Shown: positions 1 to 64,000, counted from the stretch's first letter. The stretch: 64,000 nucleotides of DNA from Candidatus Fimenecus excrementigallinarum (GCA_018714805.1 DVMW01000012.1:1-64000), one strand, 5' to 3'. Notes: generated from the letters alone by a model not told the origin. Numbers and translations are program-made.

Positions 1-5
1 GGCGG

Positions 6-115
6 GTGTTGTCATACAGGCAGCTTTATGAGGCTGTATGGGGAGAAGATCCAATGGGAAATGAAGCCAATGCGGTAAGCTGTCATGTATACGGCCTGCG
101 CAGAAAATTTCGTGA
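6..115 (+). pseudogene. C-terminal fragment of an OmpR/PhoB-type response regulator (winged-helix DNA-binding domain), truncated
   Basis: VLSYRQLYEAVWGEDPMGNEANAVSCHVYGLRRKFRE resembles the trans_reg_C winged helix; homology-like sequence stops near nt 112 and the usual 'IETVRGVGYR' C-terminus is absent. Confidence 0.6.
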
Positions 116-523
116 GATAGCACTCAGCTTATACAAACCTATCTCCAAAGTTCTGCCGGCGAAGAAGTTCGAATCCGCCAGCGCGGCGCGGACGGCCACT
201 ATATTTATTTCCAGACAATCAAACGAAAGATTTCCGGCGCTAAGCGCGTAGAGATTGAAAGACGCTTGTCGCAGGAAGATTACCTTAAGCTTTTAATGGA
301 GGCAGACACGACAAAGCGGCAGATTCGGAAAACAAGATACTGTCTGACCTACAAGAATCAGTACTTCGAAATTGACGTATACCCGTTTTGGAAAGATAAG
401 GCAATTGCCGAGATTGAGCTCCGCGATGAAGGCGCGGCAATCGTTTTTCCGAAGCAGATTAAGGTTATCCGCGAAGTTACCGATGACGACGCTTTCAAAA
501 ATGCGTCGTTGGCACAGATGTGA
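116..523 (+). pseudogene. CYTH-domain protein fragment, lacking its 5' part
   Basis: Frame opens after a TGA at 113-115: DSTQLIQTYLQSSAGEEVRIRQRGADGHYIYFQTIKRKISGAKRVEIERRLSQEDYLKLLMEADTTKRQIRKTRYCLTYKNQYFEIDVYPFW...; CYTH-like charged pattern; no convincing start codon. Confidence 0.55.
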
Positions 524-529
524 GGGAAA

Positions 530-1126
530 ATGATGGGTGTGTTTGGGAATTTGTTTGCGAAAAGAAGTAAAAAAGAAGTCCGGGAAACACCGCGCCCTTC
601 CATATCGCCCGAAACATGGATGACCTCCCAGTTTGCGGCGCTTTATGTGCGCTGCGGCGACCTTGCTTATCGCGATTTTTACATCGGGAGACTGACGCGC
701 ATAGGCTTTCGGCGGGAGGACGCCATGAAAATGTTTGCGTTTGAATGCGAGATTCTCCGCCGATATGACAAGCCGTGGCTTTTGGACCCTCAGTTTACGA
801 AATCTTGGTGCTTTTCCTTAGAACGCCCGTTTTTCACGGCGTATCCCCAAACCAAACAGGATATATGGAAAGAAAACTATCTGACCATGAGCGAGCTGTG
901 CAAACTCATTGATGAAGCGGAGTGGCATTTTTGGAACAGCCACGAAAAGAGCTTGTCCGACGAGGTTTGGGCGGAAATCTGCGCGTGGCGCATGAAAGGC
1001 CCCGGGGGAGAGTTCGCCATAGCGTATTTTGAGAAGATTGAACAGACGCTTGGCATCCCGAGCGACAACATAAGCGCCTTGTCCAATTTGCAGGGCGCGC
1101 ACTTGAGCCGGTACAAGTGGGGGTAA
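530..1126 (+). CDS. hypothetical protein (198 aa)
   Basis: Intact ORF, GGGAAA-like RBS; no family recognised. Confidence 0.6.
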   Translation: MMGVFGNLFAKRSKKEVRETPRPSISPETWMTSQFAALYVRCGDLAYRDFYIGRLTRIGFRREDAMKMFAFECEILRRYDKPWLLDPQFTKSWCFSLERPFFTAYPQTKQDIWKENYLTMSELCKLIDEAEWHFWNSHEKSLSDEVWAEICAWRMKGPGGEFAIAYFEKIEQTLGIPSDNISALSNLQGAHLSRYKWG

Positions 1127-1204
1127 CGGCCTCTTGCGCGGCGGCGCCGTAAAAAAGCGCTGCCGCCACATTTCCGGCAGTTGGAGCAAATGCCCGCAGC
1201 AGCC

Positions 1205-1244
1205 AAAGAACCTGCGTCCGCGTTTGGGACAAGGGTTCTTTTTT
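1205..1244 (+). terminator. candidate intrinsic terminator
   Basis: AAAGAACC...GTCC...GGAC...GGTTCTTT followed by T-run. Confidence 0.45.
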
Positions 1245-1343
1245 GCCTTGCGGGCGCGGCCTTTTGCGGCGGCAAAGTAAAAGCGGTTGACGCGCGCGCT
1301 GCCGGCGGCTATAATAAAAGCAGCAAAAAAACGGAGGAGACCG

Positions 1344-3374
1344 ATGCAAAAGCGCACACGAAACAAGAACGCGGCCATTTCCTGCCTTCTGGCGGCGACT
1401 TTGCTGCTTGGCGGGGCGTTCCCCGCCGCCGCAGCGTCGTCCGGCGCGGGTGCGGAGCGCATTGTGTTCCCGGAGGTTTCCGCCGAGGATATCGCGATGC
1501 ACGAGCTTGCCGTTCCCGGCGAAAACAAGCTGACGCTCGCCGAAAACGGCCAGACCGCCTTTTCCCTGGTCGTCCCCGACGACTGCCCCAAGACGCTGCG
1601 CGAGGCGGCGGCGGTTTTCTGCACGGTGTTCGAGGAACTGACCGGCGCGGCGCTGCCGCTTTGTTCGGAAACGGACGCGCGTTTCCTTGCCTGTACCATT
1701 CGTCTGGATACGGCGCTGGGCACCGCCCGGCCCGAGACGGAAAATTTGGCGGACGGCTACCGGACGGTTGTCGGCGACAACTACGTTTCCATCTGCGGGG
1801 CGACGCCGGCTGGCACGCGCAACGGCGTGTACGGATTTCTGGAGGACAAGCTCGGCTGTATGTTTTTAACGCCGGACGACACGTTTGTCCCGCAGCAGCC
1901 GACGGTCCGGCTTGAAAAGACGGAGGAAATGACCGTCCCGGCCACGCAATGGCGCGACGTGTACGCCTATGAGACCATCCAGAACAAGTGGGCGGCCAAG
2001 CTGCGCTTAAACGGCGTGGATGTGGAAGCCGACGACACCTCGGTCGGCATTGAGCTTTTGCAGTACGAGGGCTGGGGCACGTGGTGCCATAACTGCTATG
2101 AATTCCTGTCGCCGGAGGACTATTTCGACACCCATCCCGAATATTTTTCCGAGGTGGACGGCGAACGCGTTACCGAATACATGGGCCGCGACGCGTATTT
2201 GTGCCTGAGCAATCCCGAGGTTTTTGAGATTGTGAAAAACGCGCTGGCCGAAAAAATAGCCGCCGAGCCGGACAAGCTTTACTGGGATTTCAGCGGGAGC
2301 GACAACCCCGCGCTGCCCGGCTGTATGTGCGCGGAATGTACGGCCGCCGACGAGGCGGCGGGCGGTACGGGCATGGGCACGCTGCTGCCGTTTCTGAATA
2401 AGCTTGCAGAGGCGTTCCCGGATAAATACATTTCGACGCTTGCATATCTGCACACGCTCAAAGCCCCGACCGGGATAAAGGCCGCGCCGAATGTTGTTAT
2501 CAAGCTTTGCTCCATGCCCGGCGACCAGGCTTCCTCTTACCTTGCCGGGGCGAACCCCGAAGCCCGGGAGTTTCAGCAGCAGATTTTGGAATGGTCGAGC
2601 ATAACGGACAAGATTGTCGTCTGGGACTACGTTGTGGATTTTGAAAACCTGCTTTTGCCGTTCCCCAACTTTGCGGTGCAGGCGAACAACCAGAAGTTCT
2701 ATGAGGACAACCATATCATCGGCGTCTTCCACCAGGCCTCGCGCGAGGCGGGCGGGGAATTTGCCGCGCTGCGCGCCTATGTGCTCTCCAAGCTTATGTG
2801 GGAGGGCAGCGGGCTGGACGTTGCTTCGTGCGTGTCGCGCTATGTGCGCGCCTATTTCGGCGACGCCGCACCGGCTGTGACCGAATATATGAACCTCTGC
2901 GCGGCGGCGCTTGCCGACGCCGACGTCCCCTTAGGGCTTTATGACGGGATGGCCGAGCACCACGACGGCTACCTGTCCGCCGAAAACATCGCGCAGTACC
3001 TGCGCTGCATAGAAGAGGCGAAGGCGGCCGCCGCCGGCGACAGCGTGCTTTCCGACCGGGTCGAGGAAGTGGAAATTTCCGTTTTGTATGCGCAGCTGCT
3101 CGGTCCCGAAACGGAAAAGGCCGTGCGGGAGGCGGCGCTCGCGCGCTTCAACGCGCTTTGCGAAAAACACGGCGTCACCATGGTCGGCGAGCTCGAAAGT
3201 CTCGAGGACTTCAACGCGGGCGGCCTGCAGGCAGTTTTGAAGGCGGACCGGGGCGTTATCTATAAGCCGTACTACATCGGCTTCGGCGTCGCGGGCGGCG
3301 TGCTGGCCGTCGCGGCCGTCGCTGCGGCCGTCGTTGCCGTCGTCCGGAAAAAGCGCAGGCGCGCTGCGGGATAA
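1344..3374 (+). CDS. DUF4838 domain-containing secreted protein with C-terminal TM anchor
   Basis: ATG at 1344 after GGAGGA; signal peptide; DUF4838-like 'YWDFSGSDNPALPGCMCAECTAADE...'; C-terminal hydrophobic segment plus RKKRRR. Confidence 0.75.
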   Translation: MQKRTRNKNAAISCLLAATLLLGGAFPAAAASSGAGAERIVFPEVSAEDIAMHELAVPGENKLTLAENGQTAFSLVVPDDCPKTLREAAAVFCTVFEELTGAALPLCSETDARFLACTIRLDTALGTARPETENLADGYRTVVGDNYVSICGATPAGTRNGVYGFLEDKLGCMFLTPDDTFVPQQPTVRLEKTEEMTVPATQWRDVYAYETIQNKWAAKLRLNGVDVEADDTSVGIELLQYEGWGTWCHNCYEFLSPEDYFDTHPEYFSEVDGERVTEYMGRDAYLCLSNPEVFEIVKNALAEKIAAEPDKLYWDFSGSDNPALPGCMCAECTAADEAAGGTGMGTLLPFLNKLAEAFPDKYISTLAYLHTLKAPTGIKAAPNVVIKLCSMPGDQASSYLAGANPEAREFQQQILEWSSITDKIVVWDYVVDFENLLLPFPNFAVQANNQKFYEDNHIIGVFHQASREAGGEFAALRAYVLSKLMWEGSGLDVASCVSRYVRAYFGDAAPAVTEYMNLCAAALADADVPLGLYDGMAEHHDGYLSAENIAQYLRCIEEAKAAAAGDSVLSDRVEEVEISVLYAQLLGPETEKAVREAALARFNALCEKHGVTMVGELESLEDFNAGGLQAVLKADRGVIYKPYYIGFGVAGGVLAVAAVAAAVVAVVRKKRRRAAG

Positions 3375-3433
3375 GCTTTCGGCACACGCCTGCTTTTACG
3401 GCAAACGCAATATTTACGGGAAGGAAGCTGTTT

Positions 3434-3919
3434 ATGGCAGAAAAACAAACCACAGAAAAGAAACCCAAGCTCACGCCGCGGCAGACGATTGTCCAGATTG
3501 CGAAATTTGTGGCGTTCTCCTTAGGCGCGGGTATCATCCAGATTGTCACGTTCACCCTGCTGACGGAGCTGACCGAGCTGCCGTACTGGGCGTGCTATCT
3601 GCCCTCGCTGGTGCTTTCCGTCCTCTACAACTTCACGGTGAACCGGCGGTATACGTTCAAATCGGCGACCAACGTGCCCATCGCCATGCTCAAGGTCGCG
3701 TTTTACTACTGCCTGTTTACGCCCCTGTCGACCTATCTCGGCCATTTGGCGACCGGGGCGGGCGTCAACGACTATATCGTTGAAATCACGACGATGCTCT
3801 GCAACCTGGTCACGGAATTCCTTGTCTGCCGCTTCTGGGTGTACCGCAATTCCATCAACACCAACAAGCTCGCAGAGAAGGACCGGGAAAAGGAAGCGGA
3901 AAAGACCGCCAAATCCTGA
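3434..3919 (+). CDS. GtrA family membrane protein
   Basis: GtrA-like 'FVAFSLGAGIIQIVTFTLL...NRRYTFKS...FRFWVY'-type pattern, four hydrophobic segments. Confidence 0.85.
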   Translation: MAEKQTTEKKPKLTPRQTIVQIAKFVAFSLGAGIIQIVTFTLLTELTELPYWACYLPSLVLSVLYNFTVNRRYTFKSATNVPIAMLKVAFYYCLFTPLSTYLGHLATGAGVNDYIVEITTMLCNLVTEFLVCRFWVYRNSINTNKLAEKDREKEAEKTAKS

Positions 3920-3935
3920 AAATTCCCTGCCGCCG

Positions 3936-3964
3936 GCGCCGGAAGCTTTGCTTTCGGCGCTTTT
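3936..3964 (+). terminator. intrinsic terminator after GtrA gene
   Basis: GCGCCGGAAGC-TTT-GCTTTCGGCGC then TTTT. Confidence 0.6.
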
Positions 3965-4011
3965 GCATATTTCCCCGCGCTTAGCCGGATACTGAAAGGG
4001 GAGGCGAGCGT

Positions 4012-4503
4012 ATGCAGGAACAGGAACTGCTCGATTATATTTTGAACGCGCCGCACGAACGGCTGTCGCATGAGGAACTGGTGCACCTGCTGCTGGAAAA
4101 CACCGTGGCAGACAGCATAGAGCCGCGCGAGACCTTCGCACAGCGCGCGGCGGACCGGCTCGCGGCGTTTGCGGGCAGCTGGGTTTTCATTTTGAGCTTT
4201 CTTTTTGTTTTGATAGCGTGGATTGGCGTCAATCTGTATTTCGGTGCGCGCGCGTATGACCCGTACCCGTTTATTTTGCTGAACCTTGTGCTGTCGTGCG
4301 TCGCTTCGGTGCAGGCGCCGCTTATCATGATGAGCCAGCAGCGCCAGGAGCAAAAGGACCGCCGCCGCAGCGAAAACGATTACCGCGTCAATCTCAAAAG
4401 CGAGCTGATTCTGCGGGACTTGCACAAAAAAATGGACCATATTTTGCAGCTCGTCGACCCGGAAGAATATGCACGGCTGCACGAAAATGTTGAAAAAACA
4501 TGA
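4012..4503 (+). CDS. DUF1003 domain-containing membrane protein
   Basis: 'DRLAAFAGSWVFILSFLFVLIAWIGVNL...PLIMMSQQRQEQKDRRRSENDYRVNLKSE' is DUF1003-like. Confidence 0.85.
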   Translation: MQEQELLDYILNAPHERLSHEELVHLLLENTVADSIEPRETFAQRAADRLAAFAGSWVFILSFLFVLIAWIGVNLYFGARAYDPYPFILLNLVLSCVASVQAPLIMMSQQRQEQKDRRRSENDYRVNLKSELILRDLHKKMDHILQLVDPEEYARLHENVEKT

Positions 4504-4531
4504 AATATAATTAGAAAATTTTAAAAATTTA

Positions 4532-4560
4532 TTGAGATTGTAAAAAATCTGTGCTATAAT
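4532..4560 (+). promoter_or_regulatory. sigma-A-type promoter for the metallophosphoesterase gene
   Basis: TTGAGA - 17 bp - TATAAT. Confidence 0.7.
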
Positions 4561-4604
4561 GACCTCTGTGTTCAAAAACTTTTTTGAAACGGGGGATACC
4601 GAAG

Positions 4605-7600
4605 ATGAAACATCACCGCAAACCGTTTGCACGCGTTGCCGCGCTCGTTTTGACGCTGGCGATGCTTTTGGCGGTTCTGCCCGCCATGCCGCTGCAAACG
4701 GCGGCCGCCGAAGGGAACCTCACCGTCGGCGTCATCAACGACCTGCACTATTTTCCGCGGTCGCTCATGGGCTCGGATGTAAACGCCTTTATCGAGGCGT
4801 CCAAGCTCAACTCCACGACCTCCTACCTTGCGGACGCCGTTTTGGACAACGTCCTGTATGAATACGGGGAAATGGCCAAAACCAAGGGGCTGAAATATGT
4901 TTTCATCCCCGGCGACCTGACGAAAAACGGCGAGTACGAGGGGCATAAGGCGCTTGCGGCGCGCCTTGAGCGGTTTGAAGAGGAAACCGGCGTGCAGGTG
5001 CTTGTCATCGACGGCAACCACGACATCCGCCGGGAGCAGTCCGCCGCGTTCGAAAACGGGCAGTTCGTGCCGACGCGCACGACCGAGCCCGAGGAGTTCC
5101 GCGAGCTGTACGCCAACCTCGGCTATGACCTTGCCGACGCGTTCTTCACCCCGCCCGAAGGGGAGACGGCCGGTATGCTTTCCTACGCCGCAACGCTCGA
5201 GGGCGGCTACCGCGTGATTGTGCTCGACGGCGCGTGCTATTCGAGCGACATCCACTCGGAAGGCCTCGACGTCGCCGAGACCCGCGGCGCGTATTCCGAA
5301 GCGCTGATGGACTGGGCGCTCGGGCAGATTCGCGACGCAAAGGCGCAGGGCTTAACGCCGATTGGCATTACGCACTTCAATCTGGTGCAGCATTTTGAAA
5401 ACGAAGACAATCTGTTCACCGCCTTCACGATTGACAACTGGGTAGAGGTTGCCGAGACCTTTGCCGACGCGGGGATGCACTTTGCCTTTACCGGCCATAT
5501 CCACATGACCGATATTGCGTCGCACACCTCCGACAACGGCGAAACGCTGACCGACTGCTCCTCGGCGTCGCTATTGAATTTCCCATGCTATTTCCGCGTT
5601 GTAACCATGGACAATACGGCAGGCCCCGAGCAGGTCACGCTCGATTTCCAAAGCTATGACATCGACCGCACGCGCCCGATTGAGGCGTTCGGCACGACCT
5701 ATCCGCAGCCGTTTAAAAACACGGCGTTCGCCTTGAATTTCGGCGGCGGCGACATGACGACGTTCGCCACGAATTACGTCCGCTACCTGCTGGAATACAC
5801 GCTGATTCCCGAAATGGAAGCGGCGGGCGGCCTGTACTGGTACTTAAACGGCGCGCTGGATTTGGACGGCGCGCTCGATTCCCTGCTTGCAAGCGCCTCC
5901 GGCCTCGGCGCGCTGCAGGACGTCCCGAAGGTTACGCTCAAAATGGTCATTAAAAACGTTTGCGACCAGCTCGAGCGCGAATACCTCGACGGCGGCGCGG
6001 GCACCGAACGCCTGCTTTCCGTGGTGGAAGCCGCCGTCGACAAGCTGACGAGCATCCCCGTGTCCGACGAGAAGTGTACGAAATTTTTAGAGCTCGGCAT
6101 CGGCAGCACGTCGCGCGCCGGCAATTTCGGCGACGCGGTTTCCTCTTGCCTGGCCTATATCTACCTCGGCGATGAGGACCGCAGCGACGACCCGTTTATA
6201 AACGACGTCATAGACCGCTTCTCCCGCGGGGAGCTGGTCGACGAGCTGGTCGACGTCCTGGTCGACATCGTCCTGCACGACGTGCTGGAGGATGAGCTGC
6301 TCGAGAATATTCACCTCGACTTAGTCGGGATTTTGGGCTCCTTAAGCGACGTGGAAGCCGAAGCGATGCTCGGCGACGTGGTCGAACAGATTCTCGCGGC
6401 GTTTGAAAGCAGCAGCGTCGCCGGCTTTGTTCCCGCCCCGAGCCTTGCGCAGATTATCAACATCTTCTTTGCCATGGGGCTTGTCGAATACAATTCGCTT
6501 GACGACGTTTTGCAGTCGCTCATGGACGAATACCTGACGAAAAGCCAGATGGACACCATCGCCAACGAATTCCTGGTGTTCCTGACCGACTTTACAACGG
6601 ACACGAACCCGGGCCTTGCGATGGACAACAACGCGACCATCACCTATGCCGGCCCCGTGCCGGTCACCCCGACGGTCGAGGATTTGCGCCTGCCCTCCGG
6701 TATTGCGGTCACCTTCGGCGAGGACACCGAAACGACGCGCAACATCAGCTGGTACACGAAGTACAGCGTGACGGGTACGGACATCGAGATTGTCCCGTAT
6801 TCCGAAAACCCGCGCTTTACGGGCAAGCCGACGCGCGGCGCGCATATTGAGACCTCCATGGCGGCCGTCACGCGGGAGGTGCCCGGCGTGGACCTCGGCG
6901 TGATTGCGATTCTGTCCTATCCCTTTACGGTCAACCGCCATATGGTGCGCGTGTCCGGCCTTGAGCCCGGCGAAAAATACTGCTTCCGCGTCGGCGACGC
7001 CGAGCGCGGCTGGTGGAGCGGGGTCGGCACGTTTGAAATGGCGGACGGTTCCGACAGCTTCACGTTCTTCCACATGAGCGATTCGCAGTCCGGCACCCAG
7101 AAGCAGTACGAGACCTTCGCCGACGTTGCCAAGACGGCGTATGCGATGCACCCGGACGCGAAATTCATCCTGCACACCGGCGACGTGGTCGACAGCGGCA
7201 AGAACTTTGAGCAATGGAACTGGCTCTTCAACGCCGCCTCCGACACGCTTCTGGACACCGTGATGATGCCCGCCACGGGCAACCATGAGGAGGATATGCC
7301 GAACGCAACGGTTGAAAACTTCCTTCTGGACGGTTATCCGAACCAGGATACGACCAGCGGCGTCTATTACGATTTCGATTACAACAACGCCCACTTTATG
7401 GTGCTCAACACCAACGACCTCAACGCGGACGGCACGCTCGGCGCCAAGCAGCTTGACTGGCTCAAGACCAGCGCCGCTTCGTCCGATAAGACCTGGAAGA
7501 TTGTCGCGCTGCACAAGGCGGTTTATTCCAACGGCTCGCACTACGATGACGACGACGTCAACGCGCTGCGCACGCAGCTGTCCGCTCTGATGCCGCAGCT

Positions 7601-8147
7601 CGACATCGACGTGGTGCTGCAGGGTCACGACCACGTGTACCTGCGCACGGGCGTGATGAAGGACAACGAGGTTGTGACCGTGACCCGCCGCACGCTGACG
7701 CATGACGGCGTCGAATATTCCGCATACACTTCCCCCGAGGGCACCGTCTACGCCATTGACGGCTGCGCCGGCGTGAAGTATTACCAGACCAAGGACGCGG
7801 CGCTGACAGACGAGCTGTTCCCGCGCGCCGAGGCGATTGTCGACGCGGCCGCGCCGGTGTTCGCCGCGCTGCAGATTGAAGGCGACAACCTGTTCTTTGA
7901 CGCTTATACCGTGGAGGACGGCAGCGCCAGGAAAATTGACAGCTTCGCCATTTCCAAGAGTATGCAGGCGGACGCTCCCGGCGGCACGCAGGGCGGCGGT
8001 GAAACGCCCGTGACCGACGCCGACGTGCCCCCGACCGCCGGCCGGCAGACAAGCGCCATGCTGCTGTTCCTTATCCCGGCGGCGGCGACCGTTGCCTTTG
8101 CCGGCGCGGCAGCAAAACGCAAGCGCCGCGAGGCGGAAGACCTGTAA
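4605..8147 (+). CDS. large surface protein with two metallophosphoesterase domains and C-terminal TM anchor
   Basis: Signal peptide; first MPE 'GVINDLHYF...GDLTKNGE...DGNHDI...FTGHIHMTD'; second MPE 'FFHMSDSQ...HTGDVVDSG...ATGNHEED...LQGHDHVYLR'; TM then KRKRR. Confidence 0.85.
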   Translation: MKHHRKPFARVAALVLTLAMLLAVLPAMPLQTAAAEGNLTVGVINDLHYFPRSLMGSDVNAFIEASKLNSTTSYLADAVLDNVLYEYGEMAKTKGLKYVFIPGDLTKNGEYEGHKALAARLERFEEETGVQVLVIDGNHDIRREQSAAFENGQFVPTRTTEPEEFRELYANLGYDLADAFFTPPEGETAGMLSYAATLEGGYRVIVLDGACYSSDIHSEGLDVAETRGAYSEALMDWALGQIRDAKAQGLTPIGITHFNLVQHFENEDNLFTAFTIDNWVEVAETFADAGMHFAFTGHIHMTDIASHTSDNGETLTDCSSASLLNFPCYFRVVTMDNTAGPEQVTLDFQSYDIDRTRPIEAFGTTYPQPFKNTAFALNFGGGDMTTFATNYVRYLLEYTLIPEMEAAGGLYWYLNGALDLDGALDSLLASASGLGALQDVPKVTLKMVIKNVCDQLEREYLDGGAGTERLLSVVEAAVDKLTSIPVSDEKCTKFLELGIGSTSRAGNFGDAVSSCLAYIYLGDEDRSDDPFINDVIDRFSRGELVDELVDVLVDIVLHDVLEDELLENIHLDLVGILGSLSDVEAEAMLGDVVEQILAAFESSSVAGFVPAPSLAQIINIFFAMGLVEYNSLDDVLQSLMDEYLTKSQMDTIANEFLVFLTDFTTDTNPGLAMDNNATITYAGPVPVTPTVEDLRLPSGIAVTFGEDTETTRNISWYTKYSVTGTDIEIVPYSENPRFTGKPTRGAHIETSMAAVTREVPGVDLGVIAILSYPFTVNRHMVRVSGLEPGEKYCFRVGDAERGWWSGVGTFEMADGSDSFTFFHMSDSQSGTQKQYETFADVAKTAYAMHPDAKFILHTGDVVDSGKNFEQWNWLFNAASDTLLDTVMMPATGNHEEDMPNATVENFLLDGYPNQDTTSGVYYDFDYNNAHFMVLNTNDLNADGTLGAKQLDWLKTSAASSDKTWKIVALHKAVYSNGSHYDDDDVNALRTQLSALMPQLDIDVVLQGHDHVYLRTGVMKDNEVVTVTRRTLTHDGVEYSAYTSPEGTVYAIDGCAGVKYYQTKDAALTDELFPRAEAIVDAAAPVFAALQIEGDNLFFDAYTVEDGSARKIDSFAISKSMQADAPGGTQGGGETPVTDADVPPTAGRQTSAMLLFLIPAAATVAFAGAAAKRKRREAEDL

Positions 8148-8172
8148 GCCCAAATTCCCGGTACAGAAAAGA

Positions 8173-8210
8173 CCCGCCGCACGTTTTGTGCGGCGGGTTT
8201 GTTGCGTTTT
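8173..8210 (+). terminator. intrinsic terminator
   Basis: CCCGCCGCAC-GTTTT-GTGCGGCGGG then T-rich. Confidence 0.85.
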
Positions 8211-8311
8211 GCCCAAAAAGTGTTCGGACGGTTTTAAAAAGTCGGAGGTTCGTCCATTGACCGTTTGCGGGATTTCGGGGTACAATACTATCGTATACGG
8301 AGGCGATACCC

Positions 8312-9121
8312 TTGCAAAGACGCCTGCTCGCCGTCGATATTGACGGGACGCTTGTCAACGACCAAAAAGAAATCCTGCCCGAAACGAAACGGGATATTTG
8401 GGAATATATCCGCCAGGGCGGTATTTTCGTGCTGGCCACGGGGCGGGCGACGCCCGGCGTGGGCCGGTATATCCGCGAGCTCGAGCTGGAAAGCCGCGGC
8501 GGCTATGTTGTGGCGTACAACGGCGCGCGCACCTTTTGCCCGAAGGAGGGCCGCGTTATCGCCGAGACCCGCGTCCCGCGCGAGGCGTATGATTCCATTT
8601 TAGAGGCGGCGGACGCGCTCGATTTGCCGCTTATCGCCTATCGCAACGACGTGGCCGTTACAGAAAAGGCGAACGACCGCTATTTTCACCTGGAAACCTC
8701 CATCAACGGGCTGGAAATTGACCGCGTTGCCTCCCTGCGCGCGGCGCTGGATTTTGACACGCCGAAATTCATGATTACCGGCGAACCGGAATTTCTGGCC
8801 GGGGCCGAGCCGAAGCTGCGCGCGGCGCTTGCGGGGGCGCCCGTCGACGTCTACCGCTCCGAGCCCTGCTTTTTGGAAATTACCGCGCACGGCAGCGACA
8901 AGGGCGCGGCGATTTTATCGCTGGCGGCGTCTTTGGGCCTCTCGCGCGCGGATACAATGGCGTGCGGCGACGGCTTCAACGACGTTTCCATGCTGCGGCG
9001 CGTCGGGTTCGGCGTCGCCATGGCCAACGCCCAGGCGCCCGCCAAGGCGGCTGCGGACGCCGGCACGCTTTCCAACGCGGAAAACGGCGTGGGCGAGGCA
9101 ATCCGCCGGTACGCGCTGTAA
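8312..9121 (+). CDS. Cof-type HAD family hydrolase
   Basis: 'LAVDIDGTLVNDQKEILPE' HAD motif I; 'ACGDGFNDVSMLRRVGFGVAMANA' motif IV; TTG start with GGAGG. Confidence 0.9.
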   Translation: MQRRLLAVDIDGTLVNDQKEILPETKRDIWEYIRQGGIFVLATGRATPGVGRYIRELELESRGGYVVAYNGARTFCPKEGRVIAETRVPREAYDSILEAADALDLPLIAYRNDVAVTEKANDRYFHLETSINGLEIDRVASLRAALDFDTPKFMITGEPEFLAGAEPKLRAALAGAPVDVYRSEPCFLEITAHGSDKGAAILSLAASLGLSRADTMACGDGFNDVSMLRRVGFGVAMANAQAPAKAAADAGTLSNAENGVGEAIRRYAL

Positions 9122-9213
9122 GCGATTGGCAGGCAAACCGAAATTTGTGGTTTGCCCCGCGCGAAAAAAGTGTGGTACAATGGACGCGACCCCAACAGAA
9201 AGGTACGATTCCC

Positions 9214-10713
9214 TTGGCTTTCGAATTTTTCAAACGAAACCGGCGAAAGATTTTCCTGGCGCTGCGCATGAGCGCGATGTTTGCGCTGTCTTTGGCGGTC
9301 GTGTTCTTTTCGACTGCGTTCGCCCCGCAGATGTTCCGGGAACAGGAGGCAAAGCCGGCGGATGCGCCAACGGACCTGCTCGAGGCCGAGCAGACAACCG
9401 TGCCCGAAACGACGCTGCCCGCCGAAACAACCACGCAGCCGCCGACAACGGCGGCGGACACCTCCCAGTATAAGGCCAACACAAACGTCGTCGTGCAGGT
9501 CGCGACCGGCGACCGGGAAAAGGACGAGGACAAGGGCGGCGAAAAGGTCGAGGACAGCTCGCTTTCCGGCGGCAGCAGCGGCAGCGGCGCGCAGATTGAG
9601 CAGGGCAGCAGCGAAAAGCCCGCGCCCGGCACGCTGGATGTGCTCGCGTCGCGGTACTCCGACTATGTGTATGCCGACGTCTCCGCGGTCTCCGGGCTTG
9701 TCGAGATTTCCGGCACGCCGTTTTATCTCAATGAGAACCACACGCCCTTTTCCGGCATTATGAAGCTCGACGGCCGCAACGTCCGCTTCAACAGCCGCGG
9801 CGCGCTGGCGTCGAAGGTCGGCATTGACGTCTCCCAATGGAACGGGACGATTGACTGGGCGCGCGTCAAAGCGTCGGGCGTCGATTACGCCATTGTCCGC
9901 GTCGGCTTCCGCGGCTACGGCACGTCCGACCCGGTCAAGCCCGTAATGCAGGACAAAAATGTGGAGCAGAACATCCGCGGCGCGCTTGCGGCGGGCCTGG
10001 ACGTCGGACTTTATTTTTACAGCCAGGCCATCAACCGGGAAGAAGCGCTCGAAGAGGCGGGTGCGTGCGTCAAGATAGCGGAAGACTATAAAATCACATA
10101 TCCCATCTATTTCGATACGGAATTTGCCACAAGCGGCCACACCGGCCGCGCGGACAAGCTCGACGCCAAAACGCGGACCGACCTTGCCGTCGCGTTCTGC
10201 GAGGCGGTGCGAAACGCGGGCTACACGGCGGGCGTGTATGCGTCCAAATCCTTCTTCTACGATGAGCTGGAATTCAGCCGGCTGCAGCGGTATGAAATCT
10301 GGGTCGCGCACTATACGTCGCGCGTGACGGATTTTTCGCACCCGTACGAGGCCTGGCAGTACACCGCCGAGGGCAAGGTGGACGGCATTTCCGGCTATAC
10401 GGATTTAAACATCGGGCTTTATGACTACCGCGCAAAATCGGATATGCAGTCGGTCGGCTCGAACGTGCTTTTGACCGACACCGCCGGAATGCGGGCGTAC
10501 CGCACCGCCGAGCAGGGCGTTGCGCAGTATGCCGCGTCCCCGGACGACGCGCTTTACAAAACCGTGTCCGCCTCCATTGCGGTGCTGCCGCAGGCCGCGG
10601 TGCGCGACGCGCTGCAAAAGGCGCTGAACGACGCGCGCGCGAATGCCATGACCACGCAGCCGGCGTCGACCGCCCCCGCCGTTACGAAGCAGGACCCGAC
10701 CATAACCGCATAA
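9214..10713 (+). CDS. membrane-tethered GH25 lysozyme-like protein
   Basis: N-terminal TM, T/P/E-rich linker, GH25 domain 'GIDVSQWNGTIDWARVKASGVDYAIVRVGFRGYG...PIYFDTEF...YASKSFFYDEL...WVAHYT...EAWQYT'. Confidence 0.85.
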   Translation: MAFEFFKRNRRKIFLALRMSAMFALSLAVVFFSTAFAPQMFREQEAKPADAPTDLLEAEQTTVPETTLPAETTTQPPTTAADTSQYKANTNVVVQVATGDREKDEDKGGEKVEDSSLSGGSSGSGAQIEQGSSEKPAPGTLDVLASRYSDYVYADVSAVSGLVEISGTPFYLNENHTPFSGIMKLDGRNVRFNSRGALASKVGIDVSQWNGTIDWARVKASGVDYAIVRVGFRGYGTSDPVKPVMQDKNVEQNIRGALAAGLDVGLYFYSQAINREEALEEAGACVKIAEDYKITYPIYFDTEFATSGHTGRADKLDAKTRTDLAVAFCEAVRNAGYTAGVYASKSFFYDELEFSRLQRYEIWVAHYTSRVTDFSHPYEAWQYTAEGKVDGISGYTDLNIGLYDYRAKSDMQSVGSNVLLTDTAGMRAYRTAEQGVAQYAASPDDALYKTVSASIAVLPQAAVRDALQKALNDARANAMTTQPASTAPAVTKQDPTITA

Positions 10714-10727
10714 AACCAAACGTGCAG

Positions 10728-10760
10728 AAAAAGCAGACCGGCGTCTGCTTTTTCTTTTTT
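10728..10760 (+). terminator. intrinsic terminator
   Basis: AAAAAGCAGAC-CGGC-GTCTGCTTTTT then T-run. Confidence 0.85.
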
Positions 10761-10826
10761 CGGACTTGCAAGCGGAAAAGCAAAGGCGCATATAGTGGTT
10801 TAAAGGCAAAAAGGGGAGATTGCGCC

Positions 10827-11516
10827 GTGTTTTTAGAACTGCTTTCCGCCATCAGCACAAATATCCTGTATTTCCTCCTGCACATCGAGGGGGCGAGCTC
10901 CTTCCCGAAGCCCCTGTCCGCGAAGGCCGAGCGTGAGGCGCTCGAGGCGTACCGGGCGGGAGACGAGTCGGCGCGCGACCGGCTAATCGAGCACAACCTG
11001 CGCCTGGTCGCGCACATCATCAAAAAATATTATGCGTCCTATTCCGACCAGGACGACCTCATTTCGATTGGAACGATTGGCCTTATCAAGGCGATTGGCT
11101 CCTATGACGGCAAAAAGGGGACGCGCCTTGCAACCTATGCCGCGCGGTGCATTGAAAACGAGATTCTGATGTATTTCCGTTCCCGCCGCAAAAGCGCGCA
11201 GGACATCTCCATGAACGACCCCATCGATTCCGACCCGGAGGGCAACCCGCTGACGCTTTCGGAGATTCTGTATACCGACGACACGATAGCCGACGACCTG
11301 GACCGCAAGGTGCAGGCGGAAAAGGTGCGCCGGTTTGTGCGGGAGCTTACCGACGAACGCGCGCGGGAAATTATTGTGCGCCGCTACGGGCTCGACGGCG
11401 AGCAACCCGAAACCCAGCGCGAGGTCGCCGACAGGCTGCGCATATCCCGGTCCTATGTCTCGCGTATCGAAAAGCGCGCGCTCGGCGTCCTGCGCAGCCG
11501 GTTCGGGCCGCAATAA
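10827..11516 (+). CDS. sigK: RNA polymerase sporulation sigma factor SigK (pro-sigma-K), uninterrupted
   Basis: Hydrophobic pro-sequence 'ISTNILYFLLHIEGASSFPKPLS'; 'IEHNLRLVAHIIKKY...DLISIGTIGLIKAIGSYDGKKGTRLATYAARCIENEILMYFR'; 'RISRSYVSRIEKRAL'. Confidence 0.9.
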   Translation: MFLELLSAISTNILYFLLHIEGASSFPKPLSAKAEREALEAYRAGDESARDRLIEHNLRLVAHIIKKYYASYSDQDDLISIGTIGLIKAIGSYDGKKGTRLATYAARCIENEILMYFRSRRKSAQDISMNDPIDSDPEGNPLTLSEILYTDDTIADDLDRKVQAEKVRRFVRELTDERAREIIVRRYGLDGEQPETQREVADRLRISRSYVSRIEKRALGVLRSRFGPQ

Positions 11517-11608
11517 ACCGCGCAATATTCACAGTCTGTTTACTTGCTATTTGCGGCCTGTTGTGGTAAAATAATTCAAATATCGGTCAAAAGGGGGCGT
11601 GGGCGCAA

Positions 11609-12115
11609 ATGGTCATTTTGGGAATCGACCCGGGCTATGCGATTGTCGGCTACGGCGTGCTGGAATACCGGGGCAGCCGCTTTTCGGTCCTCGATTACGG
11701 CGCCGTGACGACCGAGGCCCACACGCCGTTTCCGGACAGGCTGGAACGCATTTACGCGGACTTGAACGCGCTTATGCAAAAATGGCGCCCGCAGGCCATG
11801 GCCATAGAAAAGCTGTTTTACAACACCAACGCCAAAACCGTTATCGACGTGGCGCAGGCGCGCGGCGTTACGGTGCTTGCCGCAAAGCAAAACGGCGTGG
11901 AGATTTTTGAGTATACCCCGCTGCAGGTCAAGCAGAGCGTGGTCGGCTACGGCCGCGCGGAAAAAAAGCAGGTGCAGGAGATGACCCGCCTCATTTTGCA
12001 TCTGGAAAAGGTCCCGAAGCCCGACGACACCGCCGACGCGCTCGCCATGGCAATCTGCCACGGCCACGCCAGCGGCTCCTTAATGGGCAAACTGCGGCAG
12101 GCGGAAAGGCGGTAA
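11609..12115 (+). CDS. ruvC: Holliday junction resolvase RuvC
   Basis: 'ILGIDPGYAIVGYGVL...QAMAIEKLFYNTNAKTVIDVAQARGV...KPDDTADALAMAICH'. Confidence 0.95.
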   Translation: MVILGIDPGYAIVGYGVLEYRGSRFSVLDYGAVTTEAHTPFPDRLERIYADLNALMQKWRPQAMAIEKLFYNTNAKTVIDVAQARGVTVLAAKQNGVEIFEYTPLQVKQSVVGYGRAEKKQVQEMTRLILHLEKVPKPDDTADALAMAICHGHASGSLMGKLRQAERR

Positions 12116-12119
12116 GGCT

Positions 12120-12728
12120 ATGTTTTATTCGATTACGGGCAAAATTGTTTTTCTCGACACGCAAAGCGTGGCGCTGGAAACCGGCGGCGTGGCGTTTCGG
12201 TGCAGCACGACGCTGACGACCTTAAAGCAGATTGGCGAAAAGGGGCGCACGGCGACGCTGTACACCCATTTGAACGTCCGCGAGGACGCGCTCGATTTGT
12301 TCGGCTTTGCAAGCGAGCAGGAGCTCGAGTGCTTTAAGCTTCTGATAGGCGTTTCCGGCGTCGGGCCGAAGGCGGCGCTGTCCATTCTTTCGGAGCTGCC
12401 GCCCGACAAGCTGGCGCTGTGCCTTGCGACCGGCGACAGCAAGGCCATCACCCGTGCGCCGGGCGTCGGGCCGAAGCTTGCGCAGCGCGTGGTGCTCGAG
12501 CTCAAGGACAAGCTCGCCAAGGGGCTGGAGCTGTCCGCCGTTACGCCGGAGATTGAGGCGGCGGGCATAGCCGCGGCGACCGGCAATGCGGCGGAGGCCG
12601 TCAGCGCGCTTTCGATGCTTGGATATTCGCAAAGCGAGGCGGCGGCGGCCGTTTCCCGGCTGGACGCCGCGCTTTCCGTGGAGGAGCTTATCCGGCAGGC
12701 ATTAAAAAGCCTTGCAAGGCAGGTATGA
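12120..12728 (+). CDS. ruvA: Holliday junction branch migration protein RuvA
   Basis: 'MFYSITGKIV...HLNVREDALDLFGF...FKLLIGVSGVGPKAALSILS'; ruvC-A-B order. Confidence 0.95.
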   Translation: MFYSITGKIVFLDTQSVALETGGVAFRCSTTLTTLKQIGEKGRTATLYTHLNVREDALDLFGFASEQELECFKLLIGVSGVGPKAALSILSELPPDKLALCLATGDSKAITRAPGVGPKLAQRVVLELKDKLAKGLELSAVTPEIEAAGIAAATGNAAEAVSALSMLGYSQSEAAAAVSRLDAALSVEELIRQALKSLARQV

Positions 12729-12731
12729 TAG

Positions 12732-13760
12732 ATGGATTTTGACAACGAAAACCGCATCGTTTCCCCCGATTACAACGCCGCGGACGAGGCGCTCGAGCTT
12801 TCCCTGCGTCCCAGGACGCTGCACGACTACATCGGGCAGGAAAAGGTCAAGGAAAATTTGAAAATTTATATCGAGGCCGCAAAAGCGCGCGGCGAGCAGC
12901 TGGACCACGTGCTGCTCTACGGCCCGCCGGGCCTCGGCAAAACGACGCTCGCGGGCATTATTGCCAATGAAATGCAGGTGCAGTTCCGCGTGACGTCCGG
13001 CCCCGCCATTGAAAAGCCGGGCGACCTTGCGGCGCTGCTGACAAACCTTTCGGACGGCGACGTTTTGTTTATCGACGAGATTCACCGCCTCTCGCGCAGC
13101 GTGGAAGAGGTGCTGTACCCCGCCATGGAGGACAGCGCTTTGGACATCATCATCGGCAAAGGTCCCTCGGCGCGCTCCATTCGGATTGATTTGCCGCATT
13201 TTACGCTGGTCGGGGCGACGACGCGCGCCGGGCAGCTGACAGCGCCCTTGCGCGACCGGTTCGGCGTTGTCGCAAGGCTGGAAATGTACACTTCCGAGGA
13301 GCTTTCGCAGATTGTCCGCCGCAGCGCCGGCATCTTAGGCATTGCGATAGACGACGGCGGCGCTTTGGAGATTGCGTCGCGCGCGCGGGGCACGCCGCGT
13401 ATCGCGAACCGCCTTTTGAAGCGCGCGCGGGATTTCGCGCAGGTCATGGGCAACGGCGTTATCACGAAGGACACGGCGCAGATTGCGCTGTCGCGCATGG
13501 AGATAGACGCGCTGGGGCTCGACAACATCGACCGGCTTCTTTTGACGGCGATGATTCGCAATTACAACGGCGGCCCGGTAGGGCTTGAGACGCTCGCGGC
13601 GACCATCGGGGAAGAGGCGGTCACCATAGAGGACGTCTACGAGCCGTATCTTTTGCAGATTGGCTTTATTTCCAAAACCCCGCGCGGACGCGTCGCGACG
13701 GCTAAGGCGTATAAGCACCTGGGGCTCGCGATGCCGGGGCAGCAGCAGCTGGATTTGTAA
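12732..13760 (+). CDS. ruvB: Holliday junction branch migration helicase RuvB
   Basis: '[57 protein letters not shown]'. Confidence 0.97.
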
Positions 13761-13781
13761 GATTTATCTGGAGGTATTGCG

Positions 13782-15131
13782 GTGGGAAGACTGTTTGGAA
13801 CGGACGGCGCACGCGGCGTCGCCAATACGGAAATTACGTGTGAGCTCGCCATGCAGATTGGCCGTGCGGCCGCCATGGTGCTGACCGAAAATCTGGCGCA
13901 CCGCCCAAGGGTGCTTATCGGCATGGACACGCGCGCGTCGGGGGAAATGCTCGAGGCGGCGCTGACCGCCGGCTTTTGCTCGGTCGGCGCGGACGTCTGC
14001 CTGCTCGGCGTGCTGCCGACGCCCGCCGTGGCGTACTTAGTCAAAGCGTACGGCTACGACGCGGGCGTGATGATTTCCGCTTCGCACAACCCGTGCGAAT
14101 ACAACGGCATTAAAATTTTCCAGTCCACGGGCTACAAGCTGCCCGACGCGCTGGAAAACGAGATAGAAGCCATCATTCTGGACGAAGCCAAGGTTCCGCC
14201 CGAGCCGGTCGGCGGCGAGGTCGGCCGCGTGACGCGCGCCGAAACGGCGGCAGAGGATTATATTCGCCACCTGCTCTCCACAACCGACGTGCGCTGCGAC
14301 GGCATGAAGATTGCCCTCGACTGCGCCAACGGCTCGGCGAGCGTGACCGCGCGCCGCGTGTTTGAGGCGCTCGGCGCCGAATGCGTGGTCATCCACGACA
14401 AGCCCGACGGCGTCAACATCAATCGGGACTGCGGCTCGACGCACCTTGCCGCTTTGCAGAAATGCGTCGTTGAAAACGGCTGCGACGCGGGCTTCGCCTT
14501 CGACGGCGACGCCGACCGGATGCTGGCGGTCAACCACCTCGGCGAGGAGGTCGACGGCGACCGCGCCATTGCGGTCTGCGCCAAGGCGATGAAGGCGGAG
14601 GGCCGGCTCCAGAAGGACACGGCCGTTGTGACCGTGATGAGCAACATGGGCTTTTTCAAGTTCTGCGCGCAAAACGGCATTGCCTGCGAAAAAACAAAGG
14701 TCGGCGACCGGTATGTGCTGGAAAATATGCTCCAACACGGCTATTCTATCGGCGGCGAGCAGTCCGGGCACATCATTTTCCTCGAGTACGCCACGACGGG
14801 CGACGGGCAGCTTTCCGCCATACAGCTTCTCAAGGTGTTAAAGAAAACCGGCAAGCCCTTAAAAACGCTTGCCGACGAGATGCGCGTATACCCCCAGGTG
14901 CTTTACAACGTCCGCGTGTCCAATTTCGGGCGCGTGCGCTTCGCCGAGGATGCGGAAATCCAAAACGCCATCCGCCGTACGGAGGCGGAACTGGGCGACG
15001 CCGGGCGCGTACTGGTGCGCGTATCCGGGACGGAGCCGCTTGTGCGCGTCATGCTTGAGGGCGAAAATGAGGAACAAATCCGTGTGCTCGGCGAGACGCT
15101 TGCCGAGGTGGTACGCGAAAGGTTGGTTTGA
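13782..15131 (+). CDS. glmM: phosphoglucosamine mutase
   Basis: 'GRLFGTDGARGVANTEITCELAMQIGRAAA...GVMISASHNPCEYNGIKIF...DGDADRML'. Confidence 0.95.
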   Translation: MGRLFGTDGARGVANTEITCELAMQIGRAAAMVLTENLAHRPRVLIGMDTRASGEMLEAALTAGFCSVGADVCLLGVLPTPAVAYLVKAYGYDAGVMISASHNPCEYNGIKIFQSTGYKLPDALENEIEAIILDEAKVPPEPVGGEVGRVTRAETAAEDYIRHLLSTTDVRCDGMKIALDCANGSASVTARRVFEALGAECVVIHDKPDGVNINRDCGSTHLAALQKCVVENGCDAGFAFDGDADRMLAVNHLGEEVDGDRAIAVCAKAMKAEGRLQKDTAVVTVMSNMGFFKFCAQNGIACEKTKVGDRYVLENMLQHGYSIGGEQSGHIIFLEYATTGDGQLSAIQLLKVLKKTGKPLKTLADEMRVYPQVLYNVRVSNFGRVRFAEDAEIQNAIRRTEAELGDAGRVLVRVSGTEPLVRVMLEGENEEQIRVLGETLAEVVRERLV

Positions 15132-15994
15132 TGCGCGTTTCGTCGCAATGGAAGGACTATACGCTGCTGGACTGCTCCGACGGCGAGCGGCTGGAACGCT
15201 GGGGCAAGGTGACGCTGGTGCGCCCCGACCCCCAGGTCATTTGGAAAACGCCGAAAACCCATCCGCTTTGGAAAAAGGCGGACGCCGTCTACCACCGTTC
15301 GCAGTCGGGCGGGGGACATTGGGAAACGCGCGCGCCGCTGCCGGACCGCTGGACGGTCGGGTACAAGGACCTGCGCTTCCACGTGCGCACCATGGGCTTT
15401 AAGCACACCGGCGTTTTTCCCGAACAGGCGGTCAACTGGGACCTGGTTTCCGAGCTGATTCGCCGCGCCGGCCGGCGTGTGCGCGTGCTCAACCTGTTCG
15501 CCTATACGGGGGCCGCTACCGTGTCCGCGCTGTATGCGGGCGCCGAGGTCGTCCATGTGGACGCGTCGCGCGGGATGGTCCAATGGGCGAAGGAAAACGC
15601 CCAGCTCTGCGGCGTGGCCGACCGGCCCGTGCGCTGGATTGTGGACGACTGCATCAAGTTCGTCCGCCGGGAAATCCGGCGCGGCAGCCGGTACGACATT
15701 CTTATCATGGACCCGCCCTCTTACGGCCGGGGACCCGGCGGCGAGGTCTGGAAGCTGGAAAACGAGGTTTACAGCTTCGTCGAGCTCTGCCGCGACGTGC
15801 TTTCGGACGAGCCGCTGGCGGTGCTGCTCAATTCCTATACGACCGGCCTTTCCCCGGCGGTGATGCAGTACATCCTCGGCAGCGTGCTTTGCCCGGCGCA
15901 CGGCGGCTCTGCGCAAAGCGGCGAAATCGGTCTCCCGGTGCAAAGCACGGGGCTTGTGCTGCCCTGCGGGGCGACCGCCATTTGGCGCAGATAA
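15131..15994 (+). CDS. class I SAM-dependent rRNA methyltransferase (RlmI/RlmK-like)
   Basis: 'VLNLFAYTGAATVSALYAGAEVVHVDASRGMVQWAKENA...ILIMDPPSYGRGPGGEVWKLE'; ATG overlaps glmM stop. Confidence 0.88.
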   Translation: MRVSSQWKDYTLLDCSDGERLERWGKVTLVRPDPQVIWKTPKTHPLWKKADAVYHRSQSGGGHWETRAPLPDRWTVGYKDLRFHVRTMGFKHTGVFPEQAVNWDLVSELIRRAGRRVRVLNLFAYTGAATVSALYAGAEVVHVDASRGMVQWAKENAQLCGVADRPVRWIVDDCIKFVRREIRRGSRYDILIMDPPSYGRGPGGEVWKLENEVYSFVELCRDVLSDEPLAVLLNSYTTGLSPAVMQYILGSVLCPAHGGSAQSGEIGLPVQSTGLVLPCGATAIWRR

Positions 15995-16012
15995 GGAAAA
16001 GGGATTACACCG

Positions 16013-16885
16013 ATGCAAGATGTGATTTTGGATTTTCAGGACGTGAGCTACCGCTATGCGGCGGACGAGGGCGAGACCCCGCTGCCGCTTTGCGTGCGCC
16101 ATGTGAATCTGCAAATCGAGCGCGGCAGCTTTACCGCGATATTAGGCCACAACGGCTCGGGCAAATCGACGCTCGCGAAGCTCTCCAATTCCATACTGGT
16201 TCCCGAAAGCGGGCGGGTGCTTGTCAACGGCATGGACACTTCGGACGAGGACCTGGCGTATGACATCCGCCGCACGGTCGGCGTCGTGTTTCAAAATCCC
16301 GACAACCAGATTGTCGCCTCCATTGTCGAAGAGGACGTGGCGTTCGGGCCGGAAAACCTGGGCGTTGCGCCCGCGGAGATTCGCAAACGCGTGGACGATG
16401 CGCTCAAGGCCGTCGGGATGTACGAATACCGCGGCCATGAGCCCCACAAGCTTTCCGGCGGGCAGAAGCAGCGCGTCGCCATCGCCGGGATGATAGCGAT
16501 GCTCCCCGAGGCGCTGGTGCTCGACGAACCGACCGCCATGCTCGACCCGCAGGGGCGCAAAGAGGTGCTCGAGACCATCCACCGCCTGCACCGCGAGCGG
16601 GGGATGACGGTCGTACTGATTACGCATTTTATGGAGGAAGCCGTGGACGTCGACCGGGTGCTTGTCATGGACGACGGCGCGATTCTGCTCGACGGTACGC
16701 CCGCCGACGTGTTTGCAAAAGCAGACCTCCTGCACAAAGCGGGGCTGGAGCTCCCGCGCGCGGCAAAGCTTGCCGCGGACCTTCGGGCGGCCGGTGCGCC
16801 GCTGCCCGAACACCTGCTGACGGCGCAGGCGCTGTCGGACGCTCTATACGATTTGCTCGGAGAAAAGACCCATGCCAATCCTTGA
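16013..16885 (+). CDS. ecfA1: ECF transporter ATPase EcfA1
   Basis: Walker A 'GHNGSGKSTLAK', signature 'KLSGGQKQRVAIAG', Walker B; ecfA1-A2-T-truA order. Confidence 0.92.
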   Translation: MQDVILDFQDVSYRYAADEGETPLPLCVRHVNLQIERGSFTAILGHNGSGKSTLAKLSNSILVPESGRVLVNGMDTSDEDLAYDIRRTVGVVFQNPDNQIVASIVEEDVAFGPENLGVAPAEIRKRVDDALKAVGMYEYRGHEPHKLSGGQKQRVAIAGMIAMLPEALVLDEPTAMLDPQGRKEVLETIHRLHRERGMTVVLITHFMEEAVDVDRVLVMDDGAILLDGTPADVFAKADLLHKAGLELPRAAKLAADLRAAGAPLPEHLLTAQALSDALYDLLGEKTHANP

Positions 16886-17738
16886 GACACGCAATCTCTC
16901 CTACGTCTACGGCGAGAACACGCCCTTTCGGGTGCAGGCGCTGCACGACGTCAGCATTTCCATCGAAAAAGGCGAGCTCGTGGGCATTATCGGCCACACG
17001 GGCTCGGGGAAAAGCACCCTGATGCAGCATCTCAACGGCCTTGTGAAGCCCACGTCGGGCGAGGTGCTGCTCGACGGCGAGAACATCCACGCCTCCAAAG
17101 CGGCGACCTACCGCGCGCGGTTTCGCGTCGGGCTCTGCTTCCAGTACCCGGAATACCAGCTGTTTGAAAGCACGGTCTATAAGGACATCGCCTTCGGTCC
17201 GCGCAATATGGGGCTTGCCAAAGCGCAGATTGACGAGCACGTGCGCCGGGCCGCTTCTTTTTTGGAAATCCGCGACGCCTGGCTCGACCGTTCGCCCTTT
17301 GATTTGTCCGGGGGCGAAAAACGGCGCGTGGCGATAGCCGGCGTGCTCGCGATGGAGCCCGAAATCCTGATTCTTGACGAGCCGACGGCCGGGCTGGACC
17401 CGCGCGGCCGGGCGCAGATAACGGCGCTTATCGAAAACTACCGCGCCTCGACGGGCAGCACGGTCCTGATTGTCTCGCACAGCATGGACGACGTGGCCGA
17501 AACGGCGTCGCGGGTCCTGGTTATGGACAACGGCGCGGTTGTGCTCGGCGGCACGGTGGACGAGGTCTTCCGCGACGCGCAGGCGCTTGTGCGCCACGGG
17601 CTTGACGTGCCGCAGCTGACAAGGGTATTTTTAAACCTGCGCGCGCGCGGCGTGGACGTGCCGACCGATATTTATACGGAGGACCAGGCGCGCCGCGTCC
17701 TTTTGCGGCTGCTGCGGGAAAGGGGCGTGACGGCATGA
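16872..17738 (+). CDS. ecfA2: ECF transporter ATPase EcfA2
   Basis: 'GHTGSGKSTLMQHLNGL', 'DLSGGEKRRVAIAGVLAMEPEILILDEPTAGLDPRGR'. Confidence 0.92.
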   Translation: MPILETRNLSYVYGENTPFRVQALHDVSISIEKGELVGIIGHTGSGKSTLMQHLNGLVKPTSGEVLLDGENIHASKAATYRARFRVGLCFQYPEYQLFESTVYKDIAFGPRNMGLAKAQIDEHVRRAASFLEIRDAWLDRSPFDLSGGEKRRVAIAGVLAMEPEILILDEPTAGLDPRGRAQITALIENYRASTGSTVLIVSHSMDDVAETASRVLVMDNGAVVLGGTVDEVFRDAQALVRHGLDVPQLTRVFLNLRARGVDVPTDIYTEDQARRVLLRLLRERGVTA

Positions 17739-18550
17739 TTCGGGACATTACCATCGGGCAGTATTTCCCGGGCGTCTCGCTTTTGCACAGGCTCGACCCG
17801 CGCTTGAAGCTTGCGCTGACCTTTGCGTACATTGTCGCGATTTTTTTCTGTAAAAATTTCGTGTCGCTCGGCGTTTGCGTGCTGTACCTGCTTACGGCCG
17901 TGGCGCTGTCGCGTCTTTCTTTAAAGCTGCTTGCCAAAAGCCTGAAGCCGATTGTCATTTTGGTGCTGCTGACGTCGGTTTTGCAGATATTTTACAACGA
18001 CGACGGCGCGGTGCTTTTCGGCAAGGGCTGGTACGCCGTGACGACGGGCGGCGTTTTGATGGCGGTGTTCACCACCGTGCGCATTGTCTCCCTGGTGCTT
18101 GCAAGCTCGCTTTTGACCTATACAACGTCGCCGACGCTGCTGACCGACGCCATTGAGCGGCTGTTTTCCCCGCTGAAGAAGCTGCACATCAACGTGCATT
18201 CCATCGCGATGATGATGACCATTGCGCTGCGCTTCATTCCGCTTTTGATTGACGAGGTCGACAAAATCATGTCCGCCCAAAAAGCGCGCGGCGCACAGCT
18301 GGATTCCGGCGGCCTTCTCAAGCGCGGGCAGGCGCTCATTCCGGTATTCATCCCGCTGTTTGTCAATGCGTTTACGCGCGCGTATGACCTGGCGTTCGCC
18401 ATGGAGTGCCGCTGCTACCGCGGGGGCGAGGGGCGCACAAGGCTGCGGGTTATGCGCCTTGCCCTGCGCGACTGGCTGACGATGGCGGTCACCGTGCTTT
18501 GCTTTGCGGGCATCGGCGTTGCCAACGCGCTGATGGCGTCGCTGATTTGA
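17735..18550 (+). CDS. ecfT: ECF transporter transmembrane protein EcfT
   Basis: 'HRLDPRLKLALTFAYIVAIF', 'AQKARGAQLDSGGLLKR' coupling-helix motif. Confidence 0.92.
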   Translation: MIRDITIGQYFPGVSLLHRLDPRLKLALTFAYIVAIFFCKNFVSLGVCVLYLLTAVALSRLSLKLLAKSLKPIVILVLLTSVLQIFYNDDGAVLFGKGWYAVTTGGVLMAVFTTVRIVSLVLASSLLTYTTSPTLLTDAIERLFSPLKKLHINVHSIAMMMTIALRFIPLLIDEVDKIMSAQKARGAQLDSGGLLKRGQALIPVFIPLFVNAFTRAYDLAFAMECRCYRGGEGRTRLRVMRLALRDWLTMAVTVLCFAGIGVANALMASLI

Positions 18551-18560
18551 CGGGGGAGTT

Positions 18561-19304
18561 ATGCGAAATTTTCTGCTGACGCTGCTGTTTGACGGCGGCG
18601 CTTACCACGGCTGGCAGGTGCAGGAAAACGCCGTTACGGTGCAGGAGACGCTGCAAAACGCGGCCGAACGCATCCTGGGCGCGCGCTGCCCCGTGACCGG
18701 CTGCAGCCGCACGGACGCGGGCGTGCACGCGCTGGGCTTTTGCTGCTGCCTGCGCGCCGAAACCGGCCTTTCGCCCGAACGCCTGCAGGCGGCGCTCAAT
18801 GCGGTGCTGCCGCGGGACATTGCCGTAGGCGGCTGCCGCGAGGTGCCGCTGACGTTCCATCCCCGGTACGATTGCCGCAGAAAGACGTACCGGTACCTGG
18901 TCTGGAACGGCAAAACGCGCAACCCGTTTTACGAGGGACGCGCCTGTTTTTACCCTTACCGCTTAGACGCCCCGTTTTTGCACGCGCAGGCGCAGGCCTT
19001 TTGCGGGAAGCATGATTTTTCCGCCTTCTGCGCGGCGAACGGCAGCGTCGAGGACAAGGTTCGGACGATTTACGCCTTTTCGGTCGAGCGGGAGGGGGAT
19101 TTGGTTCGCTTCACCGTTACGGGCGACGGCTTTTTGTACAACATGGTGCGCATCCTGGTCGGCACGCTGCTGGATTTGCAGGCGGGCAGGCTCGAGGCAG
19201 GCTCCCTTCCCGCCGTGCTCGAAAGCCGGGACCGTGCGCGCGCCGGCGCGACCGCGCCGGCCGAGGGGCTGTATCTTGTGCGCGCGGACTATGCGGACAT
19301 ATAA
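18561..19304 (+). CDS. truA: tRNA pseudouridine synthase A
   Basis: 'LLFDGGAYHGWQVQENAVTVQETL...GCSRTDAGVHALG...FLYNMVRILVGTLL'. Confidence 0.95.
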   Translation: MRNFLLTLLFDGGAYHGWQVQENAVTVQETLQNAAERILGARCPVTGCSRTDAGVHALGFCCCLRAETGLSPERLQAALNAVLPRDIAVGGCREVPLTFHPRYDCRRKTYRYLVWNGKTRNPFYEGRACFYPYRLDAPFLHAQAQAFCGKHDFSAFCAANGSVEDKVRTIYAFSVEREGDLVRFTVTGDGFLYNMVRILVGTLLDLQAGRLEAGSLPAVLESRDRARAGATAPAEGLYLVRADYADI

Positions 19305-19332
19305 AACAAAACGGTAAAGTGGGTCAAAGGGT

Positions 19333-20547
19333 ATGGAAAAACAGAAGGCGCCCGGGCGTAAACCGAAAAAACAGAAAAAGCGCGTGCCAAAGTCCGCGCG
19401 CGAACGGCTGTTCGCGGTGCTGAAGGCGGCCTGCGCTATTTTGGTCATTTTGGCGCTGGTGGTCATCGCCGCCCAGCGTTTCGGGAACGTGACGTTTTCG
19501 AGCGTCGGGGATTGGGTGGACTCCCTGGTCTCCGGGCTGCAGCGCGGAGACGGGTACCCGTATTATTTCGAGGACAGCAGCGTGCTGTTCGTCGAACCCA
19601 TCGGCTCCGACCTTTTGGTGGTTACGGAACACGACACCTACGTGCTCGACAAAACGGCGCGGCGCACCAACACGCTGCCGCACACCTATACCGCGCCCTA
19701 TGCGGACAGCCGCAGCGGCCGCGTCCTGTTTTTGGACGTCGGCGGCACGACCTACCGCATCCAGTCCAAAAGCCGGCTGCTGTATGAGGGGACGAGCGCG
19801 CAGCGGCTTTTGACCGGGGCGATTGCGGAAAACGGCGCCGTGGCGCTGGCGTCGCGCGGGGAAAATGCGCAAAGTATGCTGACCGTGCTCGACAGCCGCC
19901 AGCAGGAGGTGTTCCGGTGGAACTGCGCGGCGGAAACGATTGTCGCCGTCGGCATTTCCGACCGGGGCAAGCGCGCCGCGGCAGCGGTGCTCGGCGCCGA
20001 AAACGGCGAGCTGTATACCAAGGTCCATTTGTTTGATTTCGACTATAACGAGCCGATTGCCTCCTTTACGTTCCCGGAGCCCGTGTCCGGGATAGTATAT
20101 CTTGCCGAGGACCGCGTCCTTTTGACCGGCGAACGGGTTTTCGCGCTGGTCGAGGACGGGCAGCTTTCCTGGCAGGAGGACTTGTCCCTCAACACGCTTT
20201 CCGCGGTCTGCACGTCGGAGGACGGCATGACGGCCGCCGTGTTTTCCAAGTACGGCAGCAGCGCGGTCAAAATCATCCGCGCATATAACGACAAGGGCGA
20301 GCAGCTTTTTGAAACGGAGCTTGCCGAGCCCGTTAAAAACGTTTCGTGCGACGGGCGGCACGTCTCGGTGCTGACCGACAGCTTCCTGTACCAGTACGAC
20401 CGCGGCGGGACGGTCGTCGGACAGGCGGCGGTCGACGCGGACAGCATCCGGCCCTTTACGGACGGGCGAAAAACCTATGTCTGCGTGCTGGGGGGCGTGC
20501 GCTGCTACGACACGACCGAAATGCTGACGGAAAACGCCGAATCGTAA
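19333..20547 (+). CDS. DUF5711 family protein (TM plus beta-propeller-like)
   Basis: Single N-terminal TM followed by propeller-like repeats; gene context. Confidence 0.65.
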   Translation: MEKQKAPGRKPKKQKKRVPKSARERLFAVLKAACAILVILALVVIAAQRFGNVTFSSVGDWVDSLVSGLQRGDGYPYYFEDSSVLFVEPIGSDLLVVTEHDTYVLDKTARRTNTLPHTYTAPYADSRSGRVLFLDVGGTTYRIQSKSRLLYEGTSAQRLLTGAIAENGAVALASRGENAQSMLTVLDSRQQEVFRWNCAAETIVAVGISDRGKRAAAAVLGAENGELYTKVHLFDFDYNEPIASFTFPEPVSGIVYLAEDRVLLTGERVFALVEDGQLSWQEDLSLNTLSAVCTSEDGMTAAVFSKYGSSAVKIIRAYNDKGEQLFETELAEPVKNVSCDGRHVSVLTDSFLYQYDRGGTVVGQAAVDADSIRPFTDGRKTYVCVLGGVRCYDTTEMLTENAES

Positions 20548-20556
20548 GAAATCCGG

Positions 20557-20585
20557 TTGCGGGGCGCGTTCCCGTATGATACAAT
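20557..20585 (+). promoter_or_regulatory. promoter upstream of cvpA-like gene
   Basis: TTGCGG - 17 bp - TACAAT. Confidence 0.6.
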
Positions 20586-20626
20586 ATGGACAGAAAGGGG
20601 CCGGGCTTCCGGCCAAGGGTGTGCCT

Positions 20627-21319
20627 ATGGGCCTTGCAATCGATTTGATTTTCCTGTGCATTGTCGGCGCGACCGTCGGCGTCGGCGCAAAAAAAGGCGT
20701 GGTCAAAACGGTGCTGGACATTGTCGCCGTGGTGCTTGCCGTCGTGCTGGCGGGCGCGTTGGCCGCGCCGTTTGCAGAGGGCGTTTACGACGCGCTGCTG
20801 GAGGACCCCGTGCGCGAGCGCGTGGAGGAGGCGCTGCCGGAAAGCGGCGAAGCGGCGGCAAGTGTGCAGCTGGTTTTGGAGGGCCTGCCGGAGTTTGTGA
20901 CGGATTACCTTGCACAGTCCGGCTTTGACGTCGACGCGCTGACCGAGCGCGTTTCCGAAAGCACGCGGACCGAGGACGCCGTCCAGCAGATTGCGGATTC
21001 CGTCGCGCGGCCCGTCTGCGTCGCGGCGCTGAAGGCCATCCTGTTTCTGATGCTGGGCGTGGTGCTGCTCGCCGTGTTCCAGATTTTGGCCGACCTGGTT
21101 TCCAAGCTGTTTAAGGTGCCCGTTGTGCGCACGCTCAACGCGGGCCTCGGCGCGGCGCTCGGCGCTGTGAAGGGGCTGTTTCTGGTCGTTTTATTCAGCA
21201 TATTTTTGCTGGTGCTGTCGCCGCACATCGGCGGCGAATTTTCCGAGATGGTCTCGGATTCCTTTACGGTAGAGCAGGTCGAACGCCTTTTGCCGGAAGG
21301 CTTGGCCGCGAAAATATAA
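20627..21319 (+). CDS. CvpA family protein
   Basis: 'AIDLIFLCIVGATVGVGAKKGVVKTVLDIVAVVLAV' CvpA-like membrane pattern. Confidence 0.75.
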   Translation: MGLAIDLIFLCIVGATVGVGAKKGVVKTVLDIVAVVLAVVLAGALAAPFAEGVYDALLEDPVRERVEEALPESGEAAASVQLVLEGLPEFVTDYLAQSGFDVDALTERVSESTRTEDAVQQIADSVARPVCVAALKAILFLMLGVVLLAVFQILADLVSKLFKVPVVRTLNAGLGAALGAVKGLFLVVLFSIFLLVLSPHIGGEFSEMVSDSFTVEQVERLLPEGLAAKI

Positions 21320-21334
21320 GGAGAGAGATAAGGT

Positions 21335-21973
21335 ATGAAGGAAAACCTGAAAAGGCTGTTTACCGGGTGCTGGACGGTGCCGAATCTGCTGTCGCTGATT
21401 CGCATTTTGCTGATTCCCGTGTTCGGTGTGCTGTTTTATAACGGCGAGGCGCTGTGGGCGGTGGTCGTGCTCATTTTGTCGGGGCTTACCGACCTGTTTG
21501 ACGGCAAAATTGCGCGCCGCTTTAACCAGATAAGCGAGCTCGGCAAAATTCTCGACCCCATTGCGGACAAGCTCACGCAGATTACCATTGCGATTGTGAT
21601 TTTCCTGGTGCTGGACAAGTCGCAGGACCCGACCATGCAGTGGTTCAAATGGGTGTTCCTGTTCTTCCTGTTTAAGGAGCTGCTCATGATTCTCGGCGGC
21701 GCGGTGATGCTTGCCGTCGGACTGCGGCCGGGCGCGGCGGAAATTTACGGCAAGGTCGCGACCTTCGTGTTTTACGGCGTCATGGTCGTCGTGCTGGCGT
21801 TCGGGCCGGAGGTCGGCGCGCTGTGCAGCTGGTTCACGCTGCCCAAGCCCGTGATGATTGGGCTTGTTATCCTGTCTGCGGCGCTTACGTTTGTGGCGCT
21901 GCTCAGCTACATACCCGGCACCTTCCGTCAATTCAAGGAAAAGAAGCAAAAGGCAAAGGAACCGAAAGAATGA
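21335..21973 (+). CDS. pgsA: CDP-alcohol phosphatidyltransferase (PgsA-like)
   Basis: CDP-alcohol motif 'TDLFDGKIARRFNQISELGKILDPIADK'. Confidence 0.88.
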   Translation: MKENLKRLFTGCWTVPNLLSLIRILLIPVFGVLFYNGEALWAVVVLILSGLTDLFDGKIARRFNQISELGKILDPIADKLTQITIAIVIFLVLDKSQDPTMQWFKWVFLFFLFKELLMILGGAVMLAVGLRPGAAEIYGKVATFVFYGVMVVVLAFGPEVGALCSWFTLPKPVMIGLVILSAALTFVALLSYIPGTFRQFKEKKQKAKEPKE

Positions 21974-24318
21974 ACAAAGGTATGCTGTGCAGCCGGTGCC
22001 ATAAGAATCCGGCGGTGTTTTTCATCTCGCGGATGGAGGGGGAGAAAACCATCAACGAGGGCCTGTGCATCAAATGCGCGATGGAGCTGAACATCGGCCC
22101 CATTAAGCAGATGATGGAGCAAATGGGCATTACGGAAGAGGAAATGAAAGAGGCTGCCGAGCAAATGGAGCAGATGATGGAGAATGCGGACGGCTACGAG
22201 GGCTTCCAGCCCGGCGGGGCGCTGCCGCTCTCCTTCATGCAAAGCCTGTTCCCGGGCGCGGGCGCCGACAAGGCGGAGGAGGAAGACGGCGACCGCATCG
22301 ACCCGTCCGAGGTCAGCGTCGTCGGCGAGCCGACCAAAGGCCCCGCGGCGCAGAAGGGGAAAAGCAAGAACCAGAAAAAGCGGAAATTCCTAACGCTGTA
22401 CTGCACGGACCTCACCGAGCGCGCGCGCGGCGGGCAGTTGGACCGCATCGTCGGGCGCGACCGGGAAATTTACCGGACGATTCAGATTCTCTGCCGCCGG
22501 ACGAAAAACAACCCCTGCCTTATCGGCGAACCCGGCGTCGGCAAAACCGCCATTGCGGAGGGTCTCGCGCAAAAGATTGCGGCGGGGAAGGTGCCGGCGA
22601 AGCTCGCCGACAAGGAAATCCACCTGCTCGATTTGACCGCTTTGGTTGCCGGCACGCAGTTCCGCGGGCAGTTTGAAAGCCGCATCAAGGGGCTGATTGA
22701 CGAGGTCAAGGCCGAGGGCAACATCATCCTGTTTATCGACGAGGTGCACAACCTTGTCGGGACGGGCGACGCCGAGGGGACGATGAACGCGGCGAACATT
22801 TTGAAGCCGGCGCTGTCCCGCGGCGAGATTCAGGTTATCGGGGCGACGACCTTCAACGAGTACCGCCAGCATATAGAAAAGGACGCGGCGCTGGAGCGCC
22901 GGTTCCAGCCGGTCAAGGTCGAGGAGCCGTCGGTCGAGGACGCGTACCAGATTTTGCTCGGGATTAAAAGCTATTACGAAAATTACCACCGCGTGCGCAT
23001 TTCCGACTCGCTGGTCCGCAAGGCGGTCATGCTGTCCGAGCGGTATATTACGGACCGCTTTTTGCCGGATAAGGCCATAGACCTTTTGGACGAGGCCTGC
23101 ACGAACGCGAACCTGCGCAACAAGGCCATCAGCGATTACGAGCTGTTTTTGCGGCACAAGGAAGCGCTGAAGGCCCGGGAGGAGGCGCTGGTCACCGCCG
23201 CGGAGACCGAGAACGACGAGCAGAAGAAAAACGCGAACTACGCGTCCCTGGCCCAGGTGCGCTCGGAGCTGCTTGTCTGCGACCAGAAGGAGCCCGCCCT
23301 GCGGGAAAAGGCCGACGACAATTATGTGACCGAGGAGGATTTGGCGCGGGTTATTAACCTTTGGACGGGGATTCCGACGACCAAAATCGTCGAAGGCGAC
23401 GTCAAGCGCCTTGTGGGGCTTGAGGACCGCTTAAAGGCGCATCTTATCGGGCAGGACGAGGCGGTGGACTTGGTTTCCGCCGCGATTCGCCGCAGCCGCA
23501 TCCAGCTGTCCGTTCAAAAGCGTCCCGCGTCGTTCATCTTCGTCGGGCCCACGGGCGTGGGCAAAACCGAGCTTGTCAAGCTGCTTTCCAAGGAGCTGTT
23601 CGACACGCCCGAAACGCTTATCCGGCTTGATATGTCGGAATTTATGGAAAAGCATTCCGTCTCGCGGCTTATCGGCTCGCCGCCCGGCTACGTGGGCTAC
23701 GACGAGGCCGGCCAGCTGACGGAAAAGGTGCGCCGCAAGCCGTATTCGGTTATCCTGTTTGACGAGATTGAAAAGGCGCACCCGGACGTGATGAACATCC
23801 TTTTGCAAATTTTGGACGAGGGCAAGACGAACGACGCGCACGGGCGCACCGTCAGCTTCGCGAACACCGTTATCATCATGACCTCCAACGCCGGCAGCGA
23901 CCGGCAGGGCGGGGCCCTGGGCTTCGGCAAGGCGCCGGGCGACGTCAAAAAAGAACAGGCCTTAAAGGCGCTGCGCGAATTTCTGCGGCCGGAATTTTTG
24001 GGCCGTGTCGATGAAATTGTCGTGTTCAACGAGCTGACCGAAGAGAATTACTGCGAAATCGCCGCCCTGATGCTCGGCGAGCTGCAGGAGGCCCTGCGCG
24101 ACAAGGGGATTGCGCTAAGCTTTGCGCCGGAGGTGCCGAAGCTGCTGGTTTCCAAAATGGACGGCAACGTCCGCGGTGCGCGCGATTTGCGCAACGTCAT
24201 CCGCCGCGAGGTGGAGGACCGGCTTTCAACGTACCTTGTCGAGCACGTGGACGACCACGCCTCCGCCTTGCGCCTTGCGGAGCGCGGCGGCGAGGTTGCC
24301 CTCGAGCTGGACGCGTAA
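21970..24318 (+). CDS. Clp-family AAA+ ATPase with N-terminal zinc-ribbon-like CxxC pairs (ClpE-like)
   Basis: 'CSRCHKNPAVFFISR...CIKCAMEL'; two AAA modules 'GEPGVGKTAIAEGLAQKI' and 'GPTGVGKTELVKLLSKELF'; ATGA overlap with pgsA. Confidence 0.88.
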   Translation: MNKGMLCSRCHKNPAVFFISRMEGEKTINEGLCIKCAMELNIGPIKQMMEQMGITEEEMKEAAEQMEQMMENADGYEGFQPGGALPLSFMQSLFPGAGADKAEEEDGDRIDPSEVSVVGEPTKGPAAQKGKSKNQKKRKFLTLYCTDLTERARGGQLDRIVGRDREIYRTIQILCRRTKNNPCLIGEPGVGKTAIAEGLAQKIAAGKVPAKLADKEIHLLDLTALVAGTQFRGQFESRIKGLIDEVKAEGNIILFIDEVHNLVGTGDAEGTMNAANILKPALSRGEIQVIGATTFNEYRQHIEKDAALERRFQPVKVEEPSVEDAYQILLGIKSYYENYHRVRISDSLVRKAVMLSERYITDRFLPDKAIDLLDEACTNANLRNKAISDYELFLRHKEALKAREEALVTAAETENDEQKKNANYASLAQVRSELLVCDQKEPALREKADDNYVTEEDLARVINLWTGIPTTKIVEGDVKRLVGLEDRLKAHLIGQDEAVDLVSAAIRRSRIQLSVQKRPASFIFVGPTGVGKTELVKLLSKELFDTPETLIRLDMSEFMEKHSVSRLIGSPPGYVGYDEAGQLTEKVRRKPYSVILFDEIEKAHPDVMNILLQILDEGKTNDAHGRTVSFANTVIIMTSNAGSDRQGGALGFGKAPGDVKKEQALKALREFLRPEFLGRVDEIVVFNELTEENYCEIAALMLGELQEALRDKGIALSFAPEVPKLLVSKMDGNVRGARDLRNVIRREVEDRLSTYLVEHVDDHASALRLAERGGEVALELDA

Positions 24319-24331
24319 CCGAAATATATAC

Positions 24332-24378
24332 AGCGCCGCCCCGGCTGAACCGTTCAGCCGGGGCGGCGCTTGTTTTGT
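24332..24378. terminator. strong, likely bidirectional terminator between convergent genes
   Basis: 18-bp perfect stem AGCGCCGCCCCGGCTGAA-CCG-TTCAGCCGGGGCGGCGCT then T-rich. Confidence 0.9.
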
Positions 24379-24381
24379 TTT

Positions 24382-25110
24382 TTAGTGGCGCTCGTTCTCG
24401 TTTTCGTACATCTCGCAGAACCGCGCGGCAAAGGCGGGCGGCTCGCCGTTCGCGTACAGATGGGAAATATCTCCGAACGCGCTGCAGCGGAAAACGGCGA
24501 CGCCCTTTTCGCGCTCCTCGGTATACAGCGTCGTCACCGAGGTCGGTGCGGCGCAGAAGCCCTGCCAGAGCACGACGGGCGAAACGTGCAGGAGGTGCGA
24601 CAGCATCACGCATTCCACGCCGAAATGGCAGAAAAAGGCGAGCGTGTCCATGTTCGGCGATTCGGCGCGGTAGGCGTTGCCGCTGCGTCTGTAGCCGTGC
24701 GACGTGAGCACCTTGTCCAGTCCCTTGCAGACGCGGCGGTATTCCGACGGCAGCGTGCGGCCGGTGCGCATACGCGGCGCCGTCATCCATTCGTGGAAGT
24801 CATAAAGCGCCTCGTGCTTCGTGTAAAAGGAGGGCAGCAGGTCCCATGTCCCGCATTTTTTGCCGGTCGCCTCGTCCCGGACCGGCGCGTGGAACTCCCG
24901 CAGCCAGCCGAGCGTCTTGCCCCGGCGCCCCATGGCGCGCAGCGTATAGGCGGCGGTCGCCTGCGCGCGGCCGAGCGGGGAGAGGTAAAACGCGTCTATC
25001 TTTTCCTTTTGCAGGCGTTCGGCGAGAAACTGCGCCTCCCGCCTGCCTTTTTCCGTCAGGGAGTCAATCGCATAGTCCGGGTCGCCGTGGCGGATGATAA
25101 GCAGGCGCAT
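24382..25110 (-). CDS. histidine phosphatase family protein
   Basis: 'MRLLIIRHGDPDYAIDSLTEKGRREAQFLAERL...YLSPLGRAQATAAYTL'. Confidence 0.9.
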   Translation of the reverse strand: MRLLIIRHGDPDYAIDSLTEKGRREAQFLAERLQKEKIDAFYLSPLGRAQATAAYTLRAMGRRGKTLGWLREFHAPVRDEATGKKCGTWDLLPSFYTKHEALYDFHEWMTAPRMRTGRTLPSEYRRVCKGLDKVLTSHGYRRSGNAYRAESPNMDTLAFFCHFGVECVMLSHLLHVSPVVLWQGFCAAPTSVTTLYTEEREKGVAVFRCSAFGDISHLYANGEPPAFAARFCEMYENENERH

Positions 25111-25113
25111 CGC

Positions 25114-26532
25114 TTATGCCCCGGCGCCGTCGGTCTTTTCGTCGCGGGCGTTGACAAAGGCCAGCACCTTTTGGGAAAGCTCGCCGTAGAGCTTGTATTT
25201 TTTGGAAAAGACCAGGAACGAGATAAAGACCAGAACCGGCGGCACCACAAAGGTCAGCACGCTGATGGTGGTTTCGGCAAACGGCGTCTGCGCCTGCACA
25301 TTGCCGTCATACCCGGAAATGCCGAAGCCGGAGAACATGATGATGGTCTGGATGGTGTACGCCATTTTCTGCAAAAAGCCCTTCATCGCAAAGGTCGTGC
25401 TTTCGCTGCGCCTGCCGGTGCGGTATTCGCCGTAATCCACAATGTCGGCGAGCATCACGGTCTGGTTGACGAACATGGACGCAATCCCGACGGACGCGAC
25501 AATGTAGGAAAGGTTCAGAAGCAGCATATTGTGCAGCACAGGGCCGCACAGAATCATCAGCGCATAACCGACAATGACCATCACAAGGCAGAACTGGTAG
25601 ATGGTCCGGCGCGTGTATTTTTTCTGCATCAGCGGAATGACGAACAGACCGAGGAACGAGCCGACCGCGCCGAAGGCCGCGAAGGTGCTTTGCTTGGTGA
25701 TGTTGCCCTCCACGTTGTCAAAATAATAGGAGCCGACGCCGCTTGTCAGGTACCAGCCCGCGTTGGAAAGCATCGCAAAAACCATGAATACAACGAGCTG
25801 GTCGTTGGTGCGCAGAACCTCGAAGATTTTCTTGAAGCTGAATTTTTCGTTGTTGTAGATGACGTGCTTTTCGCGCGTGACGCTGACGCAAATGACGGCG
25901 AACATGACGAGCAGCACCGCGCAGATGATTGCCCAGCGGCTGAAGCCCTGCGCGCTGACTTCGCGCTCCGCCTCGCTGTCGCCGCTGCCAAGCAGGACGA
26001 GCGCAAACGGGGTGAAAATGGTGATGATGCCCTGCCCGATGCCGCTGAAGGTGCGGGCGATGGTCGAAATGATGCTGCGCTCGCCCGGGTCATTCGTAAA
26101 GCTCGGCACCATGCTCCAGTAGGGAATGTCCGCCATCGTGTTCGTCATGCCCCACATCACATACATGACGGCGACGTACACATACATCCACACAGAGCCC
26201 TGGCGGATGCCGGGGTTCGTGAACATCATCGCAAGCACGATGGCGTTTAAGCTGGTGCCGATGAGAATCCACGGGCGGTACTTGCCCATGCGCGTTTTCG
26301 TGTGGTCCACGATAACGCCCATCATCGGGTCATTGATGCCGTCCCAAATACGCGCCAGGGGCGTTAAAATGAGCAGGAAGGCGGCGGGCATCAGCAGCAC
26401 GTCGGTGAGATATTTGGACAGGTACGAGTAAAACAGCCCGTAGCTTAAATCCAGCCCTACCGCGCCGATGCCGTAGCCGATATAGCGGCCGAAGCGCGCC
26501 GGGCTTTTTTTGGCGGTTGCAGTCGAATCCAT
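25114..26532 (-). CDS. MFS transporter, glycoside-pentoside-hexuronide (GPH) type
   Basis: 'RFGRYIGYGIGAVGLDLSYGLFYSYLSKYLTDVL...RIWDGINDPMMGVIVDHTKTRMGKYRPWILIG'. Confidence 0.88.
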   Translation of the reverse strand: MDSTATAKKSPARFGRYIGYGIGAVGLDLSYGLFYSYLSKYLTDVLLMPAAFLLILTPLARIWDGINDPMMGVIVDHTKTRMGKYRPWILIGTSLNAIVLAMMFTNPGIRQGSVWMYVYVAVMYVMWGMTNTMADIPYWSMVPSFTNDPGERSIISTIARTFSGIGQGIITIFTPFALVLLGSGDSEAEREVSAQGFSRWAIICAVLLVMFAVICVSVTREKHVIYNNEKFSFKKIFEVLRTNDQLVVFMVFAMLSNAGWYLTSGVGSYYFDNVEGNITKQSTFAAFGAVGSFLGLFVIPLMQKKYTRRTIYQFCLVMVIVGYALMILCGPVLHNMLLLNLSYIVASVGIASMFVNQTVMLADIVDYGEYRTGRRSESTTFAMKGFLQKMAYTIQTIIMFSGFGISGYDGNVQAQTPFAETTISVLTFVVPPVLVFISFLVFSKKYKLYGELSQKVLAFVNARDEKTDGAGA

Positions 26533-26562
26533 AGCGTTGACCTCCGAGAAATTGCTGCTTCT

Positions 26563-26591
26563 ATGATACCTGTTTTTTCCCTTTCCGTCAA
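26563..26591 (-). promoter_or_regulatory. promoter for GPH transporter
   Basis: Minus strand TTGACG - 17 bp - TATCAT. Confidence 0.65.
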
Positions 26592-26745
26592 CCGTTGCGC
26601 GCAAAACCCGCAAAAAGCCGCGCAAAGGTAAAAAACTGTACGAAAAAGCCCCCGGTTTGCCCCTTTTTTCCGCCGCAACGCGGCGGGATGTGTAAAAAAA
26701 CGCAAGGTGTACTCTGCCAGCATATAGAAAAAATGTTTTGGATTC

Positions 26746-26772
26746 CCTATAATATTTTTATCCTATAGTATT
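26746..26772 (+). promoter_or_regulatory. -10-like tandem direct repeat upstream of the cohesin locus
   Basis: CCTATAATATT and CCTATAGTATT, 16 bp apart, just before the RBS/ATG at 26784. Confidence 0.4.
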
Positions 26773-26783
26773 CGAGGGATAAA

Positions 26784-29225
26784 ATGAAAAAGATACTTTG
26801 CATCATCCTTTCCTGTCTTATGATTTTCTCTGCGGGGGCGCTTGGCATTTCAGCGCTGGACAGCGGGCGGACTGTTGCCGGTGCGCCTACTGTTTTTGCA
26901 GAGGACCTTACAGTGAACGCAGGCGATATTCTGCGTGTTCCGGTCCAAATCAAAGACAACACCGGCATTATGGGCTGGATGCTGTCGTTCGATTACGATA
27001 CGGACTTTCTGACGCCGCTCACGGTGGAGTACGGGGAAGTAATCAGCAGCGGGGTTCAGGACAATATCGAGGGCAACATGGTCCCGGGCAGCATCAATGT
27101 GTATTGGGCCGGCTACAACAACGCGGTGTACAACGGCATTATGATTTATATCAATTTTGCCGTTAATGCCGCCGCTGTTGGGGACACAACCATTGACATT
27201 TCCTTTTCGCAGCCGGACACCTTTGACGGGTACTTTAACGACGTCTATCTGAATTGCGAGCCCATCAACGTTTCCATTACAAACGCCGGGTATTCGCAGT
27301 ATGCGAAAGTCAACGCTTCTGCGCAGGACGTTGTGGCCGGTGAAGAGGTGCAGCTTTCGCTGAACCTGTCGGAAATCAACGGCGTGACGGAAGCGGACGT
27401 AGATGTGGAGTACAACGCCGCCAACTTTGCTTTTGAAACGGCTGTATCCGACGGCGTGCAGGTTGAAAGCACAGCTTCCGACGGCCGGGTGAGCCTGCGG
27501 ATTTCCGGCATTACGACGGCGGTAAACAATACAGATTGCATTACCCTGCGGTTTAAGTGCAAAGACAAGGCGATGGCGGGAAGCTACGATTTTGTGTTGT
27601 CCTCGCCGACGGAAGGCGTGCTGTGTAAAGGGTGCAGTATCCAAGTGTCTCCGTCTGCGACCAGCGCAATTGCCGAAATTTATGCCGAAGACATAGAGGG
27701 CGTGCATAATGACGTCGTCACCATTCCCGTCCGCATTGCAAACAACCACGGCATTATGGGATACAGACTTCGGTTTTCGTTTGATGCAGAGCTGCTTGAG
27801 CCGGTGAGTGCTACAGTAGGGGATATCAAGGGCTACAGCTTTGCGACCAATATCGGCCTAAACAGCGGCAGGTTTGATGCGCTGTGGGTGAATACGGAAA
27901 ACATTATCCAAGACGGCGTGCTGTTCAATATGACGTTTCGCATCCTGACGGACAAGACCGTGGATACGTCTATTGCCGTCAGCTACAGTCAGGAGGATAC
28001 GTTCAACGAGAGTTGGGAGGATGTTATATTTGCTTGCCGGGATATTTCGCTGTCGCTGAATCCGCATCAGCACAGCTACACGGCAACGGTCACACCGCCG
28101 ACCTGTACGGAAAAAGGCTATACGACATATACCTGCTCGTGCGGTGATAAGTATGTCGCGGATGAGGTCGACCCGCTGGGCCACCAATGGGGCGAATATA
28201 GCAGCAACAACGACGCGACCTTTGACGCCGACGGGACAAAGACGGCCGTCTGCTCCGTTTGCGGAGCGACGGACACGGTTGCGGACGTTGGCTCGCAGCT
28301 TGCGCGGGACCCGGATTTGTGCATCAAAACCGTGTCGTTGTCGCTGCAAAGCAGCTTTAAAATAAATTTCAAAGTCCCAAGGAGCGCGCTCACCGGATAT
28401 ACGTCCCCGTACATGGTGTTCCGTTGCGAAGACCTGGACGAAATGACGGTCACGGACTATACCGAGCAGGGAGAGTATTACGTATTTTCGTTCCCGGGCA
28501 TTTCCCCGAAAATGATGAATAACGTCGTTACGGCGCAAGCATATGCAACCAATCCGGAGGACGGGCGGCTGTACGCGAGCGAGCCGCGGACCATGAGCGT
28601 GCGGCAATACGCGTACAAAATGCTGGAGCTTTACGCCGACGATGCTACGGCGCAGGCAGGCAAGCTGAAAACGCTGCTTGTGGATATGCTGCACTACGGC
28701 GCTAAGGCGCAGATGTATACGGATTACCAGACGGACGCGTTAGTGGACGCAGACCTAAGCGATGCACAGAAGGCGTGGGGGACCGCCGTCACGCCGGAGC
28801 TTTCGAGCATTACGGACGCGAGCTATATTCCTATTGATAACCCGACCGTGCAATGGTCAGCGGCTGGCCTTGTGCTGAATGATTCGGTAAAAATCCGGGC
28901 AAAATTCACGGCGGAAAAAGCGGAAAACCTGACCGTGCAGATAGCCTGCGCCGGACGCACGTATACCTACGGCCCGGAGGATTTTGTATCGAACGGCGAC
29001 GGCAGCTACTATGTATATTGCAACGAAATCAAGGCGCATCAAATGAGCGAAGAAATTTTGCTGACCGCGTATGAAAACGGCGTGCAATGCAGCGACACCA
29101 TGCGGTTCAGCGTGGAATCCTATGCCAAAGCGGTCCAAAACAGCGAATTCGCCGGGACCGCGCTCGACAATCTGACACAGGCAATGATGTGCTACGGCAA
29201 ATCTGCCGAAGCGTACGGCATATAA
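26784..29225 (+). CDS. secreted multi-cohesin protein (scaffoldin-like) with CxCG module and duplicated C-terminal domain
   Basis: Signal peptide; cohesin-like modules 26889-27281, 27303-27647 (divergent) and 27675-28058; 'PTCTEKGYTTYTCSCGDKYV...CSVCGATD' 28065-28298; no C-terminal TM or LPXTG. Confidence 0.75.
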   Translation: MKKILCIILSCLMIFSAGALGISALDSGRTVAGAPTVFAEDLTVNAGDILRVPVQIKDNTGIMGWMLSFDYDTDFLTPLTVEYGEVISSGVQDNIEGNMVPGSINVYWAGYNNAVYNGIMIYINFAVNAAAVGDTTIDISFSQPDTFDGYFNDVYLNCEPINVSITNAGYSQYAKVNASAQDVVAGEEVQLSLNLSEINGVTEADVDVEYNAANFAFETAVSDGVQVESTASDGRVSLRISGITTAVNNTDCITLRFKCKDKAMAGSYDFVLSSPTEGVLCKGCSIQVSPSATSAIAEIYAEDIEGVHNDVVTIPVRIANNHGIMGYRLRFSFDAELLEPVSATVGDIKGYSFATNIGLNSGRFDALWVNTENIIQDGVLFNMTFRILTDKTVDTSIAVSYSQEDTFNESWEDVIFACRDISLSLNPHQHSYTATVTPPTCTEKGYTTYTCSCGDKYVADEVDPLGHQWGEYSSNNDATFDADGTKTAVCSVCGATDTVADVGSQLARDPDLCIKTVSLSLQSSFKINFKVPRSALTGYTSPYMVFRCEDLDEMTVTDYTEQGEYYVFSFPGISPKMMNNVVTAQAYATNPEDGRLYASEPRTMSVRQYAYKMLELYADDATAQAGKLKTLLVDMLHYGAKAQMYTDYQTDALVDADLSDAQKAWGTAVTPELSSITDASYIPIDNPTVQWSAAGLVLNDSVKIRAKFTAEKAENLTVQIACAGRTYTYGPEDFVSNGDGSYYVYCNEIKAHQMSEEILLTAYENGVQCSDTMRFSVESYAKAVQNSEFAGTALDNLTQAMMCYGKSAEAYGI

Positions 29226-29246
29226 AACGGAAAGGGAGTGTGCAGC

Positions 29247-29384
29247 ATGAACAAAAAAGCGTATGAGACGCCGCTGGCGGAGATTACCGTTTTTGAAACG
29301 GAGGATATCATCACGACGTCTCCGGGAATGGGCGGCGAGATTGAATTGCCCGACTTGGATTTAGACTTGTTTATCACCCCCTGA
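29247..29384 (+). CDS. 45-aa small peptide MNKKAYETPLAEITVFETEDIITTSPGMGGEIELPDLDLDLFITP
   Basis: Complete ORF absent from the supplied track; RBS AAAGGGAG 7-9 nt upstream; same strand, between two cohesin/dockerin genes. Confidence 0.6.
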   Translation: MNKKAYETPLAEITVFETEDIITTSPGMGGEIELPDLDLDLFITP

Positions 29385-29473
29385 CGAAAACGTGGGACGA
29401 GGACACCCAGCGGCAAGAACCCCTGACAAAACAAGCGCAGACAAATGACTTCGCAAGGTTTGGGAGGAAAAAG

Positions 29474-32400
29474 ATGAAAAAGAATTTCGGCAAAAAACTG
29501 ATTTCCCTGTTTTTTGCGGTGCTGATGCTGGTTTCCGTAATACCCGCGGGAACCATTACGGCAAGCGCGGCTACATTTACGCCAAGACTTACGGCGCCCG
29601 CTAAAAGCGGATGGTATGCTGGCTACAATCGAAATAACTGTGGGAAATATGCGCAATGTAGAATTAACGAAATTGTTGGACAAGCAATAATAACAAGGAC
29701 TGGTCCGTCAACAATAAAAAGTGAATTAATTGCCCATGGCTACTCTAGCGGAAAGGTTCCTAAAGTGGGGGCGGTGGCAATAAATAGTGGCCACGTAGCT
29801 ATCGTAGAAAAAATTGAAAATGGTCATGTCTATATGAGCGAGGGACATTATTCATATCCGTATAATGTTGGGTATGACGTGACTAACCTAGGATATTCCT
29901 ATCAAAATACTGTAAGAATTGGCCCCGGAAACACACCACAATGGGGAACAGCTGGATCTGGTTATGGCTATGGAACATGGTTTACTTTACGCCGATATGA
30001 TGATTATTCCAGTTTTACCTTTTATTACTTATTAGATAGCAACGTGGTAATAAAAGAGGATGATGAATATAACCCCAACGCAAAATACGATATCGGAACA
30101 TACAAATGCACCTATCGGCAAGGCGTAAATATGCGTTCCACGCCGAACACGAATTATAGCTCCATCGGGAGTGTGCCGTACAACTGGGATATTTACGTGT
30201 GGGAAACGGATGGAAACTGGGGCTACGGTCAGTTTGCCGGCGTTCAGGGCTGGGTCTGCCTGGATTACTTTACCAAGGTCAGCATCCCGATTCCGGCAAC
30301 ACCGTCCATTGGCTCGGTAAGCGCCGAAGACCTCGCCGTCGGCAAAACCGTCACCATCAGCTGGAACGCCGTCAGCGGGGCGGACAGCTACACGGTCGGT
30401 ATCCGCAGCGACCATGTCAACCAGGATGTTACCGTCGGCAATGCCACGTCCTTCAGCTTTAAGCTTTCATATCCGGAAACCTATCAGTTCTATGTAAAGG
30501 CCTCGAACGTTTCGGGCGCGAGCAACTGGTCGTCACCGCGCAGCAGCACGGCGCATGACCCGGTCACGGTCACGTTTGTGGACTGGGACGATACGGTTTT
30601 GCATACGCAAACGGTCGATTACGGCGAAAGCGCCACGGCGCCGTCTGCGCCTCTGCGCAAGGGGTATACCTTCCAGACGTGGAGCGACTCCTATTTTGAC
30701 GTAACGACGGATAAAACCATTCGGGCAATTTATAAGATTGACACCTATACCGTCAATTTCTTTGATAAGGACGGTATCCTCTTAAGCAGTCAGAAGGTGA
30801 CCTACGGCAGCGATGCCACACCGCCGAGCGATACGCACGCGACAAGTTCCTATAAGTTTATGGGCTGGAGCAGCATGGCGTATCTGGATGTATATACCGA
30901 CAGGGCGGACAAGAACATCAATATTGACGGGATTTACTCGTGGTACAATTACGACCTGCCCACGGTTTGCAAAATCACATCCGCCACGCGCCAGTTTGAC
31001 GGGTATTATGTGACCTTTGACATTGAAAACAACGATTCCACCCCCACCACCGGCCGCGCCGTCGTGGCGCTGAAAACGGCGGAGGGCAAGCTGGTGGACA
31101 TGACGGAATCCACGGCGTTCAGCATCCCCGCCGCAGGGACGAAAAACGGCGTCGAGGTCTTTATTCCCTGCAACAAGATTGCGTCCACCATTGAGGTGTT
31201 CATGGTCGCGGACTACGCCTCGGGCGTCCCGATTTCCCCGAGCGTCACCAGCGAGATTGAAGAAGGCTTGATGTACGCGGAATCCACCGTTAAGCCCGAC
31301 AATCCGGACGGCACGCTGGACATCCAGGAGGTCACGCAGTACAGATATAGAGATAAAGAGTTTTCCACCGGCAACACAAAAATAAAAGACGGCTGGGAGT
31401 ATACGGGAAATCGAACGGAAACCGTCGGCAGCTGGACGGGCTGGAGTTGGACCGCAGTCTCGCCCTTTGATACCGAAAGCACAAGACGAGAGACAGACCA
31501 GCAAACCGTTGTAGTTTCACAGAATTATAAAACGCAGTACAACTATACGCGTTATGCCAACAGTACCTACTCGTGGTTCGGTCCGTGCGCCGGCACGTGG
31601 AACGGCAAATGGTGCGGCAATTATCAGGAATGGGGCTGGCACGACTATGGCCTGCCTTATGTCAAAACAACGTGGAGCAACCAGTACGGCGGCAATTACA
31701 ATCTGTACAACAGCTCAAGTGACCCTTGGTACAACGAAACGACCCGCAGTGTGGTTGCCTCCACCAATTACGGCACGCAGTACCGCTACCGCGACATTAC
31801 CTATGTCTATCATTTCTATCGCTGGGGCGTGTGGAGTGACTGGAGCGACACACAGGTTACGGCTACCGAGAATCGCGATGTACAGACCCGGACGATTTAC
31901 CGCTATAAAAGCAACGATATTCAGCCGGAGGACACCTCGGGCGAAGTCAGAACGGTAAGCGGAACGGTGGACAGCGCGCTGGCCGGTAAGCAGATTACGC
32001 TGTATGTGTATGGCTATACGGGCGCGTCGGACTACACGAACCAGTACATCGGACAATCCACCGTGGGCGAGGACGGCTCCTATTCGTTCGAGTTTAAGCT
32101 GCGTGAAGAGCCGACCGTTGAATCGGGCGATTACACCATCGCCATCGGGCTGGAAGGCTCAACCAACACGACCGTGATTGGCACCATCGAAGCCCCGCTC
32201 CCGACCTACACGGTCAATTTCTATGACTGGGACGGCACCATCATCAGCACGCAGACCGTCCGAGAGGGCGAGGACGCCGTCCTTCCCGAAAATCCCGAAA
32301 AGGAAGGCTATGATTTCCTCGGCTGGGATAAGAGCGTTGCGAACATCCGGGAGGATACCGATTTCTTTGCTGATTTTGCCAAGAAAGAGTTTACGGTCAT

Positions 32401-34684
32401 CTTTGTGGACTGGTACAACCAGCAAATCGCCGTTAAGACATTTGCATATGGGGACTCGCTCATTGCGCCGGAGGCTGAAGCGATTGAAGGCTATACCTTT
32501 GCCGGCTGGGATTGCGAAGACACCATCGTAACCCAAAATATGATTGTTTCCGCGCAGTATGAGGCCAATCAATATGAGATTACCTTCTACGACTGGAACA
32601 ACCAGGTTATTGATTCGCAGAAGGTCAGCCACGGCGGGACGGCAATTGTCCCGGACGACCCGGAAGAGGACGGCGTGATTTTTGCGGAATGGTTCAATCC
32701 GGAGGATTACCAGTATGTAGAGCACGACGCCGCGATTTATCCCACCTACTATTTTGAGGAAACAACGGACGTCGTGACCGCAAATTACGGCACCGGCGAG
32801 TATGACACAGCGCTGCAGCTTGAGCTGACCACCTCGGATGAAAACGCGGTAATCTTCTACTATTTCAACGGGGACCAGGATACCGAGCGAATGTATACCG
32901 GGCCATTTACGATTGACAAAACCTGCTCGGTCACCTACTATGCGACCTGCATCGGCAAAAATGACGGCGAGGTCAGTATAAGCTATTACTGCATCAATAC
33001 GGGCGACACTCCGAGCGACTGGATGCTGTATTCCGAATTGCCGGAGAACGTCACGGAGAACCTGGACGATTATACGCTGGAAACCGCAGCGGGATACAAA
33101 TACAAGGACGTGCAGCAAACCTCGTCGTCCGAGGAGGCGCAAAGCCTCGCGGCCGGCGGCTGGACGCTGGGCGGCACGACGTATACGGCGTATACCGATT
33201 GGCAGGATGAGGAAATCACGGTCGACGGCAGCCTGCTGGGCTTTGAGGTCGATACGCGGCAAACAAGCGATTCTTCTGTCAAATTGTATCAATACTCGCA
33301 CTACAAGTACACCGACGCCGACGGCGTTGTGCAATATGCGCCCGCCGCGGTAGAGGGCTTTGCTTGTGAGCGCGAGACGATAACGCTGGATGACCGGCTC
33401 ACAATCGCCGGCTTTACGGAGGACAATGTCAGCTTCTACCATTACGACGGTCAGGTGTGGTACAACCAGACGCGTGTAAACGGCCAGAAAACACAATACC
33501 GTTCGCGTTACCAGGTTGCCGAATACTACAAGTGGACGGATTGGGTGCTGGATGCGCCGGCCGCCGGGGATACGCGCGAGTATCAAACGGAGGATGTGTA
33601 CCGATACGCCAATAAGAATTATCATTTGGTTTACATCAACATCTACGGCGAAGTTTTACTGGTAGAAGAAGGCAAAACAATCGATATAACGCAGCTGGAT
33701 AATATTGAAGGCTATGACCTTGTCGGGCTGTATTATGACGAGGACCTCGACGAGCCGTTTGACACCTCTACAGAAATAACGGAGAGCGTTACGTTATTTA
33801 CAAGGTACACGCCTAAACAATACACCGTTACGTTCCTGATGCAGGATGGAACCGAGCTGGATGTCCAAACGGTTGCTTATCTCGAAGCCGCGACCGCGCC
33901 TGCGACGGATGTGGTTCCCGGATACGTCTTCGGCGGCTGGGACAAGGATTTCAGCTGCATTACAGAGGATATCGTTGTTACCGGCACGTATTACAAAGAG
34001 TCTGAGTATGCGCGCGTAGCGCTGGACCGTATTTCCGCGGATTTGTATCAGGGCACCTCGACTGTCTTGGTCCCTACGATTACGCCGAGCAACTTAAGCG
34101 GCGAGGCTTTGGAGTGGGCCACCAGCGACCCCGGGGTTGTATCTGTCGATGAAACCGGCCGGATTACCGCCGTGTCGCCGGGCTCTGCAACGATTACGGT
34201 CACGGTTATCAGCAATAGAGAAACGGCCAGCTGTACGGTTACCGTTACACCGGACAAGAACAACTTCATCCTTCTGAAATCCGATTCCTCGTTAAACTAC
34301 GACGCTTTGGGTTACTTAAGAAGGGTAGAGTTCAATACAACCGCAAGTGCGCTGGCGGAAGAATTCGCAAACGACAACCTCAGGTTCTTTAACATCAACG
34401 GAAAAGAACTCGCAGAAACAGATGTTGTCGGAACCGGGACGATAGTCAGATTGTATAACGGAGACAGCATTGCGGATGCAAAAACGCTGGTCGTTACCGG
34501 CGACGTTACCGGGGACGGCATCATCAACAACCGCGATGTGGCGATGATGAACGGGCTCCTGTTGGGTACGGTAACGGCTCAGGAGTGCCAGCAGCTTGCC
34601 TTCGACGTTAACGGGGACGGCTATGTGAATAACCGCGACGCTGCGATGGTCTCAAGGTATCTCGTAGGCAAAGACGCATTTTAA
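29474..34684 (+). CDS. 1736-aa secreted CHAP-SH3b-Fn3-like-InlB repeat-Big2-dockerin protein
   Basis: Signal peptide; CHAP-like 'NCGKYAQCRINEIVG...GHVAIVEKIENGHVYMSEGHYS'; SH3b 'GVNMRSTPNTNYSSIGSVPYNWDIYVWETDGNWGYGQFAGVQGWV'; InlB-type 'YTFAGWD' repeats; Big2; C-terminal dockerin; GGAGG RBS. Confidence 0.85.
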   Translation: MKKNFGKKLISLFFAVLMLVSVIPAGTITASAATFTPRLTAPAKSGWYAGYNRNNCGKYAQCRINEIVGQAIITRTGPSTIKSELIAHGYSSGKVPKVGAVAINSGHVAIVEKIENGHVYMSEGHYSYPYNVGYDVTNLGYSYQNTVRIGPGNTPQWGTAGSGYGYGTWFTLRRYDDYSSFTFYYLLDSNVVIKEDDEYNPNAKYDIGTYKCTYRQGVNMRSTPNTNYSSIGSVPYNWDIYVWETDGNWGYGQFAGVQGWVCLDYFTKVSIPIPATPSIGSVSAEDLAVGKTVTISWNAVSGADSYTVGIRSDHVNQDVTVGNATSFSFKLSYPETYQFYVKASNVSGASNWSSPRSSTAHDPVTVTFVDWDDTVLHTQTVDYGESATAPSAPLRKGYTFQTWSDSYFDVTTDKTIRAIYKIDTYTVNFFDKDGILLSSQKVTYGSDATPPSDTHATSSYKFMGWSSMAYLDVYTDRADKNINIDGIYSWYNYDLPTVCKITSATRQFDGYYVTFDIENNDSTPTTGRAVVALKTAEGKLVDMTESTAFSIPAAGTKNGVEVFIPCNKIASTIEVFMVADYASGVPISPSVTSEIEEGLMYAESTVKPDNPDGTLDIQEVTQYRYRDKEFSTGNTKIKDGWEYTGNRTETVGSWTGWSWTAVSPFDTESTRRETDQQTVVVSQNYKTQYNYTRYANSTYSWFGPCAGTWNGKWCGNYQEWGWHDYGLPYVKTTWSNQYGGNYNLYNSSSDPWYNETTRSVVASTNYGTQYRYRDITYVYHFYRWGVWSDWSDTQVTATENRDVQTRTIYRYKSNDIQPEDTSGEVRTVSGTVDSALAGKQITLYVYGYTGASDYTNQYIGQSTVGEDGSYSFEFKLREEPTVESGDYTIAIGLEGSTNTTVIGTIEAPLPTYTVNFYDWDGTIISTQTVREGEDAVLPENPEKEGYDFLGWDKSVANIREDTDFFADFAKKEFTVIFVDWYNQQIAVKTFAYGDSLIAPEAEAIEGYTFAGWDCEDTIVTQNMIVSAQYEANQYEITFYDWNNQVIDSQKVSHGGTAIVPDDPEEDGVIFAEWFNPEDYQYVEHDAAIYPTYYFEETTDVVTANYGTGEYDTALQLELTTSDENAVIFYYFNGDQDTERMYTGPFTIDKTCSVTYYATCIGKNDGEVSISYYCINTGDTPSDWMLYSELPENVTENLDDYTLETAAGYKYKDVQQTSSSEEAQSLAAGGWTLGGTTYTAYTDWQDEEITVDGSLLGFEVDTRQTSDSSVKLYQYSHYKYTDADGVVQYAPAAVEGFACERETITLDDRLTIAGFTEDNVSFYHYDGQVWYNQTRVNGQKTQYRSRYQVAEYYKWTDWVLDAPAAGDTREYQTEDVYRYANKNYHLVYINIYGEVLLVEEGKTIDITQLDNIEGYDLVGLYYDEDLDEPFDTSTEITESVTLFTRYTPKQYTVTFLMQDGTELDVQTVAYLEAATAPATDVVPGYVFGGWDKDFSCITEDIVVTGTYYKESEYARVALDRISADLYQGTSTVLVPTITPSNLSGEALEWATSDPGVVSVDETGRITAVSPGSATITVTVISNRETASCTVTVTPDKNNFILLKSDSSLNYDALGYLRRVEFNTTASALAEEFANDNLRFFNINGKELAETDVVGTGTIVRLYNGDSIADAKTLVVTGDVTGDGIINNRDVAMMNGLLLGTVTAQECQQLAFDVNGDGYVNNRDAAMVSRYLVGKDAF
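29576..30085 (+). other. CHAP (amidase/endopeptidase) module within the 1736-aa protein
   Basis: Catalytic-type Cys in NCGKYAQCR and His in SGHVAIVEK. Confidence 0.7.
34493..34681 (+). other. type I dockerin module
   Basis: GDVTGDGIINNRDVAMMNGLLLG...FDVNGDGYVNNRDAAMVSRYLVG: two Ca-binding F-hand repeats. Confidence 0.92.
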
Positions 34685-34691
34685 CTTTACA

Positions 34692-34721
34692 AATCAGCCA
34701 CACTTTCGGGTGTGGCTGATT
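34692..34721 (+). terminator. perfect hairpin between the dockerin gene and the anchored-cohesin gene (terminator/attenuator or RNA-processing element)
   Basis: AATCAGCCACAC-TTTCGG-GTGTGGCTGATT, 12-bp perfect stem, weak 3' T-tract (GTTT). Confidence 0.55.
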
Positions 34722-34735
34722 GTTTCGAGGTGCAT

Positions 34736-35890
34736 ATGAAAAAAATCATGTCGGTCCTCTGGGCCATGCTTATCCTGCTTTGCGCCGCCTTTCCGGCATT
34801 TGGGGCGCAGACGCCCGCCGTATTTGCAGAAGACGTTCTCCTGACACCGGGCAGCGAAGCGACAATCCCGGTTCTTATTGAGGACAACGCCGGCCTGATG
34901 GGATTCAAAATAACGGTGGAATATCCGGTTGGCAAAATCAAAATCACTTCCGTGACCAAAGGCGAGGTAACCGGCAAGGGGAATTTCAACACGAATTTTG
35001 GTATCCATGACGGCAAATTTGACGTGCTTTGGAACCATGTGGAAGAGGTGCAATCAGACGGTACGCTGTTTGTGCTGACCGCGAGAGCGGTCGCGGATTT
35101 TACCGACCCTGCAGAGATAAAGCTGACCTTTAGCCAGGGGGATACGTTCAACGAAGCTTATGAAGACGTGGTGCTGAATTGCCGGAATATACAAGTCGGC
35201 CTTTCGGCTGCAGGCGCCTCCTCGCCGGAATCCGGCGCGCCCGAAGGCGGCAGTCAAAATCAAATTTCCTATCGAAACGAGGATGTTGTGGCAGTTGTTC
35301 AGGAAACCCTGCGGGCTTATGGTTACGATTCCATGCAGGAGGTTCGTCAAGACGAGCGAGATGCATTTTTGAATCAGGTTAACGCGCAGCTTTCTGTAAT
35401 ATCGGGCGGTACGTATGCGCCTGTCGACAATTATGAAAGTCTGGTGTCGCTGTACAACAGCGCCTATGAGGGCGTTTTTATCAGCGATGTGACGCAGGAA
35501 ATCCCCGGCAACGAAATCCAGCAGGCGATTCAAGATGCGCTCGACCGCGTCGGGGCGGCGACCTTGCAGGATTTACCCGAAGATAAACGGCAGGATTTTG
35601 TTGTGATACTGGAAGATAATTTAAACCAACACAGCGGCAATGTCGCGCAAATCTCAAAAGAAATCGGGACGGATGAAGCAATCGAAATAGCACAAAAATT
35701 AAGTGGGGCGCTTCAGTCTGCACCGACGCAGGCACCGGATGAGAACGGCGAAAACGAGCAAACCGGGAAAATTTGGATTCTTGTTGCAGCGCTGGCGGTT
35801 GTTGCAGCGGGTGCGGTATGCGTGATTGTCTTTTTCGTAAAAAAGAAAAAGGACAAAGCGCCGCGCGGCGAAAATCGGGAAAACGCGTGA
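34736..35890 (+). CDS. membrane-anchored cohesin protein (cohesin - duplicated helical stalk - TM - polybasic tail)
   Basis: Signal peptide; cohesin 'VFAEDVLLTPGSEATIPVLIEDNAGLMGFKITVEYP...TFSQGDTFNEAYEDVVLNCRNIQVGL'; TM 'ILVAALAVVAAGAVCVIVFFV' then KKKKDK. Confidence 0.82.
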   Translation: MKKIMSVLWAMLILLCAAFPAFGAQTPAVFAEDVLLTPGSEATIPVLIEDNAGLMGFKITVEYPVGKIKITSVTKGEVTGKGNFNTNFGIHDGKFDVLWNHVEEVQSDGTLFVLTARAVADFTDPAEIKLTFSQGDTFNEAYEDVVLNCRNIQVGLSAAGASSPESGAPEGGSQNQISYRNEDVVAVVQETLRAYGYDSMQEVRQDERDAFLNQVNAQLSVISGGTYAPVDNYESLVSLYNSAYEGVFISDVTQEIPGNEIQQAIQDALDRVGAATLQDLPEDKRQDFVVILEDNLNQHSGNVAQISKEIGTDEAIEIAQKLSGALQSAPTQAPDENGENEQTGKIWILVAALAVVAAGAVCVIVFFVKKKKDKAPRGENRENA

Positions 35891-35931
35891 TACCGATTGT
35901 GTTTTAACGCCCGGTTATCACCGCCTGCTGC

Positions 35932-35960
35932 TTGCATTTTTCGGGAATGCGGATTATACT
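35932..35960 (+). promoter_or_regulatory. promoter for DUF3089 gene
   Basis: TTGCAT - 17 bp - TATACT. Confidence 0.65.
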
Positions 35961-36011
35961 GGAAACAGCCCGCATCGCTTGCGGGGAATCCGTGTTTTGG
36001 AGGCGGTTTTC

Positions 36012-37001
36012 ATGCAAAGACGTCTGCTTTCGGCGGCGCTCGCCGTCGTACTGCTTGTATCGCTTGCGTCGTGCGGGACAACGCGCGCGTCGGTCGATTA
36101 CGGCGACGCGCAGAACTGGGCGGTTTGGGAACCGGAAAAGTCCGCGCGTGCGGATGTGTTTTTCGTGTGCCCGACGGTCTATGGCGGGACGCAGGACAGC
36201 TACAATATGCCGCTGGACGACGCCGAGAGCCATGCCTCCTTCTTAGGCGCGACCAAAATGGAGCAGGGCATTTACGACGCCGACGCCCGGTTCTTTGCGC
36301 CGTATTACCGGCAGGCGGGCTTAAACGCCTACACGCTGTCCGAGCAGGAACGCGAGCCATATCTCGCCGCGGCGTATGCGGACGTCAAAGCGGCGTTTCA
36401 GTATTATCTGGACGCGGAAAACGACGGGCGGCCCATTATTTTGGCCGGGTTTTCGCAGGGCGCGGACCTGTGCCTGCGTCTTCTCAAGGAGTTTTTCGGC
36501 GACGAACGGCTGAACGACCGGCTCGTGGCCTGCTATGCCATCGGCTGGCGCATTACCGAAGCGGAGCTGGCGGCATATCCGCACCTGCGCTTTGCGGCGG
36601 GGGAGGATGACGTGGGCGTTATCGTTTCCTTCAACAGCGAAGCGGAAGCCGTCGCGGATTCGCTGCTGATTCCCACCGGCGTCCGCACGCTTGCCATAAA
36701 CCCGCTCAACTGGAAAACGGATTCCACCCCCGCCGACAAGGCGGAAAATCTGGGCGCGTGCTTTACAAATTACGACGGGGCGATTGAAACGGAAATCCAA
36801 GGCCTGACCGGCGCGTATATCGACCCGGTGCGCGGCGCGCTCAAGGTGACGGACGTGTCGCCGGCGGACTATCCCGCGGGGCTCTCGATTTTCGAGGACG
36901 GGGTTTACCACCTGTACGACTACCAGTTCTTCTATCGCAATTTGCAGGAAAACGTCGCGGTGCGGCTGGACGCCTATTGCGACGCCCGCGAAGCGGCATA
37001 G
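36012..37001 (+). CDS. DUF3089 family lipoprotein (alpha/beta-hydrolase-like)
   Basis: Lipobox 'LLVSLASC'; 'ADVFFVCPTVYGG'; nucleophile elbow 'ILAGFSQGADLCLRLLKEF'. Confidence 0.8.
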   Translation: MQRRLLSAALAVVLLVSLASCGTTRASVDYGDAQNWAVWEPEKSARADVFFVCPTVYGGTQDSYNMPLDDAESHASFLGATKMEQGIYDADARFFAPYYRQAGLNAYTLSEQEREPYLAAAYADVKAAFQYYLDAENDGRPIILAGFSQGADLCLRLLKEFFGDERLNDRLVACYAIGWRITEAELAAYPHLRFAAGEDDVGVIVSFNSEAEAVADSLLIPTGVRTLAINPLNWKTDSTPADKAENLGACFTNYDGAIETEIQGLTGAYIDPVRGALKVTDVSPADYPAGLSIFEDGVYHLYDYQFFYRNLQENVAVRLDAYCDAREAA

Positions 37002-37005
37002 AAAC

Positions 37006-37046
37006 AGCGCCGGGGAGAAACGACCGCTCCCCGGCGCTTTTGTATT
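37006..37046 (+). terminator. intrinsic terminator
   Basis: AGCGCCGGGGAG...CTCCCCGGCGCT then TTTTG. Confidence 0.85.
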
Positions 37047-37077
37047 TGTGATGTTCGGATACCGCGTGCGGCTTTGC

Positions 37078-38907
37078 TTATTTGAGCAGGAAGCTATTGT
37101 TATAGAAGTTGCTGCGCTGCTCGAGGACGCTGTTGACCTCGTCTACGCCGTCTTCTTCAAACAGGGTGGGTGCGCCGGAAAACAGGTCCGTGCCGAGCCC
37201 CAGCCGGTCGCCTTCAATTTCGGCGCCGATGGACGTCAGCAGCGTCGGGAACATATCAAAGTTGGACCATTGCCGGTTGTAAAGCCGCTCGGTGGGGATG
37301 TCCCGCACGCCCGGCGCCGGATTTAAAATCAGATTGAAGGTCGTCCGCTGATACCCCGGCGTGGTATTTTGAAAGAAATTTTTATCCATGCTCAGGTGGT
37401 CGCCGATAAGCACAATCGTCGTGTTTTCATAAAACGGCTGCTGCTGAATCCAGCGGACGAATTGTTCGACCTGATAGGAGCTGTACGCGATAACGTTGGC
37501 GTATTGGCTGTCGTGCGGCGTAGGCGCGCCCGCCTCGAGATAGCCGTCCGGGAAATGCGTGTTCGCCGTTTCCATGACGAAGTGGAACGGCTTGTCTTGC
37601 GAAGCGAGCCGGGTCAGCTCTTCCTTTGCGTATGCAAACAGCTTGGAGTCCTCGAACCCCCACCAGACATAATAATCCTGCGGCAGCTTTCCGATTTCCC
37701 GCATATAATCATAGTCCAGAACGGAAAAATCCCCGTGCGACTGGAAATAGTAGGAAAGTCCGCCGAAGTCTGCGTCCGCGCCGAACATGACCGACTGGTT
37801 GTAGCCCTGTGCGTGCAGGATGTCGCCGATTGCCGTTGCGCCGGGCAGGAAGTTCCCCGGCGAGCCGTAGGAGTTCCCGTCCATCGGGACCTTCATCGGC
37901 AGGCCGAAGCCCATGTTGACCATGGCGGCGACGGACCAGTTCCCGCCGGTCGTCCACAGCGGTCCGCCGAATTGTCCCTCCCCGCGGCTGGAGAAGCTGT
38001 ACCCCTCCTTGGCAAGCTCGGTGAGCTCCGGCATCAGGTTTTCCGCCATATCGCCGCCGAGTTCCTTGGAAAGATAGGTGTTTTCCACAGATTCCAGGTA
38101 AATGTGAATCAGGTTGCGCTTTTGCTGCGGGAACGTGATACGCACCGCGTTCGGGTCGGCAAAATGCTCCTCAATATACGGGGATTCGTCCACATATGCG
38201 GCATACAGCTTTTGCAGCTGGAATTTCTGCACCCCGAACGCAACGCCGCCGACAAGCACGAGAAGCGAAAGCAAAAGGCTGACGGCCTTTCGCGCAGCGG
38301 CGGGAAACACCTGCCTGGTTTGCCCGTCTGCGCGGCAAAAGGCTAACTCCCGGTTGGAAAATGCGAAAACGCAAAAAATCGCCGTAAGGACGGCCGTCTG
38401 GAAAACGGGACCGTACAGGACTGTGCTTGTAATGTCGGAGGCGGTTCCCTCAATCGGTGAAATCAGGTTGATAAGCATCTGGTCGGGCGTGAGGTCGCCG
38501 AAGGTCTCCTTGCCCCAAAGGGTCCCCGTAAACGCCGCTGTGCCGAGCGCGAACAAAACCACGCTGACAATGCGAAGCGCCCAGGTGCGTGCGCGGTGAA
38601 CCGGCGCGGCGTATGTATAACGAAGCAGGCCGTCCGCCAACCCCTTGCCGAACAGCAGCGCGAGGCCGCAGGCAAGCGCGAGCGCGAGATATTTCAGCGG
38701 ATACCAGGGTCCGTGCAGCGCCGGCGCAAACACATTGTCTATCCGCAAAACGAATTGCGCGACGGCAAGCGCCGCAAGGTTTGTCAAAATACAGTCGCGC
38801 AGCAGCGCCGCTGTAACGGCGCCGGCTGTGCGCTTCGGGCACAGAAAAGCGACGTCCAGCGTGAAGATAAGCAGACCGGCCGCCGCGGCGGCGAGAAGCA
38901 TCCACAT
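37078..38907 (-). CDS. LTA synthase/sulfatase-family membrane protein
   Basis: N-terminal TM helices then sulfatase-like 'NLIHIYLESVENTYL...LIGDHLSMDKNFF'. Confidence 0.82.
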   Translation of the reverse strand: MWMLLAAAAAGLLIFTLDVAFLCPKRTAGAVTAALLRDCILTNLAALAVAQFVLRIDNVFAPALHGPWYPLKYLALALACGLALLFGKGLADGLLRYTYAAPVHRARTWALRIVSVVLFALGTAAFTGTLWGKETFGDLTPDQMLINLISPIEGTASDITSTVLYGPVFQTAVLTAIFCVFAFSNRELAFCRADGQTRQVFPAAARKAVSLLLSLLVLVGGVAFGVQKFQLQKLYAAYVDESPYIEEHFADPNAVRITFPQQKRNLIHIYLESVENTYLSKELGGDMAENLMPELTELAKEGYSFSSRGEGQFGGPLWTTGGNWSVAAMVNMGFGLPMKVPMDGNSYGSPGNFLPGATAIGDILHAQGYNQSVMFGADADFGGLSYYFQSHGDFSVLDYDYMREIGKLPQDYYVWWGFEDSKLFAYAKEELTRLASQDKPFHFVMETANTHFPDGYLEAGAPTPHDSQYANVIAYSSYQVEQFVRWIQQQPFYENTTIVLIGDHLSMDKNFFQNTTPGYQRTTFNLILNPAPGVRDIPTERLYNRQWSNFDMFPTLLTSIGAEIEGDRLGLGTDLFSGAPTLFEEDGVDEVNSVLEQRSNFYNNSFLLK

Positions 38908-39077
38908 AGCGTTCACCTCAATGTTTTTCTTGCTTTTTTTAAAAGCCTAACCCGGCGCGTTTTTCGGCATAGCGGGGTTCGGTTTCCTTAAGTGTAGCAT
39001 ACTTTCCTGTTTCTGGCAACCGCCTAGGTGCCGCGCCCGGCGACTTTGGAATCTCCGCGAAAAAACAAAGAAAATCC

Positions 39078-39106
39078 TTGCGGCGGCGCTTGAAAAATGA
39101 TACACT
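39078..39106 (+). promoter_or_regulatory. promoter for GH51 gene
   Basis: TTGCGG - 17 bp - TACACT. Confidence 0.6.
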
Positions 39107-39155
39107 AATAAAAACAGTTCGGCGTAGCGATACCGATAGACTGGAGGGCTTTGAA

Positions 39156-41513
39156 ATGTTCAAAAGAGTGCTTGCGCTGCTGCTCTGCGCCCTGCTTTTG
39201 GGCGTCCCGGCCGTCACCGTTTCCGCCGAAAGCGCGCCGGTAACGGTTACGCTCTCTGCGGAAGACCTGTCCCATGCGATTAGTCCGGAAATGTACGGCA
39301 TTTTCATTGAGGACATCAACAACGGCGTCGAGGGGGGCTTAAACGCCAACCTGGTGCGCAACAATTCGTTCGAGTACCTCAAAAACGGCGAAACGCTGTC
39401 CGGCTGGTCGTTTGACGGGGCCTATACGCGCGAAACCGAGGGCGGCATCCACGAAAACAACCCGTCCTATATCACGCTGCCCGCCGACGGCGCGCGGACA
39501 GTCAAGAATTTCGGCTTCTGCGAATATTATGATTATAAGACCTATGACCACAACGAGGACAGCTCCTCGGCGGGCGACATGGGCATCCAGGCGAACGAAG
39601 GGTATGCGTTTTCCGCCTGGTTCAAAAATACGCGGACCGTCATGACCGTCTATCTGGAAAACAAGCGCGGCGAAAAGCTGAGCGATACGCTGAAAATCAC
39701 GCTGGATGCGGGCGAAAACTGGCAGAAGTTCTCGGTCAACCTGACCGCCGCCAAAACCGACGACGGCATTCTGGTGATTGAATTTGAAGAGGGCGCGCCG
39801 GTAACCTTCGATTTCGTGAGCCTCTATCCGATGCACAGCTACGGCTACGGGACGGATACCTGGCGGTACACCTCGCTGCGCGCGGATTTGTACGAGGCCA
39901 TTGCCCAGCTGAATCCGGCGTTTGTCCGCTTCCCGGGCGGCTGCGTGGCGGAGGGCGACAGCCTGGAAAACCTTTTTAACTGGAAAGAGACCATCGGCGC
40001 GCCCGAAACGCGCAAGCAGACGTATAACATCTGGCAGAACGACGTCATCGACTACAACAACAGCTTCGGCGTCGGCTACCACGAATATTTTCAGCTCTGC
40101 AGCGACCTCGGCGCCGAGCCCGTGCCGATTTTGAACGTCGGCCTCATTTGCCAGACGCGCTGCGGGTACGACGACCATGTCCTCGCGCTCGAAAAGAACG
40201 AGATGACCGACGAGCAGTGGGAGACCTACCTTACCGAAACGCGGAACATGGACCCGGCCGATACAGAGGGCCGCGCGGAGTTTACGACCTATATTGAAAG
40301 CCTCGGCATCCGCACGCGCGCGGATTTGGAGGCGTATTTCGATACCATCGCCCTGCGCCCGGGCACGCCGGAGTGGGACGCCTACGTGCAGGATATTTTG
40401 GACCTTATCGAGTACGCCAACGGCTCGACCGATACCGAGTGGGGCGCGAAACGCGCCGAAAACGGGCACCCCGCGCCGTTCGGCCTGCGCTATCTCGGCC
40501 TCGGCAACGAAAACTGGGGCGAGGTCTATTTCCGCAATCTGGAGGCGCTCAAGGCGGCCATCCAAGCGGTATACCCGGAGATTACCATCATTTCCTCCTC
40601 GGGGCCCGTCAGCTCCGGCGAGCAGTTTGACGAATCCTGGGCGCTGCTCGATGACGGCTACCGTGATACGATTGTTGACGAGCACTATTATCAGGAGGAC
40701 CATTGGTATCTCGACAACGTTTCCCGTTACGACGGCTATGACCGCGAAAGCGCCAAGGTGTTCCTCGGCGAATATGCCGCGACCTCGAAGGGCGTCGGCA
40801 CCATTCAGACCAAGTCGAATCTGAAGGCCGCCATGGCGGAGGCGGCGTACATGACCGCGCTCGAGCGCAACGGCGACGTGGTTGTGATGGCGTCTTATGC
40901 GCCGCTGCTTGCAAAGGTGAACGCGCAGGAGTGGACCATCAATATGATTTGGTTCGACGCGCACAGCGTCGTGCGCACGCCGAGCTATTACACACAGATG
41001 CTGTTTATGAACAACACCGGCTCGCGGTATGTGGACGCGCAGCTCCCCGAGGGGACGGACGGTTTGTATCAGTCCGTCACCGTGGACGAGGCCAACCAGA
41101 TTCTATACGTCAAGCTGGTCAACACGACCGGCGAGGCGCGGGAAGTGACCTACAAGCCCAAGGGCTTCGGCGTGGTGCGCTATTCCGATATGCTGACCCT
41201 TTCCGACCGTTCGCAGGCCGCCTGCAATGAGATAGGCAAGACCTGTATCGTTCCCCGAACCGTAAAGACGACATCGTCGGAGGACGGCGTCACCGTGCGC
41301 ACGGACGGGTATTCCGTCAACGTCCTGCGCATCACCTACGGCGAAAACCGCACGCAGAAGGGCCTTTACACCTTGCCGCGTATGCCGGAGACCCGCAGGT
41401 TTTACACGGGGCTTGAGACCGCGCTGATTTGGGGCATCCCGACCGCAGCCGTCGTCGTCGGCGTCGGCACGGCGCTGCTGGTGCGCTATGTGCGCAAAAA
41501 GCGCGGGAAATAA
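39156..41513 (+). CDS. secreted, C-terminally TM-anchored alpha-L-arabinofuranosidase (GH51-like)
   Basis: 'ISPEMYGIFIEDINNGVEGGLNANLVRNNSFE'; 'VRFPGGCVAEG'; 'LGLGNENWG'; C-terminal TM then RKKRGK. Confidence 0.88.
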   Translation: MFKRVLALLLCALLLGVPAVTVSAESAPVTVTLSAEDLSHAISPEMYGIFIEDINNGVEGGLNANLVRNNSFEYLKNGETLSGWSFDGAYTRETEGGIHENNPSYITLPADGARTVKNFGFCEYYDYKTYDHNEDSSSAGDMGIQANEGYAFSAWFKNTRTVMTVYLENKRGEKLSDTLKITLDAGENWQKFSVNLTAAKTDDGILVIEFEEGAPVTFDFVSLYPMHSYGYGTDTWRYTSLRADLYEAIAQLNPAFVRFPGGCVAEGDSLENLFNWKETIGAPETRKQTYNIWQNDVIDYNNSFGVGYHEYFQLCSDLGAEPVPILNVGLICQTRCGYDDHVLALEKNEMTDEQWETYLTETRNMDPADTEGRAEFTTYIESLGIRTRADLEAYFDTIALRPGTPEWDAYVQDILDLIEYANGSTDTEWGAKRAENGHPAPFGLRYLGLGNENWGEVYFRNLEALKAAIQAVYPEITIISSSGPVSSGEQFDESWALLDDGYRDTIVDEHYYQEDHWYLDNVSRYDGYDRESAKVFLGEYAATSKGVGTIQTKSNLKAAMAEAAYMTALERNGDVVVMASYAPLLAKVNAQEWTINMIWFDAHSVVRTPSYYTQMLFMNNTGSRYVDAQLPEGTDGLYQSVTVDEANQILYVKLVNTTGEAREVTYKPKGFGVVRYSDMLTLSDRSQAACNEIGKTCIVPRTVKTTSSEDGVTVRTDGYSVNVLRITYGENRTQKGLYTLPRMPETRRFYTGLETALIWGIPTAAVVVGVGTALLVRYVRKKRGK

Positions 41514-41538
41514 TCGATAATGCCGGGGCATGACCGGC

Positions 41539-41578
41539 GGCACAGCCCGCTTTTTCGGGCGGGCTGTGCCGTTTTCTG
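41539..41578 (+). terminator. intrinsic terminator
   Basis: GGCACAGCCCGC...GCGGGCTGTGCC then GTTTT. Confidence 0.8.
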
Positions 41579-41603
41579 TCTGCCCGGGAGCTTGGAGGCA
41601 GGT

Positions 41604-43061
41604 ATGGATTCTGTAATCGCGTGGATTGAGCGCGCCAACGCTGCGGTCAACAGCGTCGTCTGGGGCGTTCCCATGCTCGTGCTGCTGATTGCGACCGGCG
41701 TATACCTGACCGTCGGCACCGGCTTTTTCCAGGTGCGGCGGTTCGGCTACGTCATGAAAAATACGCTCGGTTCCGTTTTCCGCGACAAAAGCGCGCGCAA
41801 GACCGACGCCAAGGGCGCCATCTCGCAATTCCAGGCGCTGGCGACGGCGCTTGCGGCTACCGTCGGCACGGGCAACATCGTCGGCGTCGTCACCGCCATT
41901 GCGGCGGGCGGCCCGGGGGCCGTGTTCTGGATGTGGGTTTCCGCCTTTTTCGGGATGATGACCAAATACGCCGAAATCGTGCTGGGCGTCTATTTCCGGC
42001 ACCGGGATGAAAAAGGCGAATGGGTCGGCGGCCCGATGTACTACATCGAAAAGGGCCTGCGGCAGAAATGGCTCGCCGTCGCGTTTTCGGTATTCTGCCT
42101 GTTTGCGTCGTTCGGTATCGGCTCCATTGCGCAGGTCAACGGCATCGCGGGCGCCATGCAAAATTCCTTCCATGTGCCGAATTTCGTAACCGGCGCCGTC
42201 GTCTGCCTGCTGACCGCCGTCATTGTGTTCGGCGGGATGAAGCGGATGGTTGCCGTCACCGAAAAGTTTGTGCCGTTCATGGCGATTTTGTATATCGGCG
42301 GCGCCGTCGCCGTCATTGCGCTCAACGCAGAGCACCTGGGCGAGGCGTTTGGCTCGATTTTTGCCGGCGCGTTTTCGCTGCGCGCGGCGGGCTCCGGCGC
42401 GGCCGGGTATGTAATTGCCCGCGCCATGCGCTACGGCTTTGCGCGCGGCGTGTTTTCCAACGAAGCGGGCCTCGGCTCCTCGGTGATGGTCCACAGCTGC
42501 TCGGACGTCAAAGAGCCGGTCAAGCAGGGGCTTTGGGGTGTGTTCGAGGTCTTTTTCGACACCATCGTCATCTGCTCGCTGACGGCGCTGACGGTCCTTT
42601 GCACCGGCGCGCACAACGTTAAGGGGCTTGAGGGGATAGACGTGACCATTTACGCCTTTCAAAGCGCGCTTGGGCCGTTCGGCGGGTATCTGGTTTCCGT
42701 CGGTCTTGTGCTGTTTGCCTTTTCCACGCTTTTGGGCTGGACCGTCTACGGCGGCCGCGCCGCCGGGTACCTCGGCGGCAAACGGTTCACCGCCGTGTAC
42801 CGCGTCGTGTTTCTGGCAACGGTGTTCCTCGGCTCGGTTTCTTCGGTGCAGCTCGTCTGGGATTTGTCCGACACGTTCAACGGCTTGATGGCGCTGCCAA
42901 ATCTTATCGGCGTGCTGTTTTTGTCGCCGCTGGTGTTTCGCATCACAAAGAATTATACGCGCCGCGTGTTCGGCGGCGAGCAGATTTCCCCCTTGCTGTC
43001 TTACAGTCAGCCGGACGCGCCGCAGCGCACCGCGCGCGCCAGGCAGAAGACGGAAAAATAA
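41604..43061 (+). CDS. alanine/sodium symporter family (AGCS) transporter
   Basis: 'GTGFFQVRRFGYVMKNTLGS...ATALAATVGTGNIVGVVTAIAAGGPGAVFWMW...GGPMYYIEKGL'. Confidence 0.93.
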   Translation: MDSVIAWIERANAAVNSVVWGVPMLVLLIATGVYLTVGTGFFQVRRFGYVMKNTLGSVFRDKSARKTDAKGAISQFQALATALAATVGTGNIVGVVTAIAAGGPGAVFWMWVSAFFGMMTKYAEIVLGVYFRHRDEKGEWVGGPMYYIEKGLRQKWLAVAFSVFCLFASFGIGSIAQVNGIAGAMQNSFHVPNFVTGAVVCLLTAVIVFGGMKRMVAVTEKFVPFMAILYIGGAVAVIALNAEHLGEAFGSIFAGAFSLRAAGSGAAGYVIARAMRYGFARGVFSNEAGLGSSVMVHSCSDVKEPVKQGLWGVFEVFFDTIVICSLTALTVLCTGAHNVKGLEGIDVTIYAFQSALGPFGGYLVSVGLVLFAFSTLLGWTVYGGRAAGYLGGKRFTAVYRVVFLATVFLGSVSSVQLVWDLSDTFNGLMALPNLIGVLFLSPLVFRITKNYTRRVFGGEQISPLLSYSQPDAPQRTARARQKTEK

Positions 43062-43071
43062 AGCAGAACGG

Positions 43072-43106
43072 AAATGCCCGCTTTTCTCTGCGGGCATTTT
43101 TCTTTG
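43072..43106 (+). terminator. intrinsic terminator
   Basis: AAATGCCCGC-TTTTCTCT-GCGGGCATTT then TTCTTT. Confidence 0.85.
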
Positions 43107-43142
43107 CCGCCGGCCATAAAATAGGGCAGGGGGTGCGGCGAA

Positions 43143-43253
43143 ATGGTCATCCGGCTCAAAAAGCTTCTGTGTATCCTGCTGGGCGTTTTTTTGGTTTTGC
43201 TCGGCCTTTTTCTGCTGCTCGGAGGCCTTATAGAGCCGGGCTTTTTCCGCTGA
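43143..43253 (+). CDS. 36-aa putative small membrane protein MVIRLKKLLCILLGVFLVLLGLFLLLGGLIEPGFFR
   Basis: Complete ORF with GGGGGTG upstream; one hydrophobic helix; not in supplied track. Confidence 0.4.
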   Translation: MVIRLKKLLCILLGVFLVLLGLFLLLGGLIEPGFFR

Positions 43254-43275
43254 CGGCGGCAGCGGCAAGAAAAGG

Positions 43276-43304
43276 TTGACAAATCCGATTTGATACGGTA
43301 TTAT
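43276..43304 (+). promoter_or_regulatory. promoter of amino-acid ABC operon
   Basis: TTGACA - 17 bp - TATTAT. Confidence 0.65.
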
Positions 43305-43312
43305 AATACCGT
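43295..43312. promoter_or_regulatory. 18-bp perfect palindrome overlapping the -10 (candidate operator)
   Basis: ACGGTATTATAATACCGT. Confidence 0.55.
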
Positions 43313-43348
43313 GTTATCGCTTTACTAAGCTAAATCGGAGGAAGAAAC

Positions 43349-44143
43349 ATGAAAAAGCTTATCTGCCTGCTTTTGGCCGTCGTGCTGATGGTCTGCGGCC
43401 TTGCCGCATGCGGTTCCAAAGAGAATCCCGACACGGCGGCGTCCGACCTTGCCTATGTGCAGGGAAAGGGCACGCTTGTCGTCGGCGTTACCGTGTATGA
43501 ACCGATGAACTATAAAGCCGAGGACGGCACCTGGCTCGGGTTCGACACCGAATACGCCCAGGCCGTCTCCGAAAAGCTCGGGGTTGAGGCGGAATTTGTC
43601 ATCATCGACTGGGACAACAAGTACACCGAGCTCGACGCAAAATCCATCGACTGCATCTGGAACGGCATGACCATTACCGAGGAGGGCCGCCTGAACGCGG
43701 ACATTTCCGACCCGTACGTTGAAAACGCGCAGGTCGTCGTCATGGCCAAAGACAAGCTCGCCTCCTACCCGGACGCGGAAAGCATGAAGGAGCTGACCTT
43801 TGCGGTCGAAACGGGCTCCGCCGGGGAAAAGGAAGCGGCCAACGCCGGCTTTGAAAACGTCGTCGTTGTCGCCGACCAGTCCACCGCGCTGCTGGAAGCG
43901 GCCAGCGGGTCCGCGGACGCGTGCATTATCGACATCACCATGGCCGACGCCATGACCGGCGAGGGTACGAGCTATGCGGACTTCGGCTACAGCGTCCGCC
44001 TTGCGCCCGAGGAGTACGGCATTGCGTTCCGCAAGGGCTCGGACCTTGTCGCCAAGGTCAACGAGATTACGGACGAGCTGCTCGCCGACGGGACGCTCGA
44101 CGCGCTGGCCGAGAAATACGGCGGCCTGAAGCTTATCAAATAA
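43349..44143 (+). CDS. amino-acid ABC transporter substrate-binding lipoprotein
   Basis: Lipobox 'CGLAACGS'; 'LVVGVTVYEPMNYKAEDGTWLGFDTEYAQAVSEKLGVEAEFVIIDW'. Confidence 0.92.
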   Translation: MKKLICLLLAVVLMVCGLAACGSKENPDTAASDLAYVQGKGTLVVGVTVYEPMNYKAEDGTWLGFDTEYAQAVSEKLGVEAEFVIIDWDNKYTELDAKSIDCIWNGMTITEEGRLNADISDPYVENAQVVVMAKDKLASYPDAESMKELTFAVETGSAGEKEAANAGFENVVVVADQSTALLEAASGSADACIIDITMADAMTGEGTSYADFGYSVRLAPEEYGIAFRKGSDLVAKVNEITDELLADGTLDALAEKYGGLKLIK

Positions 44144-44220
44144 GAAACCGAAAATTCGATACCGCAGCCGGCAGAAGGGCGAACTTTCTGCCGGTTCGCG
44201 CTGTCTAAAGGAACCTGCCT

Positions 44221-44916
44221 ATGTTTTGGAACGTGACGCAAAGCCTTTTGGAGGGCTTTGGCAAAACGCTTGAAATTTTCGCGCTGACGCTGCTTTTGGC
44301 GCTGCCGCTGGGGCTGCTTTTGAGCTTCGGCTCCATGTCGCGCTTTAGGCCCGTCAAGTGGCTTGTCAAGACGTTTATCTGGATTATCCGCGGCACGCCG
44401 CTGATGCTGCAGCTTATCGTCATCTATTACGGCCCCGGCCTTGTCGGCGCGTGGGCGCAGGCGCTCGAGCAAAGCAACTTCTTGGTGGACTGGCTCGCGT
44501 CCTGGTCGGTGTTCGACCGGTTCGTCGCGGTTATCGTGGCGTTTGTCATCAACTATTCCTGCTATTTTTCCGAAATCTACCGCGGCGGCATCGAAAGCAT
44601 CTCCCGCGGGCAGTATGAGGCGGGGCAGGTGCTGGGCATGACGCGCATGCAGGTCTTTTTCCGCGTCGTGCTGCTGCAGGTCGTCAAGCGCATCGTGCCG
44701 CCCATGAGCAACGAAATCATCACGCTGGTCAAGGACACGTCCTTAGCGCGCATCATTGCGGTGTACGAGGTGATTTGGGCCGGGCAGGCGTTCATCAAGT
44801 CCGACGGCCTTTTGTGGCCGCTGTTTTACACGGGCGCGTTCTACCTGCTGTTCAACGGGCTTTTGACCGTTGTGTTCGGCCGCATCGAAAAGAAACTCGA
44901 TTATTTCAGAGGGTAA
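44221..44916 (+). CDS. amino-acid ABC transporter permease
   Basis: 'IIRGTPLMLQLIVIYYG...SCYFSEIYRGGIESISRGQYEAGQVLGMTRMQVFFRVVLLQ'. Confidence 0.93.
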   Translation: MFWNVTQSLLEGFGKTLEIFALTLLLALPLGLLLSFGSMSRFRPVKWLVKTFIWIIRGTPLMLQLIVIYYGPGLVGAWAQALEQSNFLVDWLASWSVFDRFVAVIVAFVINYSCYFSEIYRGGIESISRGQYEAGQVLGMTRMQVFFRVVLLQVVKRIVPPMSNEIITLVKDTSLARIIAVYEVIWAGQAFIKSDGLLWPLFYTGAFYLLFNGLLTVVFGRIEKKLDYFRG

Positions 44917-44919
44917 GCT

Positions 44920-45717
44920 ATGGCAATCTTAGAAGTGCAGAATATCTGCAAGCGGTTCCAGCAAAACGAAGTGCTCAAGGGCATCAGCTTTTCGCTGGAG
45001 GAGGGGCAGGTGCTCTCCGTTATCGGTTCGTCCGGCAGCGGCAAAACCACGCTTTTGCGCTGCATTACGGGGCTTGAGACCGCCGACAGCGGCAAGATTT
45101 CCGTGGGCGGCCGCGTGACCTTTGACAGCAGCCGGACCGAAAAGCTTACAAAAGCCGAAAAGCGCGAAAACCAGCTTTGCACCGGCCTTGTGTTCCAGTC
45201 CTTCAACCTGTTCCCGCAGTATACGGTGCTGCGCAACGTGGCGCTTGCAAAAGAGCTGCTTGTCAAGGAAACGTGCCGCGCCGAAAAATGCGGCAAAGCC
45301 GAGCGGAAAGCGCGCCTTGCCAAAGTGCCCGAGGAGGCCGTGCGCATCCTGGAAAGCGTCGGCCTTTCTGACAAGCTCGACAGCTATCCCTGCGAGCTGT
45401 CCGGCGGCCAGCAGCAGCGCGTAGCGATTGCGCGGGCGCTGATGCTCTCGCCCAAGGTCCTGTGCTTTGACGAGCCGACCTCCGCGCTCGACCCGGAGAT
45501 TACCGGCGAGGTGCTCGCCGTTATCCGCAAGCTGGCGAAAGAGGGGCGCACGATGCTTATCGTCACGCATGAAATGGGCTTTGCGCGCGAGGTATCCGGC
45601 GAGGTCATCTTCATGCACGACGGCGTTATCGGCGAGCAGGGTACGCCGGAGGAAATCTTCGACCATCCGAAGACGACGCGCCTGCAGGAATTTTTAAGCG
45701 CGGCGCTGCGTGCGTAA
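44920..45717 (+). CDS. amino-acid ABC transporter ATP-binding protein
   Basis: '[18 protein letters not shown]', '[15 protein letters not shown]'. Confidence 0.93.
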
Positions 45718-45733
45718 CGGCGGACAAAAAGAA

Positions 45734-45766
45734 AAAAGCGTACCCGCGCGGGTACGCTTTTCTTTT
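45734..45766. terminator. palindromic bidirectional terminator
   Basis: AAAAGCGTACCCGCGCGGGTACGCTTTT then CTTTT. Confidence 0.8.
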
Positions 45767-45773
45767 GCGTGGT

Positions 45774-46997
45774 TTACATCGCTTCCACAATATCGCGCGT
45801 ATCGCGCGCAATCAGAAGCTCTTCGTTGGTCGGCAGAACGAACACGCGGACCTTGGAGTCCTTCGTGGAAATTTCGCCCTCCTTGCCCTTTACAAGCGTC
45901 GCGTTGAACGGCTTGTCAATCGCGATGCCGAGATACGAAAGCCCGTCGCAGACGGTGGCGCGCATATCGTCGGCGTTTTCGCCGATGCCGCCGGTAAAGA
46001 CGATGGCGTCAATCCCGTCCATGGCCGCCGTGTAGGCGCCGATATACTTCTGGATTTCATAAATCTGGATGTCGCGGGCGAGCTTCGCGCGCTCGTTGCC
46101 CTCGGCGGCCGCCTTTTTGACGTCGCGGTCGTCCGAGGAAAGCCCGGAAATGCCGAGGATGCCCGACTGCTTGTTGAGCAGCGTCTCCATTTCTTCGACG
46201 CTCTTATGTTCCTTTTTCATGATGTACAGCACCGCCGACGCGTCAATGGCGCCCGTGCGCGTGCCCATGATTTCGCCGTCAAGGGGCGTAAGGCCCATCG
46301 AGGTGTCTAAGACCTTCCCGTTTCGGATTGCCGTAATGGACGAGCCGTTGCCCAGGTGGCAGGTGACAAGCTTGAGCTCCTCCAGCGGCCGGCCCATGAC
46401 CTCGGCGCAGCGCGCGCTGACAAAGCGGTGCGAGGTGCCGTGGAAGCCGTATTTGCGGATACCGTATTTTTCGTAGTAGGAGTAGGGCAGGCCGTACATA
46501 TAGGCCTTGGGCGGCATGGTGGAATGGAAGGCGTTGTCAAACACCGCAATCTGCGGCACGTCGGGTCCGAACAGCTCGATGCTCGCGCGGATGCCCTCCA
46601 AATGCGCGGCGTTGTGCAGCGGCGCGAGGTCGCACAGGCTCTCGATGCCGTCGATGACCGACTGGTCAATGCGCACGCTTTTGTTGAACAGCGCGCCGCC
46701 CTGGACCACGCGGTGGCCGACGGCGGTTATCTCGGAAATGTCGTCGAGCACCTTCGACTCGCCCGAGGTCAGTACGCGCTTGACCTCGTGGAACGCCGCC
46801 GTGTGGTTCTCCATCGGAACCGGCTCGTCCTTGACGGCGACCTTGCCGGCCGGCGTATAGTGCGTATAGGAAATACAGCTTTTCGACGTGTCCTTGACCC
46901 GCTCGCAAATCCCCTTGGCGATGAGCTGCTCGTTGTCCATGTCAATCAGCTGATATTTCAGCGACGAGCTGCCCGCGTTGATGACCAGAACCTTCAA
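45774..46997 (-). CDS. ackA: acetate kinase
   Basis: 'VLVINAGSSSLKYQLID', 'FHGTSHRFVSARCAE', 'HLGNGSSITAIRNGKVLDTSMGLTPLDGEIMGTRTG'; TTG start. Confidence 0.95.
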   Translation of the reverse strand: MKVLVINAGSSSLKYQLIDMDNEQLIAKGICERVKDTSKSCISYTHYTPAGKVAVKDEPVPMENHTAAFHEVKRVLTSGESKVLDDISEITAVGHRVVQGGALFNKSVRIDQSVIDGIESLCDLAPLHNAAHLEGIRASIELFGPDVPQIAVFDNAFHSTMPPKAYMYGLPYSYYEKYGIRKYGFHGTSHRFVSARCAEVMGRPLEELKLVTCHLGNGSSITAIRNGKVLDTSMGLTPLDGEIMGTRTGAIDASAVLYIMKKEHKSVEEMETLLNKQSGILGISGLSSDDRDVKKAAAEGNERAKLARDIQIYEIQKYIGAYTAAMDGIDAIVFTGGIGENADDMRATVCDGLSYLGIAIDKPFNATLVKGKEGEISTKDSKVRVFVLPTNEELLIARDTRDIVEAM

Positions 46998-47098
46998 ATA
47001 ATCTCCTCCGTATCCAATTTTAAACTTGCAAGAAACCGGGAACCATATTATTATATACATACTCTGTCAGAAAAGCAAGAGAGAAAGGGGAAAAAGCC

Positions 47099-48286
47099 AT
47101 GTCTGTCGCGGGCATTATTGCCGAATACGACCCGTTCCACAACGGCCATCTGCTGCACCTGCGGGAAACGAAGGCGTTCTCGCCGGACGGCGTCGTCGTT
47201 GTGCTCGGCGGCAATTTTACCCAGCGCGGCGCGCCCGCGGCGTTCCCCAAGCGTGTGCGCGCAAAAATGGCGCTTGCGGCCGGCGCGGACCTCGTGCTGG
47301 AGCTGCCGCTGCCGTTTTCCATGGCGCGCGCGGAGACGTTTGCGTCCGGCGGCGTCGAGTTTTTGGCGTCGCTCGGCGTGGTGGATACGCTGTCCTTCGG
47401 CAGTGAATGCGGCGACCTTTCCCTGCTGCAAAGGGCGGCGGAGGCGGTCGACAGCGAAACAACGCAGGCGGGCATACGCCGCCTTTTGCAAAGCGGGATG
47501 TCCTATGCCGCGGCGCGCGAAGCGGCTGTGTGCGAACGGTACGGGGAAGCGGTCGCCGCCGTTTTGCGGACGCCGAACGACATTTTGGGCGTCGAATACC
47601 TGCGCGCCTGCCGCCGACTTGCGCCCGCGCTTGAAAGCCGCGCCGTTCTGCGGCAGGGGGCGGCGCACAACGCGGCGCAGCCGTCCGGGCGCATTGCCTC
47701 GGCAAGCCGTCTGCGCGAAGCCCTTTTTGCGGGCGAGCCGGTCCGCGATTTTGTGCCGGCAAAAACCGTTTCCGTTTTGGAAGAGGCCGTGCGCGCGGGG
47801 CTTGCGCCCGCGTCGTTTGCGGGGCTTGAGGCGGGGGTCCTTGCCTTCCTGCGCACAGCGCCGGACGCGCTCGCGCACGTGCCCGATTTTTCCGAAGGCC
47901 TTGCAAACCGCATTGCGAAGGCGGCGCGTACCGCCCGGACGCTCGAAGAGCTGTACGATACGGCGAAAACGAAGCGGTACGCCCACGCGCGCATCCGCCG
48001 CGCGGTCTGGAGCGCGTATCTGGGCGTGCGGGAAAGCGACGCGCAAGGCGGCGTGCCGTATATCCGAGTGCTGGGCTTTTCCGAGCGCGGGGCTTCGCTT
48101 TTGCAGACGGCTGCCGGGCGCGCTGCAAAGCCCATGGCGCTGCGCGCATCGGACATCCGCCGGCTGGACGCGCGCGCCGAGCGCATGTTTTCGCTTGAAT
48201 GTGCCGCGGCGGACGTACACGCGCTTTTGCGGCCGCGGCGGGGCGTTTGCGGGGAAGAAATGACCGAACCGCTTATCCGCGTTTGA
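47099..48286 (+). CDS. tmcAL: tRNA(Met) cytidine acetate ligase (TmcAL/YlbM-like nucleotidyltransferase)
   Basis: 'AGIIAEYDPFHNGHLLHLRETK...VVVLGGNFTQRGAPAAFPKRVRAKMAL'. Confidence 0.9.
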   Translation: MSVAGIIAEYDPFHNGHLLHLRETKAFSPDGVVVVLGGNFTQRGAPAAFPKRVRAKMALAAGADLVLELPLPFSMARAETFASGGVEFLASLGVVDTLSFGSECGDLSLLQRAAEAVDSETTQAGIRRLLQSGMSYAAAREAAVCERYGEAVAAVLRTPNDILGVEYLRACRRLAPALESRAVLRQGAAHNAAQPSGRIASASRLREALFAGEPVRDFVPAKTVSVLEEAVRAGLAPASFAGLEAGVLAFLRTAPDALAHVPDFSEGLANRIAKAARTARTLEELYDTAKTKRYAHARIRRAVWSAYLGVRESDAQGGVPYIRVLGFSERGASLLQTAAGRAAKPMALRASDIRRLDARAERMFSLECAAADVHALLRPRRGVCGEEMTEPLIRV

Positions 48287-48392
48287 TTTTGCAGTTTTTT
48301 GAATCAAAACTTGCATTTTTTTGAAAATCTGATACAATATATATACTTGTGCCGGTGTGCCGGCAAAATCTTTTCATAAGGTCGTGTTGCGG

Positions 48393-49277
48393 ATGAACCA
48401 TTCCCTGCTCAGCCGGCTGGAAGAAAATTTTCGCCATTTTTCAAAGGGACAGAAAAAAATAGCGGCGTATATCACGGAAAATTATGACAAGGCGGCGTTT
48501 ATGACCGCCGCCGCGCTCGGCCGGAAGGTCGGCGTGAGCGAATCGACGGTTGTGCGCTTTGCGACGGAGCTTGGCTTTAAAGGCTATCCGCAGCTGCAAA
48601 AGGAATTGCAGCAGATGATAAAATCCCGCCTGACCGCCGTGCAGCGGCTGGAGGTTTCCTCCGCGCTTATCGGCGATAGCGACGTCATCAACAGCGTGTT
48701 AAACGGCGACATCGAGCTTATCCGCGCCACCGCCGAGCAGACCTCGCGCAAGGCGTTTTCCGAAGCCATTGCCGAAATCGACCGCGCCCGCCGCATTTAT
48801 ATCCTCGGCGTCCGCTCCTCGGCGGCGCTGGCGTCGTTTTTGGCGTTTTATTTCAACCTTGTCTTTGATTCGGTCGTGCTGGTGGATACCTCCAGCGCGT
48901 CGGAGATGTTTGAGCAGATGTTCCGCATCGGGGCGGGGGACGTCTGCATTGCCATCAGCTTCCCGCGCTATTCCAAGCAGACGGTCAACGCCCTGCGCTT
49001 TATCGCGGACCGCGGCGCCAAGATTGTGGCGATTACCGATTCCGAAACCTCCCCGATAGCGCCGTTTGCCGACCATCTGCTTGTCGCGCGCAGCAACATG
49101 GCGTCGGTCGTCGATTCGCTGACCGCGCCCCTGAGCCTTATCAACGCCCTTATCGCCGGCGTAACGCTTACGCGGCCGGACGAGGTTTCCGAGAATTTCA
49201 ACGCGCTCGAGCACATCTGGGACGAGTACCAGGTCTATGAAAAGGCGGAGGATATGCAGGACCATGCAGACCGTTGA
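48393..49277 (+). CDS. MurR/RpiR family transcriptional regulator
   Basis: HTH 'AALGRKVGVSESTVVRFATELGFKGYPQLQKELQ' plus SIS domain. Confidence 0.92.
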   Translation: MNHSLLSRLEENFRHFSKGQKKIAAYITENYDKAAFMTAAALGRKVGVSESTVVRFATELGFKGYPQLQKELQQMIKSRLTAVQRLEVSSALIGDSDVINSVLNGDIELIRATAEQTSRKAFSEAIAEIDRARRIYILGVRSSAALASFLAFYFNLVFDSVVLVDTSSASEMFEQMFRIGAGDVCIAISFPRYSKQTVNALRFIADRGAKIVAITDSETSPIAPFADHLLVARSNMASVVDSLTAPLSLINALIAGVTLTRPDEVSENFNALEHIWDEYQVYEKAEDMQDHADR

Positions 49278-50547
49278 CGTGCTGGTTGTCGGCGGCGGCG
49301 CGGCGGGCTGCCTGGCGGCCGGGCGCGCCGCGCAGGACGGCGCGCGGGTGCTGCTGCTGGAGCGCAACGCCCGCGTCGCGCGCAAGGTCGGCATCACCGG
49401 CAAGGGCCGCTGCAACGTGACGAACGCCTCCGACGTGCCCGCGCTTGTGCAAAATGTGCCCGGCAACGGCCGGTTCCTTTACAGCGCCTTTTCCGCCTTT
49501 TCGGCCGAGGACACGATGCGCTTTTTCACCGAGCTCGGCGTACCGCTCAAGGTCGAGCGCGGCAACCGGGTGTTCCCCCAAAGCGACCGCGCCGCGGACA
49601 TTGTCGACGCGCTCGCGCGGTATGTGCAGCGTTCCGGCGCGCAGCGCAGGCAGGCGCGCGTGACGGCGCTTTTGCTGCGGGACGGCGCGGTGCGCGGCGT
49701 ACAGACCGAAGCCGGCGATACGATTCAGGCGCGCTGCGTCGTGCTTGCGACGGGCGGACTTTCCTATCCGGCGACGGGCTCTACGGGCGACGGCTACCGG
49801 CTGGCGCAGGCCGCGGGGCATACCATCGTCCCGACGCGGCCCTCGCTGTCCGCGCTGCGCTGCCGCGAGGAGCTTTGCAAAACGTGCGCGGGCCTTTCGC
49901 TGCGCAATGTGGCGCTGACGGTCGAGGATACCCAAACGCACAAAACCGTTTATACGGATTTCGGCGAAATGCTGTTTACGCATTTCGGCGTTTCCGGGCC
50001 GATGGTGCTTTCCGCCAGCGCGCACCTGCGTGCAATGCGGCCGGACCGGTACCGGCTTTTTATCGACCTGAAGCCCGCGCTGTCCGAAGAAAAGCTCGAT
50101 TTGCGGCTTCTGCGGGATTTTTCGGCGAGCGCCAACCGCACCGTCGCCAACACGCTGGGCGCGCTTCTGCCGCGCTCTCTTATCGCCCCGGTGCTGTGTC
50201 TTGCCGGAATAGACGGCGCGCAAAAGACCAATCAGATTGACAAAACGCAGCGCCGGCGGCTTTTGGAGACGGTCAAGGCCTTGCCACTTACCGTGCAGGG
50301 CTTTTTCGACGTCGAGGCGGCGGTCATAACCGCCGGGGGCGTGTGCGTCCGGGAAGTGGAGCCGAAAACGATGGCAAGCAAGCTCTGCCGCGGGCTGTAT
50401 ATCGCGGGCGAGCTTCTGGACTGCGACGCCTATACGGGCGGGTTCAATTTGCAGATTGCCTTTTCCACCGGGTACTGCGCCGGGCGCGCGGCGGCACGGG
50501 CAAGCAGACAAACGGACGCCGTGGCGCGTCTTACGAATAAGGAGTAA
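49264..50547 (+). CDS. NAD(P)/FAD-dependent oxidoreductase (HI0933/BaiN-like)
   Basis: 'VDVLVVGGGAAGCLAAGRAAQDGARVLLLERNARVARKVGITGKGRCNVTN'. Confidence 0.92.
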   Translation: MQTVDVLVVGGGAAGCLAAGRAAQDGARVLLLERNARVARKVGITGKGRCNVTNASDVPALVQNVPGNGRFLYSAFSAFSAEDTMRFFTELGVPLKVERGNRVFPQSDRAADIVDALARYVQRSGAQRRQARVTALLLRDGAVRGVQTEAGDTIQARCVVLATGGLSYPATGSTGDGYRLAQAAGHTIVPTRPSLSALRCREELCKTCAGLSLRNVALTVEDTQTHKTVYTDFGEMLFTHFGVSGPMVLSASAHLRAMRPDRYRLFIDLKPALSEEKLDLRLLRDFSASANRTVANTLGALLPRSLIAPVLCLAGIDGAQKTNQIDKTQRRRLLETVKALPLTVQGFFDVEAAVITAGGVCVREVEPKTMASKLCRGLYIAGELLDCDAYTGGFNLQIAFSTGYCAGRAAARASRQTDAVARLTNKE

Positions 50548-50551
50548 AGAT

Positions 50552-51232
50552 ATGCCTATCAACGTAGCGATTGACGGGCCCGCCGGTGCGGGCAAGAGTT
50601 CCATTGCCCGTGCGGCGGCAAAGCGGCTGGGGTATATTTATGTGGATACGGGCGCGCTGTACCGCGCGGTCGGCGTCTACAGCCTCAGAAACGGCGTGGA
50701 TACGAAAAATGCCGAAGCCGTCACCGGGACCCTGCCGCATATTTGCGTCGACTTGAAGTTTCAAGACGGCGTGCAGCACGTCTATTTGAACGACGAGGAC
50801 GTCTCCGAGGAAATCCGCACGCCGCCGGCATCGATGGCGGCCTCGGACGTTTCCGCCGTCCCCGCGGTGCGGCAGTTCCTGTTTGATTTGCAGCGCGATA
50901 TTGCCGCGAAAAACGACTGCATCATGGACGGCCGCGACATCGGCACGGTTGTGCTGCCCGACGCGCAGGTCAAGATTTTCCTGACCGCCTCGCCCGAGGC
51001 GCGCGCCATGCGGCGGTTCCTTGAGCTGCAGCAAAAGGGCGCGAAGGACACCTATGCGGAAGTGCTCGCCGACCTTGTGCAGCGCGACTACAACGACTCG
51101 CACCGCGCCGTCGCCCCCTTAAAGCCCGCCGAGGACGGCGTGACGGTCGACAATTCCGGGCTGTCGCTGGACGACTCGATTGAGCAGGTGCTTGCCGTCA
51201 TCCGCGAAACGCTCGCCGCAAAACAGGCGTAA
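50552..51232 (+). CDS. cmk: cytidylate kinase
   Basis: 'NVAIDGPAGAGKSSIARAAAKRLGYIYVDTGALYRAV'. Confidence 0.95.
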   Translation: MPINVAIDGPAGAGKSSIARAAAKRLGYIYVDTGALYRAVGVYSLRNGVDTKNAEAVTGTLPHICVDLKFQDGVQHVYLNDEDVSEEIRTPPASMAASDVSAVPAVRQFLFDLQRDIAAKNDCIMDGRDIGTVVLPDAQVKIFLTASPEARAMRRFLELQQKGAKDTYAEVLADLVQRDYNDSHRAVAPLKPAEDGVTVDNSGLSLDDSIEQVLAVIRETLAAKQA

Positions 51233-51241
51233 GGAGGCCCC

Positions 51242-51883
51242 ATGGCAAATTACGATTTTTCCAGAGCGCGGGAATATAAGCTTTACAGCGTCCTAAAGCC
51301 GCTTGCGCGCGTGGTGTGCAAGACCGTCTACCGCTGTACGTATATCGGGACGGAAAACATCCCCGAAACCGGCGGGTTCATTTTGGCGTGCAACCACCAG
51401 AGCGCGTTTGACCCGATTACGCTCGGCGGCTGCGGCAAGCGGGTGTTTCACTTCATGGCAAAGGACGAGCTGTTCCAAAATCCGGCGCTCGCTAAATTCC
51501 TGACGCATTTGAACGCCTTTCCCGTTGTGCGCGGGAAGGGGGATATGTCCGCCGTGCGGTATGCCGAGGCCATCCTGCAAAACGGCTGGGTGCTTGGGAT
51601 TTTCCCCGAGGGCACGCGGTCGGAGGATTACCGCCCCGCACGCGGCAAATCCGGCGCGGCGCTGATTGCCAAAGCCACGGGCGCGGACGTGCTGCCCGCC
51701 GCCATCTATACCGATACGCAGTATAAGACCGGCTCGCGCCTGACCGTCCGGTTCGGCACGCTTATCCGCAACGAGGAGTTCGGCTTTACCGAAGAGGGGA
51801 AATCCCGGGAGCTCAAAGACGCCACGCGGCGTATTATGGGCGACATTACCGCGCTTTGGGAGGAAGGGCATTGCAAAAAATAA
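51242..51883 (+). CDS. plsC: 1-acyl-sn-glycerol-3-phosphate acyltransferase
   Basis: 'FILACNHQSAFDPITL' (HX4D), 'FPEGTRSED'. Confidence 0.92.
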   Translation: MANYDFSRAREYKLYSVLKPLARVVCKTVYRCTYIGTENIPETGGFILACNHQSAFDPITLGGCGKRVFHFMAKDELFQNPALAKFLTHLNAFPVVRGKGDMSAVRYAEAILQNGWVLGIFPEGTRSEDYRPARGKSGAALIAKATGADVLPAAIYTDTQYKTGSRLTVRFGTLIRNEEFGFTEEGKSRELKDATRRIMGDITALWEEGHCKK

Positions 51884-54027
51884 CGCTTGCCAAAACCGCC
51901 GGCTTCTGCTTCGGCGTCAGCCGGGCGGTTCACCTTTTGGAGGAAATGGTTGCGCGCGGCGAAAAGGCGTGCACCTTAGGCCCCATTATCCACAATCCCC
52001 AGGTCATCTCCTACTTTGAAGCGCACGGCGTGCGCGTCGTGGAGGACCCCGCCGCCTGCCATGCGGACGAAACGCTGGTCGTGCGCACGCACGGCGTGCC
52101 GAAGGAGACGCTGGAGGCCGTCGGGCAGCTGCCGCTGCGCGTGGAAAACGCGACCTGCCCGTTTGTGACGAAGATTCACAAAATTGTACAAAAACACTCG
52201 ACGCCCGACAATGTAACGCTCATTGCCGGCGACGCCAGCCACCCCGAGGTCGTGGGCATCCGCAGCTATTGCCGGGGGCGGTCCTTTGTCTTTAACAGCC
52301 TGGAGGAACTCGAGACTTTAGCCGAACAGATGCCGTCTCTTGACGAAAACGGGATGATTTTGGTCGCGCAAACGACCTTCAGCACAAAAACCTTCAAAAA
52401 ATGTGTAAAAAAAATAAAATTGGTCTATACAAACGCCGTGATTTTTGATACAATATGTAGTGCGACTGAGGAACGGCAGGAAGAGGCGTTCCGGCTTTCT
52501 TGCGAAAACGATGCGATGCTCATCATCGGCGGTCGGCAAAGCTCCAACACCGCCAAATTGAAAGCCGTGTGCGAATCGAACTGCCCGACCTTTCTGATTG
52601 AAACGGCCCGGGAGCTTCGCGCCATCGACCTTTCCGGGTATCGGTCAATCGGCGTTACTGCGGGCGCGTCCACGCCCGACAGTATAATTAAGGAGGTACT
52701 AAAAACCATGTCTGAAAATCTCACGCAAACTGGGGCAGAAATCGTCGAAAAGGAGGCAACCGAAGCGTCTTCCGAAGCCGCCAGCTTTGCGGATATGCTT
52801 GAGGAATATATCGATTCGAGTTCCGACCAGGCCGTCGTCGGCCGCGTAGTTGCTGTCACCCCGACCGAAATTGAGGTCGAAATTGCCGGCAGAAAGCACA
52901 CGGGCTATGTGACCGCCGCGGAGTACAGCAGCGACCCGTCCGTGGACATCGAAAAGGATGTACATATCGGCGACGAGCTGCATCTTATCGTCATGAAAAC
53001 CAACGATTCCGAGGGCACCATGGCGCTCTCGAAGCGCCGTTACGACGCCATGAAGGCGTGGGACGAGCTCACCGAGGACAACGAGGCCACCGTGGAGGGC
53101 AAGGTTACGGGCGTTGTCGGCGACGGCAAGGGCCTGTTTGTCCAGTACAACGGCATCCGCGTATTCGTTCCCGCTTCGCTTGCCAAGCGCAACCGCAGCG
53201 ATTCTCTGGAGGAAATGGTCGGCCAGACCGTCCAGTTCAAGATTATTGAGGTTGACCGCCGCCGCCGCAGAGTCGTCGGTTCGGTCCGCGCCGCGCTTCG
53301 CGAGGCGCGCGCAGCGGCAGCCGATGCGTTCTGGGCGCAGGCCGAGGAGGGCCAGACCTACACCGGTACGGTCCGCTCGCTGACGAGCTACGGCGCGTTT
53401 GTCGACATCGGCGGTGTGGACGGTATGATTCACATCTCCGAGCTGTCCTGGTCGCGTATCAAGCACCCGTCCGAGGTCGTCAATGTCGGCGACACCGTCG
53501 AGGTGTACATCAAGGGCCTTGACCGCGAAAAGAAGAAAATTTCGCTGGGCTACAAGAAGGCCGAGGACAATCCGTGGGAGATTCTGCGCCGCGACTATCC
53601 GAACGGCTCCGTGCTGCCCGCCAAGATTGTCGGGCTGACGACCTTCGGCGCGTTTGCCAACATCCTGCCCGGGATTGACGGCCTTATCCACATTTCCGAA
53701 ATTTCGCATAAGCACATCGCGAACCCTGCGGACGTGCTGCAGGTCGGCCAGGCGGTGCAGGTTGAGCTTCTCGACGTCGATTTCGACAAGAAGCGCGTCA
53801 GCCTTTCGATGAAGGCGCTGGAGGAGGAGCCCGCCGCCGATACCGCGGAGGAAGCCGCGCCGGTCTCCATTGACGAGCTTGCCGAGCAGATGCAGGAAGA
53901 AGCGCCCGCCGCCGAAGCGGCCGAAGAGGCTGCGGCGGAAGCGCCCGCTGCGGAAGAAGCTGCGGCGGAAGAACCCGCTGCCGAAGAAGCGGCGGCCGAA
54001 GCGCCTGCCGAGGAGACCGCGGAATAA
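51871..54027 (+). CDS. ispH-rpsA: bifunctional 4-hydroxy-3-methylbut-2-enyl diphosphate reductase / ribosomal protein S1 fusion
   Basis: IspH part 'AKTAGFCFGVSRAV...VVRTHGVPKE...GGRQSSNTAKLKAVCE'; S1 motifs 'GAFVDIGGVDGMIHISELSWSRIKHPSEVVNVGDTVEVYIKG' and 'GAFANILPGIDGLIHISEISHKHI'. Confidence 0.93.
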   Translation: MQKITLAKTAGFCFGVSRAVHLLEEMVARGEKACTLGPIIHNPQVISYFEAHGVRVVEDPAACHADETLVVRTHGVPKETLEAVGQLPLRVENATCPFVTKIHKIVQKHSTPDNVTLIAGDASHPEVVGIRSYCRGRSFVFNSLEELETLAEQMPSLDENGMILVAQTTFSTKTFKKCVKKIKLVYTNAVIFDTICSATEERQEEAFRLSCENDAMLIIGGRQSSNTAKLKAVCESNCPTFLIETARELRAIDLSGYRSIGVTAGASTPDSIIKEVLKTMSENLTQTGAEIVEKEATEASSEAASFADMLEEYIDSSSDQAVVGRVVAVTPTEIEVEIAGRKHTGYVTAAEYSSDPSVDIEKDVHIGDELHLIVMKTNDSEGTMALSKRRYDAMKAWDELTEDNEATVEGKVTGVVGDGKGLFVQYNGIRVFVPASLAKRNRSDSLEEMVGQTVQFKIIEVDRRRRRVVGSVRAALREARAAAADAFWAQAEEGQTYTGTVRSLTSYGAFVDIGGVDGMIHISELSWSRIKHPSEVVNVGDTVEVYIKGLDREKKKISLGYKKAEDNPWEILRRDYPNGSVLPAKIVGLTTFGAFANILPGIDGLIHISEISHKHIANPADVLQVGQAVQVELLDVDFDKKRVSLSMKALEEEPAADTAEEAAPVSIDELAEQMQEEAPAAEAAEEAAAEAPAAEEAAAEEPAAEEAAAEAPAEETAE
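52690..52710 (+). promoter_or_regulatory. internal Shine-Dalgarno plus in-frame ATG at the IspH/S1 boundary
   Basis: AAGGAGG (52690-52696) then 11 nt, ATG (52708-52710) in frame with the ORF: ...KT|MSENLTQTG... Confidence 0.65.
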
Positions 54028-54052
54028 GCGGAACACACACGATAGCTTCCAA

Positions 54053-54098
54053 AAAAAGCAGGAGGCGGGTCATGCAGCCTGCCGCCTGCTTTTTGTAT
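54053..54098 (+). terminator. intrinsic terminator
   Basis: AAGCAGGAGGCGGG...CCTGCCGCCTGCTTTTTG. Confidence 0.65.
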
Positions 54099-54130
54099 AG
54101 GTTCAAAGAGAAGACAAAGGAGGTCTTTTT

Positions 54131-55849
54131 ATGAACGGTAAAGTTTTGTCCGCAGCCGCTTTGGCGGCGGGCGCGGCGCTCACCGCAGCCGCGGCGGTGC
54201 TCAAGAAGCAGGGTGTTTGCCCCGTGTGCGAGGTCAAAAAGGCCGTTGCGCGCGCCGGCGTCCACATCCGGGCGAAAAGCGAGTACGACAACGGCGTCGC
54301 CCTGACGCCGCCGATGGGCTGGTCGAGCTGGAACGCCTTCCACAACAAAATCAACGAAACGATGATTCTGGAAATGGCGGACGCGATAAAGGCCTCCGGT
54401 CTGCTCGAGGCCGGCTACCAGTACCTGAATCTGGACGACTGCTGGCAGAGCTCCCTGCGCGACGAGAACGGGCGGCTGCAGGGCGATTTAACGACGTTCC
54501 CGACCGGCATTCCGGCGTTGGTGCGTATGCTCAACGAAAAGGGCTTCAAGGCCGGCATTTATTCCTCCAACGGCACGCTGACCTGTGAGGACCTGCCCGC
54601 GTCGCTCGGGCATGAGCGCCTGGACGCGGAGACCTTCGCCGAATGGGGCATCGAATATTTCAAATACGACTTCTGCCACAACAAAAAGATTCCGACCAAA
54701 GCCCCGAACATCGCGTATCTGCTTATCGGCGGCGGCGCGCTGGAGGAGGAAATGCGCCTGAACGCTTCGGACGCGGAGCTGGAGGGCAGCGCCAAGGTCG
54801 AATGGGAAAAGACCGGCGGCTACGTGACGCGTCTGGACAGCAATATGGGCGCGATTCGGTTCAGCTTTGTCGATGTGCCGAAGGACGGCGAATACGTGCT
54901 GACCATCGTCGTGCGCAAGGCGCTGAATACGGAAAAATTCGTGACCGTCACCGTAAACGGGCAGGACGAATATCCCGTGTATTTCCCGCCGACAAAGGCG
55001 TGGAGCCGCGAGGGGCGCGTGCAGGTCAGGATTCGGCTGCAGGCGGGGGCGAACACGCTCGAAATCCGCAACCCCATCGCCTCGCGCATGGACAGCGCCG
55101 CTTACCAGTACGTCAATATGGGCCGGGAGCTCAAGCGCGCCACCGCGCAGTATGCGAAGGCGCACGGCGTCCCCGAAAAGCCGATTGTATTTTCCATTTG
55201 CGAATGGGGGCTCAACCGCCCGTGGCTGTGGGGCCGGCAGGCGGGCAACCTCTGGCGCACCACGCCGGACATCGCCCCGCATTGGGCGTCGGTCGTCGGC
55301 ATTTACGAGCACAATGTCCGCCTGTATAAGCACGCGTGCGTCGGCGGGTACAACGACCCCGATATGCTGGAGGTCGGCAACGGCAATTTGACGCTGGAGG
55401 AAAACCGCGCGCACTTTACGCTTTGGTGCATGATGGCGTCGCCCCTTATTTTGGGCAACGACATCCGGCTGTTCATGAAGCCCGACGGCACGGCCGACCG
55501 CGACAACGCGGTGCTCAAGATTTTGACGGACAGGGACCTTATCGCCATTGACCAGGACCGCAAGTGTATGCCCTGCCGCCGCATCAAAACGAACGGCCTC
55601 GGCGACGTGCTGGTCAAGCCGCTGGAGAACGGCGAGGTTGCCGTGTGCCTGTTTAACAAAGGGCCCAAGGCCATGACCATGACCGCCTCTTTGCGCGCCG
55701 TGGCGAACCAGGCGTTCTCGGGGCTGCCCGTCGCGTCGCAGTACGTCTGCCGCGACCTTTGGGAAAAGACCGAGACGACCACGTCCGACCTTCTGACGCC
55801 CTCTGTCGAATCGCACGGCGTCAAGGTTTACCGCATCCGTGCAGTTTAA
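54131..55849 (+). CDS. alpha-galactosidase (GH27-like) with inserted beta-sandwich-like domain
   Basis: 'LTPPMGWSSWNAFHNKIN...YLNLDDCWQSS...YFKYDFCHN...SICEWGLNRPWLWG...SPLILGNDIR'. Confidence 0.9.
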   Translation: MNGKVLSAAALAAGAALTAAAAVLKKQGVCPVCEVKKAVARAGVHIRAKSEYDNGVALTPPMGWSSWNAFHNKINETMILEMADAIKASGLLEAGYQYLNLDDCWQSSLRDENGRLQGDLTTFPTGIPALVRMLNEKGFKAGIYSSNGTLTCEDLPASLGHERLDAETFAEWGIEYFKYDFCHNKKIPTKAPNIAYLLIGGGALEEEMRLNASDAELEGSAKVEWEKTGGYVTRLDSNMGAIRFSFVDVPKDGEYVLTIVVRKALNTEKFVTVTVNGQDEYPVYFPPTKAWSREGRVQVRIRLQAGANTLEIRNPIASRMDSAAYQYVNMGRELKRATAQYAKAHGVPEKPIVFSICEWGLNRPWLWGRQAGNLWRTTPDIAPHWASVVGIYEHNVRLYKHACVGGYNDPDMLEVGNGNLTLEENRAHFTLWCMMASPLILGNDIRLFMKPDGTADRDNAVLKILTDRDLIAIDQDRKCMPCRRIKTNGLGDVLVKPLENGEVAVCLFNKGPKAMTMTASLRAVANQAFSGLPVASQYVCRDLWEKTETTTSDLLTPSVESHGVKVYRIRAV

Positions 55850-55884
55850 CGCGTTCCCAAAAATCCTTTTAGGGGGAATGAAAT

Positions 55885-56562
55885 ATGCAGTATAAAATCG
55901 TAGGCGAACCCATGCCCGCCGTCATTTGCGAGCTGGAAAGCGGCGAATCCATGATTACCGAGCGCGGCTCGATGAGCTGGATGTCTCCGAATATGGAGAT
56001 GAAAACCAACGCCGGCGGCGTCGGCAAGGCGCTCGGCAGGCTCTTTTCCGGCGAGTCCATATTCCAGAACACCTACACCGCCAACGGCGCGGGGATGATT
56101 GCGTTCGCGTCGAGCTTCCCGGGCGCTATCCGCGTTGTGGAGGTCACGCCCGACCGCCCCGTTATCACCCAGAAGGGCAGCTTTTTGGCGGCGGAATCCG
56201 GGGTGGAGCTGTCCGTCTTTTTCCAAAAACGCTTCGGCGCGGGGCTTTTCGGCGGCGAAGGGTTTATTATGCAGAAGCTGACCGGCAGCGGCCTTGCCTT
56301 CCTTGAAATCGACGGCTCGGCGGTGGAATACGAGCTTCAGCCCGGGCAGAGCATGATTGTCGACAGCGGCAACCTCGCCATGATGGACGCGTCCTGCACG
56401 ATGGACGTCGTCACGGTCAAGGGCGTTAAAAACGCGCTGTTCGGCGGCGAGGGCCTGTTCAATACGATTGTGACCGGCCCCGGCAAAATCGTGGTGCAGA
56501 CGATGCCGGCCAGCGGCGTCGCGGCGGCGATTATCCCGTATCTGCCCGTCGACCGGAAGTGA
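55885..56562 (+). CDS. TIGR00266/AIM24 family protein
   Basis: 'GEPMPAVICELESGESMITERGSMSWMSPNMEMKTNAGG'. Confidence 0.9.
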   Translation: MQYKIVGEPMPAVICELESGESMITERGSMSWMSPNMEMKTNAGGVGKALGRLFSGESIFQNTYTANGAGMIAFASSFPGAIRVVEVTPDRPVITQKGSFLAAESGVELSVFFQKRFGAGLFGGEGFIMQKLTGSGLAFLEIDGSAVEYELQPGQSMIVDSGNLAMMDASCTMDVVTVKGVKNALFGGEGLFNTIVTGPGKIVVQTMPASGVAAAIIPYLPVDRK

Positions 56563-56603
56563 CCCGGCAGGGGGATTTTACGCAATACCCGGATAAAAAG
56601 CAG

Positions 56604-56643
56604 GGACGGCCCCGTGTCCAATCGACACGGGGCCGTCCTTTTC
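56604..56643. terminator. terminator between convergent genes
   Basis: GGACGGCCCCGTGTC-CAATC-GACACGGGGCCGTCC then TTTT. Confidence 0.88.
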
Positions 56644-56659
56644 TGTCCCGAAGTTTCCG

Positions 56660-57343
56660 CTACGCCTTTTCCGCAGCCGGCCTTGTCCGCGCATCCCGCG
56701 CGCTGCCGGAGTCCGCGAAGTACCAGTTGTTGAACCGCTTTTCCATTTTCGCGTCCGGATAGCGCCGGTCAAGCCGGCGCCCGAGGGCGCTTTGCGCCGC
56801 CGTGCCTGCGTGGCGGCGGCTCCAGCGGTACAGCGCCATGCTCGTAACGACTGTGTCGGCCGTAAGGAAGAGCGCGGCGAACTGCGACGCGCCCGTAAGC
56901 GCCGGGTGCGCCGCAAGGGCGAGCAGCCCGTCCAGCGCGGGCAGGAGCAGCTGGAACATACAGCCGATAAGCCCCCACATCAACGCCATTTTCAGGTTGA
57001 CGAAGCCCTTGAAATTCAGAAGGGTGTCGGAATAATCCCATGCGCGCATCCCGAGCCCGTAGTAGACAAGCGCCCCGCCGACCAGCTCCACCGCCGCGCC
57101 AATCAGCGCGAACAGCAGAAAGCGGATTCCCGCCGGCTGTCCGGCAAACGCCAGGGAACCGATATAACAGCCGGCGCAGCCGAAGCCGTAGATGGTGCAC
57201 AGCGGCGACCACAGCAGGGTGGTGTGCGCCTGCCAAAAGCCGTAGCGCACGCGCCACCAAACGCCCTCCAGCAAAACGCCCAGCAGCCCGCCGAACACGA
57301 ACAGCCAAAGACAGTGCCGCAAAAGCACGGACAAGCTATCCAT
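56660..57343 (-). CDS. putative ABC transporter permease (CmpB-type membrane protein)
   Basis: 'GGLLGVLLEGVWWRVRYGFWQAHTTLLWSPLCTIYGFG'. Confidence 0.8.
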   Translation of the reverse strand: MDSLSVLLRHCLWLFVFGGLLGVLLEGVWWRVRYGFWQAHTTLLWSPLCTIYGFGCAGCYIGSLAFAGQPAGIRFLLFALIGAAVELVGGALVYYGLGMRAWDYSDTLLNFKGFVNLKMALMWGLIGCMFQLLLPALDGLLALAAHPALTGASQFAALFLTADTVVTSMALYRWSRRHAGTAAQSALGRRLDRRYPDAKMEKRFNNWYFADSGSARDARTRPAAEKA

Positions 57344-57514
57344 TTGCACACCTCCCGGTTGCGCGGTTTTTCGATACTTCTTTTTTATAGGAACCGTTTA
57401 ACGCCCGTGTGAACCGGGTGTGAGCAAATTGTGAATTGTTTAACAAATAGCGGCGAATCCCGGCGCGCTGTGCGCCCGGCGGGGCGGCGCTTGCAAAACG
57501 GAAAAATTTCCCGC

Positions 57515-57543
57515 TTGACAATAGAACAAATGTTCTGTATACT
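57515..57543 (+). promoter_or_regulatory. dinB promoter
   Basis: TTGACA - 17 bp - TATACT. Confidence 0.82.
57524..57535. promoter_or_regulatory. LexA/SOS box 1
   Basis: GAACAAATGTTC, matching the Gram-positive GAACRNRYGTTY core; lies in the -35/-10 spacer. Confidence 0.85.
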
Positions 57544-57549
57544 GAATAC

Positions 57550-57561
57550 GAACATTTGTTC
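57550..57561. promoter_or_regulatory. LexA/SOS box 2
   Basis: GAACATTTGTTC; exact reverse complement of box 1. Confidence 0.82.
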
Positions 57562-57588
57562 TATTTCTTGCGATAAGAGGCGAACGGG

Positions 57589-58824
57589 ATGGAACGCATC
57601 ATCCTGCACAGCGACATCAACAACTGCTACGCGTCGGTCGAATGCCTGTACGACGCCACGCTGCGCGGCAAGCCCGTTGCGGTCGGCGGGTCGGCCGAAA
57701 CCCGCCACGGCATTGTGCTTGCCAAATCCGAGCAGGCAAAGCGCTGCGGCGTGCAGACCGGCGAAACGCTCTGGCAGGCGCGGCAGAAATGCCGGGAGCT
57801 GGTGGTTGTGCCGCCGCATTACGAGCGGTATCTGCGTTACTCGCGGCTGGTCCGCGCGATTTACCGGCGCTACACCGACTGCATCGAGCCGTTCGGGCTG
57901 GATGAAGCGTGGCTCGACGTGACCGGCTCCTCCGCGCTCGCAAGCGGTACGGTTGCCGATGAAATCCGCCGCGCCGTGCGCCGGGAGCTGGGGCTGACGG
58001 TTTCGGTGGGGGTGTCGTTCAACAAAATTTTTGCAAAGCTCGGCTCGGACCTGAAAAAGCCCGACGCCGTGACGGTCATCGACCATACGAATTTCCGGGA
58101 GAAAATCTGGAACCTGCCCGTGGACGCCATGCTCGGCTGCGGCCGGGCGACGGCCCGTAAGCTCCGGCTTTGCGGCGTGCAGACCATCGGGCAGCTGGCG
58201 TCCTGCGACCCGGCGATGCTGCAAGCGCGGTTCGGCAAGGCGGGGGAGACGCTCTGGCTTTACGCCAACGGGCTCGACTGCTCGCGCGTGCGCCCGGACG
58301 GGGAGGAGCCCGTCCCGAAAAGCGTCGGCCACGGCGCGACGTGCGTCCGCGACCTGCACACGGCCGGGGAGGTGTGGCTCGTCCTGCTCTCTTTGACGCA
58401 GGAAATTTGCAAACGTCTGCACGAAGCGGCGCTCGCGGCGTCGGCGGTGCAGGTGAGCGTCAAAAACAACCTGCTGTTTGCACGGCAGTTCCAGTCGCCT
58501 CTGCCGCTGCCTACGCAAAGCGCCATGGAGCTTGCCCGCGCGGCCTTCGAGCTGTTTTGCAGGCAGTACCGCTGGGAAAAGCCCGTGCGCGCGGTTTCGG
58601 TGCGCGCGTTCCGCCTGCAGGCGGAAAATATGCCGGTCCAGACCGATTTGTTTACGGATTTTTCCCGGCACAGCCGCCAGGCGCAGCTCGACGAAACGGT
58701 CCTCGCCATTCGCCGCCGGTACGGCCGGGACAGCATTTTCAATGCGAGCCTGCTTTCGGAAACCGCGCTTTCCCACGCCGCGCCCGCCTTTTGCGTGCTG
58801 CCCGGCACGCCGTTTTGCAAATGA
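57589..58824 (+). CDS. dinB: Y-family DNA polymerase IV
   Basis: 'ILHSDINNCYASVECLYDATLRGKPVAVGGSAETRHGIVLAKSEQAKRCGVQTGE...SVGVSFNKIFAKLGSDLKKPDA'. Confidence 0.94.
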   Translation: MERIILHSDINNCYASVECLYDATLRGKPVAVGGSAETRHGIVLAKSEQAKRCGVQTGETLWQARQKCRELVVVPPHYERYLRYSRLVRAIYRRYTDCIEPFGLDEAWLDVTGSSALASGTVADEIRRAVRRELGLTVSVGVSFNKIFAKLGSDLKKPDAVTVIDHTNFREKIWNLPVDAMLGCGRATARKLRLCGVQTIGQLASCDPAMLQARFGKAGETLWLYANGLDCSRVRPDGEEPVPKSVGHGATCVRDLHTAGEVWLVLLSLTQEICKRLHEAALAASAVQVSVKNNLLFARQFQSPLPLPTQSAMELARAAFELFCRQYRWEKPVRAVSVRAFRLQAENMPVQTDLFTDFSRHSRQAQLDETVLAIRRRYGRDSIFNASLLSETALSHAAPAFCVLPGTPFCK

Positions 58825-58987
58825 AAAAAACGACAAAAACGCGGACGCATCGGTTAAAAACCTGTGAATTTGGGAGAATATCAAAAAGCGGGAAAACTCG
58901 GCGTTGACGTTTGACAAAAACGGGTTTATCTTAGTATATGAGGAAGATTTGGACTTCCCGTATCCATGCGGAAAGGCGGTTTTTTCG

Positions 58988-60406
58988 ATGCGAAAGACCA
59001 AAATCATTTGCACCGTCGGCCCTGCAACGGACCGACCCGGCATTTTGGAACAGATGATGCGCGCGGGCATGAACGTGGCGCGCTTTAATTTCTCCCACAG
59101 CGATTACGAGACGCACGAGCGCCGCTTCCGGGCGCTTGCCGCCCTGCGTGAAACGCTCGGGCTTCCCGTTGCCTCCATGCTCGATACCCGCGGGCCGGAA
59201 ATTCGGCTCGGCGTTTTCCGCGACCACAAGCCCGTCGAGGTGCGCGCGGGCGACACCTACACGCTGACGACCCGCGACGTGGAATGCGACGACAAGGTCG
59301 CTTCCGTCAGCTTCAAGGGGCTTCCGGGCGACGTGCGCGCCGGCACGCGCATCCTTATCAACGACGGCCTTGTCGCCATGCGCGTGGAAAAGGTCACGGA
59401 CGAGGACGTCGTCTGCACCGTCGAGGACGGCGGGATGCTGTCCGACCGCAAGGGCGTCAACGTCCCGGGCGTGGAGCTGTCCATGCCGTATCTTTCCGAA
59501 ACGGATATGAACGATTTGGAATTCGGCGCGAAGCTGGGCTTCGATTTCATCGCCGCGTCGTTTGTACGCTCGGCGGCGGACGTGGCGTATCTGCGCAAAT
59601 TCACAAACGCCCTCGGCTGGCGCTCGGTGCGCATTATCGCGAAAATCGAAAACATGGACGGCGTCAACAACATCGATGAAATTATCGAGGCCGCCGACGG
59701 GATTATGGTTGCGCGCGGCGACATGGGCGTGGAAATTCCGTTTGAAAAGATTCCGCCCATCCAAAAGCAGCTTATCAAAAAGGCGTACAGCGCCGGCAAG
59801 CAGGTGGTTACCGCCACGCAGATGCTTGAATCCATGATTACGAACCCCCGCCCGACCCGCGCCGAGATAACAGACGTCGCCAACGCCGTGTACGACGGCA
59901 CCTCCGCCATTATGCTCTCGGGCGAAACGGCGGCGGGCGCGCACCCGGTGGAGGCGGTCGAAACGATGGCGCTCATCGCCGAAAGCACGGAATCGCAGAT
60001 TGACTACGTCACGCACTTTAAGGCGTTCGGCAGCGACAGCAACAAGACCATTACCAACGCCATTTCCCACGCGACCGTTACGACGGCGCACGACCTCGGC
60101 GCAAAGGCTATCATCACGGTTACGAAAAGCGGCTCGACCGCCCGCATGATTTCCAAGCACCGGCCGCAGTCCATGATTATCGGCTGCACGACGAACGAAA
60201 CGGTCTGCCGCCAGATGAGTATGTCCTGGGGCATTATCCCGCTGATGTGCGATGAAAAGCGCAACACCGACGAGCTGTTCTCCCACGCGGTGGACGTGGC
60301 GCAAAAGCATGGGCTTATCGGCAAGGGCGACACGGTTGTCATCACCGCCGGCATCCCGCTGGGCGTTTCCGGCACGACCAATATGCTCAAGGTTGAAAAG
60401 CTGTAA
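58988..60406 (+). CDS. pyk: pyruvate kinase
   Basis: 'MRKTKIICTVGPATDRPGILEQMMRAGMNVARFNFSHSDYE...IMVARGDMGVEIPFEKIPPIQKQLI'. Confidence 0.96.
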   Translation: MRKTKIICTVGPATDRPGILEQMMRAGMNVARFNFSHSDYETHERRFRALAALRETLGLPVASMLDTRGPEIRLGVFRDHKPVEVRAGDTYTLTTRDVECDDKVASVSFKGLPGDVRAGTRILINDGLVAMRVEKVTDEDVVCTVEDGGMLSDRKGVNVPGVELSMPYLSETDMNDLEFGAKLGFDFIAASFVRSAADVAYLRKFTNALGWRSVRIIAKIENMDGVNNIDEIIEAADGIMVARGDMGVEIPFEKIPPIQKQLIKKAYSAGKQVVTATQMLESMITNPRPTRAEITDVANAVYDGTSAIMLSGETAAGAHPVEAVETMALIAESTESQIDYVTHFKAFGSDSNKTITNAISHATVTTAHDLGAKAIITVTKSGSTARMISKHRPQSMIIGCTTNETVCRQMSMSWGIIPLMCDEKRNTDELFSHAVDVAQKHGLIGKGDTVVITAGIPLGVSGTTNMLKVEKL

Positions 60407-60416
60407 TCAGCAGTAT

Positions 60417-60460
60417 AAAACCGGCCCCGTGCTTTTGCAGCACAGGGCCGGTTTTGTTGT
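60417..60460. terminator. terminator between convergent genes
   Basis: AAAACCGGCCCCGTGC...GCACAGGGCCGGTTTTG. Confidence 0.82.
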
Positions 60461-60478
60461 TGATAACGGAAGCTTGCG

Positions 60479-62098
60479 TTATTCGGTATCGGAGCCGGAC
60501 GGTGCGGCGTCCTTGCCGGCGGCAGGGGCAGCGGCGCCTTCCTGCTGCATGGCCGCGACCTTTTCCGCACGGCGCTCCTCAAGGTCCTTGAGCATCTGCC
60601 GCTTGAAGTCGCCGCGCACGTTGAAGAAAATTAGCGTGACGCCGTACATGAACCGCGCGAAGGCGGGCAGCAGGCAGAACAGAATCCAGAAGCCGTACAG
60701 GACGGAGGAGTCCGTCTCGCGGACCACGTTGCCGAACACGTCGGTGTGCGCTTCGTAGCCGACCCAGGTGATGACGACGCCGGACAGCAGGCCCGTCACG
60801 GCGTTGGCCAGCTTCTGGAAATAGCCGGAAACCGTGGCGATAAGCGCCTCGTTGCGCACGCCGTATTTCCATTCGCCATAGTCGTACACGTCGCCCTGCA
60901 AAACCGCGCCGACAACGTTGATGAGCTGGTTCGGCAGGCCGCAGATGGTCAGCATCAGCGTGATGGTAATCATGTTGAGGATAATGCTTCTCGCATTATC
61001 CCATTCCCCAAAGGGCTTATAACCGATAAAGAACAGCAGCGTATACGCGACGCCGCCGAAAAGGCCCGCGAGCACGCCCGCGTTGCGCGCGCCGATTTTG
61101 CGGATGATTTTCGGCGCCAGGGGCACGATGATGTAGTTCGGGATACCCGTAAACAGGCCCGCAATGGTCGCGTAGCTGAGCTTGCCGGCATTGTGCTGCC
61201 AGAAAAACGCCTCGCTCGAGGAGCCGACCGACTTAAAGCCGTTGAAGAAGTAGTTGAGCTGCAGCACAAGCATCGGGCGGTTCTTAAAGGCAATCTTGAA
61301 CGATTCCCAAATGCCGACGGACTTGATTTGCTCTCTGGACGCCAGCGGCACGCGCTCGCGCAGAACGAAGAAGCCGTAAACCGCCGTGCCCGCGGAGATA
61401 AGGACCATGATAAAGGCAAAGCCGAAATACACATCCTCCTGGCCGACGCGGTTGTCCGTCCAGCCGGGCAAAAAGTCGATGAAAACAGGCAGCAGGGAGG
61501 GAATCCACACGCCGAACAGCTCCATGAACTTCTGCGCCGCAATGAGGTTGTTGCGCTCGTTGATGTTCGGCGTAACGTTGTAAAGCAGGATGTTGAACGT
61601 GTTGAAGTACGACATGCCGAGGTTGTGCGCGAAGATTGCGACGACGGCCCAGATAACTTTAGCGGTCGTGGTCGTCAAAAACGACGGCGTCGAGAACATC
61701 ATCAAAATGGCGAGTCCCCAGACGGGCGCTGTGATGATGAGGTAGGGGCGAAGCTTGCCCCAGCGCGTGCGCGTGCGGTCCACGAGCAGGCCCGACAGCG
61801 TATCGTCGAGCGCGTCGTAAATCGATTCGAACATGATGATGGAGCCGTATGTAGAGCCCGACAGCCCCAGGAAGCTAATCATGAAGAACTGCCGGTAGGC
61901 GTTGATGAACTGGTTTAAGTTCTTCTGGCCGAACGAAGTCAGCAGGAACGCGAACATCTCGCGCGGGCGCAGGTACCGGCGGTTCTGCGCGGACGCCTTT
62001 TGAATTTCCTGTTCGACTTCGGCTTCCAGCTGGTCGTCTGCCTGCGCGGCGGTTTCTTCCGTTTGCACGGCGGCCTGTGTCTCAGCCAAATACGTCAC
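60479..62098 (-). CDS. MFS/GPH-type transporter
   Basis: 'IMFESIYDALDDTLSGLLVDRTRTRWGKLRPYLIITAPVWGLAILMMF', about 12 hydrophobic segments. Confidence 0.82.
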   Translation of the reverse strand: MTYLAETQAAVQTEETAAQADDQLEAEVEQEIQKASAQNRRYLRPREMFAFLLTSFGQKNLNQFINAYRQFFMISFLGLSGSTYGSIIMFESIYDALDDTLSGLLVDRTRTRWGKLRPYLIITAPVWGLAILMMFSTPSFLTTTTAKVIWAVVAIFAHNLGMSYFNTFNILLYNVTPNINERNNLIAAQKFMELFGVWIPSLLPVFIDFLPGWTDNRVGQEDVYFGFAFIMVLISAGTAVYGFFVLRERVPLASREQIKSVGIWESFKIAFKNRPMLVLQLNYFFNGFKSVGSSSEAFFWQHNAGKLSYATIAGLFTGIPNYIIVPLAPKIIRKIGARNAGVLAGLFGGVAYTLLFFIGYKPFGEWDNARSIILNMITITLMLTICGLPNQLINVVGAVLQGDVYDYGEWKYGVRNEALIATVSGYFQKLANAVTGLLSGVVITWVGYEAHTDVFGNVVRETDSSVLYGFWILFCLLPAFARFMYGVTLIFFNVRGDFKRQMLKDLEERRAEKVAAMQQEGAAAPAAGKDAAPSGSDTE

Positions 62099-62215
62099 AT
62101 CCTTTTCCGTTTTTAAAGCCCGAAAACGGGGAAATTGCTTTTGGATATTCCAATCTTAACTAATATACCATATTTCCCATAGGTGTTCAATAGCGTCAAA
62201 CTGTAAAAATTTCGG

Positions 62216-62677
62216 CTACTTTTTTGTATACTTTTGCGACTGCGCCACGGCAAGCGCGTCGCAGCGCTCGTTTTCCGGGTGCCCGGCGTGGCCCTTGACC
62301 CAATGGATGCGGACGTCGTGCGTTTCGCAAAGCTGCAAAAGCGCCGCCCAAAGCTCGGGGTTGAGCGCCGGCTTGCCGTCGCTTTTTTTCCAGCCGCGCG
62401 CGCGCCAGCAGGCCGCCCAGCCCTTGGAAAGTCCGTCGGCGACGTATTTGGAATCGGTGGTCAGCTCGACGCGGCAGGGGAATTTGAGCGCCTTTAAGCC
62501 CTCAATAACCGCCGTCAGCTCCATGCGGTTGTTCGTGGTCGCCGCCTCGCCCCCGGACAGCTCCTTATACAGCTTGCCGCAGCGCAGAACCGCGCCCCAG
62601 CCGCCCGGCCCGGGGTTGCCGGAGCACGCGCCGTCCGTAAAAAGCTCCACGGTTGTTTTCGGTTCGTTCAAAGCCAT
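62216..62677 (-). CDS. rnhA: ribonuclease HI
   Basis: '[25 protein letters not shown]...[16 protein letters not shown]...[18 protein letters not shown]'. Confidence 0.96.
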
Positions 62678-62683
62678 TTCTCC

Positions 62684-63472
62684 TTATAAGTACCGGCCGA
62701 GCGCCCCCAGGGACGGCGCGCAGACCGTCGCGCGCACGGGGCTTTCGGCATATTGCGCCGCGTCGGTTACGCCGGTTAAAACCAGGGCGCTCGGCACGCC
62801 GTTTTGCTGCCCAATCAAAATGTCCGTCTCAAGCCGGTCGCCGACAAAGCACAGCGCCTCTTTTCGGCAGCCGAGCTTATGCGTCAGGTATTCGACGGTA
62901 AAGCGGTTCGGCTTGCCCATGACAAGCGGCTCGCGGCCCGTGGACGCCTTCAAAAGCGCCATCATCGAGCCCGTGTCCGGCATGAACCCGTCGGCGGTCG
63001 GGCAGTTGACGTCCGGGTGCGTCGCGATGTACCCCGCGCCCCGCATCAAAAACCGGCACGCGTCCCAGAGCTTTTGGTAGGTGAGCGTCGTGTCAAAGCC
63101 GAGCACCACAAGGTCCGGGTCGGTTTCCGTAAGCGCGATGCCCGCCGCCGAAAAGTCGGCCGTCAGCCGCTCGTTGCCGAGCAGGAAAACGGTTTTGCCC
63201 GCCTCGTGCCGCCGCAGGTAGTCGATGGTCACGTGCGTGGAAATGACAATCTTTTCCGCCGGCACGTCGCAGCCCATGCGCCGCAGCTTCTCCCGGCAGA
63301 CGGCGACGTTGTTGGAGGAATTGTTCGTAAAAAAGCAGAAATCCCGGCCCGTTTCCCGTACGCGCTTAAGGAAATCGAGCGCGCCGGGAATCAGCTGCCC
63401 GTCGAGGTAAAACGTGCCGTCCATATCAATGATAAAATACTGTATGCCGGCAAAAACATCCTTTTCCACCAT
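62684..63472 (-). CDS. HAD-IIA family hydrolase
   Basis: 'FIIDMDGTFYLDGQLIPGALDFLKRV...FFTNNSSNN...FVGDRLETDILIGQQNG'. Confidence 0.93.
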   Translation of the reverse strand: MVEKDVFAGIQYFIIDMDGTFYLDGQLIPGALDFLKRVRETGRDFCFFTNNSSNNVAVCREKLRRMGCDVPAEKIVISTHVTIDYLRRHEAGKTVFLLGNERLTADFSAAGIALTETDPDLVVLGFDTTLTYQKLWDACRFLMRGAGYIATHPDVNCPTADGFMPDTGSMMALLKASTGREPLVMGKPNRFTVEYLTHKLGCRKEALCFVGDRLETDILIGQQNGVPSALVLTGVTDAAQYAESPVRATVCAPSLGALGRYL

Positions 63473-63622
63473 ACCGCGGCCCCTTTGCTTTTGAGTACGA
63501 ACATTGTAGCATACATTCCCCCAAAAGAAAAGCAAAAGAAATTTTACATTCTGCGCCGCGCTTATAGATTTTCCGCGCGCAACGTGCTACAATAGCCGCG
63601 AAGAACAATGCGGAGGTCTCGT

Positions 63623-64000
63623 ATGAAAAAGCTTATCTCCTGGAACGTCAACGGCCTGCGCGCGTGCGTCGGCAAAAATTTCGAAGCGGAATTTCACGCG
63701 CTGGATGCGGATTTTTTCTGCCTGCAGGAAACCAAGCTGCAGGAGGGCCAGCTCGCGCTTTCGTTCCCGGGCTACACATCCTATTGGAACTACGCCGAAA
63801 AAAAGGGGTATTCCGGCACCGCGATTTTTGCAAAGGAGACGCCGCTTAGCGCCGTCTGCGGCATGGGCGACGCCTATTACGACAGCGAGGGCCGCGTGCT
63901 GACGCTCGAATACCCGGCGTTTTACCTGGTGAACTGCTACACGCCCAATTCCCAGGACGGCCTGCGGCGGCTGGAGTACCGCATGAGCTTTGAGGACCGC
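63623..64000 (+). CDS. xth: exodeoxyribonuclease III, 3'-truncated by window end
   Basis: 'MKKLISWNVNGLRACVGKNFEAEFHALDADFFCLQETKLQEGQ'; GGAGG RBS. Confidence 0.93.
   Translation, partial: MKKLISWNVNGLRACVGKNFEAEFHALDADFFCLQETKLQEGQLALSFPGYTSYWNYAEKKGYSGTAIFAKETPLSAVCGMGDAYYDSEGRVLTLEYPAFYLVNCYTPNSQDGLRRLEYRMSFEDR

Follow-up and report, generated by a model that had tools for sequence, protein, structure and literature searches.

In the cellulosomes and amylosomes of Clostridium thermocellum, Ruminococcus flavefaciens and R. bromii, a cohesin scaffold is combined with dockerin-bearing enzymes and a cell-surface cohesin. Dockerin-bearing wall hydrolases within cellulosomes are already known. 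RflaF_05439 of R. flavefaciens consists of two NlpC/P60 modules and an X-dockerin, and binds ScaE (PMC3573020); the cellulosome of strain FD-1 contains dockerin-bearing peptidases and transglutaminase-like proteins (PMC2930009); and for the cellulosome of R. champanellensis, passages of a 2019 review (PMC6403190) cite lysozyme activity, along with dockerin-bearing wall hydrolases. The same passages put forward, as a hypothetical future concept, a "lyticome", a cohesin-dockerin complex for bacterial lysis, and describe no dedicated locus for it. The word was found in no other paper of the search, which covered mainly open-access papers.

The locus studied here lies in a window (the whole stretch of DNA analysed) of 64,000 nucleotides from Candidatus Fimenecus excrementigallinarum (GCA_018714805.1 DVMW01000012.1:1-64000). 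It has the three elements of a cellulosome or amylosome, but its cargo is a predicted peptidoglycan hydrolase with an exchangeable head, hereafter the lysin, encoded by one dedicated gene; its anchor is a transmembrane (TM) helix, not LPXTG or SLH; and no glycoside hydrolase was seen on the dockerin proteins sampled. RflaF_05439 resembles the lysin in its papain-like domain of wall-hydrolase type and its dockerin, held at the surface by a cohesin, and differs in being part of a large cellulosome, with no operon of its own, no long stalk and no head exchange described. Phage endolysins and tail lysins also combine CHAP, lysozyme or M23 heads with SH3b and exchange catalytic and binding domains modularly, whereas the window lysin is long, secreted, ended by a dockerin and encoded beside its presumed cohesin sockets. 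Compared with the lyticome, which is a concept only in those passages, the module is one locus known from its genes; of a multi-enzyme lytic complex it has the scaffold and lysin genes, with one catalytic cargo gene. The main new result is the presence of this three-protein module in five relatives, with the head exchanged on a conserved stalk and dockerin.

The four same-strand genes reported by the earlier note were recovered side by side, all as open reading frames on the + strand at the same places. The features are as follows.

26725..26753, + strand: promoter-like site TAGAAA-17-TATAAT (10 of 12 matches), 30 bp 5′ of the scaffold gene
26784..29225, + strand: scaffold of 813 aa, secreted, with 3 cohesin stretches in Pfam (E 6.4e-24)
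29247..29384 (ATG at 29247), + strand: 45-aa peptide, MNKKAYETPLAEITVFETEDIITTSPGMGGEIELPDLDLDLFITP, with homologues within the module of two relatives
29474..34684, + strand: dockerin-bearing lysin, 1736 aa (Pfam domains and alignment with relatives)
29573..30073, + strand: exchangeable predicted catalytic head CHAP-A, lysin aa 34-200 (Pfam CHAP and alignment with canonical CHAP)
30086..30283, + strand: SH3b-type predicted wall-binding domain, aa 205-270 (match to PDB 2kq8, E 0.007)
30296..34498, + strand: lysin stalk, with an FN3-like domain (by eye), Flg_new repeats, the variable segment, CHB_HEX_C_1 and Big_2 (Pfam and identities to relatives)
31394..31783, + strand: variable stalk segment, aa 641-770 (segment identities to relatives)
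34499..34663, + strand: type I dockerin, aa 1676-1730 (Dockerin_1 match and alignment)
34692..34721, + strand: perfect 12-bp inverted repeat between the lysin and anchor genes (z-score -5.9 against shuffles)
34736..35890, + strand: membrane-anchored cohesin, 384 aa (Pfam Cohesin, 25.2 bits, cut-off 24.1)

Promoter-like sites were not significantly in excess across the whole region (12 found, 9.2 expected). The 12-bp hairpin is possibly an attenuator that could lower expression of the anchor.

The two to three cohesin-like modules announced for the scaffold proved to be three, the middle one divergent. Behind a signal peptide come cohesin 1 (aa 31-169), the divergent cohesin 2 (aa 170-293) and cohesin 3 (aa 293-430), then a Cys-rich stretch and a C-terminal domain without assigned function. 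The Cohesin score was 85.2 bits over the three stretches (cut-off 24.1), no CBM family was matched by Pfam on the scaffold, and neither a membrane nor a sortase anchor was seen. The TM protein consists of a signal peptide, a cohesin (aa 23-160), a linker, a C-terminal TM helix and a KKKK tail. Its cohesin scores just over the Pfam cut-off, in line with the earlier reading, and is 50-70% identical in alignments to counterparts in five relatives. A signature, S-Q-x-D-T-F ... D-V ... C, is common to the TM cohesin and to cohesins 1 and 3 of the scaffold and is missing from cohesin 2; the three cohesins that bear it are far closer to each other, and to their counterparts in relatives, than to three other cohesins of the genome used for comparison. 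On the partner side, the lysin ends in a type I dockerin with two calcium loops (Dockerin_1, 49.8 bits, cut-off 22.9), both of which have Asp/Asn ligands in the alignment. Loop positions 10 and 11 set specificity in cellulosome dockerins. They are Asn-Arg in both repeats here, a pair kept in four close relatives except for the second loop of one of them, G010 (Asn-Lys), and found in no other of the seven dockerins of the genome.

The CHAP-SH3b-repeat-dockerin layout proposed for the 1736-aa protein also held, on Pfam, PDB and relatives together. Six Flg_new stretches, Big_2 and CHB_HEX_C_1 were matched by Pfam. No CHAP match reaching E 0.1 was obtained with the full-length lysin; the trimmed head domain scored 30.3 bits (cut-off 26). 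The Cys of NNCGKYA, the His of GHVAIVE and the Glu of SEGHY align with the catalytic residues of canonical CHAP homologues from the same bacterial family, which themselves score 50-56 bits. The SH3b assignment, made by similarity to a solved wall-hydrolase domain, is also backed by the relatives. Searching PHROGs with the window CHAP gave no match, and tblastn found one phage contig (36% identity, E 3e-6). AlphaFold modelling of CHAP plus SH3b from two sequences gave an unusable model (pLDDT 31).

Cohesins and dockerins of cellulosome type (Pfam), with more of each elsewhere in the genome, could point to an ordinary cellulosome locus with one unusual dockerin protein, all the more as ruminococcal cellulosomes contain dockerin-bearing wall hydrolases according to parts of PMC6403190. 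Seven dockerins, and five cohesin places among the matches listed, are encoded by the genome (1.87 Mb, 97% complete); the window module is not its sole cohesin/dockerin set. The lysin dockerin scored best of the seven (55.8 bits in the genome-wide search). In the six other dockerin proteins, the dockerin is accompanied by a cohesin with Flg_new repeats, by SH3, Big_2, Big_3 or an alpha/beta hydrolase, or by nothing recognisable as an enzyme domain. Three relatives supplied a sample of about 20 more dockerin proteins, in which LRR, transglutaminase, Big_2/3, SH3, cohesin, alpha/beta hydrolase or no second domain was seen. None of these six and about 20 proteins matched a glycoside-hydrolase family. 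A cellulosome is therefore very improbable and largely refuted: neither several dockerin-bearing plant-polysaccharide hydrolases nor a carbohydrate-binding module on the scaffold was found. The earlier note had set the locus apart from a cellulosome and had named many dockerin-bearing polysaccharidases elsewhere in the genome as the observation that would overturn this; the genome-wide search yielded six more dockerins and no such enzyme. At least one cohesin match was present in each of 36 same-genus genomes examined (36/36), and cohesins as such are therefore normal for the group.

The lysin alignment was used to scan the contigs of 85,462 species genomes and gave 24 loci, four of them true relatives: L111 (the same locus as G019), L112, L113 (the same as G010) and L114. 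The other 20 were set aside, having only Flg_new-type repeats in common and no cohesin; a separate dockerin fragment was noted at one of them, L115. A further search, through 396 genomes of the order, brought in G187, a distant relative. With the window counted, there are six loci, and in each of them the lysin gene directly adjoins the genes of a scaffold with several cohesins and of a TM-anchored cohesin, all on one strand (with a 4-bp overlap between lysin and scaffold genes in G187). This answers the question of synteny raised earlier and supports a dedicated assembly. The scaffolds vary: that of L114 has at least five cohesins and, at its C-terminus, a weak dockerin-like stretch (15.6 bits, below cut-off), that of L112 an additional N-terminal region, and that of G187 a sortase-like SPATG tail. 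The chassis is rare and patchy, present in 3 of 37 genus members examined (this genome, G019 and G010) and in 4 of the 396 genomes sampled from the order. In its stalk, G010 is nearer to L112, a member of another genus, than to the genus it belongs to, and a flanking CarB gene places the G010 contig within G010's genus (91% to G001). These observations are no more than suggestive of a horizontal transfer of the module, because this genus is itself very deep, at 75% to G035 against 72% to the other genus. The stalk and TM-cohesin trees conflict in the placement of G187, with too few sequences to press the point. In a further genus of the same family, genome G160 encodes a 327-aa CHAP-SH3b-dockerin protein (CHAP 56.5, SH3_3 34.3 and Dockerin_1 35.0 bits), which shares the three functional domains of the lysin and differs from it by having no stalk and, within its 17.6-kb contig, no cohesin gene.

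One relative has a close homologue of the 45-aa peptide at the equivalent place, and in another the homologue lies 3′ of the TM cohesin. Within the sequence available it is absent from 3 of the 6 modules, and is therefore not essential to the design. Its family (40-60 aa) was present in 42 of 60 related genomes, with matches of E up to 1 accepted. A dockerin or cohesin gene lay within 3 kb of the family peptide in more than half of 39 neighbourhoods, which are not independent events because the loci are partly orthologous. That the peptide may be a RiPP precursor was considered.

Comparison of the six lysins showed five types of head, all at the N-terminus. CHAP-A is found in the window and G019. 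Each of the other types was found in a relative: CHAP-B (35.4 bits), which resembles phage endolysins (PHROG 635, E 2.6e-15), a head of phage-tail lysozyme type (Phage_lysozyme2, 108.9 bits, with Peptidase_M23, 66.4 bits), a C39-like head (17 bits, below the Pfam cut-off of 24), and, in L112, a Cys-His-Asp domain X without family, whose Cys, GD..Q, His and YD are invariant and recur in homologues elsewhere. A PDB sequence search with the L112 head was uninformative, and AlphaFold modelling of that head alone gave an unusable model (pLDDT 35). Identity to the window in G019, G010, L112 and L114, in this order, was 89%, 17%, 15% and 9% for the head, 94%, 87%, 86% and 72% for the core stalk, and 85%, 74%, 82% and 59% for the dockerin. 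The borders of the exchange between G010 and L112 are sharp, one right after the signal peptide and the other in the linker before SH3b: the stalks are 80-87% identical and the heads 16%, and nucleotide identity, 76% at first, falls to about 25% beyond aa 40 and is again 73% at aa 201. The SH3b of the window is 61% identical to that of G019, its closest relative, with flanks at 85-89%, and G019 and G010 share 81% in this domain; relative to G019, the window SH3b has been replaced as well. The variable segment (aa 641-770) is also mosaic, with 20-33% identity to three of four close relatives beside neighbouring stalk at 63-87%.

Lysozyme, M23 metallopeptidase and CHAP are different folds, all acting on peptidoglycan. 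Because they occupy the same position on one stalk, peptidoglycan cutting would be the selected function of the head, and these differing folds are the strongest evidence for it; the presence of unrelated, recognised wall-hydrolase folds on a shared stalk supports the lysin as a peptidoglycan hydrolase. It bears on another reading, in which the repeats and the variable segment would form an adhesin for cells or host and the head would merely trim the wall or process the surface. The stalk is indeed built of adhesin-type repeats (Pfam), a segment of it varies, and RflaF_05439 has been suggested to act in cell-cell interaction (PMC3573020). In every relative, though, a hydrolase-like domain fills the head position, the lysozyme and M23 pair included, so that catalysis seems to be kept, and we hold the adhesin to be improbable.

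Less improbable, if still unlikely, is an autolysin directed at the producer, the docked hydrolase remodelling the producer's wall at daughter-cell separation, growth or export sites. In this reading the TM cohesin would position the enzyme where membrane and wall meet. The TM cohesin would keep the enzyme near the producer's wall, SH3b domains are able to bind that wall, and no immunity gene was seen. A housekeeping autolysin should nevertheless retain its catalytic domain, yet the six loci have five types of head between them, and the chassis has the patchy distribution described above.

We lean, by a little, towards a module dedicated to mounting a peptidoglycan hydrolase on the cell surface through cohesins and a dockerin; the hydrolase would most likely cut the walls of bacteria other than the producer when it touches them, in antagonism or scavenging. 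The lysin would be exported and, by its C-terminal dockerin, attach to cohesins on both the secreted scaffold and the membrane-anchored protein. The long stalk of Ig-like and Flg_new domains would point outward and keep the head and SH3b at the tip, off the cell. Binding, catalysis, surface location and target of the lysin are what we infer here. Action on other bacteria is favoured because exchange affects the head, the SH3b and one segment of the stalk, and the remaining stalk, the dockerin and the sockets are retained: the parts that vary would be those deciding which wall is bound and cut, and the conserved parts those fixing the lysin to its producer. Of the earlier note's reading, the peptidoglycan-hydrolase part is supported; as to the suggested use in wall remodelling or inter-cell contact, the exchange pattern would point to other bacteria over self-remodelling. 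Several observations count against this explanation: no dedicated immunity gene was apparent, the scaffold of this genome has no evident wall anchor, and of the heads the C39-like one is weak and X unclassified. Exchange of the head could instead be driven by drift in the producer's own wall chemistry or by phage pressure.

A bolder version, to which we give somewhat less than an even chance, is that of a weapon of gut Clostridia, whose head, wall-binding domain and stalk segment would be exchanged through recombination, with phage lysins as one source, and which would kill different neighbouring bacteria on contact, the dockerin-cohesin pair being the constant mount.

Among the open-access papers searched, this locus looks like the first dedicated lyticome-like candidate, and it offers a concrete locus on which the proposed lyticome can be tested. 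The natural series of stalks with different heads makes their target range directly comparable. If our reading is true, the cohesin-dockerin mount, known for plant-fibre enzymes, would also be a dedicated platform for cell-wall lysins.

In L112, a locus from another genus with the same module, the head of the lysin (its exchangeable N-terminal catalytic domain) is domain X, a Cys-His-Asp hydrolase-like domain that has no Pfam family. In other families it was found at the end of ricin-lectin proteins. This domain and the other features considered here are as follows.

L112:8100-8600, and L161-L164: domain X
L171 / L174:12458-13441 (genome G160): CHAP-SH3b-dockerin protein, 327 aa
window 29247-29384, and loci L071-L110: short-peptide family (40-60 aa)
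window 21823-24318: ClpC-type ATPase, one ORF with a McsA-like part
L014:12516-17419 (G000:C1:90516-95419): three-gene row GHL10, Amidase_3, SH3_3-dockerin
L013:9994-19827 (G000:C1:67994-77827), outside the window: 3277-aa ORF

The protein of G160, a genome from another genus of the same family, lacks the stalk and consists of a signal peptide, CHAP, SH3b and dockerin, in that order; no cohesin gene was present on its contig.

The short peptides share the motif Y-x-x-P-D-F ... E-D-I-I-T, occur in 1 to 5 copies per genome, and have no evident signal peptide. Dockerin genes are often found near theirs. A peptide gene also lies near a second type of cohesin/dockerin locus, widespread across the genus (L095, L096, L097, L101, L106, L109, L110 and others), which encodes two secreted proteins of ~1700 aa and ~350 aa, both ending C-terminally in a dockerin; in L095 and L106 the two dockerins are nearly identical.

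The ClpC-type ATPase has a Cys-rich, McsA-like N-terminal part (CSRCHKNPAV ... LCIKCAMEL).

A further case of a dockerin adjoining a wall hydrolase was observed in the module's own genome, in the L014 row, where the middle gene encodes an Amidase_3 N-acetylmuramoyl-L-alanine amidase and the third a 527-aa SH3_3-dockerin protein.

In the 3277-aa ORF, ~32 kb from the module, aa 232-288, on the N-terminal side, form a dockerin and aa 2003-2106 a cohesin; Flg_new repeats are also present, and the C-terminus, SPQTG, is sortase-like. The product is possibly an anchored adaptor scaffold.
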